DNA of 64,000 bases from a virus, in IMG/VR virus record IMGVR_UViG_3300050120_000065, positions 1 through 64,000 of that record; one strand, 5' to 3'. The notes under the pieces were generated by a model. It worked only from the letters and a program-made list of their open reading frames with translations. It made no database searches and had not been told where the DNA came from. Below are positions 1 through 64,000 of this stretch, in pieces. The translations under genes and the position numbers were made by a program. Numbering within the stretch: the first letter of the stretch is position 1; each line of letters opens with the position of its first letter.

Positions 1-1
1 A

Positions 2-73
2 ATAGACGGAATCCTCGCAGCAATCCTTTTTGCGCGGATGCTGGTTGAGATGGTGCGTGGGTTGAAGTTTTGA
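2..73 (+). CDS. C-terminal end of a small protein cut by the window edge
   Basis: An open frame enters at the left edge and stops with TGA at 71-73, giving 23 residues that end VRGLKF. The visible part is hydrophobic (LAAILFARMLVEMV), as at the end of a small membrane protein. It lies directly before the next + strand gene, so the operon starts outside the window. Function cannot be told. Confidence 0.35.
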   Translation: MDGILAAILFARMLVEMVRGLKF

Positions 74-107
74 TAATTGCGGCGTTTGCCGCTAACTGGA
101 GAAATAA

Positions 108-446
108 ATGCAAGCAAATCCATTCGCCCGCGCTCACCAAATGATGGCCGCAATCGCTGCGGCGATGTCTTTGGGCGGCTCGGCGCAGCGCGATGCACTC
201 GCTGACATTGGCCAATACCGTTCGCGCGGTAAGGGCCGCGGTACTGCCAGCAAGAAATTCGGCAACCCGCGCGGCAAGTACACCCCGCACATTGGCGCGA
301 AAGAGCAGGAGCGCGCATTGCGTTGCTACATGCAAGCGACGTTTTGCACGTGGGAAACGTTTCACGTACCGCAGCACCTGCGCTCAGCGCCGATCATGTG
401 CCAGACGTCGCCCAGCGAATATCCTCTGCCGCGGTACGTAGCCTGA
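108..446 (+). CDS. Small basic hypothetical phage protein
   Basis: This is a 112-residue protein preceded by GGAG about 8 bases before the ATG. The N-terminus (NPFARAHQMMAAIAAAM) is helical and is followed by a basic stretch with SRGKGRG. No catalytic motif is visible. It is the first complete gene of the leftward-type early unit, so an accessory or regulatory role is possible. The C-terminal third has weaker protein character and may not be conserved. I do not recognise the family. Confidence 0.5.
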   Translation: MQANPFARAHQMMAAIAAAMSLGGSAQRDALADIGQYRSRGKGRGTASKKFGNPRGKYTPHIGAKEQERALRCYMQATFCTWETFHVPQHLRSAPIMCQTSPSEYPLPRYVA

Positions 447-858
447 CCCAAATCGCAGTACTCAGCGACTTCAACGAGGTTGCTGACTAAAGCGATTTAT
501 CAGTACCCGCATTCCGGCAGAGCCGGTTGCGTATCGATCTTTAAAAATTCAGCAAGCGCGGGCCGTAAGGCCAGAACACCGGAGATATTCCCCGTGCCGT
601 TGTCGTCATGGTCGACACGAGATAGCAGAGTATTGCAACCATTCCCCGCAAGGGGCGCGGAACAAAGCAGTTTGCTCGCGTAGTAAGCAAACGCGCCTGC
701 GGCAACTATCCGAACAGGATTCGGGTGATTGCTGCAGAAGTGCGTGCTGGAGTCGGAGCCGATCAGATCGGGTGTAGCCGAACAAGCGCGCAAGCTTTAC
801 CAACGTGCTTTCAATGAGAGTGCGGCGGTAAGGACTACTCATAGTAAAGGAGCCCGAA
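447..858. ncRNA. Structured intergenic region, possible C4-like regulatory RNA
   Basis: These 412 bases hold no convincing gene but several compact hairpins: a CCCC/GGGG stem with a GCAA loop at 644-655, GTTTGCT/AGCAAAC at 670-692, CCGAA/TTCGG at 710-724 and CCGAT/ATCGG at 759-771. The - strand frame at 500-793 (FAYYASKLLC, VSGVLALRPA-type residues) resembles, from memory, a recurrent frame in C4/Icd/Ash immunity regions of enterobacterial prophages. A sequence resembling a boxA element (CTTTAAAAATT) lies at about 539-549. The reading as a regulatory RNA is an inference, and the strand is unknown. Confidence 0.3.
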
Positions 859-1005
859 ATGCGCACCATTCTGATTCTGCTATCGCATGCGTACATGGAA
901 TACGTCACATGGCCGCATCAGGTTTGGAGCGAGCGGCTCGGCGGGTATGAGCGGCCGTCGTTTTACTGCCGGACAGTCGATTTCAGTTCGGTGGTGTGGT
1001 GCTGA
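859..1005 (+). CDS. Small hypothetical protein (48 aa)
   Basis: The ATG at 859 has a strong ribosome site (AAAGGAG, six bases upstream). The frame runs 48 codons to TGA, with an N-terminal hydrophobic segment (MRTILILLSHAYMEYV) and a tyrosine/tryptophan-rich rest. It sits between the structured gap and the pentapeptide-repeat gene on the same strand. No family was recognised. The good start signal is the main support. Confidence 0.5.
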   Translation: MRTILILLSHAYMEYVTWPHQVWSERLGGYERPSFYCRTVDFSSVVWC

Positions 1006-1029
1006 ATTTCTAATAACTGGAGAGGAAGA

Positions 1030-1833
1030 ATGGAAATCAAAATTTTGCATCGCTGGTCGCTGGAAGTGCTGTTCTCGCATGACGCTGAAAACAACACCAT
1101 GGCATTGACGGTAAAAGCGGCGATAGCTGCCAGCGCGAACCTGCGTAGCGCGAACCTGAGTAGCGCGAACCTGCGTAGCGCGAACCTGAGTAGCGCGGAC
1201 CTGAGTGGCGCGAACCTGAGTAGCGCGAACCTGAGTGGCGCGAACCTGAGTGGCGCGAACCTGCGTAGCGCGAACCTGAGTAGCGCGGACCTGAGTGGCG
1301 CGAACCTGAGTAGCGCGGACCTGCGTAGCGCGAACCTGAGTAGCGCGAACCTGCGTAGCGCGAACCTGAGTAGCGCGAACCTGCGTAGCGCGAACCTGAG
1401 TAGCGCGGACCTGAGTGGCGCGAACCTGAGTAGCGCGGACCTGAGTGGCGCGGACCTGCGTAGCGCGGACCTGCGTAGCGCGGACCTGCGTAGCGCGAAC
1501 CTGATGCCAATCAAGGCGGATTTCATTGAAGTGATTTCCCAGGCTCCGCGCGAGGTTCCATCTCTGATCGCCGCGCTAAAGGGTGGCCGCGTCGACGGCT
1601 CGACTTACACGGGCGAATGCGCTTGTCTCGTCGGCACGATCGCCAACGCTCAAAATCTCAGTGTCGAGTCTAGTGATTTCAAGCTCACGCGAGATTCATC
1701 GCGCCCGGTCGAGCGCTTCTTTATGGGAATAAGCAAAGGCGATACGCCGGAGACGAATCAAGTTTCCGCGCTTGCGCTTGATTGGGCCGAGGTCTGGTAC
1801 GCGACGCAACTCGCGGCATTTGCACCGCAGTAA
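1030..1833 (+). CDS. Pentapeptide-repeat protein
   Basis: This 267-residue protein has a start supported by GGAGAGGAAG just upstream. An N-terminal segment ([19 protein letters not shown], about 1-34) is followed by about 25 pentapeptides of the A(N/D)LxS type (residues 35-158) and a C-terminal domain of about 110 residues. Pentapeptide repeats fold as a right-handed quadrilateral beta helix. Some family members mimic DNA and bind gyrase, but many phage copies have no known role. The C-terminal domain, with [22 protein letters not shown] and a single-Cys GECACL stretch, is familiar from phages but not characterised. The repeat DNA is almost perfectly regular. Confidence 0.85.
1132..1503 (+). 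repeat. 15-bp tandem repeat coding the pentapeptide helix
   Basis: About 25 units of a 15-base repeat (AGCGCGAACCTGCGT and close variants) follow each other without interruption. Almost all variation is confined to the N/D codon (aac/gac) and to the codon before the next Ser/Gly (cgt, agt). The lack of silent drift points to recent expansion or continuing slippage and recombination between units. Confidence 0.95.
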
Positions 1834-1904
1834 TTCCCCCCAAAGCGACGGCCGCTCAATAAGCCGCAGCGGTGAGATGCCGCAACAAATTTCCCGGAGC
1901 AACC

Positions 1905-2324
1905 ATGAATTTAGCCCATACCGAAACAATAGGCGAAGCACGACACGAGCGAGCGCTTGCACATTACTCGCGCGTGCTGGAGCAGATCGAAGCATACAAC
2001 GAAGCACACGAGCAACTCGCGCAGATCGAATACAAGCGGCTTTGCAAGGCTCCTACCGGCCTAGACATGCAATGCGCCGCCGAGTATTGGGCGCAAGCAG
2101 AGGGGACGGTCCTGAGTTGCGCATGGGCCGGTGATGAAGCGAATCGCGATGAGCGACTAGGCTTCGCTGCACGCACGTTGCTGGAAACAGCTTTTGCCAA
2201 GATGGCCGACGTTAAAGCCGACGAGTTGCTGACTGCGGCCATGAAAGCGGTCGAGCACGAAGGTCTGACGATCAGGCCGGAATGTCGGCGTGTGTTAGTG
2301 GCGGCAGAGGGAGGTGTGTTGTGA
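1905..2324 (+). CDS. Hypothetical helical protein
   Basis: This 139-residue protein starts at the ATG after CGGAGCAACC. A longer frame begins upstream at 1872 but has no ribosome site. The sequence is mostly helical and charged (HERALAHYSRVLEQIEAYNEAHEQLAQIEY) with no signal peptide or obvious motif. Its TGA overlaps the GTG of the next gene, so translation is probably coupled. Family not recognised. Confidence 0.6.
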   Translation: MNLAHTETIGEARHERALAHYSRVLEQIEAYNEAHEQLAQIEYKRLCKAPTGLDMQCAAEYWAQAEGTVLSCAWAGDEANRDERLGFAARTLLETAFAKMADVKADELLTAAMKAVEHEGLTIRPECRRVLVAAEGGVL

Positions 2325-2689
2325 GTGAGATCAAACTCGTTCCATGCCCCGTCTGCGGGAAAGCCCCTAATCGCTTCTTTGTTGGACGGCAAAACATCGA
2401 AGTGATCGCATGCCCAAAGGGTTGTCAGCCGCACATATTTAGCTTTGTGGTTCACATCACCTCAGAACTTGTAAGGGGGTGTGGATGGACCGACTTGGGC
2501 GACGCGTGGAACACGATCCGGCTTGAGCAGGGCGACGACGGTAATAAACGGTTCGTTTTCGACCGATACGCACCAGGATGCGCCCCAATAGAGGCGGATG
2601 GACCACACATAAAGTGGAGCCCCGCCATTTCGACGCAGATGGCAGCAGAGCGTGCTGCAATCGCCAAAGCCGCCGGGAGTGCCCAATGA
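2321..2689 (+). CDS. Lar-like zinc-ribbon protein
   Basis: The start is taken as GTG 2321, which overlaps the previous stop and follows GAGGGAGGTG. The 122-residue product opens LVPCPVCGKAP and continues with a second pair IACPKGC, then a DAWNTI segment. This CxxC...CxxxC plus AWN(x)R layout is that of the Lar restriction-alleviation family and related phage zinc ribbons. Lar of prophage Rac modulates type I restriction, but most relatives are unproven. Small Cys-pair proteins of other families would look similar at this length. Next to the early recombination genes an anti-restriction role is plausible. Confidence 0.5.
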   Translation: MSEIKLVPCPVCGKAPNRFFVGRQNIEVIACPKGCQPHIFSFVVHITSELVRGCGWTDLGDAWNTIRLEQGDDGNKRFVFDRYAPGCAPIEADGPHIKWSPAISTQMAAERAAIAKAAGSAQ

Positions 2690-2832
2690 ACTTCCCCAAC
2701 CAAAACACCCTACTCCGCGCAGCTTGCGAGCGCCATAGGGCCTTTCGTATTGCTGGGTGGACGCTTGTGTTCGGCGGTGCAATCGCCTTCGCATGGCTTG
2801 AATGTTTCCTCCATCCGGTAGGTGTCCAATGA
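2686..2832 (+). CDS. Small single-span membrane protein
   Basis: This is a 48-residue product coupled by ATGA to the genes on both sides. A basic N-terminal half (ACERHRAFRIAG) is followed by one membrane span (WTLVFGGAIAFAWLECFL). No function can be assigned. Confidence 0.5.
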   Translation: MNFPNQNTLLRAACERHRAFRIAGWTLVFGGAIAFAWLECFLHPVGVQ

Positions 2833-3275
2833 TCAATCACACGACCGACGATGCCGAGGCAGTTCGTCAAAAGCGCATCGACTTCCACATGAGCTACTGC
2901 GTGCATTACAAGCCGATTGGTAAGAGTGGCCTCAATGACGACTACTGCGACCTAAAGTGCGGCGCAGTCGCGGGGCACAAGAAGCCCTGCATTCGTGGTC
3001 ACTTGCTCGAAAGCCCAACATCAGCCTGCCCGTCATGGGAGCGCCGCAGTCTTGAAAGCGCGATTGCGCGACACGAGAGCATCGAAGAGATTTTCCGGCG
3101 TATGGAAAAGGTCGGCCCGGTCGTTGCCGAGTGGCGCAAAAAGCTACCGCGAGGCAAGCAGGAGGTGATCGAGTGCCCCGCCTGCGGTGGTCGCCTGCAT
3201 CTGTCCCAAGCCGCATCAAATGGCCATGTATGGGGCAAATGTGAAACAGCGGATTGCGTCTCTTGGATGGAATGA
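2829..3275 (+). CDS. Cys-rich zinc-binding hypothetical protein
   Basis: This 148-residue protein starts MINHTTDD at an ATGA overlap. It has two Cys clusters. The N-terminal part carries CVHYK...YCDLKC...KPC, and the C-terminal zinc ribbon is IECPACGGRLHLS...GKCETADC. The two ends flank a helical segment with charged residues. Zinc ribbons of this kind usually bind nucleic acid. The short coupling to its neighbours suggests one polycistronic message. Confidence 0.6.
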   Translation: MINHTTDDAEAVRQKRIDFHMSYCVHYKPIGKSGLNDDYCDLKCGAVAGHKKPCIRGHLLESPTSACPSWERRSLESAIARHESIEEIFRRMEKVGPVVAEWRKKLPRGKQEVIECPACGGRLHLSQAASNGHVWGKCETADCVSWME

Positions 3276-3445
3276 ACATGACCCGCTTACTCGTCAAATT
3301 CGACACCGCCTGGATGCGCTTCTGCCGCCGTCATCCGTGGGCTGCACGGGCTTTGTATGCGGCGCTGCTGCTTGCCGTTCTCGGTTGGTACATCGTAGCT
3401 TCGGCGCATGGGGCGAGTGAGCAAGTGGTTAGGCCGATGGTTTGA
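3272..3445 (+). CDS. Small single-span membrane protein
   Basis: This 57-residue protein starts at ATG 3272, overlapping the previous stop; a second in-frame ATG lies at 3278. A basic amphipathic start (RLLVKFDTAWMRFCRRHP) precedes one span (ALYAALLLAVLGWYIVASA). Function unknown. Confidence 0.5.
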   Translation: MNMTRLLVKFDTAWMRFCRRHPWAARALYAALLLAVLGWYIVASAHGASEQVVRPMV

Positions 3446-3477
3446 GCATCGCCGAATAACAGATTAAGGAGAGAGAA

Positions 3478-4947
3478 ATGTCAGATGTTATTGAGCAAGA
3501 GCCTGAAACGACTGCGCTCACCGTGGTGCAGCGCGCAGCGGTAGCACTGGGCGCCGACAAGCATGAGCAGGAGCTTGTGGCGCTGTCGAAGCAATACACC
3601 GACATCGTTGAAATCAAGAACAATGCCGGCCGCGATCAATGCCACGCGGCGGCGATGGTGCTGTCGAAGGCCATCACGCATACCGACAAGACCGGTAAGG
3701 AGGCCCGCGAAGATGCGAATGCTTTCCAGAAAGCCGTGATCGTGGAAGTGAAGCGGCGGATCGCGATTATCGAATCTGAGCGGGACCGGCTGATAGCCCT
3801 CAGAGACAAGTGGGATGCTGAGCGCGCAGCCGAGAAAGCCGCCATTGCCGCCACCGAGGCCGCTCGTGTCGCCGCCATCCGCGCCAAGATCGATGTGATG
3901 CGCAACAAGCCTGCTTCGATGGTCGGCCAGCCTTCCGCCGAGATTGGTGTGGCTGCGGATCACTTGTCAGAGACCGTTATCGGCCTGGATGAATATGCCG
4001 AACTCGCGGGGGAGGCTCAGGTCGAGCGCAATCATGCTGCGACCAAGCTGCGCGAGATGCAGGCGGCGCAGCAGGCTATCGAGCAGGCCGCTGCCGAGTC
4101 AGCGCGTCAAGCCGAAGCGGAGCGTGCCGAGCAGGATCGCGTGGCCGCTGAGCAGAAAGCCGAAGCCAAGCGGCTTGCAGGCTTGGCCGCCGAGATTGAG
4201 ACAAAGGCCGCTGCAGCACGTGTCGCGCAGGAAAAGGCAGACCGCGAAGCCGCTACCGCTCGTGCCGCCCGAGAGCGTAAGGACCGCGAAGCCCGAGAAG
4301 CTTTTGAGGCCGAACGGCGATCCCAGCAGGTCGCGCATGAGGCGCTGACTGCGAAGCAACAAGCCGCCGCCGACCTCATCGCCGCCGCCACCTCAGAGAT
4401 TCAGGGCATCCAGCAGCAGGTAATCATCTCTCAGTCGGGCCGCCTGGGTGTCCGCAAGGGCGGCACCATCCACTGCATCCGCGAAACGTTAGCGGAGACC
4501 GAGGCATGGAACATTGACCCCGAGCGCTTCGGTATCCTCGCCGGCGCCGCCGAAAGCGCCAAGACGACCGCAGTTGCCGAGATTCGCCGGTTGCTGGCCG
4601 AGGCTGAGCGCAAAGAGAGCGAGGCATTGACTCAGCAACTCGACGCAGACCACGGCGAAGCCTTGAGCGAAAACGCGCGGATCGACGCGGAGCGTGAGGC
4701 GGCAGCAAAGGCTGCCCGTGTCCAGGCAGAACGGGAAGCAGCCGAGGCCGAGCGAATCCACCGTGAGCTTGTCCAGTTCGAGCAGAACGGCCCTGGCGAC
4801 GTGGAAATCGTCAAGCGCTTGGCCGCTGATTACGGCGTCACTGTTGGCGACGTCATGCAATGGATGAAGAAATTCGACTATGCCGCGACCGATGAATTGT
4901 TGGCCGCCGAGAACGTCGCAGCCAACCCAACGGAGAAAGCAGCATGA
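3478..4947 (+). CDS. Long coiled-coil protein upstream of the annealase
   Basis: This is a 489-residue protein with a strong ribosome site (AAGGAGAGAG). Residues from about 95 to 435 are Ala/Glu/Lys/Arg-rich heptads, a long coiled coil interrupted by a short ordered segment near 315-345 (SGRLGVRKGGTIHCIRET). The end (DVEIVKRLAADYGVTVGDVMQWMKKF) looks like a small globular domain. Proteins with this build and position, directly before a phage single-strand annealing protein, are common and resemble the DUF1351 type, but no biochemical role is established. Its TGA overlaps the ERF start, so the two are likely made together. Confidence 0.7.
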   Translation: MSDVIEQEPETTALTVVQRAAVALGADKHEQELVALSKQYTDIVEIKNNAGRDQCHAAAMVLSKAITHTDKTGKEAREDANAFQKAVIVEVKRRIAIIESERDRLIALRDKWDAERAAEKAAIAATEAARVAAIRAKIDVMRNKPASMVGQPSAEIGVAADHLSETVIGLDEYAELAGEAQVERNHAATKLREMQAAQQAIEQAAAESARQAEAERAEQDRVAAEQKAEAKRLAGLAAEIETKAAAARVAQEKADREAATARAARERKDREAREAFEAERRSQQVAHEALTAKQQAAADLIAAATSEIQGIQQQVIISQSGRLGVRKGGTIHCIRETLAETEAWNIDPERFGILAGAAESAKTTAVAEIRRLLAEAERKESEALTQQLDADHGEALSENARIDAEREAAAKAARVQAEREAAEAERIHRELVQFEQNGPGDVEIVKRLAADYGVTVGDVMQWMKKFDYAATDELLAAENVAANPTEKAA

Positions 4948-5753
4948 ATGCAGAAGCCATTACCGAAATCACCGAGTTCGACGTAGCTGAGGCTCAGCAA
5001 GCGAAAGCGCCGGTCGTACAGCAGCCGCGTGCGGTTGTCGCGTCATCCGCTACGCCCGCCGATCTGGTGCGCTATGCCATTGAAAGCGGCGCCGACCTAG
5101 ATCGGCTGGAGCGCTTGATGGATATGCAAATCAAGTGGGAGGCGAATGAGGCCCGCAAGGCATTTGCCGAGGCGATGGCCGAATTCAAGCTGAACGCGCC
5201 GGCGATCATGAAAGACAAGAACGTCAGCTACGAGACCGGGAAAGGCACAACCGCCTATTCGCACGCGACCCTCGGGAACGTATGCGAGAAGATCGTCGCA
5301 AGCCTTGCCAATCACGGGTTTAGTCACCGATGGGTGCCTGGCAGGCGGGATAACGGCGTCCTCACGATTACATGCGTGATTACCCACAAACTGGGCCACA
5401 GCGAGGAAACGATGCTGGAAGGCGGTGCCGATGCATCTGGCGGGAAAAACAATATCCAAGCCATGTCGTCGACCAATACCTACCTTGAGCGCTATTCGCT
5501 TCTGGCTGCCGTCGGCCTAGCCCCCAAAGATATGCCGGATGACGACGGCAGGGGATCCACTCAAGGCAAGGCCGACGAAATCTGGATGAAATGGGAAACC
5601 CAGTTGGCCTCAGCCGGAACAGCCGATGAAGTTCGACGTATCCGCGCCATGGCTGGCGCCGCGTTCGAGGCTCTCGGTGATATCCCGAGTTGGAACCTGT
5701 TCAAAACGATGGTCGAAAGAAAGAAAACCGAACTCGCAGGGAGCGCGCAATGA
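4944..5753 (+). CDS. erf: ERF-family single-strand annealing protein
   Basis: This 269-residue protein corresponds to P22 Erf and relatives, which anneal complementary single strands during phage recombination and genome circularisation. Seen here: the ERF core from about residue 55 to 195 (FAEAMAEFKLNAPAIMKDK, TTAYSHATLGN) and the signature GGKNNIQAMSSTNTYLERYSL followed by GLAPKDMPDDDG. The C-terminal 60 residues are a helical tail. It overlaps the preceding coiled-coil gene and the following YqaJ nuclease by ATGA, giving an annealase/exonuclease pair like lambda bet/exo. Confidence 0.9.
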   Translation: MNAEAITEITEFDVAEAQQAKAPVVQQPRAVVASSATPADLVRYAIESGADLDRLERLMDMQIKWEANEARKAFAEAMAEFKLNAPAIMKDKNVSYETGKGTTAYSHATLGNVCEKIVASLANHGFSHRWVPGRRDNGVLTITCVITHKLGHSEETMLEGGADASGGKNNIQAMSSTNTYLERYSLLAAVGLAPKDMPDDDGRGSTQGKADEIWMKWETQLASAGTADEVRRIRAMAGAAFEALGDIPSWNLFKTMVERKKTELAGSAQ

Positions 5754-6397
5754 AGCGAATTTTTGTGGTTTCCGAGCATGCCCAGCAGACGCCCGAGTGG
5801 TTGGCAGATCGAGCCGGTCGGGCGACTGGCTCACGCGCTGCCGCTGTCACGGCCAAGGTTAAGTCTGGCGAGGCCGCGACGCGCGCTGATTATCGCGTGC
5901 AACTAGCCCTTGAGCGATTGCTGTGCAAACCGTGCGCCGATGACTTCTCGAGCGATGACACCGACCGTGGCAACGAGCGCGAGCCGTTCGCGCGGATGCG
6001 GTACGAGATTCAGACCGGCATCACGGTACAGGAAAGCCCCTTCGTGTACCGCGAAGACATTATGGCCGGCTGCTCGGTAGACGGGTTTCTCGACGATGAC
6101 GGCAGGTTTGGTATTTGGGAGGCGAAGTGCCCCAAGAGCAAAACACACTTCAAGTATCTGGTCGAAAACCGGATTCCACCAACCTACGTCAATCAGGTTT
6201 TGCATAACACGCTGGTGACCGGCGCGGAATATGTCGACTTCGTTTCATTCGATCCCGACATGCCGGAAAAGCTCCAGTTGTTCGTGTTCCGCTGGGAGCG
6301 CGACGAAGAGCTGATCCGCGAATACGAAATTGAGTTACTTCAATTTCTGGCGGAAGTGGACGCAACCCACAAGCAGATATCGGCGATGGCCGCCTAA
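5750..6397 (+). CDS. YqaJ-type viral recombinase / alkaline exonuclease
   Basis: This 215-residue protein belongs to the YqaJ family, related to lambda exonuclease, a 5'-3' exonuclease that prepares single strands for the annealase. The family features are visible: TPEWLADRAGRATGSRAAAV at the start, DRGNEREPFARMRYEIQTG (helix with the Glu), and the active-site stretch SVDGFL...GIWEAKCP, in which the Asp, Glu and Lys of the D-(x)n-ExK nuclease motif can be seen. Start at ATG 5750 overlaps the erf stop. Confidence 0.9.
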   Translation: MKRIFVVSEHAQQTPEWLADRAGRATGSRAAAVTAKVKSGEAATRADYRVQLALERLLCKPCADDFSSDDTDRGNEREPFARMRYEIQTGITVQESPFVYREDIMAGCSVDGFLDDDGRFGIWEAKCPKSKTHFKYLVENRIPPTYVNQVLHNTLVTGAEYVDFVSFDPDMPEKLQLFVFRWERDEELIREYEIELLQFLAEVDATHKQISAMAA

Positions 6398-6424
6398 CTA
6401 TCCAACTTACATAAGAGCGAAATC

Positions 6425-6865
6425 ATGATTCAAATTTTCGGATTGGCCCGCATAGGCCGAGATGCTGAAGTGCGCCGCACGACCAACAATGACGCCGTTG
6501 CAAGCGTATCGCTGGCGTTCACTTATGGGCGAAAAGATGCCAACGGCAAGCGACCGACTCAATGGGTCGATGGCGCTCTGTGGGGCGCACGCGCCGAAGC
6601 GCTCGCGCCGCATCTGGTCAAAGGCACGCTGGTAACTGTCGTTCTTGAAGATGCGCATATCGAAACGTTCAAAAAGTCGGATGGCGGCGAAGGCGTGAAG
6701 CTCTCGGCGCGCATTACCGCGATCGATCTGGCTGGCGGTGGCGAAAAGAAAGCTGCACCGGCCCCCGCGCCTGCTCCGCGCCAGCAACAGCGCGCGGCAC
6801 CAGCGCCAGCAAGTGCCCCGGCCGGTGGCGGATTCGAAGACATGGATGACGACGTGCCGTTCTAG
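6425..6865 (+). CDS. ssb: Single-stranded DNA-binding protein
   Basis: This is a 146-residue SSB with an N-terminal OB fold (IQIFGLARIGRDAEVRRT to about residue 100), a flexible Ala/Pro/Gln linker (about 105-135) and the acidic tail DMDDDVPF, which matches the C-terminal tip through which SSBs recruit partner proteins. It follows the annealase and exonuclease and completes a phage recombination set. A short spacer with no gene separates it from the exonuclease. Confidence 0.93.
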   Translation: MIQIFGLARIGRDAEVRRTTNNDAVASVSLAFTYGRKDANGKRPTQWVDGALWGARAEALAPHLVKGTLVTVVLEDAHIETFKKSDGGEGVKLSARITAIDLAGGGEKKAAPAPAPAPRQQQRAAPAPASAPAGGGFEDMDDDVPF

Positions 6866-6935
6866 GCCCACCTCGAAGCCGAACACGCCTAACCCCCTCG
6901 GCGCGCAGCGTGGCGCCTCTTATTGAGAGAAGAAA

Positions 6936-7142
6936 ATGGATCTCGCCCACTACCTCGCCCTAACCTTCTGCCTACTCGCTGCCGCAGTCATCATCTATGC
7001 AATCAAACAAGCGCTAAAACGCCCGCGATGGGACTCAATGCAGGCTGGCGACGCGCATGAGGAGTTCGTAGCGAGGAAGGCAATGCATCCGGTAGCGAGC
7101 GGGGATTCGATGGAGGATTTGGTACAGGGAGAGGTGAAGTGA
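6936..7142 (+). CDS. Small membrane protein
   Basis: This 68-residue protein has an N-terminal span (YLALTFCLLAAAVIIYAI) and a polar tail. GAGAGAAGAAA precedes the ATG. The stop overlaps the GTG start of the next small gene. Function unknown. The 70 bases upstream hold only a short GC-rich hairpin. Confidence 0.55.
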   Translation: MDLAHYLALTFCLLAAAVIIYAIKQALKRPRWDSMQAGDAHEEFVARKAMHPVASGDSMEDLVQGEVK

Positions 7143-7249
7143 TTGCTAGCGAACGCGCCGCGCTTAAGACCTTCCTTGATGGCGTCGAGGCGCTGCTTGA
7201 ACTTGGCTTGACGATGATTAGAAACTATCGACAACAGGTGAAATTATGA
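7139..7249 (+). CDS. Small hypothetical protein (36 aa)
   Basis: GTG 7139 overlaps the previous stop and the TGA at 7247-7249 overlaps the ATG of the following gene. The sequence is a single amphipathic helix (SERAALKTFLDGVEALLELG). Coupling at both ends is the main reason to call it. Confidence 0.45.
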   Translation: MIASERAALKTFLDGVEALLELGLTMIRNYRQQVKL

Positions 7250-7611
7250 ACGTTGTAACCGTAACCGTTTCTGGCGATGTCGGCACCGGTAAATCTGCGA
7301 TATGCGGCGAAATCGAAATCCTCTGCAAGGCGCTCCGAATCCCCGTTGAGTGGAAAGGTGGGCGCGCAGAGAAGGGCTTGACACATGCCGACTGGACCGA
7401 TGCGCTTGAGATGTATTCGCCCCACGTGGAGATTGTCGAGGTCAACACGAATCAAATTCTGCGCCTCACCGCCTCGCATGCAGCACTACTAGCAGCGCTT
7501 GAGGAAGCAAAGCAGGCGTTGCTCGACGCCAATCGAAACGGATTCAAGCACGGGTTCGGCGCGCTGCAATCGGCCAATGCCGCTATCAAGAGCGCTAAGG
7601 AGTTGGGATGA
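7246..7611 (+). CDS. P-loop hypothetical protein
   Basis: This is a 121-residue protein with a Walker A-like loop SGDVGTGKSA at residues 9-18 following a beta strand (VVTVTV), then WKGGRAEKG and a helical C-terminus rich in Ala (HAALLAALEEAKQALLDANR). No Walker B is evident and it is shorter than most P-loop NTPases, so it may bind nucleotide without being a full ATPase. Such proteins recur in beta-proteobacterial phages with no known role. Confidence 0.6.
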   Translation: MNVVTVTVSGDVGTGKSAICGEIEILCKALRIPVEWKGGRAEKGLTHADWTDALEMYSPHVEIVEVNTNQILRLTASHAALLAALEEAKQALLDANRNGFKHGFGALQSANAAIKSAKELG

Positions 7612-7817
7612 GGATCATTCAGATACAGGTCGGCGGTGGCGATGACTATGAAATATATGGACTTGGCGACGATGGCGTTCTCTACACCTATACCTTCGGG
7701 CGCATGCCATACGACGACAGGTCAGGTAATCCTCAAGACGGCCACACGGCGGGTTGGTGCTCGACAACCTCAGGCCGCTCAGTGACTATCCCCAATCCAA
7801 AAAAGGAACAATCATGA
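7608..7817 (+). CDS. Hypothetical protein
   Basis: This 69-residue product overlaps both neighbours by a few bases. Short beta-type residues (RIIQIQVGGGDDYEIYGLGDDGVLYTYTFG) suggest a small beta sheet. No recognisable family. Confidence 0.5.
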   Translation: MRIIQIQVGGGDDYEIYGLGDDGVLYTYTFGRMPYDDRSGNPQDGHTAGWCSTTSGRSVTIPNPKKEQS

Positions 7818-9409
7818 GCAGACCTATTAGCGATAGCCGCGAGGCGTTTGAGCGAGAATTAGTAAGGCGCGTACCAAATGCGCAGCTTCAATTGCGTGAC
7901 GCCGATGACGAAGTGCGCCCTGGCGAATACGAGCATGCCACGCATGAGTTCGCATGGCAGATGTGGCAAGCACAAGCAGCTATCGCCCACAAGAGCGATG
8001 GGGCTGTGCCTGTCGATGGTTTTGTCGATATCGTGTTCGACGCTCCGCCCGGGCCTACCTCAGGGCGATTCATCGAAGTTGAGAACGATAAGGGCGAGTC
8101 GATCAGCTTTGGCGAATGGGTCCGCAGACCAGATGGATATTGGGCGCTTCGCTTCACTGCGCCCGTCGCTGTGCCGGTAGATGCGAGCCCGTCATTCGAT
8201 CCTCAATCGCTTCTCAACAAAGCCACGTCGGACGCGCTATCTCGGCTGCATGCGCTGGGCCAGAGTCGCGGCTATCACAGCGGCTGGGATGCGATTCTGG
8301 CTGCGCCGAAGAAAGAGCCGCCGCCTGATGTGGAATCGGCTGACTCCATTCGTTCCGACCTTGAAGGTGAGTTTGTTCCGGTATTTCCTGAGTTGTCTGG
8401 TGCCGCCCCCGCGCCCCATAGCGGCGGTTCAGTATCGGCCCGCGAAGATGCTCAACGTGAACGCATGAAAGAGCGCTTCGCTGATCGCGTCAAGTCGCCT
8501 GCAACGGCTGATTTCGACTTGCCTGCGCCAAACGATGCCGCGCCCCATAGCGGTGAGGCTGCAACCGTAGAGACGGACGCGAAACCGTACAAGAAAGAGC
8601 CGATCACCAAAGAGTGGTGCATGAACATGGCGCACCTTGAAGGCGAAAGCGAAATCGGCGCGTGTGATCCGGCCAAATATCCAGCTTCGCAATTACAAAT
8701 CTGCACCAGTTTTAAGGATGGCAAGGCAGTCTTTGTGATTGTGCGCAGGACGTCCGCTCAGCACAGCGTCATCACGGACATGGGCGATTCTTTCGCTAGC
8801 CGTTCTCTTGCGGAATCAGCGCTCGCGAAACTAAGCGGAAAACCAGTCCCTGATGGAACGTTCGCCTGCCCGATATGCGGCAAAGACACGCCCCACGAGC
8901 ATTCTAGCGCCGAAGTGGCCCAGCATCGAATCGACCGCGCGGGAAGCAAGCAAGCGCCTATCGGTGAGGCTGGGGGAGTGGTGGCAAGCAGCTTGCCACA
9001 GCCGGTTCTGGATGCCCTGCGCTTCTATGCCAACGGCCATCACTTCGCAATCGATAGCGACGAATTCGATACCGTGAGCGGCGAACCTCAGAATTGGCAG
9101 CACAGCCAGCGCGACGACGATATCACCTGTATCGAGGATGGCTCTATCGCTAAATGGGCACTTACTGGCGACCTGGTGGCGGGCGAGGATGAACCATCGC
9201 CGCCTGTTCCTGGCGAAGTCTATGCTGCCGCCCAGCCGCAAGCAGCGCCGAGCGGGCTGAGTGATGCGGATATCGACATGCGCCTCGATGCCGTACTGCG
9301 ATCATCCGGCTCGGCGCTGCGCCATTACAGCATGCAGAAATCACTGGATGACATGCGAACGGCGATGCGCTGGGCTCTCACTGCGCCGCAAACCGGGAGC
9401 GGATCGTGA
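7814..9409 (+). CDS. Large multidomain hypothetical protein with internal repeats
   Basis: This 531-residue protein starts at ATG 7814 after AAAGGAACAATC; the longer frame from 7754 lacks a site. It appears assembled from modules. One N-terminal helical unit (SREAFERELVRRVPN, residues 8-22) is followed by short blocks joined by Ala/Pro linkers, each with a similar APHSG(E/G) motif (about 196, 247). Other segments include a zinc-like FACPICGKDTPHEHSS near 355 and a C-terminal ADIDMRLDAVLRSSGSALRHYSM helix region. The pattern suggests accretion of small early-gene products into one chain. Function unknown. Confidence 0.6.
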   Translation: MSRPISDSREAFERELVRRVPNAQLQLRDADDEVRPGEYEHATHEFAWQMWQAQAAIAHKSDGAVPVDGFVDIVFDAPPGPTSGRFIEVENDKGESISFGEWVRRPDGYWALRFTAPVAVPVDASPSFDPQSLLNKATSDALSRLHALGQSRGYHSGWDAILAAPKKEPPPDVESADSIRSDLEGEFVPVFPELSGAAPAPHSGGSVSAREDAQRERMKERFADRVKSPATADFDLPAPNDAAPHSGEAATVETDAKPYKKEPITKEWCMNMAHLEGESEIGACDPAKYPASQLQICTSFKDGKAVFVIVRRTSAQHSVITDMGDSFASRSLAESALAKLSGKPVPDGTFACPICGKDTPHEHSSAEVAQHRIDRAGSKQAPIGEAGGVVASSLPQPVLDALRFYANGHHFAIDSDEFDTVSGEPQNWQHSQRDDDITCIEDGSIAKWALTGDLVAGEDEPSPPVPGEVYAAAQPQAAPSGLSDADIDMRLDAVLRSSGSALRHYSMQKSLDDMRTAMRWALTAPQTGSGS

Positions 9410-9930
9410 GCGACGTAGCCGAAAAGACAATTCTCGACCCGTGCTGCGGTGGACGAATGATGTGGCTTGACCGCCAGCACCCGAGCGTGATCTTTGGCGA
9501 CCAGCGTCACGAGGTGCTGACCGTTACTGACCGCTCGCATGGTAACGACAGCGGCACGCGCACGCTCCGCATTGAGCCTGACGTGATGCTGGATTTCCGT
9601 GCTTTGCCGTATTCGGACGGCGCTTTCAAGCTGGTTTCGTTCGATCCGCCGCATTTGGTCCGCGCAGGGGCCAAGAGCTGGTTGGCAGCCAAATATGGGC
9701 AACTCGGTCCCGACTGGCGTGATGACCTGCGCCGTGGCTTCGCAGAGTGCTTTCGCGTGCTCTCCGTGGATGGCGTTTTGATCTTCAAGTGGAATGAAAC
9801 GCAGATCAAGGTGAGTGAGGTTTTGGCGCTGGCTGAGGTCAAGCCGCTCTTTGGCCATCTAAGCGGCCGCAAAGGGCTCACACACTGGCTCGTCTTTATG
9901 AAGACCTCTGCGCATGGAGATAAATCATGA
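9406..9930 (+). CDS. SAM-dependent methyltransferase-like protein
   Basis: This is a 174-residue class I methyltransferase-like protein. Motif I is ILDPCCGGRMMW (residues 9-20), and motif IV appears as FDPPH (about 83-87) in the place of the DPPY of N6-adenine/N4-cytosine enzymes. The C-terminal HWLVFMK is the usual last strand. No separate target recognition domain is visible. DPPH is seen in several phage proteins of this kind; the substrate (DNA, RNA or protein) is not settled. GTG start overlaps the previous TGA. Confidence 0.7.
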   Translation: MSDVAEKTILDPCCGGRMMWLDRQHPSVIFGDQRHEVLTVTDRSHGNDSGTRTLRIEPDVMLDFRALPYSDGAFKLVSFDPPHLVRAGAKSWLAAKYGQLGPDWRDDLRRGFAECFRVLSVDGVLIFKWNETQIKVSEVLALAEVKPLFGHLSGRKGLTHWLVFMKTSAHGDKS

Positions 9931-10259
9931 CCACACCAACACCCAACCCCACAGTAGCGCCAACAGTCGAGCAGGTTATGGCGGCGGCTGCGACGTTAGT
10001 CGATGCTTGCATCCGGCGATATATCGATCCACGCAAACCTTTGCCGCTAGGGGAGACAGCATATACGAAGTTGCTCGCCCTGGTCGAAGCGCTAGCAGTG
10101 GATGCAGAGCGCGGCCGCTGGATCACTGAGCATGCCGTGATGATCGATGCCTCTGTGCCGGGAATGCTCACGATGGTGATGGCGAGCACCGCAGAGGGCG
10201 CGATTAAAGCTGATGCTGTCGCCGCTATCGACGCCGCCCTTCAAGGAAATGACAAATGA
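9927..10259 (+). CDS. Hypothetical helical protein
   Basis: This 110-residue product is coupled to its neighbours by ATGA overlaps. It is helical, with Val/Ala-rich segments (VEQVMAAAATLVDACIRRY) and a final AVAAIDAAL helix. No motif was recognised. Confidence 0.55.
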   Translation: MTTPTPNPTVAPTVEQVMAAAATLVDACIRRYIDPRKPLPLGETAYTKLLALVEALAVDAERGRWITEHAVMIDASVPGMLTMVMASTAEGAIKADAVAAIDAALQGNDK

Positions 10260-10924
10260 CTTGCGATCAACAGCGATTTGAGCGAGATATCGCTCAGCAT
10301 CACATGACCATTTTCCGAGATGAAGGCACGGACCGGCACATCTCGTTCCGACAGTCAGGTAATAGCGCCTACTGGTTCGAGATTCTGACGTGGCCCGGTG
10401 CGCTGTGCATCCGTGGCGACATGGGCACATACGTGTTCTCACGCACGCCCGACATGTTCCAGTTCTTCCGCACGGGCGACCGTGGCGACCCGAGCAAGCT
10501 GTATATCAACGAAGGCTATTGGACCGAGAAGCTGATCGCCGTCGATTGCAACGGATACGGCAAAGGCAGCGCTCAAGAATTCAGTGCCGACGTTTTTAAG
10601 CGCAAGGTGATTCGCCGATTTCGCGAGTATTGCCGTGACTACGAAGTTGAGCATGATGAGCGAAAGCGCATGTGGTATTGGATTCGCTCTGACATCCTCG
10701 ATTATGCGAGTGACGGGGATTCTAGCGCGCTCAACAAAGTGCATGAGTTCAGTGACTCGGCGCACCCGCGCATCTTTGATGATTTCTGGGAAGTGAACTG
10801 CGACGTTTATACCTTCCATCTGATATGGAACCTGTACGCCATTGCATGGGCGATACGGAAGTATGACGCAGCTCGTACGCAACTTACCACGCAAGGTGAG
10901 TTGCCGGGATCGGAGGGAGTGTGA
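10256..10924 (+). CDS. Conserved hypothetical phage early protein
   Basis: This is a 222-residue protein of a type often seen in phage early regions, with the pattern ITIFRDEG-RHISFR, YWFEILTWPGALCIRGDMGTYVF, then PDMFQFFR and a tryptophan-rich C-terminal half (FHLIWNLYAIAWAI). No catalytic residues are known. It overlaps the downstream cytosine methyltransferase start. Confidence 0.65.
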   Translation: MTCDQQRFERDIAQHHMTIFRDEGTDRHISFRQSGNSAYWFEILTWPGALCIRGDMGTYVFSRTPDMFQFFRTGDRGDPSKLYINEGYWTEKLIAVDCNGYGKGSAQEFSADVFKRKVIRRFREYCRDYEVEHDERKRMWYWIRSDILDYASDGDSSALNKVHEFSDSAHPRIFDDFWEVNCDVYTFHLIWNLYAIAWAIRKYDAARTQLTTQGELPGSEGV

Positions 10925-12774
10925 GATATGGCTCGGTTTGCTCTGGAATCGAAGCGGCATCAGCCGCTTGGCACGGGCTCGGCTGGCAGGCGGCATGGTT
11001 CAGCGAAATAGAGCCATTCCCCAGCGCTGTCCTGGCGCATCACTACCCAACCGTTCCCAACTTGGGTGACATGCGCATGATCGCGCGTCGCGTCCTTACG
11101 GGAGAGGTTGAGGCACCTGACATTCTAATCGGCGGCACTCCATGCCAAGCGTTTTCAATTGCCGGCCTGCGCGAAGGGCTTGCAGACGAGCGCGGTCAAC
11201 TTACTCTTGCTTATGTGAGGCTGCTTGATGCAATTGACTATGTTCGGGAGCGAGACGGCCGCAAGCGCGCCATCGCAGGATGGGAAAATGTCCCTGGCGT
11301 CCTATCCTCCAAAGACAATGCGTTCGGCTGCTTTCTTGCGGCACTTGCCGGCGAAGATGTCGCACTCGAACCGCCAGGGAAAAAATGGGCGAACGCTGGT
11401 TGTGTGTTTGGACCCACGAGAACAGTCGCGTGGCGAGTCCTCGACGCCCAATATTTCGGAGTGGCCCAACGTCGCCGCCGTGTGTTCGTTATCGCAAGTG
11501 CTCGTAAAGGCTTCGATCCCGTCAAGGTACTTTTTGAGTTCGACGGCTTGCGCGGGGATATTGCGCCGAGCAGAGAAACGTCGCAAGACATTGCCGGCAC
11601 CGTTACAGGCGGCGCTCGCAAGCGTGGTGGATTCAGCTATGACGATTCCCCCATGTGCGCCGGCACTGTTACCGCAGCTCTTGGCGCCCGCAACGGAGTG
11701 CCCGACGGCGGCGATACGCCTGGATTCCTGCAGCCGGTAGTTTCCACCCTTGATGCGAGTTACGGCCGCTTACAGGGTTGCAGCGGCCAAGACGCCAATC
11801 ATGGGCATACGCACCTCGTGCCGGTGATGGCGTTCGGTGGAAACAATACGAGCGGGCCGATAGATATCGCAACGGCGCGTAACGCATGCGCCAGCGCCAG
11901 CGGCCGGATGGATTTCGAGACTGAAACGTTCGTCGTCGAACCGGACCGTGCGCGCTCAGTAACTCTGAGGGGGCGCGAAGGTGGCGCTACAGCCGAACTG
12001 GGAGATGAGGTAGCTGGATGCCTGCGTGCATCATCTGGAGGGGGTGACAAGCCGCACGTACTCGCGCCGATGAATCGCGAGCCGCTGCCATTCGATACCA
12101 CTCAGATAACCAGCGCGACGAATCGCTCGCAGCCCGAACACGGTGACCCGTGCCATCCGCTTGCGGCTGGTGCGCATCCGCCGGCGATCGCTTTCGATTC
12201 GCGCCAAGACCCTGTATCGAGTGAGCACATATTCGGCGCGCTTGGTTCGTCCAGTCCGCAGGCGCAAGCCGTCTGTGTAACGGGTGACATTACCCACACA
12301 TTGAAGGCCGATGGATTCGACGCGAGCGAAGACGGCACCGGGCGCGGCCAGCCGATCGTCGCCTTTCAGGATCGTTTTCGCGGCGATGACGGTCGCGGTT
12401 ACGACCGTTCGCCTCCAATGTCTGTCGAGCAAGTCGGCACGCTGGAGACGGTCAAGCCGTGGAACGTGGTGAGCCGTATGCGCGTGCGCCGGCTCACGCC
12501 AGTCGAATGCGAGCGCCTGCAGGGATTCCTTGATGACTACACGTTCATTCCTACATGGAATGGATGGCGTGCGATGGATGCCAGCGAGACCCCGGAAAGT
12601 TGCATTGCCGAGGGGCTGGAGATCCGGAGGACCAAGAAAACTGGCAAGTGGCGCGTCAAAGATGTGGATGGGCCGCGCTACAAGGCCCTGGGAAACTCCA
12701 TGGCCGTGCCATGCATGGCTTGGCTCGGTGAGCGCATTGATGCTGCTACGGCGACCATTGGAGTCGCAACATGA
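10921..12774 (+). CDS. DNA (cytosine-5) methyltransferase
   Basis: This 617-residue C5 DNA methyltransferase has motif I YGSVCSGIEAA (3-13), the catalytic motif IV GTPCQAFSIAG with the nucleophile Cys75, motif VI WENVPG (121-126), motif VIII QRRRRVF (183-189) and motif X ALGNSMAVPC near the C-terminus. The stretch between VIII and X (about 190-570) is unusually long and carries the target recognition region with many Gly/Asp-rich loops. No cognate endonuclease is adjacent, so it is an orphan enzyme that most likely protects phage DNA from host restriction. GTG start overlaps the preceding stop. Confidence 0.92.
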   Translation: MRYGSVCSGIEAASAAWHGLGWQAAWFSEIEPFPSAVLAHHYPTVPNLGDMRMIARRVLTGEVEAPDILIGGTPCQAFSIAGLREGLADERGQLTLAYVRLLDAIDYVRERDGRKRAIAGWENVPGVLSSKDNAFGCFLAALAGEDVALEPPGKKWANAGCVFGPTRTVAWRVLDAQYFGVAQRRRRVFVIASARKGFDPVKVLFEFDGLRGDIAPSRETSQDIAGTVTGGARKRGGFSYDDSPMCAGTVTAALGARNGVPDGGDTPGFLQPVVSTLDASYGRLQGCSGQDANHGHTHLVPVMAFGGNNTSGPIDIATARNACASASGRMDFETETFVVEPDRARSVTLRGREGGATAELGDEVAGCLRASSGGGDKPHVLAPMNREPLPFDTTQITSATNRSQPEHGDPCHPLAAGAHPPAIAFDSRQDPVSSEHIFGALGSSSPQAQAVCVTGDITHTLKADGFDASEDGTGRGQPIVAFQDRFRGDDGRGYDRSPPMSVEQVGTLETVKPWNVVSRMRVRRLTPVECERLQGFLDDYTFIPTWNGWRAMDASETPESCIAEGLEIRRTKKTGKWRVKDVDGPRYKALGNSMAVPCMAWLGERIDAATATIGVAT

Positions 12775-12800
12775 CTCGCGCCCTGCTCTGCCACATTGGC

Positions 12801-13034
12801 CTAATCCATCGGAAGCCCTTCGAAGTCGTATTCCGCAGCGATCTTGGCATGTGCATCGGCAAGAACGCCGCGGGCAACCGGCGGACCTTCAAGGTAGATA
12901 CCGCTGGCATCCTCAGGCAGCGCGCCCTTCGGATAAAAATGGGCGTGCATTTCCTTGGTGTACTCGCGATGCTCGCGCATACGTTCATTCACCATCTCGA
13001 CGTATTGCACTCGCGTCAGGCTCGGTTTTGCCAT
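12801..13034 (-). CDS. Small reverse-strand protein inside the early operon
   Basis: This 77-residue protein begins MAKPSLTRVQYVEMVNER, with GGAG seven bases before the ATG. It reads like a real soluble protein: a charged helix, HFYPKGALPEDASGI, a GPPVARGV loop, and an acidic end EYDFEGLPMD. It lies opposite the + strand operon between the methyltransferase and the J-domain gene. A + strand frame (12771-13073) covers the same bases and has ATGA overlaps at both ends, but its composition (His/Leu/Arg-rich) looks like a shadow. One of the two is real; the - strand frame is preferred. Confidence 0.55.
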   Translation of the reverse strand: MAKPSLTRVQYVEMVNERMREHREYTKEMHAHFYPKGALPEDASGIYLEGPPVARGVLADAHAKIAAEYDFEGLPMD

Positions 13035-13069
13035 TCTCATCTCCATCGTGGTTTTTCAAGGATCGTAGC

Positions 13070-13654
13070 ATGACAACCGCATATCCACTCCAGTGGCCTG
13101 CTGGACGCAAGCGCACGATTTCATATCGGCGTGCACGCGCTAACTTCACGACATCCTTCGCCGTCGCGCGCGACAACCTGATTGCCGAAGTGAAACGCCT
13201 CGGTGCCCGGAATCTCGTCATCTCGACAAACATACCGCTTCGGCAAGATGGGTTGCCCTACGCCAGCTATCGCAAGATCGATGATGAAGGCGTGGCCGTG
13301 TATTTCACGCTGGACGGCCAGCAGACGAGTTTCGCATGCGATCGATGGGATAAGGTCGAGCACAACATGCATGCCATCGTTAAGACCATCGATGCACTGC
13401 GCGGAATCGCCCGTTGGGGCACGGGCGACATGATGAAAGCGGCATTCACTGGATTTACAGCATTGCCGGCACCGAGCGCTGAAAAGACTTGGCGCGAAGT
13501 GTTGGGCCTTTATTCTGGTGAACGGAGCATGGATATCGTCAAAGCGGCATACCGGCGACTGGCTAGCGCCGCCCATCCGGACAAAGGCGGATCGCATGAT
13601 GCCATGACCGAACTTAACACCGCCCTGGCGGCAGCCGAGAAGGAGCTTTCATGA
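13070..13654 (+). CDS. Phage J-domain protein (DnaJ-like)
   Basis: This 194-residue protein starts at the ATG after AAGGATCGTAGC. The first 125 residues form a phage-specific domain (YPLQWPAGRKRTISYRRARA, VISTNIPLRQDGLPY). The C-terminus is a short J domain with WREVLGLYSGERSMDIVKAAYRRLASAAHPDKGG, in which the HPD loop that stimulates DnaK ATPase is intact. It may recruit host DnaK to a phage complex. Related proteins recur in proteobacterial phages. Confidence 0.8.
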   Translation: MTTAYPLQWPAGRKRTISYRRARANFTTSFAVARDNLIAEVKRLGARNLVISTNIPLRQDGLPYASYRKIDDEGVAVYFTLDGQQTSFACDRWDKVEHNMHAIVKTIDALRGIARWGTGDMMKAAFTGFTALPAPSAEKTWREVLGLYSGERSMDIVKAAYRRLASAAHPDKGGSHDAMTELNTALAAAEKELS

Positions 13655-13770
13655 CCGACCCCGACGACTGGGCCGAACCTGAGCCCGAATACCACGACGA
13701 ACGCCGCACTTGCCAGCATGGTATTGGGCTGGGAGGGGATTGTGATTGGTGTAGGGAATTGGCGGAATGA
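13651..13770 (+). CDS. Small Cys-containing hypothetical protein (39 aa)
   Basis: The ATG overlaps the J-domain stop. The product is acidic at first (DPDDWAEPEPEYHDE) and ends with a C..H...C..C arrangement (RTCQHGIGLGGDCDWC) that could bind one zinc. Length and coupling support a real gene. Confidence 0.5.
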   Translation: MTDPDDWAEPEPEYHDERRTCQHGIGLGGDCDWCRELAE

Positions 13771-13803
13771 GTGGTCGCAAAAATCTATAAGGAAGGTGGA
13801 AAT

Positions 13804-14982
13804 ATGAAGCAAGTCATCAACGAGGCGGGTTCGCGCCCAATCAAAATTTGGACCGATGAAGTCGAAGAGTCGGCGCTGCAGCAGCTTAAGAACCTCGCGC
13901 GCCTGCCGTTCATCGCTGGCAATGGCGTGGCCTGTATGCCCGATGTCCACGCCGGCATCGGCGCAACGGTCGGCACTGTAATCGCCACCGACAAAGCCAT
14001 AATTCCGGCCGCAGTTGGCGTCGACATCGGCTGCGGCATGAATGCGGTTCGGTTGTCGCTGAAGGCGGGCGACTTGCCGGACTCGCTGCTCGCGATTCGC
14101 CACCAGATCGAGCGTGATGTACCGCTTGGCGCCGGCGGTGCGCATCGCGACTCGCACTCCTTCCCCGCCTGCCTGAAAGCTGAATATGAGCAGATTATCG
14201 GAAAAGCCCCGAAGCTGTTCAACAAGAATTTTGTTTCGCAGCTCGGCTCGCTCGGCAGCGGCAATCACTTCATCGAGCTGTGCATTGATGAGGCGCAGGA
14301 CGTCTGGATCATGCTGCATAGCGGTTCGCGCGGGGTCGGCAACCTGATTGGCCGCTACTTCATCGAGAAGGCAAAGAAGCGTATGGAGCAATACTTCATC
14401 ACGCTGCCCGATGGCGACCTCGCGTATTTTCCGGAGGATACCGATGATTTCAACGATTACGTCGAAGCGGTCAACTGGGCGCAAGACTACGCGCTGGAGA
14501 ATCGCCGCGTCATGATGGCCGCCGTTATTGCGGCGCTGCGCCGACATATCCCGGTCGAATTCACGATCACGCACGAAGCTGTGAATTGTCATCATAACTA
14601 TGTCGAGCGCGAAAACCACTTCGGCCGGAATTTATGGGTGACGCGCAAGGGTGCGATCCGCGCCCGCGAAGGCGACCTCGGCATCATCCCCGGTTCGATG
14701 GGCCAGAAAAGCTACATCGTCCGCGGCAAGGGGAACCCCGAATCGTACTGCTCCTGCTCGCACGGCGCCGGTCGCAGGATGAGCCGCACTCAGGCGCGCA
14801 AGACTTTCACTCTCACCGATCTGGCCGAACAGACACAGGGCGTCGAGTGTCGCAAGGATGACGCGGTGCTCGATGAAATACCCGGCGCGTACAAATCGAT
14901 CGACGAGGTAATGGCGAATCAGACTGACCTGGTCGAGGTCGTGCATACGTTAAAGCAGGTGCTCTGCGTCAAAGGCGCGTGA
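13804..14982 (+). CDS. rtcB: RtcB-family RNA ligase
   Basis: This 392-residue protein is close to the size of bacterial RtcB. It joins RNA 2',3'-cyclic phosphate or 3'-phosphate ends to 5'-OH ends using GTP and Mn2+. Family landmarks are present: MPDVHAG (45-51), GVDIGCGM with metal ligand Cys78, LGSLGSGNHFIEL, HSGSRGVGN, HNYVERE and the C-terminal SYCSCSHGAGRR with the histidine that becomes guanylylated. ATG 13804 (after GGAAGGTGGAAAT) is preferred to GTG 13771. It sits in the early operon of a phage that carries its own tRNAs, consistent with repair of tRNAs cut by host anticodon nucleases. Confidence 0.92.
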   Translation: MKQVINEAGSRPIKIWTDEVEESALQQLKNLARLPFIAGNGVACMPDVHAGIGATVGTVIATDKAIIPAAVGVDIGCGMNAVRLSLKAGDLPDSLLAIRHQIERDVPLGAGGAHRDSHSFPACLKAEYEQIIGKAPKLFNKNFVSQLGSLGSGNHFIELCIDEAQDVWIMLHSGSRGVGNLIGRYFIEKAKKRMEQYFITLPDGDLAYFPEDTDDFNDYVEAVNWAQDYALENRRVMMAAVIAALRRHIPVEFTITHEAVNCHHNYVERENHFGRNLWVTRKGAIRAREGDLGIIPGSMGQKSYIVRGKGNPESYCSCSHGAGRRMSRTQARKTFTLTDLAEQTQGVECRKDDAVLDEIPGAYKSIDEVMANQTDLVEVVHTLKQVLCVKGA

Positions 14983-14985
14983 CGC

Positions 14986-15084
14986 ATGACCGACGCAGCA
15001 AAACGCATCATTGAAATTACACGCAAAAATTGGCTAGGAGAGGCAAATGATACGATGGGTAACGATAGGCAAGTTTGCCTCTGA
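14986..15084 (+). CDS. Very small hypothetical protein (32 aa)
   Basis: The ATG lies 3 bases after the rtcB stop. The frame of 32 codons overlaps the beginning of the excisionase gene in another frame. The sequence is TDAAKRIIEITRKNW followed by a polar end. No ribosome site of note; it could be a leader peptide or chance. Confidence 0.25.
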   Translation: MTDAAKRIIEITRKNWLGEANDTMGNDRQVCL

Positions 15085-15322
15085 ATCCGGTTATACCGAA
15101 GCGGCGGTGAGGCGCAAGATTCAGGACGAAAAATGGCCTGCGTCGATCTGGAGGAAGGCCCCGGATCGCCACATTCTGATAAACATCGAGGAGTATGAAA
15201 AATGGGTGGAGACCGATCAGGCGTCAAAGCCGGTAGTGCGTCCTCAATCGAAATCTCGTTCTACTTTGAGAAACAGAGATGCAGAGAGCGCATCCCTTGG
15301 GAGCCCACGCCTGCCAACCTGA
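15047..15322 (+). CDS. xis: Excisionase-like DNA-binding protein
   Basis: This is a 91-residue protein with start at ATG 15047 after TAGGAGAGGC. The N-terminal 60 residues (WVTIGKFASESGYTEAAVRRK, then KAPDRHILINIEEYEKWVE) match the winged-helix excisionase type paired with DUF3596 integrases. Xis bends attachment-site DNA and directs excision. The last 121 bases overlap the start of the integrase in a different frame; the overlap region encodes a basic tail (RPQSKSRSTLRNRD). Confidence 0.8.
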   Translation: MIRWVTIGKFASESGYTEAAVRRKIQDEKWPASIWRKAPDRHILINIEEYEKWVETDQASKPVVRPQSKSRSTLRNRDAESASLGSPRLPT

Positions 15323-16377
15323 AGAAGGCGAAGCGTTTCCGGGAGTCGATCTTGCAGGCGATTTATGAGGGGCGCTTCGTTTATCGCGAGACGTTCCCCG
15401 ATTCCACGAGGGCCGCGGTATTCGCGGAACGCCCGGGCGACGTCGAAACGGTCGGTCATTATCTTGAAGGTTGGCTCGACCGCAAGAAAAAGCATGTGAA
15501 GGCGAGCACGCATGACGGGTATCGGATCACCGTCAACCTGATTATCAAGGAATTCAGCAAGGTTGCGTTATCCGACCTGAAATGGAAAATGATCCGCGAT
15601 TGGCTGGACAAAATGGAATGCACGAACAAGACCCTGGCTAATCGGCAAAGCGTGTTGCGGGCCGCGCTCGACGATGCTGTGCACGATGAATTGATCGAGG
15701 CCAACCCGCTATTCGGCAAGGCCTATACGATTCCGCAGGCGCCGCGAGAGGATGACGATGTGGATCCGCTCACGCGCGAAGAGCAGGAGCTTATCCTGAA
15801 ATCGTGCGGCGAGCCGGCCGAGCGCAATCTGTTCCGATTCGCCTTTTGGACCGGTTTGCGCACGTCAGAGCTGATCGCTGTTCGCTGGTCCGATATCGAC
15901 TGGAACCGCGGCATTATCCGCATTTCACGGGCATGGACCACGACCGCCAAAGAACCGGAGGACACGAAGACGAAGGCTGGCCGGCGGGAGATCAAACTGT
16001 TGGCGGGAGCACTTGAGGCACTTGAGGCGCAGAAGCCGCTCACACTATTGGCCGACGGCTATATCTTTTTGAATCCGCGCACCGGCGACCCGTGGGGCGG
16101 TAAAAACCCGATCTGGACCGCATGGGGACGCGCCATTAAAAAGGCGGAGGTGGCCTACCGTAGACCGTATCAAACCCGGCATACTTACGCATCGATGATG
16201 TTGTCAGCGGGTGAAAACGCGATGTGGGTGGCAACCCAGATGGGGCATTCTTCATGGGTGATGACCGCTAAAGTCTATGCTCGTTGGATACCCAGCGCGG
16301 ACTCAGATGCAGGCGGGAAAGCCGAGGCAAAATTCGGCAAAAAGCATGTTGTCCAAAAGCTGTCGAAAGTTGGGTAA
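15202..16377 (+). CDS. int: Tyrosine-recombinase integrase (DUF3596 arm type)
   Basis: This 391-residue integrase has an arm-binding N-terminal domain of the DUF3596 type (SSIEISFYFEKQRCRERIPW, about 14-55), a core-binding SAM-like domain (about 80-180) and a catalytic domain. The catalytic residues are Arg220 (TGLRTSE), a Tyr-x-x-Arg box at 323-326 (YQTRHTYAS, Tyr replacing the more usual His), His349 (MGHSS) and the nucleophile Tyr359 (KVYARW). The gene overlaps xis and is followed at once by a tRNA-Ser 3' end, the attachment site. The ATG inside xis could be later; ATG 15202 gives the full arm domain. Confidence 0.93.
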   Translation: MGGDRSGVKAGSASSIEISFYFEKQRCRERIPWEPTPANLKKAKRFRESILQAIYEGRFVYRETFPDSTRAAVFAERPGDVETVGHYLEGWLDRKKKHVKASTHDGYRITVNLIIKEFSKVALSDLKWKMIRDWLDKMECTNKTLANRQSVLRAALDDAVHDELIEANPLFGKAYTIPQAPREDDDVDPLTREEQELILKSCGEPAERNLFRFAFWTGLRTSELIAVRWSDIDWNRGIIRISRAWTTTAKEPEDTKTKAGRREIKLLAGALEALEAQKPLTLLADGYIFLNPRTGDPWGGKNPIWTAWGRAIKKAEVAYRRPYQTRHTYASMMLSAGENAMWVATQMGHSSWVMTAKVYARWIPSADSDAGGKAEAKFGKKHVVQKLSKVG

Positions 16378-16431
16378 ACCGGGGTGAATATAGGATAATT
16401 TTTGGACAACGCGAAGAAAAAAGTCTTTTGA

Positions 16432-16473
16432 AATCAATCGCTTCTGGCGGAGGGACGGGGATTCGAACCCCGG
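16432..16473. other. attP: attP core: 3' end of a tRNA-Ser gene plus IHF-like site
   Basis: Read on the - strand, 16473-16445 is a T-arm (CGGGG TTCGAAT CCCCG) followed by the acceptor strand TCCCTCC, discriminator G and CCA. G73 and the acceptor sequence point to tRNA-Ser. No matching 5' half lies beside it, so it is only a 3' fragment, as expected for a core that rebuilds the host tRNA on integration. It starts 68 bases after int. AATCAATCGCTTC at 16432-16444 matches the IHF consensus except the last base. The AT-rich 60 bases before it may hold arm sites. Its place in the middle of the phage genes means the DNA is in non-integrated (or tandem) form. Confidence 0.8.
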
Positions 16474-16553
16474 ATGTGTGCTTTGTTTATGCACCTGAGC
16501 GATTGTATGCTGTCGAAATGTAGTCCATTCAAAATCGCACGATGGAGGGCGAA

Positions 16554-16796
16554 ATGACCAAACAAGACTTCGAATCAGCCTGCGCAGCATTACCCGAGGG
16601 TGTGTTCTGGGGCGATCCGCTGACGCCGGAGATTGCGCGGGGGATTATGGCGACACCGAGCAAAACTGACGACGACGCTATCACGCGAGCGCTTGTAACA
16701 TGGTTCTCACCGGACCATCCCGACCAGAGCGATTTCGCCTCACGCATGCGGAAGGCTATCTCCGCAGCAAATAAAGCCAATGAGGGTGCTCGATGA
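16554..16796 (+). CDS. Hypothetical protein, first gene after attP
   Basis: This 80-residue protein starts at the ATG after GGAGGGCGAA, the better-spaced of two in-frame ATGs. Sequence TKQDFESACAALPEGVFWGD is followed by helices. It opens the run of small + strand genes between attP and the end of the late unit, in the place of lambda's b region. Confidence 0.55.
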   Translation: MTKQDFESACAALPEGVFWGDPLTPEIARGIMATPSKTDDDAITRALVTWFSPDHPDQSDFASRMRKAISAANKANEGAR

Positions 16797-17113
16797 GTCC
16801 CGAAGCAATAGCCGGCCTCGATATCTTCAACTCGGCTTTCGAATTCGCGCTGATGATCCCATTCGCCTTTGGCCTGCGCACGCTCTACCGAGTCAAAGAC
16901 TCGCGAGCACTGAATGGCTTAGAGCAATGGCCGTACATGTTGCACTGCGTCTACACGGTATTTTTCTTTGGTGTGCTCGGTCGCTGGTGGTCGGCGGCCG
17001 CTCTGGCCGGATGGTCGTGTGCCTTCGTGGTCAAGATTCTGATGATTCGGCACTATCGGATACCGCGGCACAGAGAGACAATGGGACTCGTTGAAAACGG
17101 AGGCACGCAATGA
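16793..17113 (+). CDS. Small membrane protein, three likely spans
   Basis: This 106-residue protein is coupled to its neighbours by ATGA overlaps. Hydrophobic segments at about 14-33 (FEFALMIPFAFGL), 47-65 (MLHCVYTVFFFGVLGRWW) and 68-85 (ALAGWSCAFVVKILMI) suggest two or three membrane spans. Lysogenic functions such as exclusion are possible but not shown. Confidence 0.55.
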   Translation: MSPEAIAGLDIFNSAFEFALMIPFAFGLRTLYRVKDSRALNGLEQWPYMLHCVYTVFFFGVLGRWWSAAALAGWSCAFVVKILMIRHYRIPRHRETMGLVENGGTQ

Positions 17114-17439
17114 CGTTTCGATCAACGCTTGGATTTCCGGGCTTGCCGTCCACGCAGGGATTCGCGGGCAGCATTGAATCTCCGGGCTTCGCGCCGACAC
17201 CAACTACTGCGGAAACGCTGCGCCACATGGCCGACATTATCATCGGAAATGATGTGCAGGAAATCGTATGCCGGCACATCCTGCATAAAGTCGCGAAGGA
17301 ACTGGAAGATTGGGAATGGCTTCGCGAGCATCATAACGATATCGATGCGCCGATCTTAGTCTGTTACGACTCAGAAAAGCACACTTCGCTTGAGGCGGCT
17401 ATTGACGCGGCTCGAAAGAGCGCAGAGGGAGGAGTGTGA
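17110..17439 (+). CDS. Hypothetical protein
   Basis: This 109-residue protein has a flexible Pro/Gly-rich start (FRSTLGFPGLPSTQGF) and a helical rest (TAETLRHMADIIIGNDVQEIVCRHILHKVAKELEDWEWL). The stop overlaps the next start. Not recognised. Confidence 0.5.
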   Translation: MTFRSTLGFPGLPSTQGFAGSIESPGFAPTPTTAETLRHMADIIIGNDVQEIVCRHILHKVAKELEDWEWLREHHNDIDAPILVCYDSEKHTSLEAAIDAARKSAEGGV

Positions 17440-17756
17440 TGGAACCGCTGGCAGTTCTGGATGGAGTGCCGATAGTCGAGGGCGATATCCTCTATAGTCT
17501 GGATGGCGCGGCGTTGCGAGTGTTAAAGCCCTGGCGGACAGACATGCCTTTGCGCATGGAATCCGTCGCCAAGAAGAAGCCGGGCGATGCCGATTACTGG
17601 GCGACCGATACTCATTGGAAAGGCCAGCAGGTACTGTTCTGGCGCGTGAGCGATATCCCGGTACCGAAGGACAGAAGTCTATATTTCCGACTGAAAGATC
17701 AACTTGATGCTCGGGCAGCGCGCCGCAAGCTGCGGGCTAGGAGGCGGGATGCTTGA
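17439..17756 (+). CDS. Hypothetical protein
   Basis: This 105-residue product starts at the ATG that overlaps the previous TGA, after GGGAGGAGTG. It is beta-rich with VLDGVPIVEGDILYSLDG, then an Arg-rich C-terminus (DARAARRKLRARRRDA) that could bind nucleic acid. Function unknown. Confidence 0.5.
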   Translation: MEPLAVLDGVPIVEGDILYSLDGAALRVLKPWRTDMPLRMESVAKKKPGDADYWATDTHWKGQQVLFWRVSDIPVPKDRSLYFRLKDQLDARAARRKLRARRRDA

Positions 17757-17982
17757 ACTGAACCTGGATAAAGAAACGGCCGATGCGCTCTGGGACGCAT
17801 CGCATGAAAATCAACCTGCCGTGCTGACCGTGTTTCACGATGGCAAGGTGATCCAGTTCCGGCTGAGCGTTACTGCCGCCGAAATGATCCAGCATGGCCC
17901 GACCGAATGGCGACACGGCAAACCATATACGGTCCGCCTTAAGCTCGCGCAGCTAATCGACGTACCACAAACCGTGGTTTAG
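17749..17982 (+). CDS. Hypothetical protein
   Basis: This 77-residue protein starts at ATG 17749 after AGGAGGCGGG, an unusually strong site that recurs before the next gene. Sequence LELNLDKETADALWDASHEN is followed by beta strands. Family not recognised. Confidence 0.5.
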   Translation: MLELNLDKETADALWDASHENQPAVLTVFHDGKVIQFRLSVTAAEMIQHGPTEWRHGKPYTVRLKLAQLIDVPQTVV

Positions 17983-17990
17983 GAGGCGGG

Positions 17991-18203
17991 ATGACTGACA
18001 GATATCACTCTTTGACCGTGGTGCTAGACAGCAACATTCGGGCTGATGACGCAGAGCCGATGATGAACGCAATTCGTATGTTCGTGGGCGTTCAATCGGT
18101 CGCCGGTAACGTCGCGGACCCCGGCTATTATGTAGCAGAGACGCGCGTGCGGCACGAACTGCGGAGCAAGTTATTCGAAGCTTTGGAGCCGAAGGGCAAG
18201 TGA
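17991..18203 (+). CDS. Conserved small phage protein
   Basis: This is a 70-residue protein with an AGGAGGCGGG ribosome site. It has the pattern DRYHSLTVVLDSNIRADDAEPMMNAIRMF...VSGNV-DPGYYVAETRVRHELRSKL, a small alpha/beta protein that recurs in phages of many proteobacteria. No function is known. Confidence 0.65.
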   Translation: MTDRYHSLTVVLDSNIRADDAEPMMNAIRMFVGVQSVAGNVADPGYYVAETRVRHELRSKLFEALEPKGK

Positions 18204-18233
18204 CGCGCCGCTAGTGCGGGCTAATTTGGAGGG

Positions 18234-18629
18234 ATGATGGACGATCCGACTATTGAGCAGGTTATCGATGGATATCGCCGCTTGCCGCTGCTAGGCGGCA
18301 TTGAAGATCGCGCCAATGGCATTGCGCAGTTCTTTTCGCAGTCGCCGAAAGTTGCTGTTGCGGTCGAGCGAATTGACGGAACTGTGGCGCATTTCGTTCA
18401 GTCAACCATGATCGAAGACTTTGACGGCTGGACTTTGAATGGGCGCATGGGCGACCCGTACCGGTTTGCGATCAGCAGGTTTGAGATTGATATGGCGCCG
18501 CATCCCGTCCCGCGCAGCATTGAGGCTGGTACTAGGTCGCACTGCGGAATTTGTGGTCAGTACGGACGCGATAGCTATTGCGCTAAGTCGGGCTGCCCGT
18601 TTCCGAACGACGGAGATCGATCGTTTTAG
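18234..18629 (+). CDS. Hypothetical protein with C-terminal Cys cluster
   Basis: This 131-residue protein follows GGAGGG. The first 100 residues are mixed alpha/beta (IEQVIDGYRRLPLLGGIEDR). The end has HCGICGQYGRDSYCAKSGCPF, a likely zinc site. Function not recognised. Confidence 0.5.
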   Translation: MMDDPTIEQVIDGYRRLPLLGGIEDRANGIAQFFSQSPKVAVAVERIDGTVAHFVQSTMIEDFDGWTLNGRMGDPYRFAISRFEIDMAPHPVPRSIEAGTRSHCGICGQYGRDSYCAKSGCPFPNDGDRSF

Positions 18630-18683
18630 CACTCGGCGGAATTGGCGGCAGATTGATTGATGCGCTAAGGCGCGGGAGACGGG

Positions 18684-18995
18684 ATGAATGCTATAGATCT
18701 AAATCAGATGGCAGGTGGGAGCCAAGACAATCCGACCAGGCCGTCAGCACTGAAATCTTCTCAATGGATCCCTGCGTTAGCAGCCCCGCATACCCCGGAT
18801 GTCTACGAGGTCAAAGACAGCAAGGCGGTCGGAACATGTTTTTCGTATTTCGATGGCGAGAAATGGGCTTGGCCGTGCCGAGACCCCGAGACCGCTTATG
18901 CGATGCGAGGGCGACTCGACCATTCATGGGTGTTCAAGGAATGGTGCCAAATCCGTAGCGGCGCCAGCACTGCCGCCTTGAGCAGTCTGAATTGA
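18684..18995 (+). CDS. Hypothetical protein
   Basis: This 103-residue protein starts after GAGACGGG. It has WIPALAAPHTPDVYEVKDSK and CFSYFDGEKWAWPCRDPE, a tryptophan-rich pattern like small phage proteins that match a WxG motif. Function unknown. Confidence 0.5.
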   Translation: MNAIDLNQMAGGSQDNPTRPSALKSSQWIPALAAPHTPDVYEVKDSKAVGTCFSYFDGEKWAWPCRDPETAYAMRGRLDHSWVFKEWCQIRSGASTAALSSLN

Positions 18996-19022
18996 TCGTC
19001 GCCAATGGCGAGAGGAGATGGG

Positions 19023-19214
19023 ATGAAGCCGGGTGATTCAATCGAAGTGTTGCAGCAATCGTTTCAAGGGCTGGCCGCGCGCGAGACGAGCGCGCTGGCC
19101 ATCATAGAGAGCATCGATGAGAAAAAGATTGTTGCGCGATTCGTCCGACGTCGCGATGATGGGGTCGAGCTAATCGCTCTTGAGGTCTCTGCACAGAATC
19201 GGACTTGGCGATAG
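19023..19214 (+). CDS. Small hypothetical protein
   Basis: This 63-residue product begins KPGDSIEVLQQSF after GAGGAGATGG. It is beta-rich with a conserved-looking VARFVRRRDDGVELIALEV. No family known to me. Confidence 0.45.
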   Translation: MKPGDSIEVLQQSFQGLAARETSALAIIESIDEKKIVARFVRRRDDGVELIALEVSAQNRTWR

Positions 19215-19256
19215 AGCCAAAATTGACGCGGCACAACTGGCCGGGAGGGATGGGTG

Positions 19257-19535
19257 ATGGTTGACTTGTATGTGAATCGAAAGATCCGGCTACCGATCCA
19301 CGGCGACGCCGAGTATGAGCGCATCATGGAATTTGCTGAATCCGGGAGGCTATACCAGTTTGCTGGCGACGAATGCCTTGTAACCGAGGCGCATTACGAC
19401 AGCGTCTGGAAGCGTGGCGAATTCGAACTGACACCTATAGTTCATGTTGTAACGGCAGTCATCGCAGCCATCCACCCGGACGACAGCAGGTCGCGACAGA
19501 ACCACGTCCGCGACGCCGTTCAGGCTAATTGGTGA
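19257..19535 (+). CDS. Hypothetical protein
   Basis: This 92-residue protein starts at ATG 19257 after CCGGGAGGGATGGGTG. Segments VDLYVNRKIRLPIHGDAEYER and FAGDECLVTEAHYDSVWKRG suggest a mixed fold. Function unknown. Confidence 0.45.
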   Translation: MVDLYVNRKIRLPIHGDAEYERIMEFAESGRLYQFAGDECLVTEAHYDSVWKRGEFELTPIVHVVTAVIAAIHPDDSRSRQNHVRDAVQANW

Positions 19536-19539
19536 GAAA

Positions 19540-19746
19540 ATGGAATTCCAGCCGCCATTAGACGATTCACGCGCTTGCTCGCGCTGCGAACATTACGGCG
19601 GCCTAGATAGCTCTGGCGCGCACGCGGTATGCATGCGGCTACCTGGTGGGCAGCTTCGGGCGATGCCGCAGTATGGATGCGCGTTTTTCGCTCGAGCGAC
19701 GGGAAGTGACGATGACGCGGAGCCCGTTAGAGGCTGGCGGGGTTGA
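19540..19746 (+). CDS. Small Cys-rich protein, last gene of the + strand run
   Basis: This 68-residue protein has ACSRCEHYGG, then VCMRLPGG and QYGCAFF, so four cysteines spaced for one metal site. Its end overlaps by 20 bases the 3' end of the patatin gene on the other strand, so the b-region run and the late unit collide here. No terminator is visible between them. Confidence 0.5.
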   Translation: MEFQPPLDDSRACSRCEHYGGLDSSGAHAVCMRLPGGQLRAMPQYGCAFFARATGSDDDAEPVRGWRG

Positions 19747-20542
19747 GGGCTGAGAGCGCTGCTTTGGTTGCTGCGTGACCAGCATCGAACAGCATCTGAC
19801 GCGTCGCCGTATCCATATTTCTGTCAAATGAACTGGCGTTCCCGGTCGGCACGCGCACGATGGTCGTATTGTTTTTGAGATATAGCGCAAGCTGCGACGT
19901 TTCGTTGGATGCCAACAGCAGGTCGATCAGCCGCGGCAAAAATGTTCGAAATCCGTATTTCCCGGGCTTCAATGGCGCGTCGTCGGATTGCAACGATATG
20001 CCGATGCGCGGAATGTCATCAACGGTCAGCACGCCGGCCGGCAGGTTTTCGCAGCAACCACCATCAACCGCGCTGATACCGGCATAGTCGACCGGCACGA
20101 AAACCAGCGGAATCGAAGCCGAGGCCCGGGCTGCCAGTGCAATCGGTGCCGTCGGCGTTGTCGCCTTGCTAAACACAAACTCTTTCTCGGTCAGCCAGTC
20201 CGACGCAACGATTTTCAGATCGATGTCGATATCTGCAAACGTCTTGCCTTGCGTTTTCAGCATCAAGAAATCGAGCAGCCTGTCACCCGTGCAGAGCGCG
20301 CCCTTGGTGATAAACGTCCAGGGCGAGAAAGTCATGTACGGCGCCCAATCGAGCGTCATGCATAACTCTCTCAAGTCGGCTAGCGATATTCCGCTTGCGA
20401 ATAACGCTGCGATGATGCTGCCGCCGCTCGTGGAGGATATCTCAGGGACGGACAGGCCGGCTTCATCGACCGCATAGAGCGCGCCCAAATGCGCTGGCAA
20501 ACGGTACCCAGAACCGCTAAGCGCGAGCCTGACCTGTTTCAT
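19727..20542 (-). CDS. Patatin-like phospholipase, last gene of the late unit
   Basis: This 271-residue protein is of the patatin acyl-hydrolase family. Landmarks are the oxyanion loop SGSGYR (9-14), the nucleophile elbow STSGG with Ser39 (first residue Ser instead of the usual Gly) and the dyad aspartate Asp160 in VDGG (159-162). There is no signal peptide. Patatin proteins hydrolyse acyl lipids; in other settings they serve as defence effectors (CapV). Here it follows two lipoproteins and a holin-like gene, so a role in lysis or in altering the lysogen envelope is possible. The 3-base gap to the upstream lipoprotein suggests co-translation. Confidence 0.8.
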   Translation of the reverse strand: MKQVRLALSGSGYRLPAHLGALYAVDEAGLSVPEISSTSGGSIIAALFASGISLADLRELCMTLDWAPYMTFSPWTFITKGALCTGDRLLDFLMLKTQGKTFADIDIDLKIVASDWLTEKEFVFSKATTPTAPIALAARASASIPLVFVPVDYAGISAVDGGCCENLPAGVLTVDDIPRIGISLQSDDAPLKPGKYGFRTFLPRLIDLLLASNETSQLALYLKNNTTIVRVPTGNASSFDRNMDTATRQMLFDAGHAATKAALSALNPASL

Positions 20543-20544
20543 GC

Positions 20545-21042
20545 TTAGGCTACCAGCGTGCCGCTAGCCGGAGCCGGTGCGGCAGGCGCGACGATAGCAC
20601 CCGAGGCGGCCGGCACAGCAGCCGGAACCGATGCAAGCGCATTTTCCAGTGCGCCCTTGAACACACCGAGCCCCGCAACAATCAGAAGCTTGTCCGTATC
20701 GCTCAGCGACGAGATATTCGGCACTTGCGCTTGTGCCGCAGCAATCGACGTATTGATCAGGCTGGTGAGCGACGTAACGTTCAGCGTCGCATTGGCCGTG
20801 CACGTGTTGCCGAGATCTTTATTGAAAGCGGCAAACCCAGGTTGCGACGTGAGCAGCGGCGCCAACGGCTGAATGGTCGGCGTCAGGATGTTGCAGGCCG
20901 CCGTTACCTTGGCTTGCACTAGGGCAGCAATTTGGAGCGGCGTGAGCGTTACGGCTGGCGCGGTGGTGGCGCCGGTGGCGGCACAGCCAGCAAACAGCAG
21001 GCAAGCGGAAACAGCCGCGATTGCGGCGATGATCTTTTTCAT
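20545..21042 (-). CDS. Lipoprotein
   Basis: This 165-residue protein begins with a signal peptide MKKIIAAIAAVSACLLFAGC, a clear lipobox with Cys20. The mature part is Ala-rich (LTPLQIAALVQAKVTAACNIL) and ends with a low-complexity Ala/Pro tail. It lies between a second lipoprotein and the patatin gene. Function unknown; o-spanin is unlikely because the usual Pro-rich short form with an i-spanin overlap is absent. Confidence 0.75.
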   Translation of the reverse strand: MKKIIAAIAAVSACLLFAGCAATGATTAPAVTLTPLQIAALVQAKVTAACNILTPTIQPLAPLLTSQPGFAAFNKDLGNTCTANATLNVTSLTSLINTSIAAAQAQVPNISSLSDTDKLLIVAGLGVFKGALENALASVPAAVPAASGAIVAPAAPAPASGTLVA

Positions 21043-21063
21043 GATGGATTCCTTGGAGAGGGA

Positions 21064-21369
21064 CTACGGGGCTAACTTGACGATGGCGCCGGTTGCGCCA
21101 ATGACCGCGGCTGAAACATCGGATGCGGCAATTGCCGCGGCAGCTATCGGTGCAGACGCCTTAACGCCAGTCTCGGCAAAGCGGACTACAAACGTCCCGC
21201 CCTGCTCGGTGGCAAAGAAATTGAGCGTGCCGACGTCCTTTGCTGACCAAGCGGTCGCGCGGCAGCACAAGACTTGCTTCGACGCGGTATCGTAGAACGG
21301 CTCAACCGAATACGAGGCGCAGCCGGCCAGCGCAGCCAGCAGGATCAGTGCGAGCGTGGCGCGGATCAT
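21064..21369 (-). CDS. Small lipoprotein
   Basis: This 101-residue protein begins MIRATLALILLAALAGC, a type II signal with lipobox Cys17. The mature part has YSVEPFYDTASKQVLCCRATAWSAKD then a long Ala/Gly segment (ASAPIAAAAIAAS). The ATG overlaps the stop of the holin-like gene. It may be an envelope or lysis accessory. Confidence 0.7.
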   Translation of the reverse strand: MIRATLALILLAALAGCASYSVEPFYDTASKQVLCCRATAWSAKDVGTLNFFATEQGGTFVVRFAETGVKASAPIAAAAIAASDVSAAVIGATGAIVKLAP

Positions 21370-21608
21370 TGCGGTGCGGCGGGTTGTGCAGGCGTAGCGG
21401 GCTCTTGCGGCGCTGCGGGAGCAGGCTGGGCAACCGTGGCCGCCGGCGTGTTTGCGCTGGTGGAGACGTGATAGATGCCCAGGCCCGACAGCGCTGCGCC
21501 GATTGCGGTAATGAAACCGTCGACCGGAGTCTTGCCCATATAGGCCAGCGTGCCCCACGCGCCGAGCAAGAGTGCGGCGCCGATAAATTTGAGAATGTTT
21601 GCGTTCAT
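21366..21608 (-). CDS. Holin-like small membrane protein
   Basis: This 80-residue protein starts at the ATG preceded by GGAGCAAAT. It has two hydrophobic segments, 5-22 (LKFIGAALLLGAWGTLAY) and 30-46 (GFITAIGAALSGLGIYH), then a Pro/Ala/Gln tail. Size, span number and place before two lipoproteins fit a class II holin, but the endolysin lies 4 kb upstream, so this is only a candidate. Confidence 0.5.
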   Translation of the reverse strand: MNANILKFIGAALLLGAWGTLAYMGKTPVDGFITAIGAALSGLGIYHVSTSANTPAATVAQPAPAAPQEPATPAQPAAPQ

Positions 21609-21616
21609 ATTTGCTC

Positions 21617-22138
21617 CTATGCTGTTGGGTGAGTCGCTACGGGTAACTCTTCGTCTGGCGTCAGGATGAAGTCTGCACGCCGGTTGCGGTCCATAACCCA
21701 GATCGGATACGGGACTAGATGGATGCCGTGATCCTTCATGCGATGGTGCTTCGCGCAGAGAACCATCATGTTGTATTCGGAGTCGATGAAGTCGGACGGC
21801 TCTTTGTAGGTCGACCAGTCGAACCCTGGATGCAGCGCGCGCATCTTGTCGAAGTCGATTCCATCGGCGTCCGCCCATTCAGCGTGGAAGTGATGCACCT
21901 CCCTCGCCTCTTTGGTGCCGCATACCCAGCACGGCGTATCCAGCACGTTGATCAGGTGATGCTTGGTCTTACGGAACAGGGCCGACTCAGCGCGCGGCGG
22001 ATGGTCAGGATAGAAAATATCGATAACGATTGTTTCGCGCTGCTCATGTTCGTGCGCTGGCTGCGCCGCCATCCCCTCAGCCGTGCATTGCGCGCACGGG
22101 GACTCAAGCGGCACGCTATGGCTGCATCGTGTGGTCAT
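21617..22138 (-). CDS. HNH endonuclease-like protein
   Basis: This 173-residue protein has zinc-type CWVCGTKEAREVHHFHAEW, then YNMMVLCAKHHRMKDHGIH, giving the H-N-H catalytic elements with flanking Cys pairs. The N-terminus carries another C-x4-C arrangement (SPCAQC). HNH proteins can be homing endonucleases or packaging partners; its position among fibre and lysis genes, far from the terminase, favours a mobile insertion or accessory function. Confidence 0.75.
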   Translation of the reverse strand: MTTRCSHSVPLESPCAQCTAEGMAAQPAHEHEQRETIVIDIFYPDHPPRAESALFRKTKHHLINVLDTPCWVCGTKEAREVHHFHAEWADADGIDFDKMRALHPGFDWSTYKEPSDFIDSEYNMMVLCAKHHRMKDHGIHLVPYPIWVMDRNRRADFILTPDEELPVATHPTA

Positions 22139-22154
22139 AATTTTGGGAGTTGGA

Positions 22155-22502
22155 TCAGCGCTGGACGCCGACGATCTTGATTGAGCGCGCAGAGGTGCGC
22201 CCTTGGCTGGTGACGATGGTTACGGTCACGATGTAGATGCTTCCGACGGTCGGCGTGGAGAGCCACCATACGACTAAGCCGCCACTCACTAGCGTCCCGT
22301 TTGGGCTCGGATTGACGGTCAGCGTCGCGTCTGGTCCGGTGTACGTGACCGTTGGCGTGCCGATGATGGTTTCGCCCGGAGCGAGCCAAGAACCGACGCC
22401 TAGCGGTGGTGCTGGACATCCCCAATTCATCCCAAAGTCGAGAATCTCTGTCGGGCCCAGGTCGAATGTCTGGAGCGGACCATCCCATTGGCAGGCTTGC
22501 AT
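22155..22502 (-). CDS. Ig-like fibre-associated protein
   Basis: This 115-residue, beta-rich protein starts MQACQWDGPLQTFDLGPTEI and continues with alternating hydrophobic strands (VTYTGPDATLTVNP, VVWWLSTPTVGSIYIVTVTIV), like an Ig-type fold. It overlaps none of its neighbours but follows the fibre genes closely, and proteins of this kind link fibres to the tail in related phages. That role is an inference. Confidence 0.5.
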   Translation of the reverse strand: MQACQWDGPLQTFDLGPTEILDFGMNWGCPAPPLGVGSWLAPGETIIGTPTVTYTGPDATLTVNPSPNGTLVSGGLVVWWLSTPTVGSIYIVTVTIVTSQGRTSARSIKIVGVQR

Positions 22503-22512
22503 GGCCTACCCC

Positions 22513-23145
22513 TTATTGGGCGTTAATGTCATAGCCGATCACGGCAGCACCGGCGGCAATGTTGGGCGAGATATTGGCGCCGACAGTCGTGGGTGTGCCG
22601 GTTGCCTGGATGCAGTACTCCCATGCGTGCCCTGAAGTCAGTGCGTCGTACATGGCAAACCCGACGACTAGACCAAGACTGGTAGTTACTTGAGCGAAGG
22701 CGATCGCATTGTTGTTACTGATCTGGCCTGTAGCGCCGGTCGATGCAACTGTGGTCCCTGCGCCCTGCGTGCCTGACCAGTTAGCCAGCGTCGATGCATA
22801 CGAGACGCGGGCGTAACCAGTGGCGGATCCCTCAGGAATCGTGCCGCCGTAGAGCGCGGTGGTCTGCTCGGTCCATACAGCCGTGCCGTCTGTGACAGTG
22901 CCGCCCGCGGTGGTCGGCCAAGTCGGCTCGCCTGATCCGGTTGTGCCGGCCGTGGTGCATTTGTAGAGGCGGCCGTTCAGTGTTGCCGGGACGGTGTAAG
23001 CATTAAGCGCAACCACAGTGCTGCGCGGAGACTGCCCCGCCGACGCTACGATCAAGCCGACGAAGCGGGGGGTCGGGTAAGAGACGGACTGGCCGCGGTA
23101 TTCGGCATCAATCTTTTGATTTTGCTTAAAAAGGGTATCTAGCAC
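22513..23145 (-). CDS. Fibre-related protein with carbohydrate-binding-like repeat
   Basis: This 210-residue protein follows the glycine-rich fibre. It holds RLYKCTTAGTTGSGEPTWPT with TDGTAVWTE, a repeat found in phage fibre tips and thought to bind surface sugars. The N-terminus (LFKQNQKIDAEYRGQSVSYPTPRF) resembles fibre attachment segments. Probably a component of the second fibre set. Confidence 0.6.
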   Translation of the reverse strand: MLDTLFKQNQKIDAEYRGQSVSYPTPRFVGLIVASAGQSPRSTVVALNAYTVPATLNGRLYKCTTAGTTGSGEPTWPTTAGGTVTDGTAVWTEQTTALYGGTIPEGSATGYARVSYASTLANWSGTQGAGTTVASTGATGQISNNNAIAFAQVTTSLGLVVGFAMYDALTSGHAWEYCIQATGTPTTVGANISPNIAAGAAVIGYDINAQ

Positions 23146-23154
23146 TTTCGGCTC

Positions 23155-24948
23155 CTAGGCCACATTGACAATGCGATCCTCGGGCGGCACGCTCAAGGTT
23201 CTGTTTTCAGGCGGGATGTTTGCGATGCGCGACTCAGGAGCGACCACAGCAATGCGGCTCTCTGGCGATACGTTGGCGATGCGATTTTCTGGATCGACGT
23301 TGAAGACGCGTTCAGGGACGCGAAACAACGCGATGCGCGCGGCACCGGTAGTCGTGTTCAGGGCGGCGGCTGAAACCTGGGCAAGTGCGCCGACGACAAC
23401 ACTTCCGACAGAGGAATTGAAACCAGTCGCGGAAATTTGCGATGCACTGGGCGCCAGTACATGGACGTTGCCGGTATCGACGTCCAGGCCGTTCGCCGCC
23501 ACGGGCGCCGAGCCTGAGACGCTTACCGCCCCGAATGTCGCGTCATTGGCTGCGCCGGCGATTCCTGCTACACCGCCGATGGCCACCGAGCCGGCTGGTA
23601 CGCCGAGCGCGCCAAACTGAATCGCAGCGGACCCGCCAACGCGAATCGAGCCAGCCGCGCTATCAAGCGCCGTCGCGGACACCCCAGCGATGCCGGTTAG
23701 TGCAAACGAGCCCGTGCTGACATTGAATGAGGATGCTGAGACTGAGCCCGCGCCAGGCGTACTGACTTGCACCGCTCCGGTCGTGGCATCAAGCCCAGTG
23801 CAGGCTATGGCGCCCTTGCCGATGACTTGCGACGCGCCTGCCGTGGCGGCCAGTGCTTGAGCCTGGAGTGCTGCGATGCCGCCAAGCTGAATGGCGCCAG
23901 CCGTAGCATCGAGACCATTCGCGTCGATCGCCGCCGAGCCGCTTAGCCCGGAATTCCCGATTACGGCGTCGAGCGCGGTCACATGCAATGCTGCGACACC
24001 GGCGATCGCTACCGAGCCGGACGTGGCAGTTAAACCGGTACCAGACGCCGCAGCGAAACCACCGAGCGATATCGTTCCTTTCGTCGCATCCAGGCCGGCA
24101 GCGCTGAGCGCGCCAGCGCCGCCGATCGCAACAGCGCCGACCGTGACATCAAAGCCAGAAGCAACTATTGCCGCCGTGGTCGCGGCCGTGAATGTAAGCC
24201 GGATCTGGCCTTGCGCTCCAGCCCCGCCCGCAGCGTTGACGGAGTTCGTAGCTTCGCAACCGCCGCCACCGCCGCCCGGCAATCCACCAGCTTTACCAGC
24301 GCCGGTGCACGAGCTGCCTGCGCCACCACCACCGTTCGCGTTCGCAACGCCGGCATTGCCCGCGCCTGAAGACGCAGCGCCACCCGCGCCACCCGATCCA
24401 GCATCTCCTGCGCCACCAGGCCCGGCCGTACCGTTGGTGCCCGCACCGCCCACTCCGCCCAGACCATTCGGGCCGGGAGCCCCGCCTGCGCCGCCCGTAA
24501 AGTTCGATCCAGAGTTGGCAGTGCCATTCGATCCAGGCAGCGTCGTTGTGCCTACTGCGCCGGTTATGGTTGCGCCAAGACCAGCCGATACGGTCGATGC
24601 TGTCCCAGTTGAACCGCCGGTCTGCGCGCCGTTAGCAGCGGTGGTACTCGTGGCCTGAGAAGTTCCGCCGATCCATGTCGGGTTGCCGGGCGAGCCGTTC
24701 GTAAAACCAGATACAGTGCCGCCTGCGCCAGCCGCGCCAATCGCGAAATTAACGGTCGCGCCGGGCGTGCGGCTGATGGCTGGCGATGCGGAGTAACCGC
24801 CCGATGCGCCAGGACCAGATCCGACCGGGGCCGATGGGCCATTTTCCGATCCGCCGCCCGAGCCAGATCCCCATGTTTCCTCGGCCCACTGGGTTACGCC
24901 GGCTGGAACGACAATCGATGTTCCCGTCGTAAGGACGGTAACCGTCAT
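23155..24948 (-). CDS. Large glycine-rich fibre protein
   Basis: This 597-residue protein is built from repeats. Residues 1-130 form a Gly-rich head ending in a run of Gly/Ala/Asn (GGAGGAGTNG type), followed by about fourteen degenerate blocks of the form ALDAT-GSxxxGGxAA (residues 250-535). It ends with five copies of a 10-residue unit around PENRI/PESRI/PEDRI. Gly-rich loops of this sort occur in phage adhesins that recognise host surface proteins. Start MTVTVLTTGTS, 3 bases after the stop of the small gene upstream. Confidence 0.75.
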   Translation of the reverse strand: MTVTVLTTGTSIVVPAGVTQWAEETWGSGSGGGSENGPSAPVGSGPGASGGYSASPAISRTPGATVNFAIGAAGAGGTVSGFTNGSPGNPTWIGGTSQATSTTAANGAQTGGSTGTASTVSAGLGATITGAVGTTTLPGSNGTANSGSNFTGGAGGAPGPNGLGGVGGAGTNGTAGPGGAGDAGSGGAGGAASSGAGNAGVANANGGGGAGSSCTGAGKAGGLPGGGGGGCEATNSVNAAGGAGAQGQIRLTFTAATTAAIVASGFDVTVGAVAIGGAGALSAAGLDATKGTISLGGFAAASGTGLTATSGSVAIAGVAALHVTALDAVIGNSGLSGSAAIDANGLDATAGAIQLGGIAALQAQALAATAGASQVIGKGAIACTGLDATTGAVQVSTPGAGSVSASSFNVSTGSFALTGIAGVSATALDSAAGSIRVGGSAAIQFGALGVPAGSVAIGGVAGIAGAANDATFGAVSVSGSAPVAANGLDVDTGNVHVLAPSASQISATGFNSSVGSVVVGALAQVSAAALNTTTGAARIALFRVPERVFNVDPENRIANVSPESRIAVVAPESRIANIPPENRTLSVPPEDRIVNVA

Positions 24949-25163
24949 CGGATCACCGCGGTTCCGGTGCGCCCATGTACGTCAGCAATCTTCGTGACCT
25001 CTGATGCCGAGTCGATATGCGTGTTGGTCACGGTCACATTGCCGGGTATGCCGGCGTCGTGCAAAGCCGCAGCGACCGCATGCGCTATCACCTTCTCTGC
25101 TTCGATGAAATGGGTGTTGTCCGGGAAATCGGCATGCACGGTGAACGAGTGGAGTGTGCTCAT
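24945..25163 (-). CDS. Small hypothetical protein upstream of the glycine-rich fibre
   Basis: This 72-residue protein starts at the ATG 25163 just past the 25179-25202 terminator; the longer frame from 25178 would begin inside it. Sequence STLHSFTVHADFPDNTHFIEAEK. Mixed fold, unknown role. Its stop overlaps the fibre start, so it is translated with it. Confidence 0.5.
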   Translation of the reverse strand: MSTLHSFTVHADFPDNTHFIEAEKVIAHAVAAALHDAGIPGNVTVTNTHIDSASEVTKIADVHGRTGTAVIR

Positions 25164-25178
25164 GACTATCCAAGACAT

Positions 25179-25202
25179 AAAAAAGCCGCCATATAGGCGG
25201 CT
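25179..25202 (-). terminator. Intrinsic terminator after the endolysin cluster
   Basis: On the - strand AGCCGCC-TATAT-GGCGGCT is followed by six T. It closes the endolysin cluster before the second fibre cluster. Confidence 0.85.
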
Positions 25203-25228
25203 GGTGTGATGCGGGAAAAATCAGGCTG

Positions 25229-25417
25229 TCAGAGCAACCGCTTCAAGAAATAGAAAATCGCGATCGCCAATAACCAAGCGACGCACGCGCACGCACCGAT
25301 TGCAGGAAAAATAGAGGTCATCGCCTCTTCGCCGGTCTTATTTGTGTCTTTGATCGCAACGCAGCCCAAGACGATTGCGCCGATGATCAGGGTGACGATG
25401 AGAATGTGGATGATCAT
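25229..25417 (-). CDS. Small two-span membrane protein, lysis candidate
   Basis: This 62-residue protein has two strongly hydrophobic spans (HILIVTLIIGAIVLGCVA and ACVAWLLAIAIFYFLKR) joined by a polar loop. The start overlaps the endolysin stop by 4 bases. A class II holin would look like this. It shares the role of candidate holin with 21366-21608. Confidence 0.5.
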   Translation of the reverse strand: MIIHILIVTLIIGAIVLGCVAIKDTNKTGEEAMTSIFPAIGACACVAWLLAIAIFYFLKRLL

Positions 25418-25911
25418 TGCGCCAACACTCCACCAGCGGCGACATACGCCGCCTCAAGGTCGGTCAGAGTATTCTGGTGCTGCGCATAGTTGTTTCCCGG
25501 CAGCGAGGCCCAGATGTTCGAACACAGTGCGACAGCCTTGGCGAAGTTGCCAGCATCAATAAATGGCAGCGCCGCGCGCTCGCGGATTTGCTGCAGCGCG
25601 ATCAGGTCTTGCGATATCGGACTGAAATCTGGCAGGTGCAGCGATTGGCTATATGCCAGCCAATACCGTTCGAGCAACTGATACCGGCCCGCCGCAGTCG
25701 ACTTCAACCCCGCATGATTGACCGTTACCAGCACTCCGGGAAAAGTCGCATAACTCGCGAATCGTGCCGGCCCGTTGATTCCGGTAACCAGCACGTCATA
25801 GCCATCGTCCTGCGTGGCTGGATCGGTCGCCGTGCCCTCGCTTGATGCGAGCATGTCGAGGAAAGCGACGCGGTTTTGTCCGCCCGCTTGAGCCGCTGTG
25901 ATTCGCGTCAT
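25414..25911 (-). CDS. Endolysin, lambda R-type transglycosylase
   Basis: This 165-residue protein aligns with lambda R along its length: AFLDMLASSEGT (catalytic Glu25), GYDVLVTGI, LVTVNHAGLKSTAAGRYQLL, FSPISQDLIALQQIRERAALPFIDAG and CSNIWASLPG. Lambda R cleaves peptidoglycan as a lytic transglycosylase (GH104) leaving anhydromuropeptides. There is no signal peptide, so export needs a holin. It overlaps both neighbours, two membrane proteins. Confidence 0.93.
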   Translation of the reverse strand: MTRITAAQAGGQNRVAFLDMLASSEGTATDPATQDDGYDVLVTGINGPARFASYATFPGVLVTVNHAGLKSTAAGRYQLLERYWLAYSQSLHLPDFSPISQDLIALQQIRERAALPFIDAGNFAKAVALCSNIWASLPGNNYAQHQNTLTDLEAAYVAAGGVLAQ

Positions 25912-26363
25912 TTAGAGCCCGATGTAGTTTGCACCGGTGGCAGCACCGGCATCGTGCGCCCTTGAACGAGGAATTCGAGCGTGCCGATCCGATCGTCCTG
26001 GCGCTGCGACTCTTGGTAGAAGCTTTTCATTTCTAGCAGCAACCAGCCGCAGCCACCCAGACAGACCAACAGCACCGCCCCTGTAGCCTTCCATGCCCAT
26101 CCCTGGGCGTAAGTGGCTCTCTCGACTTTGTTGAGCCGTGGATAGAGTGCGATGAACTGGTCGTCATGTCCCTTCAATCTTTCGGCGTGTTGACCAATCG
26201 CCTGCGCCTGGAGCTTCTGGCCGACATTCAATTCGATCAGCGTTTCCAAATTTTTCTTGATCTCGCCCAGCAACAGCGAGTTGTTCGCGTGCCGCTCGTC
26301 CACCTTTTTGTCGAGCTGGGTTATCTGCCACTGCAATTCGGCATTGGTGACGTGTTCGGTCAT
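25908..26363 (-). CDS. Membrane protein with coiled coil, lysis cluster
   Basis: This is a 151-residue protein. The N-terminal half is a predicted coiled coil (LQWQITQLDKKVDERHANN, IKKNLETLIELNVGQKLQAQ), and a single membrane span lies at about 89-108 (WKATGAVLLVCLGGCGWLLL). The end is polar. It is the first gene of the endolysin cluster. Proteins of this form occur beside phage endolysins and may act as holin partners or spanin-like proteins. That is an inference. Confidence 0.55.
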   Translation of the reverse strand: MTEHVTNAELQWQITQLDKKVDERHANNSLLLGEIKKNLETLIELNVGQKLQAQAIGQHAERLKGHDDQFIALYPRLNKVERATYAQGWAWKATGAVLLVCLGGCGWLLLEMKSFYQESQRQDDRIGTLEFLVQGRTMPVLPPVQTTSGSK

Positions 26364-26392
26364 CGTGTGGTCGCCCTTGCGCTCCGAGGAAT

Positions 26393-26416
26393 AAAAAAAG
26401 CCGCTCGGAGGCGGCT
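26393..26416 (-). terminator. Intrinsic terminator facing the moron cassette
   Basis: The - strand reads AGCCGC-loop-GCGGCT followed by seven T. It would stop leftward tail transcription that has crossed the + strand cassette before it reaches the endolysin cluster. Confidence 0.8.
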
Positions 26417-26436
26417 CGATGTTGTGTTATTTTTAC

Positions 26437-26465
26437 TTGACGGCGCGGTCCATTGGACCTATCTT
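26437..26465 (+). promoter_or_regulatory. Strong sigma70-type promoter for the moron cassette
   Basis: TTGACG at 26437-26442 and TATCTT at 26460-26465 are separated by 17 bases. It points into the + strand cassette and lies just beyond the opposing terminator. It is one of the clearest promoters in the window and would work in a lysogen without phage activators. Confidence 0.7.
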
Positions 26466-26518
26466 GATCGCACTGGCACCTCGCATCTCGCGCGGTCCGA
26501 CATCCCGAAAGGACGATC

Positions 26519-27661
26519 ATGAGAAACTGTTTTCGTGCGCTTTTTCGCGCACTGGGAATCACCCGACATGCATTACAAGCCGCCCTCACCGGCAGACGTA
26601 GAGCGCCTGAAAAAGGAGCTGGGCTTCGACGGCACGCAGATGGCCGAACTATTCGGTGTGGCCGGAAGTCGGGCGTTTCGCCGGTACACATCGCTATCGA
26701 GCGACCCGAGCAACAAGCGAGACGTCAGCGCGCACATGCTGTTCTTCGCGATGGCGCAGCTGGAACTGAGCGCCGCGACTATCGCCCGAGTCTTGGAGCG
26801 CATGCGCCAAGCCGGGGCAGAAATCGATTTGGATGCGGCTGGCGAATCGCCCTCATCGCTGGATTAAGCTTTTGTCTTGCGGCGTGCGGCGGCGATGACA
26901 ATTCGGATCCGCTGTCCACGACCATTACCGCACCAATCGCGGCCACCTCAATCGCGGCACCAGCGACCACGCAGCCATCCTCGCCCGTAGTTGCGCCAAC
27001 CGCAGCATCAGCGCCCGTGCCCGCTTCAACACCAGTGGTCGCTATCGCGGTTTATGGCGATGACGCGATGGCAGGCTTCACAGTCAATTCGATGGGCATG
27101 CTCTCGGTCGTCACGCCCAACGAACCCGCCGATCTACAAGCGTCACTGCAAAGCCAGTTTGCCGACACCGGAATATCGGTCCAAAACAACGCCACGGGCG
27201 GGGGCGCCAGCTCCCTCAAGAATGAACTGACCGGCATGGATGGGGGTGGGCCACCGACGGTGCAACGCCTCGCCGCGACCAAGGCTGTGCTCGTGATCGA
27301 CAATCACGCAGTCAATGACGCGCTCGGCGGCGAAAATGTGAACGACTTCACGGGCTTTTTAGGCCAATGGATCAACGCCGTGCGCGGAGCAGGCAAGACG
27401 CCGATCCTCGAAGAGCCTGGTCCGGTCTGCGATGGCAATCACCCGCAACTTGGCACTTACGTGCAAGCGATGGACGATGTGGCTGGGCAGTATGGCGTGC
27501 CCGTCATCAAGCAATATGCGTTCATCCAAACGGTGCCGAACTGGTGCAGCCACATGGCTGGCGGATTTTATCCGGACAGCTTTATCGATGGACTGAAGGC
27601 GCAGCAAGAACTTGCTGTTATTGGGCCACTCGTCAAAGGCATTATTGCGACTACGCCTTGA
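26519..27661 (+). CDS. SGNH-hydrolase-like lipoprotein with unclear start
   Basis: The open frame is 380 codons from an ATG with a good AAAGGA site, but the first 97 residues are an Arg-rich shadow of the HTH gene. The true protein seems to begin at a lipoprotein signal WRIALIAGLSFCLAAC, for which no ATG, GTG or TTG exists in frame nearby. The mature part has an SGNH layout: block I VYGDDAMAG (usual GDS-x-M, here Asp for the Ser), block III IDNHAVND, EEPGPVC, and PDSFIDGLKAQQ where a DxxH would be expected. Catalytic Ser and His therefore appear lost. It may be an inactive relative or a decaying gene. Start and activity are uncertain. Confidence 0.6.
   Translation: MRNCFRALFRALGITRHALQAALTGRRRAPEKGAGLRRHADGRTIRCGRKSGVSPVHIAIERPEQQARRQRAHAVLRDGAAGTERRDYRPSLGAHAPSRGRNRFGCGWRIALIAGLSFCLAACGGDDNSDPLSTTITAPIAATSIAAPATTQPSSPVVAPTAASAPVPASTPVVAIAVYGDDAMAGFTVNSMGMLSVVTPNEPADLQASLQSQFADTGISVQNNATGGGASSLKNELTGMDGGGPPTVQRLAATKAVLVIDNHAVNDALGGENVNDFTGFLGQWINAVRGAGKTPILEEPGPVCDGNHPQLGTYVQAMDDVAGQYGVPVIKQYAFIQTVPNWCSHMAGGFYPDSFIDGLKAQQELAVIGPLVKGIIATTP
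26568..26867 (+). CDS. HTH DNA-binding protein at the head of the moron cassette
   Basis: This 99-residue protein starts HYKPPSPADVERLKKELG, with a helix-turn-helix of XRE/DNA-binding type in FDGTQMAELFGVAGSRAFRRYTS. A GTG in frame at 26535 is an alternative start. Downstream helices (SAHMLFFAMAQLELSAATIARVLERM) suggest a dimerisation part. It is fully nested in another frame within the upstream part of the SGNH frame and is the first gene after the promoter. It could regulate the cassette. Confidence 0.7.
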   Translation: MHYKPPSPADVERLKKELGFDGTQMAELFGVAGSRAFRRYTSLSSDPSNKRDVSAHMLFFAMAQLELSAATIARVLERMRQAGAEIDLDAAGESPSSLD

Positions 27662-27708
27662 GCGCACTAGCTTGAGTCTCGGTCTGCGCCAGCTGATTTC
27701 CTCGGCAT

Positions 27709-27732
27709 AAAAAAGCCACCCGAAGGCGCCCT
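27709..27732 (-). terminator. Imperfect terminator-like hairpin between moron genes
   Basis: The - strand reads a GGGCGCC/GGTGGCT stem with one mismatch, a TTCG loop and six T. It resembles the other late-unit terminators but is weaker. Confidence 0.45.
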
Positions 27733-27830
27733 CATAGACAGCGGGTTTGGGGTGGGATACTCTCCGGAATCTAATTCGTGGCGCTTCCGCCTTAATTTCG
27801 TCCAAAAATCAGGTCCGCGTCCACTGTCCA

Positions 27831-28973
27831 ATGAATCCAAGCAACCAAACCAACTTAGATATACAAGTTCTCCGAGCCGTCGCTGTTTTGATGGTTTTAA
27901 TTGACCATTGCGAAATGCTGATTTCGTGGAATGGCAGCATTGTCCGCTACGTCCATATCGTTACTTCGCTGTGGGGCGGTGTTGATATGTTTTTCGCTAT
28001 CAGCGGGTTCGTTATCACTGGCTTGTTGCTGAGATCGGCGAAGGAAGCTGAGTTCGTAAAGTTCGCCGCTGCTTTCTGGATGCGCCGAATTTTCCGCATC
28101 TGGCCTTCTGCAGTTCTCTGGATTTTGGCGGTCCTCGTAGCCTCATTGATTGCCAATGCGAGCGGCGCATTCGGCAAGCCTGACGGCGATTTCTTCGATT
28201 TGATTGCGGTGTTGATTCAGATGGCCAATCTTCACTGGTACCATTGCAATGTAGTCGGGCTCGGGAACTGCGGTATCAATACGGTCTACTGGAGCCTCTC
28301 GCTTGAAGAGCAGTTCTATTTCGTCTTCCCGTTCTTGTTCTTCTTCCTGACCAGAAAAAAGCTTCAAACAGTTCTCGCTATCGTCATAGCCATTCTCTTC
28401 TTTCTGCCGCGACCGCCAAACTCATTTTTATGGGAAATTCGGGTTGACGCTTTGGCCTGGGGCGCGATTATCGCGCTTTGTCTGGATGGGGTAGCCCACA
28501 GGATTTTAGAGCCGCGATTCCTTGCAAAGAAGGGTCTGGGAATTTTAACCATCCTCATCTTGGCCGGAATAATTGCCTCGCTCGGCACCAATCAAGTCGT
28601 ATGGTTTCAGGTCGGACCGATCGCCTTTCTTTCTGCCATCGCCGTTTGGATCGCCAGCTATAACAAGGGTTATGTATGCCACCCTGGCTATTTGCGCACC
28701 TGTCTATTGTGGGTAGGGTCGCGCTCGTATGCGATCTATCTCATTCACCCGTTTGCGTTCCGTGTCATTCGAGAAATATTTTTCAGGCTGTATCCAGGAC
28801 AAGAATTCAACGACCATTTTTTGCTGCGCTTCGTGGTATTGGGGGTTGCCCTTACCTTCGCGCTTGCCGAAATCAATTTCCGACTGGTCGAGACTCCTCT
28901 GCGTCGCAAGGGCAAGCGGATTGCATCCCGGCTAACGATGTCACCGAATAGCGCACTCCAGCCGATCCCGTAG
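27831..28973 (+). CDS. Acyltransferase-3 family membrane protein (OafA-like)
   Basis: This 380-residue integral membrane protein has about ten spans. The family signature is present: LDIQVLRAVAVLMVLIDHCE with the His often needed for transfer, WGGVDMFFAISGFVITGLLL and the YWSLSLEEQFYFVFPFLFF segment. Members add O-acetyl groups to LPS O-antigen or other surface sugars, and phage copies (e.g. P22 GtrA/B-independent oac of Sf6) change serotype and block superinfection. GC content appears lower than its neighbours. Start ATG 27831. It ends 15 bases from the tail-fibre cluster on the opposite strand. Target sugar unknown. Confidence 0.88.
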   Translation: MNPSNQTNLDIQVLRAVAVLMVLIDHCEMLISWNGSIVRYVHIVTSLWGGVDMFFAISGFVITGLLLRSAKEAEFVKFAAAFWMRRIFRIWPSAVLWILAVLVASLIANASGAFGKPDGDFFDLIAVLIQMANLHWYHCNVVGLGNCGINTVYWSLSLEEQFYFVFPFLFFFLTRKKLQTVLAIVIAILFFLPRPPNSFLWEIRVDALAWGAIIALCLDGVAHRILEPRFLAKKGLGILTILILAGIIASLGTNQVVWFQVGPIAFLSAIAVWIASYNKGYVCHPGYLRTCLLWVGSRSYAIYLIHPFAFRVIREIFFRLYPGQEFNDHFLLRFVVLGVALTFALAEINFRLVETPLRRKGKRIASRLTMSPNSALQPIP

Positions 28974-28988
28974 CCAATCGGGGCGCGA

Positions 28989-29174
28989 TTAACTCGGTGT
29001 CGGCATCCCCGGCTGGGCAATCGGTGGCAGGGAACTATAGAAAGCTGCGTATCGGGGATCGCTTGTATCAATCTGCCCTTGATTCGGATAGGCCGATGGG
29101 TCTTGCGGGCATCCGAAGTAACTCACGACACTCTTTTGGGTAGAATCGGAAAACTGCACATTGATAGTTGTCAT
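28989..29174 (-). CDS. Small protein downstream of the main fibre
   Basis: This 61-residue protein starts TTINVQFSDSTQKSVVSYFGCPQD, like the N-terminal strands of tail fibre assembly or fibre-tip proteins, and ends with a Pro-rich tail. Its gene follows the fibre by 8 bases. A fibre chaperone role is only suggested by position. Confidence 0.5.
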   Translation of the reverse strand: MTTINVQFSDSTQKSVVSYFGCPQDPSAYPNQGQIDTSDPRYAAFYSSLPPIAQPGMPTPS

Positions 29175-29182
29175 ATAGGTGC

Positions 29183-30649
29183 CTAGATTTCGTAACCACT
29201 GATATTCGCCTCGAACGCCGGCGTCGCGCTGCTGGTGGTCGACTGATAGTAGAGGGTTTGAGGTGTCGTCAGTAGCAAGTCATTGTAGTTATTTGACACC
29301 CCTCCTGGTGCCGATGAGTTGAAATCGATCCCTTGATTGCCAACCCCCGCAAGATTTGCGAATAACACAAGGTGGACAGCGTTAGACGTATTGCCGGCGG
29401 ACGATAGGATCATTGTCCCTGATGCTTTCCGCGCGTTCAGCGGCACTATTGACGCAATCGAAAGTGCGGTAATCGTCGGCTGCGCAACCGTCATGTTAAG
29501 TGCGACTAGAAGGGGGATTGCAATTTTCCGGTCTTCCTGCCCTCCCGCTACAAACTGACCACTCGAATTCGTCGGCCACACTGAGATAAGCTGCGTCTCG
29601 GTCACGCCTGCCGGAGGATTCGCCCCACCATATTGCTCTGACACAGCCGCAGACGTAGCATTCTGCAAGAAAGCGCCGGCGCCGACGACCGGCCCCCAGG
29701 ATGCATAGACAGCAACATACCCGCTCGCAGGCGCAGCGCCCGCATCCATTTTCCCCGAGCCCGTTCCTGCGGCAGTGCTCACGGTTTGATTGAGGCTCGT
29801 CAGCAGCGTCGATATACCATTGAGCGCGGACTTTACGACGACCGCATCGGCAGTAAAGGTCAGGCTGGTGCCTGCGGCGACAAGCGATGCTTTCAAGTTG
29901 CGCACGCTACCGAAGACGGCTACCTGCCCCAACTGCACCGCATGTGCGGGCTGTGTAGCGGGGGCGATTTGGAGAGCGTCGATGTTGACGTTGGTGCCGT
30001 CACCGTACAGATTGGCGCCGCCGCCCTGCTGCACAATAATCCCAGTGCCGGCCGCCGTCTTGCACGTCACTGCAAAATTGCCGGTCGTGTTATTCAGCAC
30101 CAGCCATTGGTTTTCGCTTGTCGGGAAAATGACCTGTACGTTGCCGGTCAGCGTGCCGGCGAGCGTGATGATGGGCGCGTTGTATTGGTCTGGCGTTAGC
30201 GTTACGTTGGCGTTGGTCAGGCCTGTGACCGGCGTGATGCCATACCCGCAGAGAAAGAGCCAGCCCGTGCCAACCGTGTCCGGATTGACCGAGTTGTTAT
30301 CCGTGGTGTTCAGCCACAGTGACGTGTTATCGGCGCTGAGCAGAACAGCGCCCTTCGGATAGCCGCCAACGTTCGTATCGGCCGCAAAGGCGGCGTCGAA
30401 CTGATAGAAACCACCGGCGTTAGCCCACCGAGCGATCGACGCGAGATCAAACAGAATCCCGTTCATATCCTGTCCAGCCGGAGGAATGCCGCCCGCCGCC
30501 GGCAGCGTCATCGTGAGCGCTGGAAATCCCACATCAAACGACGCATTGTTAGGCGCCGCAATACCGGCCGTCGTTTCGGGAATCACATTCTTCAGCCCGG
30601 ACGTTGCAAACGGCAGCGGGATTTTCCCTGGAACTTGCGACTGTTGCAT
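29183..30649 (-). CDS. Tail fibre protein
   Basis: This is a 488-residue protein. The N-terminus QQSQVPGKIPLPFATSGLKN, ALTMTLPAAGGIPPAGQDMNG and GFYQFDAAFAA is typical of tail-fibre/collar segments that bind the baseplate. The middle has beta-helix type repeats and the C-terminal part a receptor-type domain with Asn/Ser/Gly loops. It follows DUF2612, as in many myoviruses. Confidence 0.8.
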   Translation of the reverse strand: MQQSQVPGKIPLPFATSGLKNVIPETTAGIAAPNNASFDVGFPALTMTLPAAGGIPPAGQDMNGILFDLASIARWANAGGFYQFDAAFAADTNVGGYPKGAVLLSADNTSLWLNTTDNNSVNPDTVGTGWLFLCGYGITPVTGLTNANVTLTPDQYNAPIITLAGTLTGNVQVIFPTSENQWLVLNNTTGNFAVTCKTAAGTGIIVQQGGGANLYGDGTNVNIDALQIAPATQPAHAVQLGQVAVFGSVRNLKASLVAAGTSLTFTADAVVVKSALNGISTLLTSLNQTVSTAAGTGSGKMDAGAAPASGYVAVYASWGPVVGAGAFLQNATSAAVSEQYGGANPPAGVTETQLISVWPTNSSGQFVAGGQEDRKIAIPLLVALNMTVAQPTITALSIASIVPLNARKASGTMILSSAGNTSNAVHLVLFANLAGVGNQGIDFNSSAPGGVSNNYNDLLLTTPQTLYYQSTTSSATPAFEANISGYEI

Positions 30650-30666
30650 ATAGTGCTTCCCGTCGG

Positions 30667-31344
30667 CTATGACGCCGCTTGCAATTGAGATTGATTGAAG
30701 AAAACGCCATATCCGAAGGGTTGACCGCCGCCTTCGCTAAAACCGAATGTCTGGCCTGCTGCGTACGTCATGACGAACGCCTCGACGCCGGCAGGTCGTG
30801 GGATCACGTTAGAGGTCAGCATGATTGCGAGCTGGACCGGCGTGAGCGGAAACTCGAAGACGAAACGCTCGGTCATGTCACCGGTGTCTTGGACGTAACA
30901 ACGTCCGTCGCCAGCAAATAAGAATTGAAGAATTGCGTTCACCGACGGCACCGAGCAATCGGAGATGTTCGACATCGCCTTGACGAGAATCAGCGTTCGA
31001 TAGGCGTCGTCGGTCAGCGAATACGACGTGGTGGCGGGCGGTCCAGAATAAAAGGTTCCGCTACCGAACGGCTGAGGCCCGGTGTTGGCAGTTGCCTCGG
31101 TGAAAGCCTCGCTAAAGCCGAAATAGATTTCCGGCGTACTGATCTGAAGCACTCTCGGCACATTGACTATTTGCCCCCAGATGTCCAGGCCAATTCCTAC
31201 TGCTGTCGTCACATCCCAAATGTTCGCCAGGAACGTGTTGATGTTGACGCTCGGATCGATCCAGTCATTGAAAGCCTGGACGAGCGCGACAATCGTGGGA
31301 GAATTGGCGTACTGACTCTCTAGCGTCTCGGCCCAATTTTTCAT
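30667..31344 (-). CDS. Baseplate protein of DUF2612 type
   Basis: This 225-residue protein begins NWAETLESQYANSPTIVAL and carries VGIGLDIWGQIVNVPRV, the mark of the DUF2612/gpI-like baseplate proteins at the end of the baseplate module. The C-terminus ends with QTFGFSEGGGQPFGYGVFF, close to the pattern ending before fibre attachment. It overlaps the baseplate J gene by 4 bases. Confidence 0.8.
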   Translation of the reverse strand: MKNWAETLESQYANSPTIVALVQAFNDWIDPSVNINTFLANIWDVTTAVGIGLDIWGQIVNVPRVLQISTPEIYFGFSEAFTEATANTGPQPFGSGTFYSGPPATTSYSLTDDAYRTLILVKAMSNISDCSVPSVNAILQFLFAGDGRCYVQDTGDMTERFVFEFPLTPVQLAIMLTSNVIPRPAGVEAFVMTYAAGQTFGFSEGGGQPFGYGVFFNQSQLQAAS

Positions 31345-32570
31345 GGCGCCACCAGCGTGACGGAGATGTTTGATGCGGACAGCGACGGCGCCTGATCAAT
31401 GCCGTACGCAACGGATGTTGCGGTCACGGAACCCGACGTCGTGCTCATCAAGATGGAAAGCACATCGCAATTAGGATCGGTCGCTGACACGCCGGCGTAA
31501 TAACGTCCTGCAAAGATCGTTGACGCAATGCGCGCCCGTGGGCCGCCATCCTGCCCATTGAATGCCGAGACGATTGCAGCTTGGATCAACGTCACGATAT
31601 CGGCGGGAAGCGCTGGGTTATCGATAATCTGAACCGCGAAATAAGTCGGCACTGCAGTGGGCGTGATCCACGTTATGGTGTACGTGGGCACCGGAAAGGA
31701 ATAGCCTGACGTATCCGTTACCGCCTGGCTGGTGTTGCCGTTGTAATTGCAGCCCGGCGGCTTCTTGTTCCATATCGCCGTCGCCACCGGCAGTGCAGCG
31801 CCGCCTAGCACCGAAGCCGCGAGCGAGTTCTTCACCAATGGGTAGTTGGTCGCGCCGAAGTCTACTGTTACGCCTTTGGGGTTATCTATCACAAAGCAAT
31901 CGAGCACATCGGCCACATTGAGCACGTTTGCATACACCGACTGCACCGTATTGACCGCGTTAAGCGCCACCGAGTTTTGGCGGCGAAACTCGAAGTCAGC
32001 CCGACTTTCTACCAGCGTTCCTGGCGTACCTGCTGCGGCGTTGGTGATCGTGTCCCATCCGTCGATCGCGCTATAGATGATGCTGAGCGTGCCCGGAGCG
32101 CACGCTATCGGGCCCACCGTTGAATTCTGGAACGCAACCTGAACATTGCCACTAGCGGGGATGGTCGCGTCTGCCGTCGAGAAATAAATAAAGCCCGCGG
32201 TATCTTGGGCGCGCGACCCAGCGGGGATCAATGTTTCGACCTCACCGACGCACGTTGCGATAACGACGGTTCCCGACGCCGGAATGCGATCGATAAAGTA
32301 GATTCGACCGATCGCATCCTGCCATGCACCATCTGCTGTGTCAGGATTGACGCCGTTCATTACCACGGCAAACTGATCGTTGCTATCCCCGACGATCGCG
32401 GTCAGAGACTGCGCTAGTTGTCCCTGTGGAGTGGTCAGACCGGGGTTGACGCCCCCACCGAAAGCCGCGTTAATGTCGTCCTGTACCCCGACAAGAATCG
32501 CGCCCTCCGTGGGCAGAACCGGCCCTGTTGGGTTCCAGACGATTGGCGGAACGTTCGTCGTGCTCGTCAT
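31341..32570 (-). CDS. Baseplate J-like protein
   Basis: This 409-residue protein has the J/gp6-like pattern: GAILVGVQDDINAAFGGGVNP near the N-terminus, AIGRIYFIDRIPASGTVV, DGWDTITNAAAGTPGTLVESRADFEFRRQ and VNTVQSVYANVLNVADV. J-type proteins form the outer ring of contractile baseplates. The order J, DUF2612, fibre is the expected one. Confidence 0.9.
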   Translation of the reverse strand: MTSTTNVPPIVWNPTGPVLPTEGAILVGVQDDINAAFGGGVNPGLTTPQGQLAQSLTAIVGDSNDQFAVVMNGVNPDTADGAWQDAIGRIYFIDRIPASGTVVIATCVGEVETLIPAGSRAQDTAGFIYFSTADATIPASGNVQVAFQNSTVGPIACAPGTLSIIYSAIDGWDTITNAAAGTPGTLVESRADFEFRRQNSVALNAVNTVQSVYANVLNVADVLDCFVIDNPKGVTVDFGATNYPLVKNSLAASVLGGAALPVATAIWNKKPPGCNYNGNTSQAVTDTSGYSFPVPTYTITWITPTAVPTYFAVQIIDNPALPADIVTLIQAAIVSAFNGQDGGPRARIASTIFAGRYYAGVSATDPNCDVLSILMSTTSGSVTATSVAYGIDQAPSLSASNISVTLVAP

Positions 32571-32579
32571 CAGATAACC

Positions 32580-32942
32580 CTAGAAAGACACGTCAGAGGC
32601 CACGCCGTCTGAGTCAATAATCTGTATTTGCCCGGTCAAGAGCCGATTCGAAAACCCCGCGAAGACCACGTTCACCTTCTCGACATTCGGGACCGTGAAG
32701 GCGGCGTTCGTTATCTGTTTGCGCACGAACGAAAGTGGCGGATACTTGCCGAGGATTTGCTGGAAGTACGGAAGACCAATGGTTGTGTCGTACCAGCAGT
32801 CGCCTAGGAAGCAGCGGACCGCGCTCGCGACGTCTTGCGCTACGCTGTACGGGGCGGCGGCCAGCGCGATATTCCCGTTGATGTCCAAAACCAGATCCCA
32901 TGCGCCCTGGTCCAAAAGGAGCGTGGTCTGATTAATCGTCAT
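32580..32942 (-). CDS. Baseplate wedge W/gp25-like protein
   Basis: This 120-residue protein starts TINQTTLLLDQGAWDLVLD. It holds AQDVASAVRCFLGDCWYDTTIGLPYFQQILG, as in the gp25/DUF2634-like wedge proteins. Start chosen at the ATG in TTGAC-rich context after the upstream terminator; a longer frame from 32987 overlaps that hairpin. Confidence 0.75.
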   Translation of the reverse strand: MTINQTTLLLDQGAWDLVLDINGNIALAAAPYSVAQDVASAVRCFLGDCWYDTTIGLPYFQQILGKYPPLSFVRKQITNAAFTVPNVEKVNVVFAGFSNRLLTGQIQIIDSDGVASDVSF

Positions 32943-32954
32943 CGCTGCGCCCAT

Positions 32955-32978
32955 AAAAAAGGCCGCCCGTAGGCGGCC
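32955..32978 (-). terminator. Intrinsic terminator inside the baseplate cluster
   Basis: The - strand reads GGCCGCC-TACG-GGCGGCC followed by six T. It lies between the + strand moron and the W-like gene. Confidence 0.85.
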
Positions 32979-33002
32979 AACTATCAATAAATCGAGATAC
33001 CG

Positions 33003-33197
33003 ATGAAAACTGCCCTATTCGCGACCATGCTATTTCTTGGATCTGCGTTTTTCTCTCTCGCTCAAGCCGCAGAGACCGATGCCAAGACGATTGTTAACTA
33101 CATCTTGGCCGCAGCAATAGGCACACTTTTCGTGCTTATCTTGGTCTTGATCTTGCTGTGCATTGCCAAAGTCATCCGCAAATTTGTCGCTTGGTAA
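33003..33197 (+). CDS. Small exported membrane protein (moron)
   Basis: This 64-residue protein on the opposite strand has a cleavable-looking signal peptide (MKTALFATMLFLGSAFFSLAQA, cut after AQA) and one long span (YILAAAIGTLFVLILVLILLCIA) with a short basic tail. GAGATACC precedes the ATG. It sits between baseplate genes facing against late transcription, so it may be expressed in the lysogen, for instance for exclusion of other phages. Confidence 0.6.
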   Translation: MKTALFATMLFLGSAFFSLAQAAETDAKTIVNYILAAAIGTLFVLILVLILLCIAKVIRKFVAW

Positions 33198-33203
33198 CCC
33201 GGA

Positions 33204-33956
33204 TTAGCCGCCTTTGATCGTGCTCGTGAGTTGCCCGCTGCCCATGGTTTGAATGGGGGCGCTGGTCGGCGTGCCCGGCGCCTCAGATGTGTGCGTGTGG
33301 CCGTTAAAAAACGTCACCATCGCCGACGTCACGAGCTGCAATAGTGTCTGCCCAGTAGCGCCTAACGATATAGACGGGGCTGTGACGCTTGCCTCGGTGC
33401 CGGCGGTTACGGATACGGCGCCCGTCGTCGTCACGGTTGCCGTCGGCGCTGTTACATTGACTGCGGTCGGCGACACGACACTAATCCCTTCGGCATTGAA
33501 CAGGACATATTGGGCCGGGGGGCCGCCGATGACGGTGTACAGGTAAATCGCATCGCTTAAATTGTGCTTGCGGCGTGACCCGGGGCCGGCGGCACCGCCA
33601 GAACCCTTTACGGTCGAAATGTCTCGATCGCAAAAGACCGCGACGCCAATATCATCTACCTCTGGGTCAAGGATGATCGCGTTTGCGCCACCCTGAATGC
33701 GCATGTATGGGACATTGCGTATCACCCCGTGCGGCGTTACGTTCCCGGATCCATCAATCTGGCCGACGAGAGGCTGAATATCCACGTAGCCGATAGGCGA
33801 AACGCCGCCGTCATTGGTTACAGCCATAACCTGAACTGGCAGCGACGTGCGCACCCCGGACAGCAGCGAACGCACCACGAAATTCTGTTTGTTGACGTCC
33901 GATAAATTATCGGTCGACACATGATTCGTCTGATATCCGCTAGTTGGTGCTGACAT
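33204..33956 (-). CDS. Baseplate spike protein (V/gp138-type)
   Basis: This 250-residue protein starts SAPTSGYQTNHVSTDNLSDVNKQNFVVRS. The OB-fold region holds VQVMAVTNDGGVSPIGYVDIQPLVGQ, GVAVFCDRDISTVKGSGG and HNLSDAIYLYTVIGG, followed by a beta-helix-like C-terminus (VNVTAPTATVTTTGAVSVTA). These features match the Gp138/GpV spike family that forms the membrane-piercing tip. Start at ATG 33956 overlaps the end of the preceding gene by 17 bases. Confidence 0.82.
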   Translation of the reverse strand: MSAPTSGYQTNHVSTDNLSDVNKQNFVVRSLLSGVRTSLPVQVMAVTNDGGVSPIGYVDIQPLVGQIDGSGNVTPHGVIRNVPYMRIQGGANAIILDPEVDDIGVAVFCDRDISTVKGSGGAAGPGSRRKHNLSDAIYLYTVIGGPPAQYVLFNAEGISVVSPTAVNVTAPTATVTTTGAVSVTAGTEASVTAPSISLGATGQTLLQLVTSAMVTFFNGHTHTSEAPGTPTSAPIQTMGSGQLTSTIKGG

Positions 33957-34818
33957 ATTGCCCGGGCTTCTGGATGAGGTCAGCTGTTGTGAACCACGGT
34001 CCATCGGGGCTCATGGTTGAAATCTCGTGGGATACCGCACACGAAATCCATGCGCCGTTCGCTTTCGGAATAACACTCGTCAGGTTGATCGTGCGCCCGA
34101 TCGTGATGTTGGTATTGAAATCTGACTTCACCTTGAAGCCGACCTCTGTATAGGTCGGGTAGCCGACAAGCCCGAATCCCGGCCCAATGCTGATTTGCAC
34201 GTCATCGCGCAAACCGTTGTTCGGCCATATGGCGACGACACCATTTTCAATGCAGCACGGAATACTTGCTGCGTACGCAACCATTCGGATCTGGTCAATG
34301 ATCGATCCGCCCAGATACTGGTTGACGATGGTCGATGTCACGCCGTTGTTTTGGAAGCCGAAGCCGATCGATTTCGCCAGCGACTCGATGATGCTGGCGA
34401 CGCTTGCAGCGCCGCCGTACGAATTCGGCGCTGCCGGCGCGGCTTTGAAATAAACCCCGGCCTGGGCCACAACGTTGAACGACACTTCTGGCGAGCCCGC
34501 GAAGTCGATATACGACGAAAGCATGTTGCCTTGGAATATCTGAGGAATGGTCGCTCCAGCATTCCCCGCGCAGACCGTTACTCCGTTCTGCTGAAAGCCA
34601 ACGCCGTTAGTTCCGACCGCGCTCAGCGCATTCATGTCACTTAGCTTCATGCCAAACACACGCAATTGCAGCGTGCCCGTCATGTTGTCGCCGCCCGGGT
34701 TGCTGATGATCGCTTCGCACCGGTGGCCCGACAGCGTGACAGAGTTATTTTTCCCATCAAGAGTCGCGCCGTTGATTAGCGCGAACTCCAGATTGATAAG
34801 CCGCTGGATAAAACTCAT
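33940..34818 (-). CDS. Baseplate hub-like protein
   Basis: This is a 292-residue protein beginning SFIQRLINLEFALINGATLDG. Residues 150-250 (ASIIESLAKSIGFGFQNNGV...IRMVAYAASIPCCIEN) match the hub proteins placed before spike V in this type of myovirus. The start overlaps the previous TGA by 4 bases. Confidence 0.65.
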   Translation of the reverse strand: MSFIQRLINLEFALINGATLDGKNNSVTLSGHRCEAIISNPGGDNMTGTLQLRVFGMKLSDMNALSAVGTNGVGFQQNGVTVCAGNAGATIPQIFQGNMLSSYIDFAGSPEVSFNVVAQAGVYFKAAPAAPNSYGGAASVASIIESLAKSIGFGFQNNGVTSTIVNQYLGGSIIDQIRMVAYAASIPCCIENGVVAIWPNNGLRDDVQISIGPGFGLVGYPTYTEVGFKVKSDFNTNITIGRTINLTSVIPKANGAWISCAVSHEISTMSPDGPWFTTADLIQKPGQYVSTN

Positions 34819-35141
34819 AGCGATGGCCCGTAGCACAGGAGGTAACGACTTCCGAGGCCGGTGTAGTACGGGTCCGTTTGCCCTTGCATATCTTTAAAAA
34901 ACAGGTCCCCAATAAACGGTAGATACGCCTGCATAACCAGCGCCACTCGATCGCGGCAAACTTTGGTCGTAATCACAGGCTGGCCATTCGCATAAAGATC
35001 AAGATACAGGGCGATGCCCTTCTGATACACATTGATGATGCAGTTCTGCTGGATGATCTGGCCCGGCGCATACCCCGACAGCACGACGCTTAAAGTCTGC
35101 GACGGGACGGGCGATAGCGGAACTATTTGCTGTGACCACAT
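34815..35141 (-). CDS. Baseplate plug-like protein
   Basis: This 108-residue protein has LYLDLYANGQPVITTKVCRDR and a final PYYTGLGSRYLLCYG, a pattern found in small baseplate plug proteins between hub and tail tube genes. Its role is inferred from position and family resemblance. Confidence 0.6.
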   Translation of the reverse strand: MWSQQIVPLSPVPSQTLSVVLSGYAPGQIIQQNCIINVYQKGIALYLDLYANGQPVITTKVCRDRVALVMQAYLPFIGDLFFKDMQGQTDPYYTGLGSRYLLCYGPSL

Positions 35142-35159
35142 GCCTCTAATCCTCTATCG

Positions 35160-36071
35160 CTAATTCGTCATCCACACGCCCGTCATTAGATCTTGCGAAA
35201 AATCTGCTGGTGGGCGGCCAGTGGCTTGTATGGTTAGGTTACGATCGACCGTTCCGTCCGGCGCCAGCACATTTCCAGTGGAAGGGTCTAGTGTGTAGCC
35301 GGGCGGCAACACTGTGGGGGCCGGGATCTGCGGCGTGGGTGGCGTCGAGGCAGATTGCGCGGGAGTCGCGTTCGTCGACGTTACTTGTCCATCGCTTTGC
35401 GGTGATGCGCCACTGGGCGATGCTGGCGACGCAACCACGCCCGATGTCGCTGATGGCGCTGCGCCCTGCGTCGAATTCGGATTCGCCTGGGACGGCGTCG
35501 TCTGACTCGGGTTGCTATAGATCGCTGCCGCGCTTTCTCGGATCTCTTCAAACCAAGCCTCGACCGACAGCAGCGTCACGCCGCGCCTAGCCTCGCGCCG
35601 GTAATCGAAATGCACGAGATTGACGTTTTCGTACAAGAAATCCGGCGTGACGAAATTGTATAAATCCGTCGATACCTTCATCGCCTCCAGTGTGGTAATG
35701 AACTGGTCTCGTGTCATTGCGCCGTTGCCGCCGCAAGTCATGACCGTACGAATATCGAACGGTACGGCGATCTTGTTGTAGCTTGAGAACGAACCCTGCT
35801 CAACAGGATAATTGCAGACCTTCGCGTCTCCGCGGTATTCGAACGACACCACCGAATCCGGAGTGATTACTGGATTTCCGCTCTGGTCGACAATACCCCA
35901 CGATGGGCCATCCGAATCACCGAGGTCAGACAGGTCATTGCTCGTATCGCCAGTCAAAATCGAGCTGGTCAAAGGCGACTGAACCACCGAAGCGCTTTGG
36001 CCGATCGGCGGCGCCGGCAATTGCGGAACCCCCGGCGCATTAGGGACATCGGGAAACGGAATCAATGGCAT
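35160..36071 (-). CDS. Baseplate/tail protein with Pro-rich linker
   Basis: This is a 303-residue protein. The N-terminal 60 residues and the middle 180-255 are low-complexity (Pro/Ser/Thr/Ala), flanking a folded domain (SFSSYNKIAVPFDIRTVMTC, DFLYENVNLVHFDYRREARRGVTLLSVEAWFEEIRE). The domain is one seen between tape measure and hub genes in similar phages. Function in the baseplate is likely but not defined. Confidence 0.6.
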   Translation of the reverse strand: MPLIPFPDVPNAPGVPQLPAPPIGQSASVVQSPLTSSILTGDTSNDLSDLGDSDGPSWGIVDQSGNPVITPDSVVSFEYRGDAKVCNYPVEQGSFSSYNKIAVPFDIRTVMTCGGNGAMTRDQFITTLEAMKVSTDLYNFVTPDFLYENVNLVHFDYRREARRGVTLLSVEAWFEEIRESAAAIYSNPSQTTPSQANPNSTQGAAPSATSGVVASPASPSGASPQSDGQVTSTNATPAQSASTPPTPQIPAPTVLPPGYTLDPSTGNVLAPDGTVDRNLTIQATGRPPADFSQDLMTGVWMTN

Positions 36072-37873
36072 TACGTCTGTCCGTATGTCGCGCTTGCTAT
36101 CAAGGGGTTCCGCTGGATTCCGGATTGCAGGCTTTGCGCGATACCGTTGGCATCTGTCGCTTGCGTGTGCACGTTGATCGACTGGATATTCGTTTGGACG
36201 GACGTCGGGCCTGAATTTTGACCGCCGTTCGCCGCCTGGCTCATGCTGGCGCCAACCATGTTTCTGTACCCTGACTCATGCATGGCCATGGCGCTTTGCA
36301 CCGAAGCGTACTGATCGCTAGTCAGGTGCTGGCTTGCGCCTATGCCTGTCTTTTTCACAACGTCCGCAATGTAGGATGCGGTATCGTTCCCGTCCTTCGC
36401 CGGGGCATACTTTTGGATGATGCTGGCAATCGTGTCGATGCCTTGGCTCTTGTAACCCTGGATTAGCTCGGCGATCGCGGCATAGCCCTGCTGCATCGTG
36501 GGGAATATAGCGAACCGGCCGTCTGACCCGGTTGCGCCCATGCGCTTGGCAAACGGCCCGTACTCGATATTCCCGGGGTTGTTATTTCGCTGCCCCCGCG
36601 ACGACCCGGTGCCGCCTGAATCTCCAGAATCGCCAGACTGCGGACCGATCGACGGCAGTCCTGCAGCTTTGCGGCGCGCAGCCATGCGCTCGTCCTCCCC
36701 AGCCCCCGCCTCATCGCTATGAAAAAGTAATGCAATCGGTCCAAAGAATTTCAGAAGGCCGCCCAGCACTTCGCCACCCATCTCGGCCACGACAGCGGCT
36801 TTTTGCGCAAGCGTGGCGCCTTCAGCAACTGCCGCGCCGCCTGCAGCTGCCGCTCCCGCAGCGCCGGCAGCGCCAACAGCAGCCCCAGCCTCTCCGGCTG
36901 CCGCGCCGCCTGCAGCTGCTCCAGCGCCACCCTTCAACGCGCCGGCCAAGCCGCCGATGCTACTGATCAGCTTTAATGTCCCCAAAAAGCCAGCCAAGGC
37001 GATGCCCAGCACCGTCAGGCGACCAAGCCATCCATCGGTAGCTTTATCAGCCTTTTTGAAATCATCGGCTAAACCATCCAGCAGCTTTAATAGTGCCGTG
37101 AGCGCCGGCACAATATCGCCGAAAATCTCGTTACCAACGCCCTTCAGCTTCTCTTGAAATAGCGCCCATTGCTTTTGCAACTCAGTTGCTTGCCGAATGT
37201 TTTCATCGTTGACGCCCGATGCCTCTTCCATTGCGGCGCGCATTTTCGCGAGAGCATCTGGGCCCTGAGCCAGCGCAGCGATAAAACTCTGCGAGAATCC
37301 AAGCTTGGCGCCGAACAGCGCCTGCTCCTGCGGCTTCATGTTCGAGAAGCTCTTGGAGATATCCTGCGCGATATCGCTGACGCTGCGTAGATTGCCTTGC
37401 GCGTCTTTGATATTGACGTGAAGCCATCCGACCAGCGTCTTCAGCTTGTCGTCGAACTCGCCGGTCTTCTGCAGCTTCTCAAGCGACTGAGACAGACCGC
37501 CCAGTGCGCTATCCGCGTCCGCTGCAGTGCCGCCCATCGCCTCGACAGTGCCGCGCCACCCCTCCAGCGCGCGGGCAGATAGCCCAGCGAAACTCGCGGT
37601 ACGTCCAAGCGCAGCATTGCTTGTAACTACCGTCGAGACAAAATCCTTCAGTCCGCTAAACCCGATCGCGATTGCTACTAGGCCTGCCAATTCGTTCTTG
37701 GCTTTCGAGTACGAATCAGCTAATTTCTTCGCGCCCTCGGTCGTTTCCTTGTTGGCCTTGCTCGCAACCTTCTCGAACGTGCCCAACGAATCAACTGCAT
37801 CCTTCTGGCCTTTCGTGAAGTCCTTTGTGTCAAGGCCTAACGACACGACCAACGCATCAATCACCGTAGCCAT
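36071..37873 (-). CDS. Tape measure protein with C-terminal P5-type domain
   Basis: This 600-residue protein has an N-terminal helical region (ALVVSLGLDTKDFTKGQKDA), hydrophobic helices at about 275-380 rich in Gly/Ala, and a C-terminal domain (about 425-540) with RGQRNNNPGNIEYGPFAKRMG, DGRFAIFPTMQQGYAAIAELI and YIADVVKKTG. That domain resembles the phage P5 structural/muralytic type and may help penetrate peptidoglycan. Tape measures set tail length. It starts just after the frameshifted chaperone extension. Confidence 0.85.
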   Translation of the reverse strand: MATVIDALVVSLGLDTKDFTKGQKDAVDSLGTFEKVASKANKETTEGAKKLADSYSKAKNELAGLVAIAIGFSGLKDFVSTVVTSNAALGRTASFAGLSARALEGWRGTVEAMGGTAADADSALGGLSQSLEKLQKTGEFDDKLKTLVGWLHVNIKDAQGNLRSVSDIAQDISKSFSNMKPQEQALFGAKLGFSQSFIAALAQGPDALAKMRAAMEEASGVNDENIRQATELQKQWALFQEKLKGVGNEIFGDIVPALTALLKLLDGLADDFKKADKATDGWLGRLTVLGIALAGFLGTLKLISSIGGLAGALKGGAGAAAGGAAAGEAGAAVGAAGAAGAAAAGGAAVAEGATLAQKAAVVAEMGGEVLGGLLKFFGPIALLFHSDEAGAGEDERMAARRKAAGLPSIGPQSGDSGDSGGTGSSRGQRNNNPGNIEYGPFAKRMGATGSDGRFAIFPTMQQGYAAIAELIQGYKSQGIDTIASIIQKYAPAKDGNDTASYIADVVKKTGIGASQHLTSDQYASVQSAMAMHESGYRNMVGASMSQAANGGQNSGPTSVQTNIQSINVHTQATDANGIAQSLQSGIQRNPLIASATYGQT

Positions 37874-37874
37874 A

Positions 37875-38018
37875 TCAATCCTGTTTATTTGCGACGGCGG
37901 CGTTATGCAGATCGACGGCGTTTATCTCGAGCAAATTCCACATGTCCTCCAAGCCGTAGATGGTTTGGAGCTCGTGGAGCTTGGCTAGGCGCGAGGAAAC
38001 GACTGTCGCTACCGTTTT
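37875..38018 (-). CDS. Tail-assembly chaperone extension in the -1 frame
   Basis: A 47-codon frame without any start codon continues past the chaperone stop in the -1 frame: SRLAKLHELQTIYGLEDMW, NLLEINAVDLHNAAVANKQD. This is the pattern of the second tail-assembly chaperone domain. A run of four A (38018-38015) lies in the context CGA AAA C two codons before the 0-frame TAG. A -1 slip there would give a G/GT-like fusion. The frame ends 2 bases before the tape measure ATG. Confidence 0.7.
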   Translation of the reverse strand, partial: KTVATVVSSRLAKLHELQTIYGLEDMWNLLEINAVDLHNAAVANKQD

Positions 38019-38479
38019 CGGCGGATTTGAATATTCGACGAGACCGGCTTTTCGTTCGCCGGCGCGGACTCCAAAGTCGATTTCACGCCGGGTAGAGAAA
38101 AATTTACGTGCAGACCGAACACCTCCTTGCGCAACTTGATGCGGGTCGCGACTTCCTCAATGTCGTCGCCGATCAAAGCGCGCACGACACTCGGGTTGTT
38201 CGGGTTGGGTAAAATCTGCACGCAAGCCATCATTTCATCGAGAAGAGGCTTTGCAAGCTCAAACGGCATCTGCAGCAGCAATGTCAAGCCGAGCTTGGCG
38301 ATTCCTGCGAAGCCCGAACTCTCAATGCCTTCCGGCAACTCGATGCCGCCTTTGGCCATCGCCAAGAATGCGCGAATCGCCCAACTCTCGGCCTGGTCGG
38401 CCGGCATCTCGGTCAGAAGGAACGATTTTCCTTGATCCCGCCCTTCGTCGCGCACCACATACGTCAGTGTTTTTCTCAT
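38009..38479 (-). CDS. Tail-assembly chaperone (short form)
   Basis: This 156-residue protein starts at the ATG overlapping the tube-gene TGA: RKTLTYVVRDEGRDQGKSFLLTEMPADQAESWAIRA. This start and the region around residue 60 (GFAGIAKLGLTLLLQMPFELAKPLLDEMMACVQ) match chaperones of DUF3383-type myoviruses. It lies between tube and tape measure, the expected location. A slip site just before its stop links it to the next frame. Confidence 0.8.
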   Translation of the reverse strand: MRKTLTYVVRDEGRDQGKSFLLTEMPADQAESWAIRAFLAMAKGGIELPEGIESSGFAGIAKLGLTLLLQMPFELAKPLLDEMMACVQILPNPNNPSVVRALIGDDIEEVATRIKLRKEVFGLHVNFSLPGVKSTLESAPANEKPVSSNIQIRRKR

Positions 38480-38913
38480 GATCCGGTCGGCGAGCTGATG
38501 ATCGATTGCCACGTGATGATGTACGGCACCGCTTGCAGCACCTTTTTCACGTCCGGGAATGGCTTGCCCGAAGTGAGATAGCCATTATTGAGCGTGTAGC
38601 GCATCCCGATCCCGGGCAGGATGATCGTCCCGGACCCGGCGAACACCTCTTGATTCGCGATCTGTGTAATGCGCCACGTGTCGAAAATCGAATACGAAGG
38701 CGACGTCGGCATAATCATGACCGTCATCTTCGTTGGCGTGAAAATGAAGCCAGCCGACAACTGGCCATCAACGCCCATCACGAGTTCCGCCTGGTCGACA
38801 GCATCCGCCGTAAAGGCGTCGTCTGCCGCGTAACCCTGGATGCTCTGTGCGGTCGGGTAGAGGTTTGCGACAGTCAGCGAGAACGAGCTGTTCGCGGCTG
38901 TGATCGTTGCCAT
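38476..38913 (-). CDS. Tail tube protein (DUF3277 type)
   Basis: This 145-residue protein starts ATITAANSSFSLTVANLYPTAQ and has the pattern SIQGYAADDAFTADAVDQAEL, GVDGQLSAGFIFTPTKMTVMI, TILPGIGMRYTLNNGYLTSGK. This is the tail tube type paired with DUF3383 sheaths. It comes directly after the sheath gene. Confidence 0.85.
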   Translation of the reverse strand: MATITAANSSFSLTVANLYPTAQSIQGYAADDAFTADAVDQAELVMGVDGQLSAGFIFTPTKMTVMIMPTSPSYSIFDTWRITQIANQEVFAGSGTIILPGIGMRYTLNNGYLTSGKPFPDVKKVLQAVPYIITWQSIISSPTGS

Positions 38914-38945
38914 ATAAATTCCTTTGCTTGTAGATTGACTGGCGC

Positions 38946-40661
38946 TTACATGACTTCGATCGAGGCCATCACGATTTGCTGGATGGACTGGCCGTCGGTG
39001 TAGTACAGGGTGATAGGCGGGGACTGGCGCAGTTGACGGGTGGCCGGCGATGTCGGGGCGATTTGCAGATAGAAGCCGTTGGCCGTGATCGAGGCAGATG
39101 CATCAAAGCCAAGTGCGAATTGGATTTCCGCGATCTGCGCGGCCGATAGCGTGATGCCCTTGCGGATCGCTCCGAAGTTGATCGCTGCATTGATCGGATC
39201 GAGCGCGGCGGAATAAACCAGGCCGTCGCCCTGCGCGTTGTATGGAATCGAACTGACCGCCTCGAGCAGGTTGACCATCGCCAGTTGCAGGTTGGCGTTC
39301 AGCCAGATTTGATTGAGGTACGAGTCGACCCAAAGCCAGTCGCCAGATACCGACCCGGGCGTCGCCCAGTTCGCGTTATTGGCCGGGTTCGGGCCGCCGA
39401 AAGCCCCGTACATGTTGTAGCCGTTCGAAAGCGCGGCGGCGTAGTCGGTGGCATTCGTCACCGAAGGCGTCAAACCCGACTGTGAGCGGAAGCACAGCGT
39501 CGTGCGGCCGTTCAATCGCGTGAAATTCAGCGATGCGGCATAACCCATGACGAAGGCCGCATGAGAGGGCGTGCCGAAGAACGGCAGCGATCCCACGAAC
39601 TCGCCCGGCGACAAGTAGAAGCCGAAGCACTCGGTGTTATTGGGCGACAGCGCATTGACGTCCGAATCTTCGCTGACATACAGATAGCGTGGCGAAACCG
39701 AGTTGGACCATGCGGCGAACGCCTCTTTTTCCGCAAGGACCGATTCCCAAACCGTCATGAAACAGGCCCAATTCTGCGTGAGCGAGAGAACGGTCGGCAT
39801 GAAGGATGCGGGCGTCGCCGCTGCAGCGCCTTGTGATTGCGTAGCTCCCGTAGCCTGGGTCAACGATAGAGCGGTGGCGAGCGTGCCGGCTGCATAGGCG
39901 ATCGTCGACGGCGCGCCGGTGATGCCCGAAGTAATCACGAAAGAATTTGACGTGCTGCTGAAAGCGACGGCCACCGGCGTGCCGGTCGCGGTGACGGTGG
40001 TGCTGGCCGCAGTCTGCGTATTGTTGACGCTGTAGGTGCCGACGCCCCCAGAAGTGCCGCTCATGAATCCGGTGATGATCGTGCCAGCCGTGATCGTGCC
40101 GCCAGTGATCGTCTGCCCCGCAGATAGGGTTCCGGACACGACCGTGGTTACGGTCAACGTCGTTCCGGCGATCGATCCGGTTACAGTCGCCCCGGTCGGC
40201 AAAGTCGCGTTGAGCGCGGTTTGAATCGTGCCGGCCGCTGCGGAAAAGCTGTTCGTGCTGCTCAGATTGATGGTGTTGGCGGTGCGCGTGTAGCCATCCA
40301 CCGAGACCGTCATCGAGCCAGAGACGCTTTGCAATTGCGCGAGCGTCATGCCGGCCAGTGAACCGCCTGACAGGAAAGCAGCGATCGCCGTTTCCGGGTA
40401 GCGGAACATATACAGAATGCCGGGCTTGGCCGTGCAATTCGTGTAGCCGTTGAAATAGATCGCGGCGAGCTGCGCCTCGACTGATGTGGCGCCGAAGTAG
40501 CTGATGACACCTGCCGCATTGGCGAATTGCAGGATCTGGCCATATGGCGCGATCGAATTTTGCGTGAGCATCACGCCGTTCAGGTCGATCGCAGCGCCGC
40601 CCGCAGACAGGACACCGGGATTGATCTGAACTACTTCGCTAAACGGAATTGTCGACGACAT
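38946..40661 (-). CDS. Contractile tail sheath (DUF3383)
   Basis: This 571-residue sheath protein marks the phage as a myovirus. N-terminal IPFSEVVQINPGVLSAGGAAIDLNG and YGQILQFANAAGVISYFGATS, plus the C-terminal GDGLVYSAALDPINAAINFGAI, LSAAQIAEIQFALGFDASA and YYTDGQSIQQIVMASIEV are family features. An insert at about 165-235 (AGQTITGGTITAGTIITGF, GGVGTYSVNNTQTAAS) is a Gly/Thr-rich beta module seen also in two other virion proteins here. It probably projects from the sheath surface. Confidence 0.9.
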   Translation of the reverse strand: MSSTIPFSEVVQINPGVLSAGGAAIDLNGVMLTQNSIAPYGQILQFANAAGVISYFGATSVEAQLAAIYFNGYTNCTAKPGILYMFRYPETAIAAFLSGGSLAGMTLAQLQSVSGSMTVSVDGYTRTANTINLSSTNSFSAAAGTIQTALNATLPTGATVTGSIAGTTLTVTTVVSGTLSAGQTITGGTITAGTIITGFMSGTSGGVGTYSVNNTQTAASTTVTATGTPVAVAFSSTSNSFVITSGITGAPSTIAYAAGTLATALSLTQATGATQSQGAAAATPASFMPTVLSLTQNWACFMTVWESVLAEKEAFAAWSNSVSPRYLYVSEDSDVNALSPNNTECFGFYLSPGEFVGSLPFFGTPSHAAFVMGYAASLNFTRLNGRTTLCFRSQSGLTPSVTNATDYAAALSNGYNMYGAFGGPNPANNANWATPGSVSGDWLWVDSYLNQIWLNANLQLAMVNLLEAVSSIPYNAQGDGLVYSAALDPINAAINFGAIRKGITLSAAQIAEIQFALGFDASASITANGFYLQIAPTSPATRQLRQSPPITLYYTDGQSIQQIVMASIEVM

Positions 40662-40678
40662 GCGAGATGCTCCAAAGC

Positions 40679-40703
40679 AAAAAGCCCGCTCAATGGCGGG
40701 CTT
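40679..40703 (-). terminator. Intrinsic terminator before the sheath gene
   Basis: The - strand reads AAGCCCGC-loop-GCGGGCTT with five T overlapping the stem end. It lies between the neck gene and the sheath start. Confidence 0.8.
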
Positions 40704-40724
40704 CGGTTTGATTGTTGGTGTCTG

Positions 40725-41450
40725 TTACGGGAACGGCGTTACATCGACCTCTTTGAGTTCGATATCGATCGCACTGGCAAATTGTTGCGGGATGACAATG
40801 ACCGGGTTGCACTGCATATAACAGTCCACAACCCATCGCTCCTCGTATTGCTGCTCGCCGTTGGTGAACGGGATCTGATGCGGCTCACTCGTATAGAGCG
40901 GGCTCACATCAAAACCCGATGCAGCGAAAGCCTGCACGCCGTAGTCGTCGCGAAAGAGCGTAGAAATGATGTGCGCGTTGTCCGAGCTGCTGGGCCCGTG
41001 CACGTCAAGCTGGACCGAGGCATTGGCCGGCTGCAGCGCCAACTTCACGCCGGCAGCAATAACCTGGATTGCGACCGTCTGCGATGGGCTGATCGTGTAG
41101 GTGCCGATGCCACCCGTACCTGTGCCTAGCGCCTTCACGTAAGTACCGGCGGCGATATTCGCGCCTAGCAAGACGCTGCCGACCGCGAGCGCGCCCAGCG
41201 TCACCTCAGTGATCGTCATCGTCGCGCCCGCGATCGACCCGACAAATGCCGCGTCACTGTAGCTGTCGACGTTCGTTGAAATTCGATCTCGCAGGCCGGG
41301 CGTCATGACGACGAAGTCTGGGCAGGCAGGCTCAGGAACGCGATTTCCCTGGCCGCGAATCACCTCGATCCCCGCAGGCAACACACCAAGCAGGAACGAT
41401 CTGAGCGCGGCCAGCGTCTGACTCTCAGTCAGGCTAAGGGTTGGGCTCAT
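40725..41450 (-). CDS. Neck/tail terminator protein with inserted beta module
   Basis: This 241-residue protein starts [32 protein letters not shown] and continues [17 protein letters not shown], typical of the LIC_12616-type neck/tail terminator proteins. Residues 75-120 ([38 protein letters not shown]) form an insertion related to those of the sheath and the head protein at 44720. Confidence 0.75.
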
Positions 41451-41454
41451 GGTG

Positions 41455-41838
41455 TTATCGGCTATTCTGTCGCGTGATCGCGACCTTGACCCATCCGCCG
41501 GTCATGAACCAGTTTTCGAACTGGAACACGACGAGCCACACGGAGCAATCTGGCAATGTCACCAAATCGCCGCCCTCTTGATCCGACCGCACGACCGCTT
41601 CCCAGTCACCGTTGATATACAGCGCGCGGCGCTCGCCCTGGATGTTCAGGCTGCTGACCTGCATCAGGTCGTTATATTGGAGGGCTTGCATCTGGACTGG
41701 CATCGGGACCGGCGAGCCGTATTTAGGCTGCCTCGAACCGTCCGCTGCTGTCGTATATCCCTGCGACTGCTGAAGCTGCGCCGTTATCCACGGATTCACC
41801 GCGGATACTATCGGGCCGACTATATTGCTCAGGTTCAA
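41455..41838 (-). CDS. Head-tail connector-region protein
   Basis: This 127-residue protein has [43 protein letters not shown] and a W-rich end ([22 protein letters not shown]). Small proteins of this form lie between completion and terminator genes in the same phage class. Role assigned by position only. Confidence 0.6.
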
Positions 41839-42449
41839 GACTTCACCTCATAGTCGGCGCTATTCACCATCGTGGCGTCGCCGATCAGCGGATCGTTGAA
41901 GCCCTTCTTCGCTATCGTGGACTTGGCATTCGCCGGATCGCTGAAATCTCGAATCGACGTTTGCAACTGACCTTTGACCAGTTCGCCCAAGCGTCCCATC
42001 GCGACTCCCGCGTCATAATCGGCCGCCTTGATAATTTTGCCGAGCTGCGAGCCCCACGCGCCTTTATTCTTAGCGATCATGTCGCGGAAGTACGGGCGCG
42101 GCGGAATGGTGATCGTGTATGCCTCGACGTGATGCGTGGTCGCATAGTTGGACTTCGAAGCCTTGACGAATTGGCTGGCACCAATCCGGTTTCCTTCTTC
42201 ATCTAGGCTGCCGGCGGCGAAATCGCCTTTCGCGTTGACGCGGCGATATATCGTTGTGTCGTGCGCCGGCACATTCACCGTGCCGCCAAACTCGTTGACC
42301 GCCGCAATCATGGCGATCGGCGTTCCGTCGGGATACGTCGCGCCTTCGAGGAAGCCAACGTTGACCGTATCGACCTTGCCAACCTTCTTGGCGATTTCCT
42401 CGAGCTTTGCCCTGAGCGCGTCGCCTCCGGAGAATGCTTTGGTGGACAT
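41835..42449 (-). CDS. HK97 gp10-like / tail completion protein
   Basis: This is a 204-residue protein starting STKAFSGGDALRAKLEEIAKKVG. It has VNVGFLEGATYPDGTPIAMIAAVNEFGG, ITIPPRPYFRDMI and GRLGELVKGQLQTSIRDFSDP, the standard pattern of gp10-like tail-joining proteins. ATG overlaps both neighbours. Confidence 0.8.
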   Translation of the reverse strand: MSTKAFSGGDALRAKLEEIAKKVGKVDTVNVGFLEGATYPDGTPIAMIAAVNEFGGTVNVPAHDTTIYRRVNAKGDFAAGSLDEEGNRIGASQFVKASKSNYATTHHVEAYTITIPPRPYFRDMIAKNKGAWGSQLGKIIKAADYDAGVAMGRLGELVKGQLQTSIRDFSDPANAKSTIAKKGFNDPLIGDATMVNSADYEVKS

Positions 42450-42895
42450 CAGATGCCCCAGGGATTGCCGAAGCCGCCGCGGTTATTGAACGGCGCACGC
42501 CCCGGCACATAGTGCATGGTTCGGAATTGCGCAGTCGCCTGCCAGAACGCCGCACCGTATTTTGACTGGGAAAACCATGCGGCTGACCCGGGAGCCTGAT
42601 ACTCGGTCTGCACAGATACGCTGCCTTGAGTCGCCCCGCTGATACGCCCGACCAGCGGCGACGAAGGTTGCCCATTGAGCGGCGCATTCAATGCCGCGAT
42701 GTGCGCCGTCACCATGCCGAGCAACACTGCGCGCTGGATCAGATTCTGAACCGGACTTTGCGGCGTGTTATCGCAATACAACTGCGCTTCGAAAAAATAC
42801 TGGTCGGCGACCGGCTGCGTCACGCCGGCCGCAATAAGCTCGGGGTAACGTGCCGACCAAATACTGAAATCGAACGTCACCACGTTACAGGTCAT
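42449..42895 (-). CDS. DUF4054-type connector protein
   Basis: This 148-residue protein carries FDFSIWSARYPELIAAGVTQP, ADQYFFEAQLYCDN, NLIQRAVLLGMVTAHIAALN and a final FWQATAQFRTMHYVPG-PFN. These are features of DUF4054 head-tail connector proteins that follow the capsid in myoviruses with DUF1073 portals. Confidence 0.8.
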   Translation of the reverse strand: MTCNVVTFDFSIWSARYPELIAAGVTQPVADQYFFEAQLYCDNTPQSPVQNLIQRAVLLGMVTAHIAALNAPLNGQPSSPLVGRISGATQGSVSVQTEYQAPGSAAWFSQSKYGAAFWQATAQFRTMHYVPGRAPFNNRGGFGNPWGI

Positions 42896-42897
42896 GA

Positions 42898-43383
42898 TCA
42901 GGTGGCCCGGCGCTCGTCGGCAACTTCGAGGCCGTGTTTGTGGATTTCTTTCGGGTCCAGGCGTTCGAGGCCGGATTTCTCGGCTTCCATCTCTTTGGAC
43001 TGCGCGACAGCGCTGGCTGCTTCGCCGTGCGCGAACAGCATCTTGTTGACGATGAAATCCGCGTCTTTATTCTGTTCGACCCACTCATCCCAGAATGCCT
43101 TGGGGATGCCATGCGTGAGCGCAAAGCCGGCGACGATCTGCTGATGCGCGCCCTTGTTTTGCGGGAACGAGTTGCCCTGCACGACGAACACTTTTGCACC
43201 GCGGCGCGGTTCGGCGAGCTTGTATTCGCGCGACCCGGCGCCCATAATCGGCTCATGCTTCGTCTGGAAATCGCACAGGCGCAGGATGAAATCCATGGGG
43301 AACTTGCTCGCCACCGTCACGGTTGCGTTGCTCGGCACATCGTTGTTCTTCTTGAGACTGAGAGTGGATTCTTGCGTTGCCAT
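42898..43383 (-). CDS. Conserved head-cluster hypothetical protein
   Basis: This 161-residue protein follows the capsid gene. It has ATVTVASKFPMDFILRLCDFQ, VVQGNSFPQNKGAHQQIVAGFALTHGIPKAFWDEW, a recurrent pattern in this position in related phages, and a helical charged end. Role unknown, probably head related. TTTAAGG before the ATG is its ribosome site. Confidence 0.65.
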   Translation of the reverse strand: MATQESTLSLKKNNDVPSNATVTVASKFPMDFILRLCDFQTKHEPIMGAGSREYKLAEPRRGAKVFVVQGNSFPQNKGAHQQIVAGFALTHGIPKAFWDEWVEQNKDADFIVNKMLFAHGEAASAVAQSKEMEAEKSGLERLDPKEIHKHGLEVADERRAT

Positions 43384-43495
43384 ATGACCGCCTTAAAGAG
43401 TTGGAGACCGTTTTTGAAGGACCGCGCGTCAGTCGGTACGGTCAGGCCGATTTTTGGGTGCGACCCTAGACGCTCGGTGTGCTGCGCGAGACAAC

Positions 43496-43518
43496 AAAAA
43501 AGCCACCCGAAGGTGGCT
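43496..43518 (-). terminator. Intrinsic terminator after the major capsid gene
   Basis: The - strand reads AGCCACC-TTCG-GGTGGCT followed by six T, with a UUCG loop. It follows the capsid stop by about 20 bases. Confidence 0.9.
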
Positions 43519-43540
43519 AAACCGTCGACTCGCGTCGCGG

Positions 43541-44641
43541 TTAGACGCCGATCAGTTGTGACATGGCGTAGGGCTGGCGCATCACGAAACCAGCAGTGCC
43601 TTGCATCAGCTTCTGCTTGTACGACGACGTGGCGCGAATCACCGGGCCGGCGCGCAGCTTGGTATTAAATGCGCAATACCCAGACTTCTGCCCGCTCGCT
43701 TCCGGCGCCCACAACTGAACGATCTCGCCCAGGGCTGAGCCTTGCGGGTTCTGCGGAGTAAGTGCGCCGTACTGCATGGCGGTCTTGACTTCGAGGCCAG
43801 GGAAGTTGCTCTTGAGCAATGCCGCCACGTTTACGTTGAACGTATTGGTCGCGGTCATGGCACCTTCGCTGCGCGGCGACATGTTCAACACGAATTTCGA
43901 TTTCGTGTTGATCTTGCCCGACGATTGGTTAATCGACTGAATCACCAGCGCCTGAATATCCGAGAAGATTTCGTTCGCGCTTGCGTTGATCGACGTGCCA
44001 TTGAGCCACGCGACACCGCCGTTCGCTTTCGGAATCGGAGAGATCGCCGGGTACAGCGCGGGATCATTCAACGCGCCGTAGTTCTGCAAGCCCGCGACGC
44101 CCTTGAAGTACGTCAGATTCGAGTACTGATTCAGGCCGTAGATCGCGGCCTCCTTCTGCTCGGACACGAAGTTGATCTTCGCCAGGCCGACGCGCTCGAT
44201 TTCCAAATCGCCATATTCAGCCATCACTTGGAAAAGATACGGTTGACGCTCGGGGAAGTTCGTATTGATGCCCGAACGGCCGTTTTCAACGAAGTCGCCG
44301 TAACTCGACACTTCGTACGTACGCTCCACCACCGGGAAGATCAGCGAGGAACTGGTCCAATCACCCTTTTGCTGCTCGCCGAAGATGGCCGCAGCTTCCA
44401 GTTCTGCCGTGGCGATACGCAGCGTGTCCGGGTCCATGAAGAAAGTCAGGTACGCCGGGATGCCCGAGTTTGGCACCGTCACGAGTTGCGGCTGGGCGTC
44501 CATCGCGAGGTTGATGTCTTCTTTCCACTCGGGACGGCAAAACATCTGTGCGCCCGGGACGTCGATGCCCCATTTCTTGCGGTGAAAGTCGATAGCCGCC
44601 TTCTGATCTTGCGGCGACAAGTCGTATGCCATCTTGGCCAT
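43541..44641 (-). CDS. Major capsid protein (DUF2184)
   Basis: This 366-residue protein starts at the ATG after AAAGGAAATTATC. The DUF2184 pattern is clear: AYDLSPQDQKAAIDFHRKKWG, NLAMDAQPQLVTVPNSGIPAYLT, FPVVERTYEVSSYGDFVENGRSG, YFKGVAGLQNYGALNDP and the C-terminal KQKLMQGTAGFVMRQPYA. It is flanked by terminators, which may give it a message of its own level. Confidence 0.9.
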   Translation of the reverse strand: MAKMAYDLSPQDQKAAIDFHRKKWGIDVPGAQMFCRPEWKEDINLAMDAQPQLVTVPNSGIPAYLTFFMDPDTLRIATAELEAAAIFGEQQKGDWTSSSLIFPVVERTYEVSSYGDFVENGRSGINTNFPERQPYLFQVMAEYGDLEIERVGLAKINFVSEQKEAAIYGLNQYSNLTYFKGVAGLQNYGALNDPALYPAISPIPKANGGVAWLNGTSINASANEIFSDIQALVIQSINQSSGKINTKSKFVLNMSPRSEGAMTATNTFNVNVAALLKSNFPGLEVKTAMQYGALTPQNPQGSALGEIVQLWAPEASGQKSGYCAFNTKLRAGPVIRATSSYKQKLMQGTAGFVMRQPYAMSQLIGV

Positions 44642-44661
44642 GATAATTTCCTTTGAGCAAT

Positions 44662-44684
44662 AAAAAAGCCGCCCCAAAGGCGGC
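44662..44684 (-). terminator. Intrinsic terminator before the capsid gene
   Basis: The - strand reads GCCGCC-loop-GGCGGC followed by six T. It lies between the decoration-like gene and the capsid start. Confidence 0.85.
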
Positions 44685-44719
44685 CCAAGCAATGACAAGT
44701 TGAGGAGTGGTGGTGAGGC

Positions 44720-45907
44720 TTACCCGTTAAGCCAGGTGGTCATCTTCACCAGTTCGCCCGGTGCGCCGATCGACGAAGCGACCCACTTCGTTGCCGTGTT
44801 GGCGGTCACGCTGAATGCCTGCGCGGTGATGGCAGTCTGGAAGTTGTTCGTCAGGTATGTGCCTGCACCGCCATTACCGGTCAGGTTGGCGTTTTGCGCC
44901 GCCGTTGCGGTGATGTACGTGCCGGCAGTCAGACCCGAACTGACCAACAGATCATTGAGTTGCCACGTGCCGGTCGAGCTCGAATCCACCGTCAAGAACA
45001 TGGCGTTCGCTGCGGTGATGGTCGAGGCGGTAGCAGCAGTTGCTGCGGCGTTGCTCACCGTGTAGGTGCCTGCGCCGCCAGCGGTAGCCGTGCCGTAGCC
45101 GGTGATGGTCGTGCCGGCGGGGATGTTCGTGCCGGAAATCGTCATGCCGATGGCGAAGATGCCCGACGTATTCGCGCCGGTCAGCGTCAAACCACCACCA
45201 GACATCGCGACCGTGGTCGACAGCACTTCGTTGGCGATGCTCAACTGATAGACGCCGATGCCGCCTGCCGTACCGCTGGTCTGCGAAACAATCGTGGTAT
45301 TCGCATCGATGATGCCGACCGTCGAGTTGCCGCCTGAAAGCGTCTGGCCTGCGCCGAGCACGCTACCTGCGCCAACCGCCGTGACCGTCATGACGGTGCC
45401 AGCGATCGAAGCGGTGCAGGTGTTCGTGGTGGGCAGTGCGCCACCGGTGCTGGCCGATACGATCTTGGCAAGCGTGCCGCCCGTGCACGATGCGCCCGTG
45501 GTTGGTGCGCCTGCCGCAGCGAAGTTCACCGAGCCATTCGCGTTGTTTGCGTACGCGGTGTTGCCGATCGCCGAAGTCGTCGAGCCGGAATTGAGCACCC
45601 ACATGCCGGCCGCGTTAAAAACCTCGACCTGATAGCCGGGCGGGATGAGCAACGAGTCGTCGCCCAGGAACGCGGTGATCAGTGCTTGCTGGTTGCGGCG
45701 AACGTAGCCGGTCGGGGCGCCAGGTCCGGTATTGTTCAAAAAGCGATTGGTCGGGTCGGCCCATGCGAATGCGCCGACAGCCAAGCCATTGGGCCCAGCG
45801 ACGAAAGCGCCTTCGCCTGCGTCAACGGTGCTGCGCGGGCTGCCATCGCAGAAATCGCCCAGCACTGCGGGCGCGCCTACCACATTTACGGTACGGGGAA
45901 ATGGCAT
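44720..45907 (-). CDS. Head decoration/cement-like protein with beta-module repeats
   Basis: This 395-residue protein has an N-terminal cement-protein pattern (GDFCDGSPRSTVDAGEGAFVAG, AFAWADPTNRFLNNTGPG, RRNQQALITAFLGDDSLLIPPGYQVEVF). Between about 130 and 370 three glycine/threonine-rich modules follow one another, with cores GGIGVYQLS, GGAGTYTVS and GGAGTYLTNNFQT. The repeats probably form surface knobs. Related modules interrupt the sheath and neck proteins. Confidence 0.75.
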   Translation of the reverse strand: MPFPRTVNVVGAPAVLGDFCDGSPRSTVDAGEGAFVAGPNGLAVGAFAWADPTNRFLNNTGPGAPTGYVRRNQQALITAFLGDDSLLIPPGYQVEVFNAAGMWVLNSGSTTSAIGNTAYANNANGSVNFAAAGAPTTGASCTGGTLAKIVSASTGGALPTTNTCTASIAGTVMTVTAVGAGSVLGAGQTLSGGNSTVGIIDANTTIVSQTSGTAGGIGVYQLSIANEVLSTTVAMSGGGLTLTGANTSGIFAIGMTISGTNIPAGTTITGYGTATAGGAGTYTVSNAAATAATASTITAANAMFLTVDSSSTGTWQLNDLLVSSGLTAGTYITATAAQNANLTGNGGAGTYLTNNFQTAITAQAFSVTANTATKWVASSIGAPGELVKMTTWLNG

Positions 45908-45935
45908 GATTTACTCCTGAATTTGATTGGTTGGA

Positions 45936-47873
45936 TTAGCGGCCGAGGCGGTCAGCGCCGGGGAACGCTTCCAACAAGTCCGAGGACAGCGCGCTGTCGT
46001 GTGCAATGACGCGCTTGGGTTCATCGCCCGGCTTCGGCTGTGCGACCAACACAGCTTTGTAGGCACTCGGATGCACATCCTTGACATCGACCTTGAGCGT
46101 TTCGAGGGCTGCCTTGTAGACGGCTTCTGCGCTATCCATCGCGGTCAGCTTGCCGACATAGGGCTTGACGACTTCCTCGGCCTCGACGATGCCGCGCAGG
46201 CGTGCGATCGTTTTGGCTTCGACGTCGCGCGCGGTGGCATCGACAGCGAGCTTGATCGCCTTGTCCATGGCGGCTTGGCTCACGCCCTCATCTTTCTTGG
46301 CGGGAATTTCTTCTTTGTTCGCGCCATCTTTCGGGTTGGCGTTAGCGCCACCGGCGGTCTGCGGAGGCTCGTCAAGTGCGGCGGCCGGCTTTGCAGCGGC
46401 CGGTGCGCTCAATGCGGCTTGAACCTGAGCCAAATCCTCGTCGCTGATCTTGCCGCGCAGCATCGAGAGGATGGCTTCGCACTTCGGGTCGACGTCATCC
46501 ATTCCCACGTTGTCATCATCAGGCTGCTCGCCGTCGAGCTTGTCGAGCAACTGGACGATTTCACCGATGTCGGTGTCTTTCGCCAACAGCGGCTTGATTG
46601 CGGCAACGATGCCGGGCTTCTTTTCCAGCCAGTTGCTTTTCTTGACGCCAGCGAGGATCGGGTTGAGATCGGGGGGCGCCGCATCCGCAGCCATTTTCGA
46701 TGGCAGGACAGCCAACAAGGCTCCCTTGGCCATTACTGCTTTTTTGCTAAGGGACTTGCTCATACTGTTTGCTCCATTGGGTTGAAGTGACATGTCGCCG
46801 ACCATCACATCCGGCCCGGCGCGGCCTCGTGGCACCAGCGCCACATGGTTGAATTTGATGTTGCGCATCACGCCGTCGTACGCGACACCCTCATAGGTGC
46901 CCGGCGTCATGTCGGCGTCGTAGTAGTAGGCGGAGCTCAGCTCCTGCTCGGACTCGTCCTCAATCTTGCGAATCGAGGTCTGCACCGAAATGACCATCGA
47001 GTTATCGAGGTACGGTGCGTTGAATACGGCATCGGTGCCGGTGTAGCCGACCACGTTCTGTTGCTTCGGGTCGATCGGGCTGACCGGGACGTGCTCATTG
47101 AGAATCGGAATCAGATTCGCAGTGGCCGCGCCCTTGGCGATCTCATCGGGATCACGCAACAGCATGTAAATCTTGTTCGGATCCAGGCCTAGCGATTCGT
47201 GCTCGGGGATCTCGTTGCCGCGGTACGGGCAGACATTCGCCTTGCTGATGTGCGTCATCGCGACATGGAGACGCCCATCGTGGTCATAGGTGCGGACGCT
47301 GCCTTTGTCGAAGGCCAGCCGGTTGCGCGACACAAGAGCGGACGTCATGGCCTTGTCCATCGCCATATCGTTCGCCGTCTGCGTACCAAGCGCCTTCTCC
47401 ACCGTCTGCTTCACGCCGGGGTGAAGCGGTTGCGGCGGGTCCTTGAGCGTCGTCCAGCGAAAAGCTGTGTGCTCGTCCAACTGCAATTTCGGCGTGAACT
47501 TGCGAAGCACGTTCATCTTGAACGTAACGAAATCGACGCCGTCGAGATCCTCAACGCTATCCATCAGCATCAATTGACCGTACGGCAGCGCGCCGATTTC
47601 TTCTTTCGTTTCGCGCAGCGCGGTCTGTTCAGGCGTCTCGCCTTCATCCGATCGGCCGCCAGGCAAATCCCATGTCAGAGGATGGTTGGCATCGGGGCCG
47701 CGCAGCAGAAACAGAACCTCATCCTGCGGCGTCATCAGGCATATGCCGGCGCCCTTGATCTTTGCGTCGGCAGCGACAAACTCTCTGCCGACCTTCGTCG
47801 GAATGCCCAAAGTGGATTCACCCTCGGCTGCCGCGTACATCGCGCGCTGCTGGGCTTTGGTCACTGCCGGCAT
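45936..47873 (-). CDS. Nudix domain fused to DUF2213 prohead protease/scaffold
   Basis: This 645-residue protein has three parts. Residues 1-40 hold [19 protein letters not shown]. Residues 42-165 are a Nudix hydrolase domain with a full Nudix box G73-x5-E-x7-RE-T-x-EE-x-G95 (middle hydrophobic replaced by Thr). Residues 185-350 are the DUF2213 type: [69 protein letters not shown]. The rest is a helical scaffold-like tail. DUF2213 proteins act in head maturation. A Nudix domain on one is unusual; it might act on nucleotides in the capsid or host. Confidence 0.85.
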
Positions 47874-47887
47874 TGCGATTTCCCAAT

Positions 47888-47910
47888 AAAAAAAGGCGCC
47901 CGCAGGCGCC
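47888..47910 (-). terminator. Intrinsic terminator before the prohead gene
   Basis: The - strand reads GGCGCC-TGCG-GGCGCC followed by seven T. It lies between 47930-48259 and the prohead gene. Confidence 0.85.
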
Positions 47911-47929
47911 CTGCTATGCTTTCTGGTTG

Positions 47930-48259
47930 TTACGATTGACCGTCACCAACCACAGCGCTAAAGGTCGAGCCGGCCGCCGCCCCGATCACGCTGACTTGCG
48001 TCACGTTGCTGGGCAGCGCGAACACGCGTGAGGTGTTGGCGAGAACCACAACGCCGTTTGTCATCGTCAGGCCGGTGTTATTGCCGTAGCACCAGGCCAC
48101 GTTCGCGGTGCCCTGAACTACCACAAGCATCGTGCCGTTCTGAATCTCGGTTTCGGGTAGCGTAAGCACCTGAACACTCGTGGTCGCGACCACCGCAGCG
48201 CTACAAGTTGGCGGATTGGTGCTAGAGCCGCCCGGTTGAAAGGCTAGTTGCGGGTTCAT
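47930..48259 (-). CDS. Small beta-rich head-cluster protein
   Basis: This 109-residue protein starts [18 protein letters not shown]. It continues with alternating strands ([42 protein letters not shown]). Size and place between the prohead and morphogenesis genes suggest a virion component, possibly a head fibre or decoration. Not recognised. Confidence 0.55.
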
Positions 48260-48294
48260 CCAGGGCCGTCCGTCGAAAGTTGTAAAATAAGCCG

Positions 48295-48525
48295 ATGGAC
48301 CTTATCCCCGGCCGAAATGAGGCGCTTTGTCGCGTCTATACGATGCGCTCGCTACGCGACGAGGGCGCTAGCATTGAGATGATTGCTCGATTCTTCGGGC
48401 ACCAGCCGCACGATGTGGAGATGCTGATCGAATGGCACATGCGTCTATATCCGGTCATGCCAATCAGGGATGAGGTAGGGATGCCGAATTTGTTGGACCA
48501 TTTCAGGCTGAAGCGGCCCCCGTAG
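48295..48525 (+). CDS. Small opposite-strand protein among the head genes
   Basis: This 76-residue protein starts DLIPGRNEALCRVYTMRSLRDEGASIEMIARFFG. The segment 20-43 looks like a helix-turn-helix of the kind in small regulators (EGASIEMIARFFGHQPHDVEMLIEWH). It lies on the + strand opposing the late genes with 2 bases before the next. No clear promoter is seen beyond a TAAAAT box at 48283-48288. Moron or regulator. Confidence 0.5.
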   Translation: MDLIPGRNEALCRVYTMRSLRDEGASIEMIARFFGHQPHDVEMLIEWHMRLYPVMPIRDEVGMPNLLDHFRLKRPP

Positions 48526-48527
48526 CG

Positions 48528-49331
48528 TCAATCCTCAATGCCAGGTATTACGGATCGCGATACGCATCGGCACCGCGGCTTTTGACCGGGCCAGATGTAC
48601 TCGCCATCGATCAACATACCTTTCTTGATCTTGTAGCGCTTCCCGTCAGCCTCTTGATGAGATTTTCGAGGATGCTTACCACCGTGGCTGTGTAGCCAAA
48701 CCGCCTCGTCCAGCCCCAACGCTTCCTGCCGCACGCGCGTGATATTCGCCGTGGCCTTCTGATTTTGGTCAAATGCGATGAACGCAGCGCGCCGCTTTGT
48801 GATTCCGTAACGCTCGACGAGTTGTTCCGATAGATAGCCCAGATCTCGCCCTGACTGCACCGAGCGCATGACCAAGCCCTGCACTTCGGTCAAATGCTCC
48901 TGGCCGATCGATCGAATTAGCCCGACGTTTTCGGCTGTAGTGGCTTGCAACACGTCATTGACGATCGGCGTTACCTTGAACTCGACCGTGAAGCCGGCCT
49001 TCTTCAGCGCGGCCTTCAACGCAAAATCCGACCGATCCTTGGCGTGCGTCGCGAAGTATTTGGCCAGATCGGGCGCAGCATCGTTGAATCGTTTCTGCCA
49101 GCGTCGCGATAGCTTACTCATGGCGGCGTTCAGCGTCGCCGCTGGGCTAGCGTCCTGCGCGATCTCTGGCTCATTCGCCCGGTACGATGCTTTCAGCCAA
49201 TACAGCAGGCTCGCGTGCATCTCATCGATCAACGCATCCAGCTTGCGACGGTAAGCCGCTTGCAACCCCTGATTCGGATGAACCGGCGCGAGCGTGATCG
49301 ACTTTTTAGTTGGCGCTCGCAGCGGTTGCAT
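48528..49331 (-). CDS. Head morphogenesis protein (SPP1 gp7 / Mu F-like)
   Basis: This 267-residue protein has MSKLSRRWQKRFNDAAPDLAKYF, NVGLIRSIGQEHLTEVQGLVMRSVQSGRDLGYLSEQL and a C-terminal HSHGGKHPRKSHQEADGKRY followed by WPGQKPRCRCVSRSVI, the signature of SPP1 gp7/Mu gpF-like minor head proteins. It overlaps the portal gene by 26 bases. Confidence 0.9.
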   Translation of the reverse strand: MQPLRAPTKKSITLAPVHPNQGLQAAYRRKLDALIDEMHASLLYWLKASYRANEPEIAQDASPAATLNAAMSKLSRRWQKRFNDAAPDLAKYFATHAKDRSDFALKAALKKAGFTVEFKVTPIVNDVLQATTAENVGLIRSIGQEHLTEVQGLVMRSVQSGRDLGYLSEQLVERYGITKRRAAFIAFDQNQKATANITRVRQEALGLDEAVWLHSHGGKHPRKSHQEADGKRYKIKKGMLIDGEYIWPGQKPRCRCVSRSVIPGIED

Positions 49332-50910
49332 TTACTGGCTCCGGCTGCGTTTCGTGTGCTTCTAGACCTTCCTCGTTTGGTCCGGGCTCACCCCCGCGCG
49401 TCACCGGCTCGGGCAAGTCCACATCCAAGTCGAGCGAGGCATACGGAGAATCTTCCTCGTTGGCGATGCGCTTGCGCACCTCTTCGGGGAACAGCACGCC
49501 GCTTTCGATATTGATCTGATCGGTTTCCGTCTGAGCCTTGCGGGCCACGGCCTTCTGCTCTTCCGTCACGACCTTCAGCGGATTCCACACGAAGCCGATC
49601 TCGGGGTCGATCTCGCCGAATAACGAGAGCTGCACCAAATTGAGAATCTTCGATAGGTGCGGCGTGAAAATCTCTTGGTTGGCCGAGAACGTGTCCTGGC
49701 AAACCTCGATTTCATCCTTGCTCGACGCATTCAGGCCGGCGGGCGTAATTCCGGTGAGATACACCAGCGGCAGCCCAGCGGGCGCGCACTGCTGCTCCTG
49801 GGACTGCGCCTGCAACTTATCTAGGCTACCCAGCGGCGCGGAGACGTTATCGAACTCTTCCGTTTCCTTGTTGATCGCATTCACGCCGTGGTTGTCGCGA
49901 CCCAAGTTGAATATCTGCATGCGCCGAAAGAAGCTCTCGGCACCACCGGCATTCATGATGTTGCTCATGTCCGTCTTGAGCGTCCACACCGTGAAAGCGT
50001 GGATCAGGTCCGACACCGACTGCCGCGTGCGCAACCAGTTGTCGACGTACGGCTTCATCATCTGCGACAGCGACAGGCCGGCGAACGCATACGCCGGCTT
50101 GAGGATGTCAGGCACCTCGCGCGAAACGAGCGTCAGCAGGCGACTGGAGTGAACCTCCTTGCCCATGACGAACCACGTAATCGGCTTGTAAAACGTCGGG
50201 TCGAGCGGGTCGTTCGCGTTGTACCGGTTCGGGTAGCTCCAATTCGCCTCGACCGTGGTCAACCGCTTTATTGCGCCGATGCCGACCTTCGCCGACGATT
50301 CAGCCAACTCGGTTTTCAGTTCGTCAGGATTAAGCTGAGCGGACTCAATGCCGGTATCGATGAATATCTGGCCGCGCCCGAACCGGCCGTCGTGCTCAAT
50401 CGCCTTGCGGAATACAGCCTGGACGTTCAGCCGTTTAAACTCGGCTTCGATCTTCTTAAGCTTGTCCGTCTTGTCTTCGTCGCCGGTCGCCTGCAGCTTG
50501 ATCCATTTACGCGTCATCTCGCGTGCGTAGATCTCAGCCGGGCGGCGGAACTCAGGAACCTGCGACCATTCAGCCAACACCGAGAAGCCCGGGAATGCAT
50601 AGCCCTCGGTGAATGCGGCATTGACGTTGCCGAGCAACACCATATTGGCCGCCGCGCCAGCATCGAACCCGGCATCCATCGCAAGCTTCGCGCCCTTGAC
50701 AGATGAAGGCAGCACGCCTTTCATCGGCTCATACGGCGCGAACATCGCTGCTCGTCGAGCGAATTCCGCATCCGGGTCGCGCGTAGGCTTGTGGCGCATG
50801 GCCAGCAAGGCTTCAATCGACACGTCCATACCCGGCGCTTTCTTTGGCTCTGCCGGCGTCGCGACTCGGCGCGCTGCCAGTTGGGCCAATTTGCGTTGCT
50901 TGCGGGTCAT
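49306..50910 (-). CDS. Portal protein (DUF1073)
   Basis: This 534-residue portal starts TRKQRKLAQLAARRVATP. The DUF1073 pattern is seen: DAGAAANMVLLGNVNAAFTEG, FPGFSVLAEWSQVPEFRRPAEIYAREMTRKWI, GLPLVYLTGITPAGLNASSKDE, NPLKVVTEEQKAVARKAQTET. Portals of this class form the DNA entry ring of head. The ATG overlaps the terminase stop by one base (TAATG). Confidence 0.93.
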   Translation of the reverse strand: MTRKQRKLAQLAARRVATPAEPKKAPGMDVSIEALLAMRHKPTRDPDAEFARRAAMFAPYEPMKGVLPSSVKGAKLAMDAGFDAGAAANMVLLGNVNAAFTEGYAFPGFSVLAEWSQVPEFRRPAEIYAREMTRKWIKLQATGDEDKTDKLKKIEAEFKRLNVQAVFRKAIEHDGRFGRGQIFIDTGIESAQLNPDELKTELAESSAKVGIGAIKRLTTVEANWSYPNRYNANDPLDPTFYKPITWFVMGKEVHSSRLLTLVSREVPDILKPAYAFAGLSLSQMMKPYVDNWLRTRQSVSDLIHAFTVWTLKTDMSNIMNAGGAESFFRRMQIFNLGRDNHGVNAINKETEEFDNVSAPLGSLDKLQAQSQEQQCAPAGLPLVYLTGITPAGLNASSKDEIEVCQDTFSANQEIFTPHLSKILNLVQLSLFGEIDPEIGFVWNPLKVVTEEQKAVARKAQTETDQINIESGVLFPEEVRKRIANEEDSPYASLDLDVDLPEPVTRGGEPGPNEEGLEAHETQPEPVNATAASAN

Positions 50911-52319
50911 TAGCGTGTGCTGCCCATGCGGGAGAATTGTTTTATGGTGTCGGCGTCGATCGTCATCGGCGTTATGCCTGGCGCGAAGCACATGACAAAT
51001 GCGTCTGCCAAGTTCGGACTGACGATTTCACGCTTGGCCAAATCCTTCTTGGATTCAACCTTGACTTTGCCGTTATTGTCGTAATCACGCTTCGGCGTCG
51101 ACAGCTCGTCGATGATTTGCTCGAGGTGCGGCGTCGCGCTGTCGATGCTGATCAACTCATCTTCATCGAACTGCTCGCCCTTGCGCACTGCGTTGTACGT
51201 GTTTCTGAATCGGTCCGCCGTCAACCACCATGCCTGAGCCTTCAGGTTCAGGAACATGTCCTTGTTCTTGGTCTTCGGCTGGTACTCAGCTTCGGGTCGA
51301 AAAACGCCCGCGCCGGCATTGAATTTCTGGTAATCAATACGGCCGTCGATGATGGTCGAGTTAAGTTCGCCAAACTTGGCGCCGGCCGTAGCACCCACAC
51401 CGATTGAATCGTATGTGACGGCAGCTTGCCGCTGCTGCGCATCCTTCCAGACGCGCGTGCAGGACTTGAGTAACTCATCCTCGCCCGCCTTCCAGAGGTC
51501 GGCCCATGAGACTACAGACCCGTGCGCGTAGATCTCGGCGCACTTGTCGGCTCCGCCATCGGCAATGTCGAATCCGATTCGCTTGCGACCGGACGCCTCA
51601 AAGCCGAGCACCTTATGCGCATCCACCGCAGCCATGATCCATGACCGCTTGATGATCGCGCCTTCGTCGTCGTCTTTCGGCTCGCCAAGGTAGATATGGC
51701 GGTATTCGTCCTCGTCCTCAGCTTTGGCGGCCACGATGATCTTGCGCATCGTCTCCGACAGGAACGGGTTCTCGTCGTAGTTGATCAGGCGCTTGATCGT
51801 ATCCGGCGGTGGATTCGTAACGAACCGCTTATAAGCGAAGTCCGTCGCAAGTCGAGGATTGAACACGATCCAAACCTGCGATCCCTGCTTGCGGATCGTC
51901 GCTTCCAGCACCTTCCACTGTTCGGCAGAGAGGTTATGCCCCTCTTCGATCCATAGGATGTCGATGCCTTCTAGCGACTTGATTTCATCGATCGAACGCC
52001 ACAAGCCGTAGAACATGAACTCCGTTCCGGTCTCCCGGCCGATGATCTTGTTCTCCAGTATGCGGAACTGGTCGAGCAGCCCAAACCTTTCTATCTGATG
52101 CTTCAGCAGCGTATAGACCGATTCCTCGATCTTGTTCTGAAACTGGCGCACGCAGAGGATGCGCAGCTTGTAATTACTGGCGAGGAAGGTCGCGAACCCG
52201 GCTGCATCCCAAGACTTCGAAGATGACCGGCCGCCGTACAGAACCCGGTTGCGCGCTGGAGCGGCCCAAAAGTCCTTAAGCGCTGGGTTCAGCGTCGGCC
52301 GTTGTGCTAACTGCTCCAT
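50910..52319 (-). CDS. terL: Terminase large subunit
   Basis: This 469-residue TerL has a Walker A-like loop YGGRSSSKSW (28-37), Walker B IDILWIEEGH (about 124-133), then a nuclease domain with Asp in GFDIADGG, TYDSIGVGA and NLADAFVMCF. It is of the PBSX/P22-like type. It cuts and packages DNA at the portal. The 5' end overlaps terS by 44 bases. Confidence 0.95.
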   Translation of the reverse strand: MEQLAQRPTLNPALKDFWAAPARNRVLYGGRSSSKSWDAAGFATFLASNYKLRILCVRQFQNKIEESVYTLLKHQIERFGLLDQFRILENKIIGRETGTEFMFYGLWRSIDEIKSLEGIDILWIEEGHNLSAEQWKVLEATIRKQGSQVWIVFNPRLATDFAYKRFVTNPPPDTIKRLINYDENPFLSETMRKIIVAAKAEDEDEYRHIYLGEPKDDDEGAIIKRSWIMAAVDAHKVLGFEASGRKRIGFDIADGGADKCAEIYAHGSVVSWADLWKAGEDELLKSCTRVWKDAQQRQAAVTYDSIGVGATAGAKFGELNSTIIDGRIDYQKFNAGAGVFRPEAEYQPKTKNKDMFLNLKAQAWWLTADRFRNTYNAVRKGEQFDEDELISIDSATPHLEQIIDELSTPKRDYDNNGKVKVESKKDLAKREIVSPNLADAFVMCFAPGITPMTIDADTIKQFSRMGSTR

Positions 52320-52884
52320 AGAAGTGCTCTAGGCCCGCAGGCACTTGATTCTTACGCTTATTGGCGTCGTCAACGGCATCCTTGTTGGCCCGAAGCAAAT
52401 TCACGCCGATCTCACTCGACTCGTTGGCCATGCGCGTGAGCACTGCGATGCCCTTGAGCGTCTCGACGCTTTCCTGATCCAGGGGCTTCGTATCGTCAAT
52501 CTTCGAGATGTTGCTGTGCGCGATGCCTGACAACCGGTGCGCCGTGGCTGCGCCGTACTCTGCAGCCGAGGCGAGATGCTCACTGATATTGGACAGTTTG
52601 CGCGCCAGGTCGGAAACGATCTGCTGCCGAGCGATCGGTAATTCGGCAATTTGTTCGGCAATATGCTTGACAGTCTTATCCGCCGCGACTTTCTCTTGAG
52701 CCAGCGCCTGTAAGGATTTCGCACCCTTCGGCAATTCGGCTTTATTCGGCTTTATTTTTCGCCGAATGGATGACTCGTTGACGCCGAACTCTGCTGCGAG
52801 CGCATTGATTGATTCGCCGCCGATCATGTGGCGCCGCTCAATCTCAACCCACTGTTCGTCAGTTAAGAGTGATTTGCGCCCCAC
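52276..52884 (-). CDS. terS: Terminase small subunit
   Basis: This 202-residue protein has an N-terminal HTH (TDEQWVEIERRHMIGGESINALAAEFGVNESSIRRKI) and a helical, oligomerisation-type middle. It sits just before terL in the standard order and most likely recognises the packaging site. GTG start follows TAGGTAAG; no better ATG lies near. Confidence 0.85.
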   Translation of the reverse strand: MGRKSLLTDEQWVEIERRHMIGGESINALAAEFGVNESSIRRKIKPNKAELPKGAKSLQALAQEKVAADKTVKHIAEQIAELPIARQQIVSDLARKLSNISEHLASAAEYGAATAHRLSGIAHSNISKIDDTKPLDQESVETLKGIAVLTRMANESSEIGVNLLRANKDAVDDANKRKNQVPAGLEHFYGAVSTTADAEPSA

Positions 52885-52906
52885 GATGCTTACCTATAGG
52901 CGAGAA

Positions 52907-52935
52907 TAAAAATCCCACACCATTACTGATGCGGG
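52907..52935 (-). terminator. Weak terminator between the tRNA cluster and terS
   Basis: The - strand reads CCCGCA-loop-TGTGGG (one G-T pair) followed by five T. It may end the tRNA transcript or be read through by an antiterminated polymerase. Confidence 0.5.
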
Positions 52936-52975
52936 CGAATCCGTCGATTTGCATCTGGCGGAAGGAGATTGATGC

Positions 52976-53051
52976 TGGCCTCAGGGGAAGGACTTGAACC
53001 TACAACGCCCTGCTCTTCGGGCAGGCGCTCTACCAATTGAGCTACCCTGAG
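52976..53051 (-). tRNA. tRNA-Phe-like (anticodon GAA), with C33
   Basis: The - strand forms a full cloverleaf: acceptor CTCAGGG/CCCTGAG, D-arm GCTC...GAGC, anticodon stem CCTGC/GCAGG with loop CCGAAGA, T-arm with one T-T mismatch, and encoded CCA. Length is 76 with CCA. The anticodon would be GAA, but position 33 is C instead of the near-universal U and the discriminator is G instead of A. It may be a non-standard or decayed tRNA. Confidence 0.75.
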
Positions 53052-53055
53052 AAAC

Positions 53056-53145
53056 TGGCGGAAAGCAAAGGGATCGAACCTTTGCGGCGCGTGAGCACCG
53101 GCTACGGCTTAGCAAGCCGACCCATTACCACTCTGGCAGCCTTCC
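53056..53145 (-). tRNA. tRNA-Ser (anticodon GCT)
   Basis: The - strand folds as a class II tRNA of 90 bases including CCA. Acceptor GGAAGGC/GCTTTCC has one G-T pair; D-arm CCA...TGG; anticodon loop TTGCTAA with GCT; long variable arm; T-loop TTCGATC; discriminator G. All key features are intact. It would read AGC/AGU codons. Confidence 0.9.
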
Positions 53146-53150
53146 ATGTT

Positions 53151-53236
53151 TGGCGGAAGATGAAGGAATCGAACCATCAACCATCCCTGATTGCCACGGT
53201 TTTCAAGACCGCTTTGCGCCCTGCGCGGCATCTTCC
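53151..53236 (-). tRNA. tRNA-Ser (anticodon TGA), irregular D-arm
   Basis: The - strand has acceptor GGAAGAT/ATCTTCC, anticodon loop CTTGAAA with TGA, long variable arm, T-loop TTCGATT, discriminator G and CCA. The D-arm region is short of two bases relative to usual serine tRNAs and position 8 is G, so function is not certain. It would read UCA/UCG. Confidence 0.75.
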
Positions 53237-53246
53237 ATTCAATAGG

Positions 53247-53329
53247 TTGAAAGCGCCACCACGCAGACAAGCCGTTCGCTGTGCGCGTTTGAACCGGGCG
53301 GTCACTCTTCGTTGCGGCTACGCTTTCAA
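53247..53329. other. Nine-base inverted repeat enclosing 65 bases, possible structured RNA
   Basis: TTGAAAGCG at 53247-53255 and CGCTTTCAA at 53321-53329 pair perfectly and enclose about 65 bases with further small pairings (CGCA/TGCG). Total 83 bases, the length of a tRNA. Immediately follows the tRNA cluster. It does not resolve into a normal cloverleaf. It could be a decayed tRNA, a processing signal or an RNA of its own. Confidence 0.35.
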
Positions 53330-53362
53330 GTAAGCTGCCTGGGCTTGTTCCGCGTAGCGGGC

Positions 53363-53521
53363 CTACGCGCTGCAGCTTGCTTCAAGGCGCTCGCGCGCGG
53401 TGATTTCTTCTATGATTCGACGCTCGCCATCCGCGTCATACTCAAACGGCAATACGCTTGGATAGCTCTTCCATCCGTCGATCGACTCATCCTCATCGAC
53501 GAATTTCAGGCGTGCGCTCAT
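53363..53521 (-). CDS. Small hypothetical protein
   Basis: This 52-residue protein starts at the ATG 53521 (SARLKFVDEDESIDGW). It is acidic in the middle and overlaps the preceding gene's stop. Function unknown. It is the last protein gene before the tRNAs. Confidence 0.5.
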   Translation of the reverse strand: MSARLKFVDEDESIDGWKSYPSVLPFEYDADGERRIIEEITARERLEASCSA

Positions 53522-53736
53522 GTCAAAAGCTCGTCCGCGCTCTCGATTTCCGCCAGGCATTCGGCGCACATCAAGCGCCAGCGCTGCGTTTTCTTGGTCT
53601 TGACGACGTGGAAATGGGTCGAATTGCAGGTTGTGCAGGTCGAGACGATCAGCGTTTCCGCGCCGGTTGCGTCGCTCAAGCGGTCGAAGTCGAGCGCGTT
53701 ATGCGACATCGGGTGAACGTCGCAGGCGAGTGGCAT
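53518..53736 (-). CDS. Small zinc-ribbon protein
   Basis: This 72-residue protein starts at ATG 53736 (preceded by AAGG); an in-frame TTG at 53763 is inside the terminator hairpin. It has CTTCNSTHF and RLMCAECLAEI, two CxxC pairs as in zinc ribbons. It is the first protein gene downstream of the pR'-like promoter and terminator. Confidence 0.55.
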   Translation of the reverse strand: MPLACDVHPMSHNALDFDRLSDATGAETLIVSTCTTCNSTHFHVVKTKKTQRWRLMCAECLAEIESADELLT

Positions 53737-53758
53737 ATGACCTTGCGGGACGGTAAAC

Positions 53759-53782
53759 GACAAAACCGCCGGGGAGGCGGTT
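53759..53782 (-). terminator. tR'-like intrinsic terminator
   Basis: The - strand reads AACCGCC-TCCCC-GGCGGTT with four T. It lies about 135 bases after the likely start of the promoter at 53903-53931 and ahead of all late genes, like lambda tR'. Confidence 0.75.
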
Positions 53783-53902
53783 ATTTTAGGGCGCAGAAGG
53801 CTTACGCGGCGGGAAGTAAGGGCCTAAAATCAGGCATCTCTCTGGCGCGGCATGTATCCCGCGAACGTATTCCGTAGAAGGATTTCAAGAGATTCGAGTG
53901 AC

Positions 53903-53931
53903 AATATAGTGGAATCCGAATTTGTTTACAA
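53903..53931 (-). promoter_or_regulatory. pR'-like late promoter
   Basis: On the - strand TTGTAA (53931-53926) and TATATT (53908-53903) are 17 bases apart. The region is AT-rich relative to the rest and has no gene. The predicted transcript has about 135 bases of leader before the tR'-like terminator. Placement after a Q-like gene and before tRNAs and terminase fits a late promoter. Confidence 0.65.
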
Positions 53932-53943
53932 CTAGTATTTCAA

Positions 53944-54498
53944 CTATTTTTCTCGCCAATCCATATTTAGGAATTGCGCACGACGCCAGGCTTCAAAGAA
54001 CGGCTCTCCCACCAGATCCGCGAGGAATGGGTTCTGAGTTGCGTATTCGTGCGGTGCGTGCCCGTACCGTGCGATCAGCGTAGGCGGAAGCGGGTCTTGA
54101 AAGCCGAGATACAGATCATATGTGCCGAAGAAACCAAGTGGCATGACACTGCCCTCTTGGCCCGAATAACGGCGCCCCGGATAGAAGTCCGTAACCCATT
54201 GGAGCTCGACGCGAGACGCAGCTCTACCACGGCTTGTGGTGTAAATCTTCCCACCGACCACGGCCATTCCATCGTACGGCAGCAGGAAATCATTGCGCTC
54301 CCGGGAAAAACAGAATTCCTCATCGACGGTATATTGCAGGCTCCTTAACCCCTGCTCGGTCAGCGGAACGCCTAGGTTTTTTTCGAGTGCGCCACGCATC
54401 TCTAGCGCAAATTCTTTGAACTGTAGAGGGTCCATGCGACGCATAGGGCTTGGGATCACTTCAACGATGGTGGAATAGGCTACATTATAGAGGCCCAT
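53944..54498 (-). CDS. Hypothetical protein
   Basis: This 184-residue protein starts MGLYNVAYSTIVEVIPSPM, directly after the stop of the Q-like gene with GGGAGGG upstream. The pattern has EFALEMRGALEKNLGVPLTEQGLRSLQYTVDEEF and EGSVMPLGFFGTYDLYLGF. No catalytic motif was recognised. It is the last gene before the late promoter. Later-acquired moron or early-late switch function both possible. Confidence 0.55.
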   Translation of the reverse strand: MGLYNVAYSTIVEVIPSPMRRMDPLQFKEFALEMRGALEKNLGVPLTEQGLRSLQYTVDEEFCFSRERNDFLLPYDGMAVVGGKIYTTSRGRAASRVELQWVTDFYPGRRYSGQEGSVMPLGFFGTYDLYLGFQDPLPPTLIARYGHAPHEYATQNPFLADLVGEPFFEAWRRAQFLNMDWREK

Positions 54499-55026
54499 TT
54501 AAATTCCCTCCCGGTCGTCGCGCAACAAATCTCGAATCTTGCCACCCGTCGCCGCGGTCGATCCTGCCAAGCAAATCAACACCTCTTCAAAATTCCGGTT
54601 ATGGCCGGCATTCCAGGCCGGGAGAGCGCAGTACCGAGCGCGGTCCATGTCGGTATGGCGCTTAAGCCCGGTGCCCTCGCATTTGTGGCAAGTGACGCCG
54701 CGCACGCCGTTGCTCCCGGTAATCGAGCCGACCCCGTGGCACGTGCCGCATGCGTCTAGGAGCCATTCCTGAATGGCGCCCTTGGCCATGGCGATCACAT
54801 AGTCCAGATCCTTGCCGCGTAGCCGGTCTTTCGCCTTGTGCACCAAAAGGTAGAGCGCCCGTTTCGCCGCCGCACGGTCGTTTAAGTACTTCAGCCGCCA
54901 GAGCGCCGAGCCCAGTGGATCAGACAGCCCCAGCGCCGTGAGCCGGTCGATCGCCTTCTCAAAGTCCGCGTCCCACTTGAGGGAGTTCGATTGAAGCGCC
55001 GCTATCACCTTCTCTTTAACGCCCAT
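54499..55026 (-). CDS. Zinc-finger protein, candidate Q-like antiterminator
   Basis: This 175-residue protein starts MGVKEKVIAALQ after GGGGCAGGC; the longer frame upstream is in the shadow of its neighbour. A helical N-terminal half (ALWRLKYLNDRAAAKRALYLLV) is followed by a DnaJ-type zinc region CGTCHGVGS...CHKCEGTG (about 103-125) and a basic end. Lambda-type Q proteins have a zinc finger and lie exactly here, just before pR'. Family membership is not proved by the sequence; it could be another zinc protein. Confidence 0.55.
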   Translation of the reverse strand: MGVKEKVIAALQSNSLKWDADFEKAIDRLTALGLSDPLGSALWRLKYLNDRAAAKRALYLLVHKAKDRLRGKDLDYVIAMAKGAIQEWLLDACGTCHGVGSITGSNGVRGVTCHKCEGTGLKRHTDMDRARYCALPAWNAGHNRNFEEVLICLAGSTAATGGKIRDLLRDDREGI

Positions 55027-55279
55027 TGCCTGCCCCTTTGAGTTCGAATTTGTCACAGCGCCTACTTTTCCAGTCCTCGATATAGCTCTTGCTCTTGTCC
55101 AGCTTGCACTGCATGAAAACCAAATCCGCCATCCGCTGCTCGACGAACTGCTTGCACCCAACACATGTCTTCAATCTCGCGTTAAGCTCCTCCATCTGCC
55201 GGCGGCTGGCGACGTCTTCTGCTGGGGCGCAGCGTTCCCATGACCTTTGGCCCCAGTCATCACGCTTGTTGAAGGTCAA
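55016..55279 (-). CDS. Cys-containing hypothetical protein
   Basis: This 87-residue protein starts TFNKRDDWGQRSWERCAPAEDVASRR. Cysteines in KTCVGCKQFVEQRM, FMQCKLD and RRCDKF suggest one zinc site. It overlaps both neighbours. Function unknown. Confidence 0.5.
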   Translation of the reverse strand: MTFNKRDDWGQRSWERCAPAEDVASRRQMEELNARLKTCVGCKQFVEQRMADLVFMQCKLDKSKSYIEDWKSRRCDKFELKGAGNGR

Positions 55280-55575
55280 AGCGGCCTCCTCCGATACTTA
55301 AGCCGACGCAATCGGCGCATGCTGGCCGTCCTAGCAAACGGGAGGCGCTCGCGCTTGATGGCTCTGATCAGGCCGAATTTCTCCCAAAACTTATCAAGCC
55401 GCCTTGAATCGCGCTGCGAGATGCGCATGCTCATGACAAGCGGCTCCGGCTGCGCCCATGTGATTGGGTACTCGTGAGCCGGCATCCTGTCGGCGCTGTC
55501 GGCGCTGTCGGCAAATGTCCAATCACCTTCGTATTCAATGCCATCGATGGAAATGCGACCGCGGAGCGCATTCAT
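55276..55575 (-). CDS. Hypothetical protein
   Basis: This 99-residue protein starts at ATG 55575 (MNALRGRISIDG) after GGGGGTTGAG. Two halves: a beta-rich start and a basic end (RRLDKFWEKFGLIRAIKRERLPF). Stop overlaps the next start. Unknown. Confidence 0.5.
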   Translation of the reverse strand: MNALRGRISIDGIEYEGDWTFADSADSADRMPAHEYPITWAQPEPLVMSMRISQRDSRRLDKFWEKFGLIRAIKRERLPFARTASMRRLRRLKYRRRPL

Positions 55576-55576
55576 C

Positions 55577-55762
55577 TCAACCCCCGCAATGCTGTTCATG
55601 CGTCGGCGCACCACACGCGAGACACTGCCGAACCTTGGTCGTGTCCGGATAGAACGCCGCACAAGCCTCATCGCCGCCAGTCGTCTGGAATCGCGGGCTG
55701 CTGCGATTCAGGCAATCGTCATTGAAGCTGTCGAAGTATTCGCAGTCGCCGCAGGTTTTCAT
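55577..55762 (-). CDS. Small Cys-rich protein
   Basis: This 61-residue protein has TCGDCEYFDSFNDDC and QCLACGAPTHEQHC, a likely two-site zinc protein typical of nin-type regions. Stop is 1 base from the next start. Confidence 0.55.
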   Translation of the reverse strand: MKTCGDCEYFDSFNDDCLNRSSPRFQTTGGDEACAAFYPDTTKVRQCLACGAPTHEQHCGG

Positions 55763-55977
55763 GCTTTCTCCTCGCCCATGATCCGACTAATCGCACGCGT
55801 CGCTTGAGCAGCCGCGCGCTCACGCAGCTTTCGAGCGGCTATCCGGTACGCGCCGGGGATGGCGCTGTCGACCTCTTGCTGGGTTTTTCCCTTGTAGCAG
55901 GCGAAATGCCATGTCTCGATGCTTCCGCAAAGGCATGGAGTCTGCCCCGCCAGGCGGTCTATTTCGTGGCGCTTCAT
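55759..55977 (-). CDS. Small hypothetical protein
   Basis: This 72-residue protein starts at ATG 55977 (MKRHEIDRLAGQTPCLCGS). It has a CLCG...C pattern and a basic helical C-terminus (RIAARKLRERAAAQATRAIS). Overlaps neighbours by 4 bases. Confidence 0.5.
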   Translation of the reverse strand: MKRHEIDRLAGQTPCLCGSIETWHFACYKGKTQQEVDSAIPGAYRIAARKLRERAAAQATRAISRIMGEEKA

Positions 55978-56513
55978 TTCGGATGCGCCTCCATAAATTC
56001 CGCCATGCTCGCAAAGGTCCGCCCCTCGCCGTAGTAGACGACGATCTTCTCTGCGCCATCCATGAAAGCCTCTTCGACCACGCGTGCGTCGATCAGCCCT
56101 TCGAATCCGTTGCTGTGCCACGCGTTGCGGTAGATGCGCGTCATTAGCGGCGTTTGCAGCGCTCCTCGCATACGCGCATTGTCCATCTCCAGCCTCCGAA
56201 TAGTTTCATCCCGTGCTGCAATGCCGTCGATTGAGTGCAGCCCAATTTCCAGGCGGTCGCGCAGTTTGCGGATTTCGGCGGTGAGTTCGAGGATTGCTGC
56301 GGGACATACAGACGCGGCGAACTCGGCCACGTCCTCAGCCGCAATCGGATCGGGCCAAGTGCCCAGGTTGTCGTGCGTGATGAAAACAGGAATGGGATGC
56401 ATCACCTGCATGGCCGAGTCGCCGTCGTCGAACCAGACGATGCTGTCGCTTGCAGTCCATTGGCCTGCGCCTGCGGCCTTCGCCAGCCGCTCGATTTCGT
56501 CGATGTCGATCAT
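55974..56513 (-). CDS. Ead/Ea22-like protein
   Basis: This 179-residue protein starts MIDIDEIERLAKAAGAGQW with GAGG upstream. It carries the WFDDGD...EDVAEFAASVCPAAILELTAEIRKLRDRLE segment typical of Ead/Ea22-like phage proteins, then a C-terminal part of another kind. Role of the family is not known. Confidence 0.65.
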   Translation of the reverse strand: MIDIDEIERLAKAAGAGQWTASDSIVWFDDGDSAMQVMHPIPVFITHDNLGTWPDPIAAEDVAEFAASVCPAAILELTAEIRKLRDRLEIGLHSIDGIAARDETIRRLEMDNARMRGALQTPLMTRIYRNAWHSNGFEGLIDARVVEEAFMDGAEKIVVYYGEGRTFASMAEFMEAHPK

Positions 56514-56520
56514 TCTCACC

Positions 56521-56679
56521 TCAGCTAAAAGCGACTAGCAACATCAAAGGAACCCAGATGGGCGCGAACACTGCCCACCATGACCACGTTGCAACCTCTG
56601 TCACCCCGATCAATTTCAGCGCCAGGAACAAAACGAAAAGAGCGCCGCAGAACTTTTCGATAGTGGTGGCTTTGGTCAT
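56521..56679 (-). CDS. Small membrane protein, Fragile-X-F-like
   Basis: This 52-residue protein has one span group (CGALFVLFLALKLIGVTEVATWSWWAV, PIWVPLMLLVA). It matches 57016-57234 along most of its length (LFLALKL-GVT-VA-WSWW...AP-W-P). Such small 'transmembrane Fragile-X-F' proteins recur in phages. ATG overlaps the next gene's stop. Confidence 0.6.
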   Translation of the reverse strand: MTKATTIEKFCGALFVLFLALKLIGVTEVATWSWWAVFAPIWVPLMLLVAFS

Positions 56680-56852
56680 GCCACCACCCCAAAGAAGCCG
56701 CCCTCATAAAGCAGCCAGACGAGCACGGCGATATCGAAGGATTTAAACCAGGCGCTATGCAGCCCGCGCGACTTGCCGTGCATCGCTAGTGAAATTCCGA
56801 ACTCCATAGCGCACAGCGCGATGATGATGATTTGTGGCCAGTGGAATGTCAT
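56676..56852 (-). CDS. Small membrane protein
   Basis: This 58-residue protein starts TFHWPQIIIIALCAMEFGIS. Two hydrophobic segments. Coupled at both ends by ATGA. Unknown. Confidence 0.5.
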   Translation of the reverse strand: MTFHWPQIIIIALCAMEFGISLAMHGKSRGLHSAWFKSFDIAVLVWLLYEGGFFGVVA

Positions 56853-57019
56853 GGCAATTCCTTCATCTGAGCCATGGCGGCCAAACCCGCGAAGAGCAAA
56901 GACAGCACGAGCATGACCATCGTGAAGGCCATATCGTTGCCACGCATGGCATAGCCGACGCAGCCAGCCGCTATCGACGTCGCGAATGTGAGTGCTGCTT
57001 GAGTTGCGCTTCTGCTCAT
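56849..57019 (-). CDS. Small membrane protein
   Basis: This 56-residue protein starts SRSATQAALTFATSIAAGCVGYAM and has a second span (FTMVMLVLSLLFAGLAA). Coupled to both neighbours. Unknown. Confidence 0.5.
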   Translation of the reverse strand: MSRSATQAALTFATSIAAGCVGYAMRGNDMAFTMVMLVLSLLFAGLAAMAQMKELP

Positions 57020-57234
57020 CGCGCCACCACGCTATAAAGCCATGCGCCGGTCGCAACGGCGGCGATAATCACGAGAACAATCGCCATCGGCGCCCACAGC
57101 GGCGCAGTCACCCACCACCACGACCAAGACGCCACCACTGTGACGCCGAACAGCTTGAGCGCCAGGAAGAGAATGAAGACCAAACCGCACAAGCCAATTC
57201 CGCCCGATTGAGCGCTTTCGTTATTGCTAGACAT
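57016..57234 (-). CDS. Membrane protein, Fragile-X-F-like (paralogue)
   Basis: This 72-residue protein has a polar start, a hydrophobic pair GLCGLVFILFLALKLFGVT, VVASWSWWWVTAPLW and a longer last span (APMAIVLVIIAAVATGAWLYSV). It shares the middle with 56521-56679. The pair points to a local duplication. Confidence 0.6.
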   Translation of the reverse strand: MSSNNESAQSGGIGLCGLVFILFLALKLFGVTVVASWSWWWVTAPLWAPMAIVLVIIAAVATGAWLYSVVAR

Positions 57235-57832
57235 ATGATTCCTCCAGTTGATTGACCGACGCCCTCTTAAGATCCCGAGTCCTCGCCCGGTAGTAAGCCT
57301 TCATTTCCAATATCTCCGCCAGGGTGAGTTTCAGCGGCGGATGGTCTTTCTCCAATTCCTCGACCGCCTCCAAACCGATTCGCTTGATGAGGTTGATGCG
57401 ATAAGAAATCGGCGAGCCATGCTGGTACAGATTGCATTGTCGACATTGGAGCCAGCAATTATTTGGCATGAAGCGGGTGGCGGGGCTCGACCCAACAGAT
57501 CGGTAATGCCCGGCTTGCATATCCTGGCCAAACCGGCCACACGAGATGCACGGCTTACCCGCGTCTCTTGCGCGCACCCACGCGTTAAACGCCGTCTGCA
57601 ACTCCTTCAAATGCGCGCCGCGTGTCTTCGCCTTCTCCAGTGCCTCGCGCAGCGACTTACGCTCCGCCTTATTCGCTCTCGCCGCTTTCTGCGCTGCAAG
57701 CCTCTTCGCGTGTTCGGTTGCGCAAGTGACCCCGCAGACTTTTTGCATGGTGCGCGATGGCTGAAATACGTCGCGACACTGGGCGCAGCGCTTGGGTTTG
57801 AGCGTGTCGCGGGTCATGGGGGTGCGCTTCAT
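57227..57832 (-). CDS. ninG: NinG/Rap-like recombination protein
   Basis: This 201-residue protein carries the NinG layout: RCAQCRDVFQPSRTMQKVCGVTCA at the start, a charged helix (RANKAERKSLREALEKAKTR), FNAWVRARDAGKPCISCGRF with QAGHYRS and CWLQCRQCNLYQHGS. In lambda Rap/NinG acts on recombination junctions together with Red. ATG overlaps the DpdA-like stop. Confidence 0.9.
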   Translation of the reverse strand: MKRTPMTRDTLKPKRCAQCRDVFQPSRTMQKVCGVTCATEHAKRLAAQKAARANKAERKSLREALEKAKTRGAHLKELQTAFNAWVRARDAGKPCISCGRFGQDMQAGHYRSVGSSPATRFMPNNCWLQCRQCNLYQHGSPISYRINLIKRIGLEAVEELEKDHPPLKLTLAEILEMKAYYRARTRDLKRASVNQLEESYV

Positions 57833-58593
57833 GATCCGCACCGCACAAGGCTGAATGGCAACTGAATTTGGGCGTGCCCTCTAACCCAAAATGTGGGCGA
57901 CTGGTGCGATTCGATCCGCTCACGCATAACCATGGCTCTAGACTCTTTGGTCGCTGGCGTGTAGGTCCCGCGCCAAGCTGAATCGATGCCGATGTTCTGA
58001 GCGATGTTCGTGCTGTCTGCCGTGGCGAATGGGAATCGCGTGAAAACCCGCCAGTCCAGCATCCGCAGGCCATGGATCTTACAAATTGGGCGGCCCGATT
58101 CGTCGCATAGCACGTCCATTGCCTCGACCATCCGGCCTTCCCATATCTCGCTTCCGATCACGGCGTACTCCGCCGAGCTGCCGATGCAGATGCGGGGGAA
58201 TTGGCTCGCGAGACGGCGCAGACGATCAAGGCTTTCATGCATGTGCCACACGGGCGCGCCGACCCAAACCGGGAATCCCTGCGCCAACCACTCATCAATC
58301 AGCGCGTCGTTTGCGGACTCGTCTCCATCAATAACGTCCGGAATTACGGCAAAGTCGAATGAAGGGTAATGGCACAACTCAGAGACCCACGCGTAATACT
58401 GCGACCAGTCGGTGATCGGCTCGCCGCTGCGCCATGCCGAGAAGGCTCCATTGTCGAGAGCAAATGTCTGGCAGATATCGAGAACGAGCCCTAGCTGATC
58501 TGGGTACCTAAACGAAATAAATGCATGGCCTCCGCCCACGGCACGCGCAGCCGCCGTTGCGGGGGTGATTGGAAGTCCGTGGTAATGGATCAT
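57829..58593 (-). CDS. DpdA/TGT-like DNA or RNA guanine transglycosylase
   Basis: This 254-residue protein starts at ATG 58593 overlapping the queD stop. It has a TIM-barrel type pattern: FALDNGAFSAW (44-54, Asp47), FAVIPDVIDGDESAN (Asp86), RICIGSSAEYAVIGS, KIHGLRML and PFATADSTN (Asp193). These match from memory the TGT/DpdA superfamily, in which two Asp residues exchange guanine for a 7-deazaguanine. In phages DpdA puts preQ0 or related bases into DNA and blocks restriction. The neighbouring QueD-like gene supports that reading. Other enzymes of this barrel are possible. Confidence 0.6.
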   Translation of the reverse strand: MIHYHGLPITPATAAARAVGGGHAFISFRYPDQLGLVLDICQTFALDNGAFSAWRSGEPITDWSQYYAWVSELCHYPSFDFAVIPDVIDGDESANDALIDEWLAQGFPVWVGAPVWHMHESLDRLRRLASQFPRICIGSSAEYAVIGSEIWEGRMVEAMDVLCDESGRPICKIHGLRMLDWRVFTRFPFATADSTNIAQNIGIDSAWRGTYTPATKESRAMVMRERIESHQSPTFWVRGHAQIQLPFSLVRCGS

Positions 58594-59009
58594 TGCGGAC
58601 CCACTATCAAGCGGCACTTATCGCCGGCCGCTCGGGATACAGTTACCGCATGCACCGGGATAGACTCGCTCGCCTTCGTGGCGATGAATTCACAGAGGTT
58701 TTCAAGCGTCGCCGGCCCAAGATCCTGAACCTCATCGAGAAACTGATGGTCGAGATATTCTAGAATCTTGGCGACGATGCCGCGCAGCACAAACAGATCC
58801 ACGACGAGCGGGCCTACCTTCCCAGGTCGGGCGAACTCGATCATTCCGCTTTCGCCCTTCGTGCCGCGAATCGTTATTTCGGCCTGATACGTGTGCCCAT
58901 GGATGCGCGCGCTCGATTCAAATTCGGCGAGTGGGACAGTCCGGTGCAAGGTGTGCGCAGCCTCAAAGATGAAAGATTGCGACAACTCGAAAATTGCTGT
59001 TGTGGTCAT
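58590..59009 (-). CDS. QueD/PTPS-like protein without the usual catalytic Cys
   Basis: This 139-residue protein has the PTPS/QueD layout: SFIFEAAH (zinc His19), IHGHTYQAE (zinc His37 and His39), LDHQFLDEV (Asp87, His88) and ATLENLCEFI. In E. coli QueD a Cys lies four residues before the HGH motif; here that position is Ser33. The C-terminal Glu of the family (VKET) is also replaced (VSRA). QueD makes carboxytetrahydropterin on the way to preQ0. The fold is clear; the activity is not. Start at ATG 59009 overlaps the previous stop. Confidence 0.85.
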   Translation of the reverse strand: MTTTAIFELSQSFIFEAAHTLHRTVPLAEFESSARIHGHTYQAEITIRGTKGESGMIEFARPGKVGPLVVDLFVLRGIVAKILEYLDHQFLDEVQDLGPATLENLCEFIATKASESIPVHAVTVSRAAGDKCRLIVGPQ

Positions 59010-59455
59010 GCCGCACCACCCGCCTTCTGCCCGAACTGCAACCACTTCGAAAATGGGATGCGAATTTCTCGATGAAATATGGCCTCGGCTGCTTCGTCAT
59101 GGTCCAATTCGGCGCAAGATTCAACCCCGCATACCGTTCGGATCATTGCGGCCGCATCTTCTTCGGTGTAGCACGACCATTTCAAACTTCGACACCATTC
59201 CCAAAACTTCGGATCATTGCGCCACAGGCCGGTTAGTTTGGCGAGCGCACCCCCTTTCGGCTTTTCTTCGGCCGGCGCACGCGTCTCGAAGTCGGCCAGC
59301 AACGGCGCAAGCGCCACCGGCATATCGATCTCGCCGAAGCTCGCGAAGAATTCCTTGCGGAAGCGCGGGTCTATGTCGATCGACACCCTTATCGTTCCGT
59401 CGGCCATCTCTTTGAATGAGCGACGCGTACCGCTGATTGCTTGGATTTCACTCAT
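59006..59455 (-). CDS. Conserved early phage protein
   Basis: This 149-residue protein starts SEIQAISGTRRSFKEMADGT after AGGAGAG. It carries a recurrent phage pattern: DPRFRKEFFASFGEIDMPVALAPL and a C-terminal FWEWCRSLKWSC...AAAMIRTVCGVESCAELDHDEAAEAIFHREIRIPFSKW. This pattern occurs in many nin-type regions, function unknown. Confidence 0.7.
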   Translation of the reverse strand: MSEIQAISGTRRSFKEMADGTIRVSIDIDPRFRKEFFASFGEIDMPVALAPLLADFETRAPAEEKPKGGALAKLTGLWRNDPKFWEWCRSLKWSCYTEEDAAAMIRTVCGVESCAELDHDEAAEAIFHREIRIPFSKWLQFGQKAGGAA

Positions 59456-59661
59456 TTCGGCTCTCCTGTGATCAGCCAACCGATATTCGTGCCTGGCAGC
59501 GCGTTGATAATCACGGTCAAGGTGTCCAGTCCTGGCTTGCGCTGGCCGGTCAGAATGTGAGAAAGGTTCGGTAGCGAAAATCCCGTCCGCCGCGCGAATT
59601 CGCTCAGCGAGATTTCCTGATGCTGCGTGATCGCAACGCGAAGACGATTCCCGAAGCTCAT
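59452..59661 (-). CDS. XRE-type HTH regulator
   Basis: This 69-residue protein starts SFGNRLRVAITQHQEISLSEFARRTGFSLPNLSHILTGQRKPG, a typical Cro/C1-type HTH. It ends with a short GWLITG tail. Coupled at both ends. It is not the main repressor (too short, inside the operon) but may modulate it. Confidence 0.75.
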   Translation of the reverse strand: MSFGNRLRVAITQHQEISLSEFARRTGFSLPNLSHILTGQRKPGLDTLTVIINALPGTNIGWLITGEPK

Positions 59662-59846
59662 TCGATCACCCTGTACGCAACGATGTCGCTCGAATGATTG
59701 GCGTGGTGCCAATGCCAGGTCGACGCCTCGTAATCTTGGCCGAAGCTGCCGCCGCGAAACTGCACTTGGTGCTCGATGCCATCCGCAATCGGACATTCCC
59801 CTCCACTCCAAGGGATCCAGCCGTCTGTGTTTTGGGGGTTGGTCAT
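59658..59846 (-). CDS. Small WxG protein
   Basis: This 62-residue protein starts TNPQNTDGWIPWSGGECPIADG, the start of a small, widely found phage protein, with WHWHHANHSSDIVAYRV at its end. Unknown. Confidence 0.6.
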   Translation of the reverse strand: MTNPQNTDGWIPWSGGECPIADGIEHQVQFRGGSFGQDYEASTWHWHHANHSSDIVAYRVIE

Positions 59847-60301
59847 TGATCGCACCCTCGCCCGACTTGCCCGGGATCGCCGGCAGCCGTGAATTTCTTC
59901 CAGTGGATAAAACCTGTCGGGCAGAGAAAACCCCACTCGCGCACGCGCGGCCCGGTTACGAACAGCGTCCAGCAGTCGCCCTCGGTCAATTCGACGCGAT
60001 GCGCGACCGCGCCCCACCGGAACTTGACATCGCCCGCGCTACGATCAACGAAGTCGGTCGCGCCGTCGCCGAACCATTCGCGATACTGGTTACGCAGTAA
60101 CCAGCTCAGATTGAAGAGCCAGGGATGCGTATGGCGCGCGCGGTCATCGTCGCTGCGTTTGAAGCAGTGCAGGTAGACGTTGAAGAACCGATTGCGCGGA
60201 ATGATCCACCAGCGCAGCAGGTACGGATTGTCTGCGCCGCCAATGATGAAATCGGGTGCGCGACGTGTAATGCGTGCGATCAGGCGTTCGGCGGCGCTCA
60301 T
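59843..60301 (-). CDS. Cupin-like hypothetical protein
   Basis: This 152-residue protein starts SAAERLIARITRRAPDFIIGGADNPYLLRWW. It has NVYLHCFKRSDDDRARHTHPW, then VDRSAGDVKFRWGAVAHRVEL and a final REWGFLCPTGFIHWKKF; the His pairs are placed as in cupin metal sites. A dioxygenase-like function is possible but not established. Confidence 0.6.
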   Translation of the reverse strand: MSAAERLIARITRRAPDFIIGGADNPYLLRWWIIPRNRFFNVYLHCFKRSDDDRARHTHPWLFNLSWLLRNQYREWFGDGATDFVDRSAGDVKFRWGAVAHRVELTEGDCWTLFVTGPRVREWGFLCPTGFIHWKKFTAAGDPGQVGRGCDQ

Positions 60302-60564
60302 GCGCTCACCCGGTCTTCGTTCGTTACTTCGTCGGCGAGTGGAATACCGCTGATAGGGCGGAGCCATTCGTCTGGCCAAAGAAAAGTTTTCGATATCCCG
60401 GCGCGCACCGTGTCAACGCCGAAATGCCCGCTAACCAACCAATGGTCGCCGGCACTGATTGACTCGATGCTTGTTCCGGCGAATCGCTCGACCTTGACGA
60501 TTCTGTCGCGGAATTCCGGAATCGGGCCAAGAATTACCGCTAAATCTCCCTGTTTGCAGTTCAT
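60298..60564 (-). CDS. Hypothetical protein
   Basis: This 88-residue protein starts NCKQGDLAVILGPIPEFRDRIVKVERF, resembling small beta-barrel (SH3-like) proteins. Ends overlapping the next gene. Unknown. Confidence 0.5.
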   Translation of the reverse strand: MNCKQGDLAVILGPIPEFRDRIVKVERFAGTSIESISAGDHWLVSGHFGVDTVRAGISKTFLWPDEWLRPISGIPLADEVTNEDRVSA

Positions 60565-60893
60565 CGCGCACCCCGCCCAAGCCGCGCCAACTCCTGAAAC
60601 TCCCGATTGCCCCGGTCATAGCCCGTCAGCTCGCCAACCTGCCAGCGATGCACTTGTTGCGCTTTTTCCTCGACCGGCTTAGGTTCAGTTCCCGCCACGT
60701 AATACCGCGTCGACACCTTGTAGCCTTCGCCGATCTTTACGCCCACGATCAGCTTCATTTTCATGGCTGCCGTGAGTGTTGGTGTAACGCCCTTGGCGTT
60801 TGTGCCGAACAACTTCCCGAGTTCGGTTGTCGTGTACGACTTGCCGCGCGTCATGCGCTCGACTAAGCTGCCTGCGGAGAGATCAGCGTTCAT
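60561..60893 (-). CDS. HTH hypothetical protein
   Basis: This 110-residue protein starts at ATG 60893 (NADLSAGSLVERMTRGKSYTTTELGKLFG), a winged-helix type start with TTTELGKLFGTNAKGVTPTLTAAMKMKLI. C-terminal half is charged. Likely DNA-binding. Confidence 0.55.
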   Translation of the reverse strand: MNADLSAGSLVERMTRGKSYTTTELGKLFGTNAKGVTPTLTAAMKMKLIVGVKIGEGYKVSTRYYVAGTEPKPVEEKAQQVHRWQVGELTGYDRGNREFQELARLGRGAR

Positions 60894-61485
60894 AGGTGCC
60901 TCGTGTCGTGGAGGTTGGTTTATGGGCGGCGAGCTGGGCAATCAAGATGCCGAATGGTCCGGGTGCGGCACGCTTCGATACCCTCTTGGCGCGGCGAACT
61001 GACAATGCCGTCTGCCGATATTTGCGGCGCCGATCGTTCATGTCTTCGCGGCTGATCTGGCTGGCCCACCGGGCTTGCATCTCGCGTTTGGTCAATGGTT
61101 CGGGCTTTGGCGCGCTCACGCCTGCGCCGAGACGGTATTTCGCCTGACGCATGCCACCGGCTTCCGGGAGCGGCCACGAGTGAATATGGGCCTCATTGCC
61201 CTCCATCGCCCGGAACAAGATGTCTTTGGTCTGCTGCGCCGAAAGGAACGCAAGCGCGGCGAGTTCGTTCGTCGTGCGCGCCACGCCATCGGCCAAGACC
61301 GCCTTAATGCGCCCCCATCCGAGCGACACCTTCGGCTTTGGGTCAAGCCCAAGGCGCTGTGCTTGGTCGTCGATCTGCTTCGATGTGCGCCCCGGCAACC
61401 GATGCATGGCACTCTTAACCGGCTCGGTACCGCGCCAGATTTCACGGACGATTTCTTTTTCTTCGGGCGACCAGCGTTTAGCCAT
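60883..61485 (-). CDS. Myb/SANT-like N-terminal DNA-binding protein
   Basis: This 200-residue protein starts AKRWSPEEKEIVREIWRGTEP, HRLPGRTSKQIDDQAQRLGL, a Myb-like HTH as in phage regulators. A second domain (VARTTNELAALAFLSAQQTKDILFRAME) looks like another winged helix. Basic tail. Probable early regulator. Confidence 0.65.
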   Translation of the reverse strand: MAKRWSPEEKEIVREIWRGTEPVKSAMHRLPGRTSKQIDDQAQRLGLDPKPKVSLGWGRIKAVLADGVARTTNELAALAFLSAQQTKDILFRAMEGNEAHIHSWPLPEAGGMRQAKYRLGAGVSAPKPEPLTKREMQARWASQISREDMNDRRRKYRQTALSVRRAKRVSKRAAPGPFGILIAQLAAHKPTSTTRGTYER

Positions 61486-61732
61486 GATTCACCTCGCTTG
61501 CAGGATCGGATGCGAGGCCGCGCCAGTAGCGGTTTTGGACGCGACAGACTTCGGCGTCCTTGCGGCTTCCCGGCTGGAAATCCCACCACTCTTTGCCGCT
61601 CCACCACCAGTTGAATTTGGACTCAAGGGAATCGTCTTTCTGTGGATCGCGCCAATCGACGCCTGTGTGATACCAACCCGCATGCACGGGATGAACGTCC
61701 GGTCCAAACCAGTCGGTTAGCTCTTGTTCCAT
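61478..61732 (-). CDS. Small Trp-rich protein
   Basis: This 84-residue protein starts at ATG 61732 (EQELTDWFGPDVHPVHAGWYHTG). It has a cluster of Trp (KFNWWWSGKEWWDF) found in small phage proteins of unknown role. Overlaps the DUF1064 stop. Confidence 0.55.
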   Translation of the reverse strand: MEQELTDWFGPDVHPVHAGWYHTGVDWRDPQKDDSLESKFNWWWSGKEWWDFQPGSRKDAEVCRVQNRYWRGLASDPASEVNHG

Positions 61733-62094
61733 TATTTGGTCTCCAATATCTGAAAGCCCATCACCGCCATGAGGTGTCGCTTTATGCGGTAGCCTTCGGT
61801 TATCTTTCCCTTCACGTCTTCGATTACCCATTGCGGTCCGTCGTCATAGGCGAAATCGGCGATATATTTCAATGCCGGCCGCTTTCTGCCTTTGATCGAA
61901 ACGGCCGGCGCCAACTTGAATTCGACTTGCCGAACCAAGTTGCGAATCTTCCCGGCGCTTTGAAGTAATTTCAATTCGCACCAGCGGGCGTATTCGCGCT
62001 TGCTGTCGAACTTCAGCCCGTCCATCACAATTACCTTGTTGCGGTATTTGCTCGGCTTCGCTGCGGCTTTGGTGGGGAGGCGGAGGGAGGTCAT
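61732..62094 (-). CDS. DUF1064 nuclease-like protein
   Basis: This 120-residue protein has SKYRNKVIVMDGLKFDSKREYARWCELK, RPALKYIADFAYDD and WVIEDVKGKITEGYRIKRHLM. The E-D-(E)xK placement is that of DUF1064, a family related to VRR/Holliday-type nucleases and placed with lambda replication genes in many phages. Confidence 0.8.
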   Translation of the reverse strand: MTSLRLPTKAAAKPSKYRNKVIVMDGLKFDSKREYARWCELKLLQSAGKIRNLVRQVEFKLAPAVSIKGRKRPALKYIADFAYDDGPQWVIEDVKGKITEGYRIKRHLMAVMGFQILETK

Positions 62095-62831
62095 GCTTCG
62101 ACGCCCGTCACATTGAATATCACCTCGCGCGCGATGCGCAGCTTGTTCAACGGCACTTTGCCGGTCGCTTGATTATCTTCAACGATTCGCCGCGCCCAGC
62201 CGATATTCCCGATCACCTCGCGCACGGACTTGGCTGGCGTGTACGCTTTGCGGGCGATAGCGTCGATGCGCAGCCGGTCTTGCTCCAACTGCTCAGGCGT
62301 CTTGGCGGGCGCTTCCAGGCGCGCAACACGGGCCGGTACCGGCAACACTTCGCCAGACAGCACGACTTTCAGCGCTCGCTCGAACAGCGGCTTGATCTGG
62401 CTGAACATCAGCTCGAGCATGTCGCGCTCGCCGACCTTGATCGCCGCCCAGTAAAACGCCGGATTGCTCCACTCGTCTTGGCCTTGTTGCCTCAGTCGGA
62501 TTTGCTCGATTGCCTCGTAAATCGCCGCGTCGAGATTGATCGATGGTTTGCAGATTTCCAGAAACTCGCCCCAGGTCGGCGGCCACTTGAGGCGCTCAGC
62601 GGCTTTCAATCCGGCACGCACATCGGCCATTTTCAAATCGTTCGCACGAATCTTTTCCGCCCACACGCGCTTCATGTTTTCAATCCCAGTGTCCAAGCCG
62701 TCGACCGTGTGGCCACTGCGAAACGCGTCCAGCAACTTGTTGCCAAACAGTCCGTGCAGCTCGCCAAAGAGCCAATCCATTGGGTTAAGGGACTTCCCGG
62801 ATATCGCCGTCGATGTAGCCAAGTTCGTCAT
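62091..62831 (-). CDS. Lambda P-like replication protein
   Basis: This 246-residue protein begins TNLATSTAISGKSLNPMDWLFGELHGLFG. It holds VWAEKIRANDLKMADVRAGLKAAERLKWPPTWGEFLEIC, then WSNPAFYWAAIKVGERDMLEL, as in lambda P, which loads DnaB helicase at the phage origin. It follows the O-like gene and overlaps it by 47 bases; ATG 62780 after the O stop is an alternative. Confidence 0.75.
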   Translation of the reverse strand: MTNLATSTAISGKSLNPMDWLFGELHGLFGNKLLDAFRSGHTVDGLDTGIENMKRVWAEKIRANDLKMADVRAGLKAAERLKWPPTWGEFLEICKPSINLDAAIYEAIEQIRLRQQGQDEWSNPAFYWAAIKVGERDMLELMFSQIKPLFERALKVVLSGEVLPVPARVARLEAPAKTPEQLEQDRLRIDAIARKAYTPAKSVREVIGNIGWARRIVEDNQATGKVPLNKLRIAREVIFNVTGVEA

Positions 62832-63588
62832 TCTTTTTTGCCCCCAGTCCGATTGATGCCGCCGCTGCCATTCGTGATTCGTCGCGCGCACTCAGCTTTC
62901 CAGGCGGCGCATTGGCCTGCGGATTAAGCAGTTGGGCAATGATTGGCGCGATGTATCTGGGCCCGGGGCGGGTTGCTTTGCGCTCCCTGACCATGCCAAC
63001 AGCGGTTTCCAGAAGATCGTCGGTGACCTTCGGGTTATCGGCCCATTCGATCAAAAGCGGGTTGGAAGCGTTGGCGCCGTCGATCCCAGAGCGCCTGAGA
63101 AAGACCGCAATCTCGACTGCGCGCGTCGGCTCGATTTCCCCGACTGCGCCTCCGTCTCCGCCTTCGTCTTCGATTACGTCTCCGTCTCCGACTTCGCCTA
63201 CGTCTCCGACTAGGTGAGCAGGTTCTGTAATCTGCTTCGCATCTGCTAACGGATTCTTAGCGTTTGCAATCTTCTCCGGGAACTTGCTTTTCTTTGCGCG
63301 AACCTGTTGACCAAATCTTTCAACCTCTAAGTAGTCCTTACCCTCGTGCTGGTAAACAATTATCAGCCCCGCGCGAACGCATTCATCTACCCACTTAAGC
63401 ACCTGTTCGGACTCAAGCTTTTCTTTCAGCGGGAAGCACGCCGAACGCAGAAGCTTCGGGTTCGCGTAATAGCGCCCAAAGTCATCCACGACTGACAGTA
63501 GCCGCCTATAAAAGACCTCGCCCTCTGGCGAGAGTTGGTCAACTCGCTCGCTTGTCAATATCCCTTCCCGGAGAATTCTTACGGGCAT
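62785..63588 (-). CDS. Lambda O-like replication initiator
   Basis: This 267-residue protein has a winged-helix N-terminal domain (ILREGILTSERVDQLSPEGEVFYRRLLSVVDDFGRYYANPKLLRSACFP), a linker with Gly/Asp/Val hexanucleotide repeats (about 127-146) and a C-terminal helical domain. Initiators of this type bind origin repeats within their own gene and recruit the P-like partner. No ATPase motif is visible. Confidence 0.75.
   Translation of the reverse strand: MPVRILREGILTSERVDQLSPEGEVFYRRLLSVVDDFGRYYANPKLLRSACFPLKEKLESEQVLKWVDECVRAGLIIVYQHEGKDYLEVERFGQQVRAKKSKFPEKIANAKNPLADAKQITEPAHLVGDVGEVGDGDVIEDEGGDGGAVGEIEPTRAVEIAVFLRRSGIDGANASNPLLIEWADNPKVTDDLLETAVGMVRERKATRPGPRYIAPIIAQLLNPQANAPPGKLSARDESRMAAAASIGLGAKKNDELGYIDGDIREVP
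63151..63210. repeat. Hexamer tandem repeat in the O-like gene, possible origin
   Basis: Ten hexamers on the + strand follow the pattern T-N-CG-N-Y (TCCGTC, TTCGTC, TACGTC, TCCGAC). They encode the acidic linker of the O-like protein. In lambda, ori sits in the O gene in a comparable place as repeats. Use as an origin is an inference. Confidence 0.5.
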
Positions 63589-63777
63589 TTAATCGCCCCT
63601 CTTTTCGTTGTGAGGTTGGCGGTCGCTCAGCGCGTGCGGCGTTTTCGCCACCATGAGGGCGAGGCGCGCAACCATCGCCGCCCCCGCCTCTTGGTTACGC
63701 ATGGAGGCTAAAAGCCGCATGACTTCGCGTACCTTTTCGGCGTCCGCTGACGATAATGGGCTTGGTAGGCCGTTCAT
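63589..63777 (-). CDS. Small hypothetical protein
   Basis: This 62-residue protein starts NGLPSPLSSADAEKVREVMRLLASMRNQEAGAAMVARLALMVAK. Helical; overlaps the next gene by 4 bases and is followed at once by the O-like gene. Might be a small early regulator. Confidence 0.5.
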   Translation of the reverse strand: MNGLPSPLSSADAEKVREVMRLLASMRNQEAGAAMVARLALMVAKTPHALSDRQPHNEKRGD

Positions 63778-64000
63778 GCGGCCGCCTTGCTAGCCGCGCG
63801 TCCAATCATCGTGATAGCTCGCTTCGCCTTACCAAGCGCTTTGCGAGCCGCCTTACGGGCCTGAATGGCTTCGTGAGCGGCGAGGCAATGTGGGCAAACG
63901 GCAAGATATTCTCGAATCTCGAAGTCGTTCATCCAGACCAGATGTGGTTCGTACTCGCCATCCACTGTCTCGGGCGTATAGGCTTCTTTCAGGTGCGTGA
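63774..64000 (-). CDS. Zinc-type protein cut by the window edge
   Basis: Open frame of at least 75 codons with no upstream stop before the edge. Visible sequence includes EYLAVCPHCLAAHEAIQARKAARKA, a C-x2-C pair and a basic helix. A GTG in frame at 63965 could be the start, but the frame continues (THLKEAYTPET) so the real start may be beyond the edge. Confidence 0.45.
   Translation of the reverse strand, partial: THLKEAYTPETVDGEYEPHLVWMNDFEIREYLAVCPHCLAAHEAIQARKAARKALGKAKRAITMIGRAASKAAA

Follow-up and report, generated by a model that had tools for sequence, protein, structure and literature searches.

A QueD-type gene adjoins dpdA in a temperate phage and in related viral contigs, suggesting a host-dependent module for 7-deazaguanine DNA modification

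Modification of phage DNA with 7-deazaguanines is already known, both from phages that carry a complete preQ0 pathway together with DpdA and from phages that carry DpdA alone. Lone DpdA made up the largest class in a 2019 survey of phage 7-deazaguanine genes (PMC6884629), and these genes are among the least understood, with both the source of the base and the usefulness of the DNA modification in question. Mass spectrometry found dADG at ~0.02% of guanines in the virion DNA of Salmonella phage 7-11 (PMC6884629) and at 0.13% of guanines in that of Pantoea phage MED16, where the modification gave little restriction resistance (PMC8306585). In contrast to these two phages, which have no QueD, the phage described here carries a QueD-type gene that overlaps its dpdA.

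The window, by which we mean the whole 64,000-nucleotide stretch analysed, comes from a virus record of 65,741 bases that may be a fragment. Integrase, tail sheath, baseplate and terminase genes identify the carrier as a temperate contractile-tailed phage, and the phage genes point to Pseudomonadota as the host. The preliminary description had placed a QueD-like and a DpdA/TGT-like gene at 57829–59009, and the sequence bears this out, with both ORFs on the minus strand: the first (58590–59009) encodes a 139-aa QueD-type PTPS-fold protein of a Ser33/Arg126 subtype, assigned by PF01242 and a QueD fold, and the second (57829–58593) encodes a predicted DpdA/TGT-like DNA guanine transglycosylase of 254 aa, assigned by PHROG 887 and a predicted TGT fold. 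The reported ATGA overlap of the two genes was also evident (58590–58593, minus strand), with queD ending in ...CAATGA and dpdA beginning with ATGATC.... This overlap is not unique in the window. The gene immediately upstream (59006–59479, minus strand; 157 aa; PHROG 19763, E = 1e-27) shares an ATGA with queD, and dpdA shares one with the downstream gene for NinG, of a recombination endonuclease family (57227–57841, minus strand; PF05766, E = 1e-54), so the ATGA here marks an operon and not a special pair. Chance proximity of queD and dpdA was nevertheless ruled out by low dN/dS (~0.03–0.09, for the pairs in which it was computable) and by the recurrence of the pair in dozens of contigs. We also looked around the two genes for RNA elements such as a preQ1 riboswitch and found none, tRNAs being the only RNA features.

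Several other features of the window are recorded here as separate observations. An RtcB RNA ligase gene lies at 13771–14982 (plus strand; PF01139, E = 1.7e-128), and the phage also has three tRNAs (Phe, Ser and Ser; 52976–53236, minus strand). A single 645-aa ORF at 45936–47873 (minus strand) joins a Nudix domain (aa 40–157) to a DUF2213/head maturation protease. The C5-cytosine methyltransferase-like ORF at 10921–12774 (plus strand) seemingly holds at least ~240 extra residues between its two halves, and a further DNA methyltransferase is located at 9406–9930.

The 254-aa protein had no sequence match in Pfam, NCBIfam or the PDB; its match was PHROG 887, annotated as "queuine tRNA-ribosyltransferase" (E = 1.1e-72). 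When an AlphaFold model built from 33 input sequences (pLDDT 90) was submitted to Foldseek, TGT ranked second and third among TIM barrels (E ~3e-3). Foldseek by itself could not tell TGT from the remaining TIM barrels, whereas VIA-align could. The structural comparison with TGT/DpdA that the preliminary description had proposed came out in favour of its assignment, the best 50 rows of the re-alignment to the PDB consisting only of TGTs and the TGT-like Cap10 (Z 13.9–15.6), with an archaeosine TGT at the top (Z 15.6; rmsd 5.0 over 235 residues). The DpdA motifs D47-N-G-A-F, H174-G-L-R and D193-S-T-N are conserved, and D47, H174 and D193 are invariant in the 33-sequence alignment. H174 aligns with His196 of 9g DpdA, the residue by which Hutinet et al. 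distinguish DpdA from DpdA2 (PMC6884629); D47 and D193 are common to 9g DpdA, and their putative catalytic roles are drawn from TGT. The protein is similar to 9g DpdA (phmmer E = 1.1e-5; family profile E = 7.8e-10) and homologous to the DpdAs of MED16 (E = 1.6e-50) and 7-11 (E = 5e-37). We conclude that 57829–58593 encodes a TGT-fold protein of the phage DpdA family (9g-type, DpdA1), which probably swaps a 7-deazaguanine-type base into DNA.

The 139-aa protein matched PF01242 well above the cut-off (70.7 vs. 22.4 bits; E = 1.4e-19), and Foldseek returned the QueD/PTPS proteins of E. coli and P. aeruginosa (E ~1e-9 to 2e-10). Residues were compared with those of E. coli QueD. The zinc ligands H19, H37 and H39 and the Asp-His pair D87-H88 are kept and are invariant in an alignment of the subtype. 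Canonical QueD enzymes use a catalytic Cys and a catalytic Glu, both thought to be essential; here these positions are occupied by Ser33 and Arg126, which are likewise invariant across the subfamily. Where the published QueD (PTPS-I) signature is CxxxHGH (PMC5041015), the window QueD reads SxxIHGH, and it also misses the cut-off of the NCBIfam QueD equivalog TIGR03367 (54.8 vs. 89.25 bits), so it is not filed as a canonical PTPS-I. The chromosomal and viral relatives tested fell below the same cut-off (68–81 bits). We considered a dead or decayed queD copy and rejected it on the grounds of the invariant Ser33 and Arg126, the low dN/dS and the position of the subtype as sole QueD candidate in several bacteria. 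The Ser/Arg QueD is a coherent subfamily. We found no description of it in the open literature, to which our search was confined, and an earlier description, for instance in subscription papers, is possible.

The best 80 bacterial relatives of the window QueD, mostly from Burkholderiales, carry the same Ser/Arg subtype, which appears typical of Burkholderiales chromosomes. It adjoins queE in 67 of these 80 chromosomal loci, and a bacterial DpdA lies near it in seven. In nine bacterial genomes that we tested, all of which have queC, queA and queF, the Ser/Arg QueD was the only PTPS-family match. Since it is the sole PTPS in these genomes and so often sits beside queE, the subtype most likely fills the QueD step, and because bacterial genomes have it in the place of QueD, the missing Cys and Glu do not overturn the QueD assignment. 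Ser/Arg QueD thus probably functions as QueD, making a 7-deazaguanine precursor. In a tree based on a short alignment, the window QueD and other phage copies grouped with Aquabacterium-type chromosomal enzymes (SH-aLRT 99). A search for the host among 399 genomes of Aquabacterium's order returned no DpdA match, but it had no positive control and therefore carries no weight. Separately, a contig filed as a human-faeces phage (L001; MT835580.1, 31192–43536) bears a bacterial-type dpd cluster with DpdA, two DpdB-like genes, QueE, a Ser/Arg QueD and QueC.

We searched IMG/VR with a QueD-only profile and kept 80 contigs, in all of which a DpdA/TGT-like gene adjoins QueD; these matches were picked by similarity, and percentages among them are not population frequencies. 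The partner was a PHROG 887-type DpdA in 79 of the 80, with a few DpdAs cut by the contig end, and in L097 a Ser/Arg QueD lies ahead of a TGT-like protein from another family, PHROG 1279. Both gene orders occur. With QueD first, 39 of 40 viral loci have a spacing of exactly –4, and with DpdA first, 45 of 52 offer a –4 start (spacing counts that include some contigs twice); at one locus (L161) the two genes are 186 bases apart. In the converse search, with DpdA only, 12 of the 80 nearest relatives had an adjacent QueD, and QueD was the commonest family upstream of DpdA (11/64). The other 68 close relatives had no adjoining QueD, although some contigs end there, which makes their unpaired status uncertain. 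About nine changes in the paired state are needed on the DpdA tree. The nearest relative of the window QueD (L005, 84% identical) adjoins a DpdA just 46% identical to that of the window, and the nearest DpdA relative (L010) has no QueD, indicating that the pair has been reassorted. In L020, DpdA is paired with a canonical Cys/Glu QueD, and in L122 and L143 QueE joins the QueD-DpdA pair. This repeated meeting of different enzyme versions is, in our view, the strongest evidence that the two proteins serve one shared pathway.

Two other gene families were seen next to DpdA. A small protein family of about 82–115 aa, whose members lie outside the window, is often encoded directly upstream of DpdA or of QueD-DpdA (L019:4660–5004, L099:5750–6001 and ~20 other DpdA loci). 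It has the motif F..CP.N...Y...VEHI...HE.IAD...HHHGV.IETRRG, and the two members tested had no Pfam match. Weak profile similarity to QueF, in which Cys-Pro and FHE motifs align, was found (single-comparison P = 7e-4, probability 26%). In four contigs (L010, L013, L070 and L087), a nucleoside 2-deoxyribosyltransferase-like gene ends at the DpdA start; that of L010 spans 1772–2143 (PF05014, E = 1e-8).

The preliminary description had noted that folE, queE and queC are missing from the window, and their absence extends further: FolE, QueE (radical SAM) and QueC had no match in the whole 65.7 kb record, which may itself be incomplete. With none of the three encoded by the phage, the host must supply them, and host supply of the remaining pathway enzymes is the best reading of the locus. 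QueD catalyses the first step out of the pool shared with folate synthesis, so a phage equipped with QueD and DpdA would itself cover the branch point and the base insertion and rely on its host for everything else. We consider it probable that the pair is a minimal, host-dependent module for 7-deazaguanine DNA modification. The analysis establishes what the genes are, their folds, their conservation, their repeated pairing, the lack of the other pathway genes in the record and the genomic role that this QueD subtype has in bacteria, whereas enzyme activity, host supply, the identity of the base, DNA as the target and protection are inferred. Host FolE would provide dihydroneopterin triphosphate, shared with folate synthesis; the phage Ser/Arg QueD would commit it to 6-carboxytetrahydropterin, raising flux into the branch; host QueE and QueC would carry this on to CDG and then preQ0; and DpdA would replace guanines of the phage DNA with preQ0 or a downstream derivative such as ADG. 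The modification might then conceal sites from nucleases whose recognition involves the guanine N7. Such a module would be expected to modify DNA only where the host possesses QueE and QueC. The proposal of 7-deazaguanine modification made in the preliminary description is supported by the TGT structural match and by the dADG in virion DNA of phages with homologous lone DpdAs. We counted against the module the QueD that has neither Cys nor Glu and does not reach the NCBIfam model, the mere traces of modified guanine in lone-DpdA phages and the 68 of 80 DpdA relatives that have no QueD beside them.

The invariant exchanges of Cys for Ser and Glu for Arg could mean a changed substrate or reaction, in which case the QueD-like protein would have a different chemistry, involving for example 7-carboxy-7-deazaguanine or another pterin, and the base inserted by DpdA would be neither preQ0 nor ADG. 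For other phages a CDG decarboxylase, DpdL, has reportedly been described, which would fit such a scheme; ACP17, examined for a protein that could serve as DpdL reference, yielded a single, divergent PTPS protein. We regard a different chemistry as distinctly improbable, given that in nine genomes with queC, queA and queF the subtype is the sole PTPS, that it usually lies beside queE and that a canonical QueD takes its place next to DpdA in L020. It is unlikely, too, that the subfamily combines the PTPS fold with a rebuilt active site that works by a Cys-independent mechanism or makes another product, placed in DNA by DpdA as an undescribed base.

The TGT fold of DpdA, the membership of QueD in the queuosine pathway and the presence of RtcB and three tRNAs on the phage would all suit a pair that alters queuosine in host tRNA and not phage DNA. 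We consider this very doubtful, since homologous phage DpdAs accompany modified DNA (PMC6884629, PMC8306585), 9g DpdA did not substitute for tgt in E. coli (PMC6884629) and the three phage tRNAs, being Phe and Ser, include none of the GUN type that carries queuosine. Because Cap10 ranks third among the structural matches of DpdA and defences based on deazaguanylation exist (PMC13329287), the pair might also interfere with host defences of this chemistry (type IV CBASS Cap9/Cap10, Qat). We give almost no credence to such interference, as the TGTs all score alike in the structural comparison, no defence link was found and QueE beside the pair in L122 and L143 points to base synthesis.

If the pair is indeed a DNA-modification module, the recurrent QueD partner suggests that phages reinforce the branch point at which the pathway leaves folate synthesis, and the two genes offer a testable system. 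The subtype itself, which escapes the current QueD equivalog model, has neither Cys nor Glu and apparently serves many Burkholderiales as their housekeeping enzyme, thereby calling into question the accepted catalytic residues of QueD.

Among the described systems, the lone-DpdA phages (7-11, of the third group of Hutinet et al. 2019, and also MED16) share with the window phage a homologous DpdA, 32–40% identical, and likewise have no FolE, QueE or QueC and depend on the host for the base. Phages with a complete preQ0 pathway and DpdA (the second group, including CAjan and Rosebush) also have QueD and DpdA in one neighbourhood, but the window phage has no FolE, QueE or QueC and its QueD is of a different subtype. 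A partial QueD-DpdA module falls outside the published phage groups of PMC6884629, although it may have been described elsewhere. The closest non-phage relatives of the window QueD are found in the QueE-QueD pairs of Aquabacterium and related Burkholderiales, where the chromosomal queD stands beside queE and not, as in the window phage, beside dpdA. Bacterial dpd clusters also bring the same Ser/Arg QueD close to DpdA, in Cupriavidus and in Pseudomonas argentinensis, whose cluster (L189) combines it with a DpdA (NF041059, E = 6e-166), a DpdB-like gene, QueC and QueE, the last three named from their sequence. The DpdA of such clusters differs from that of the window in belonging to another TGT subfamily (~436 aa) and in being accompanied by DpdB, QueC, QueE and large extra genes.
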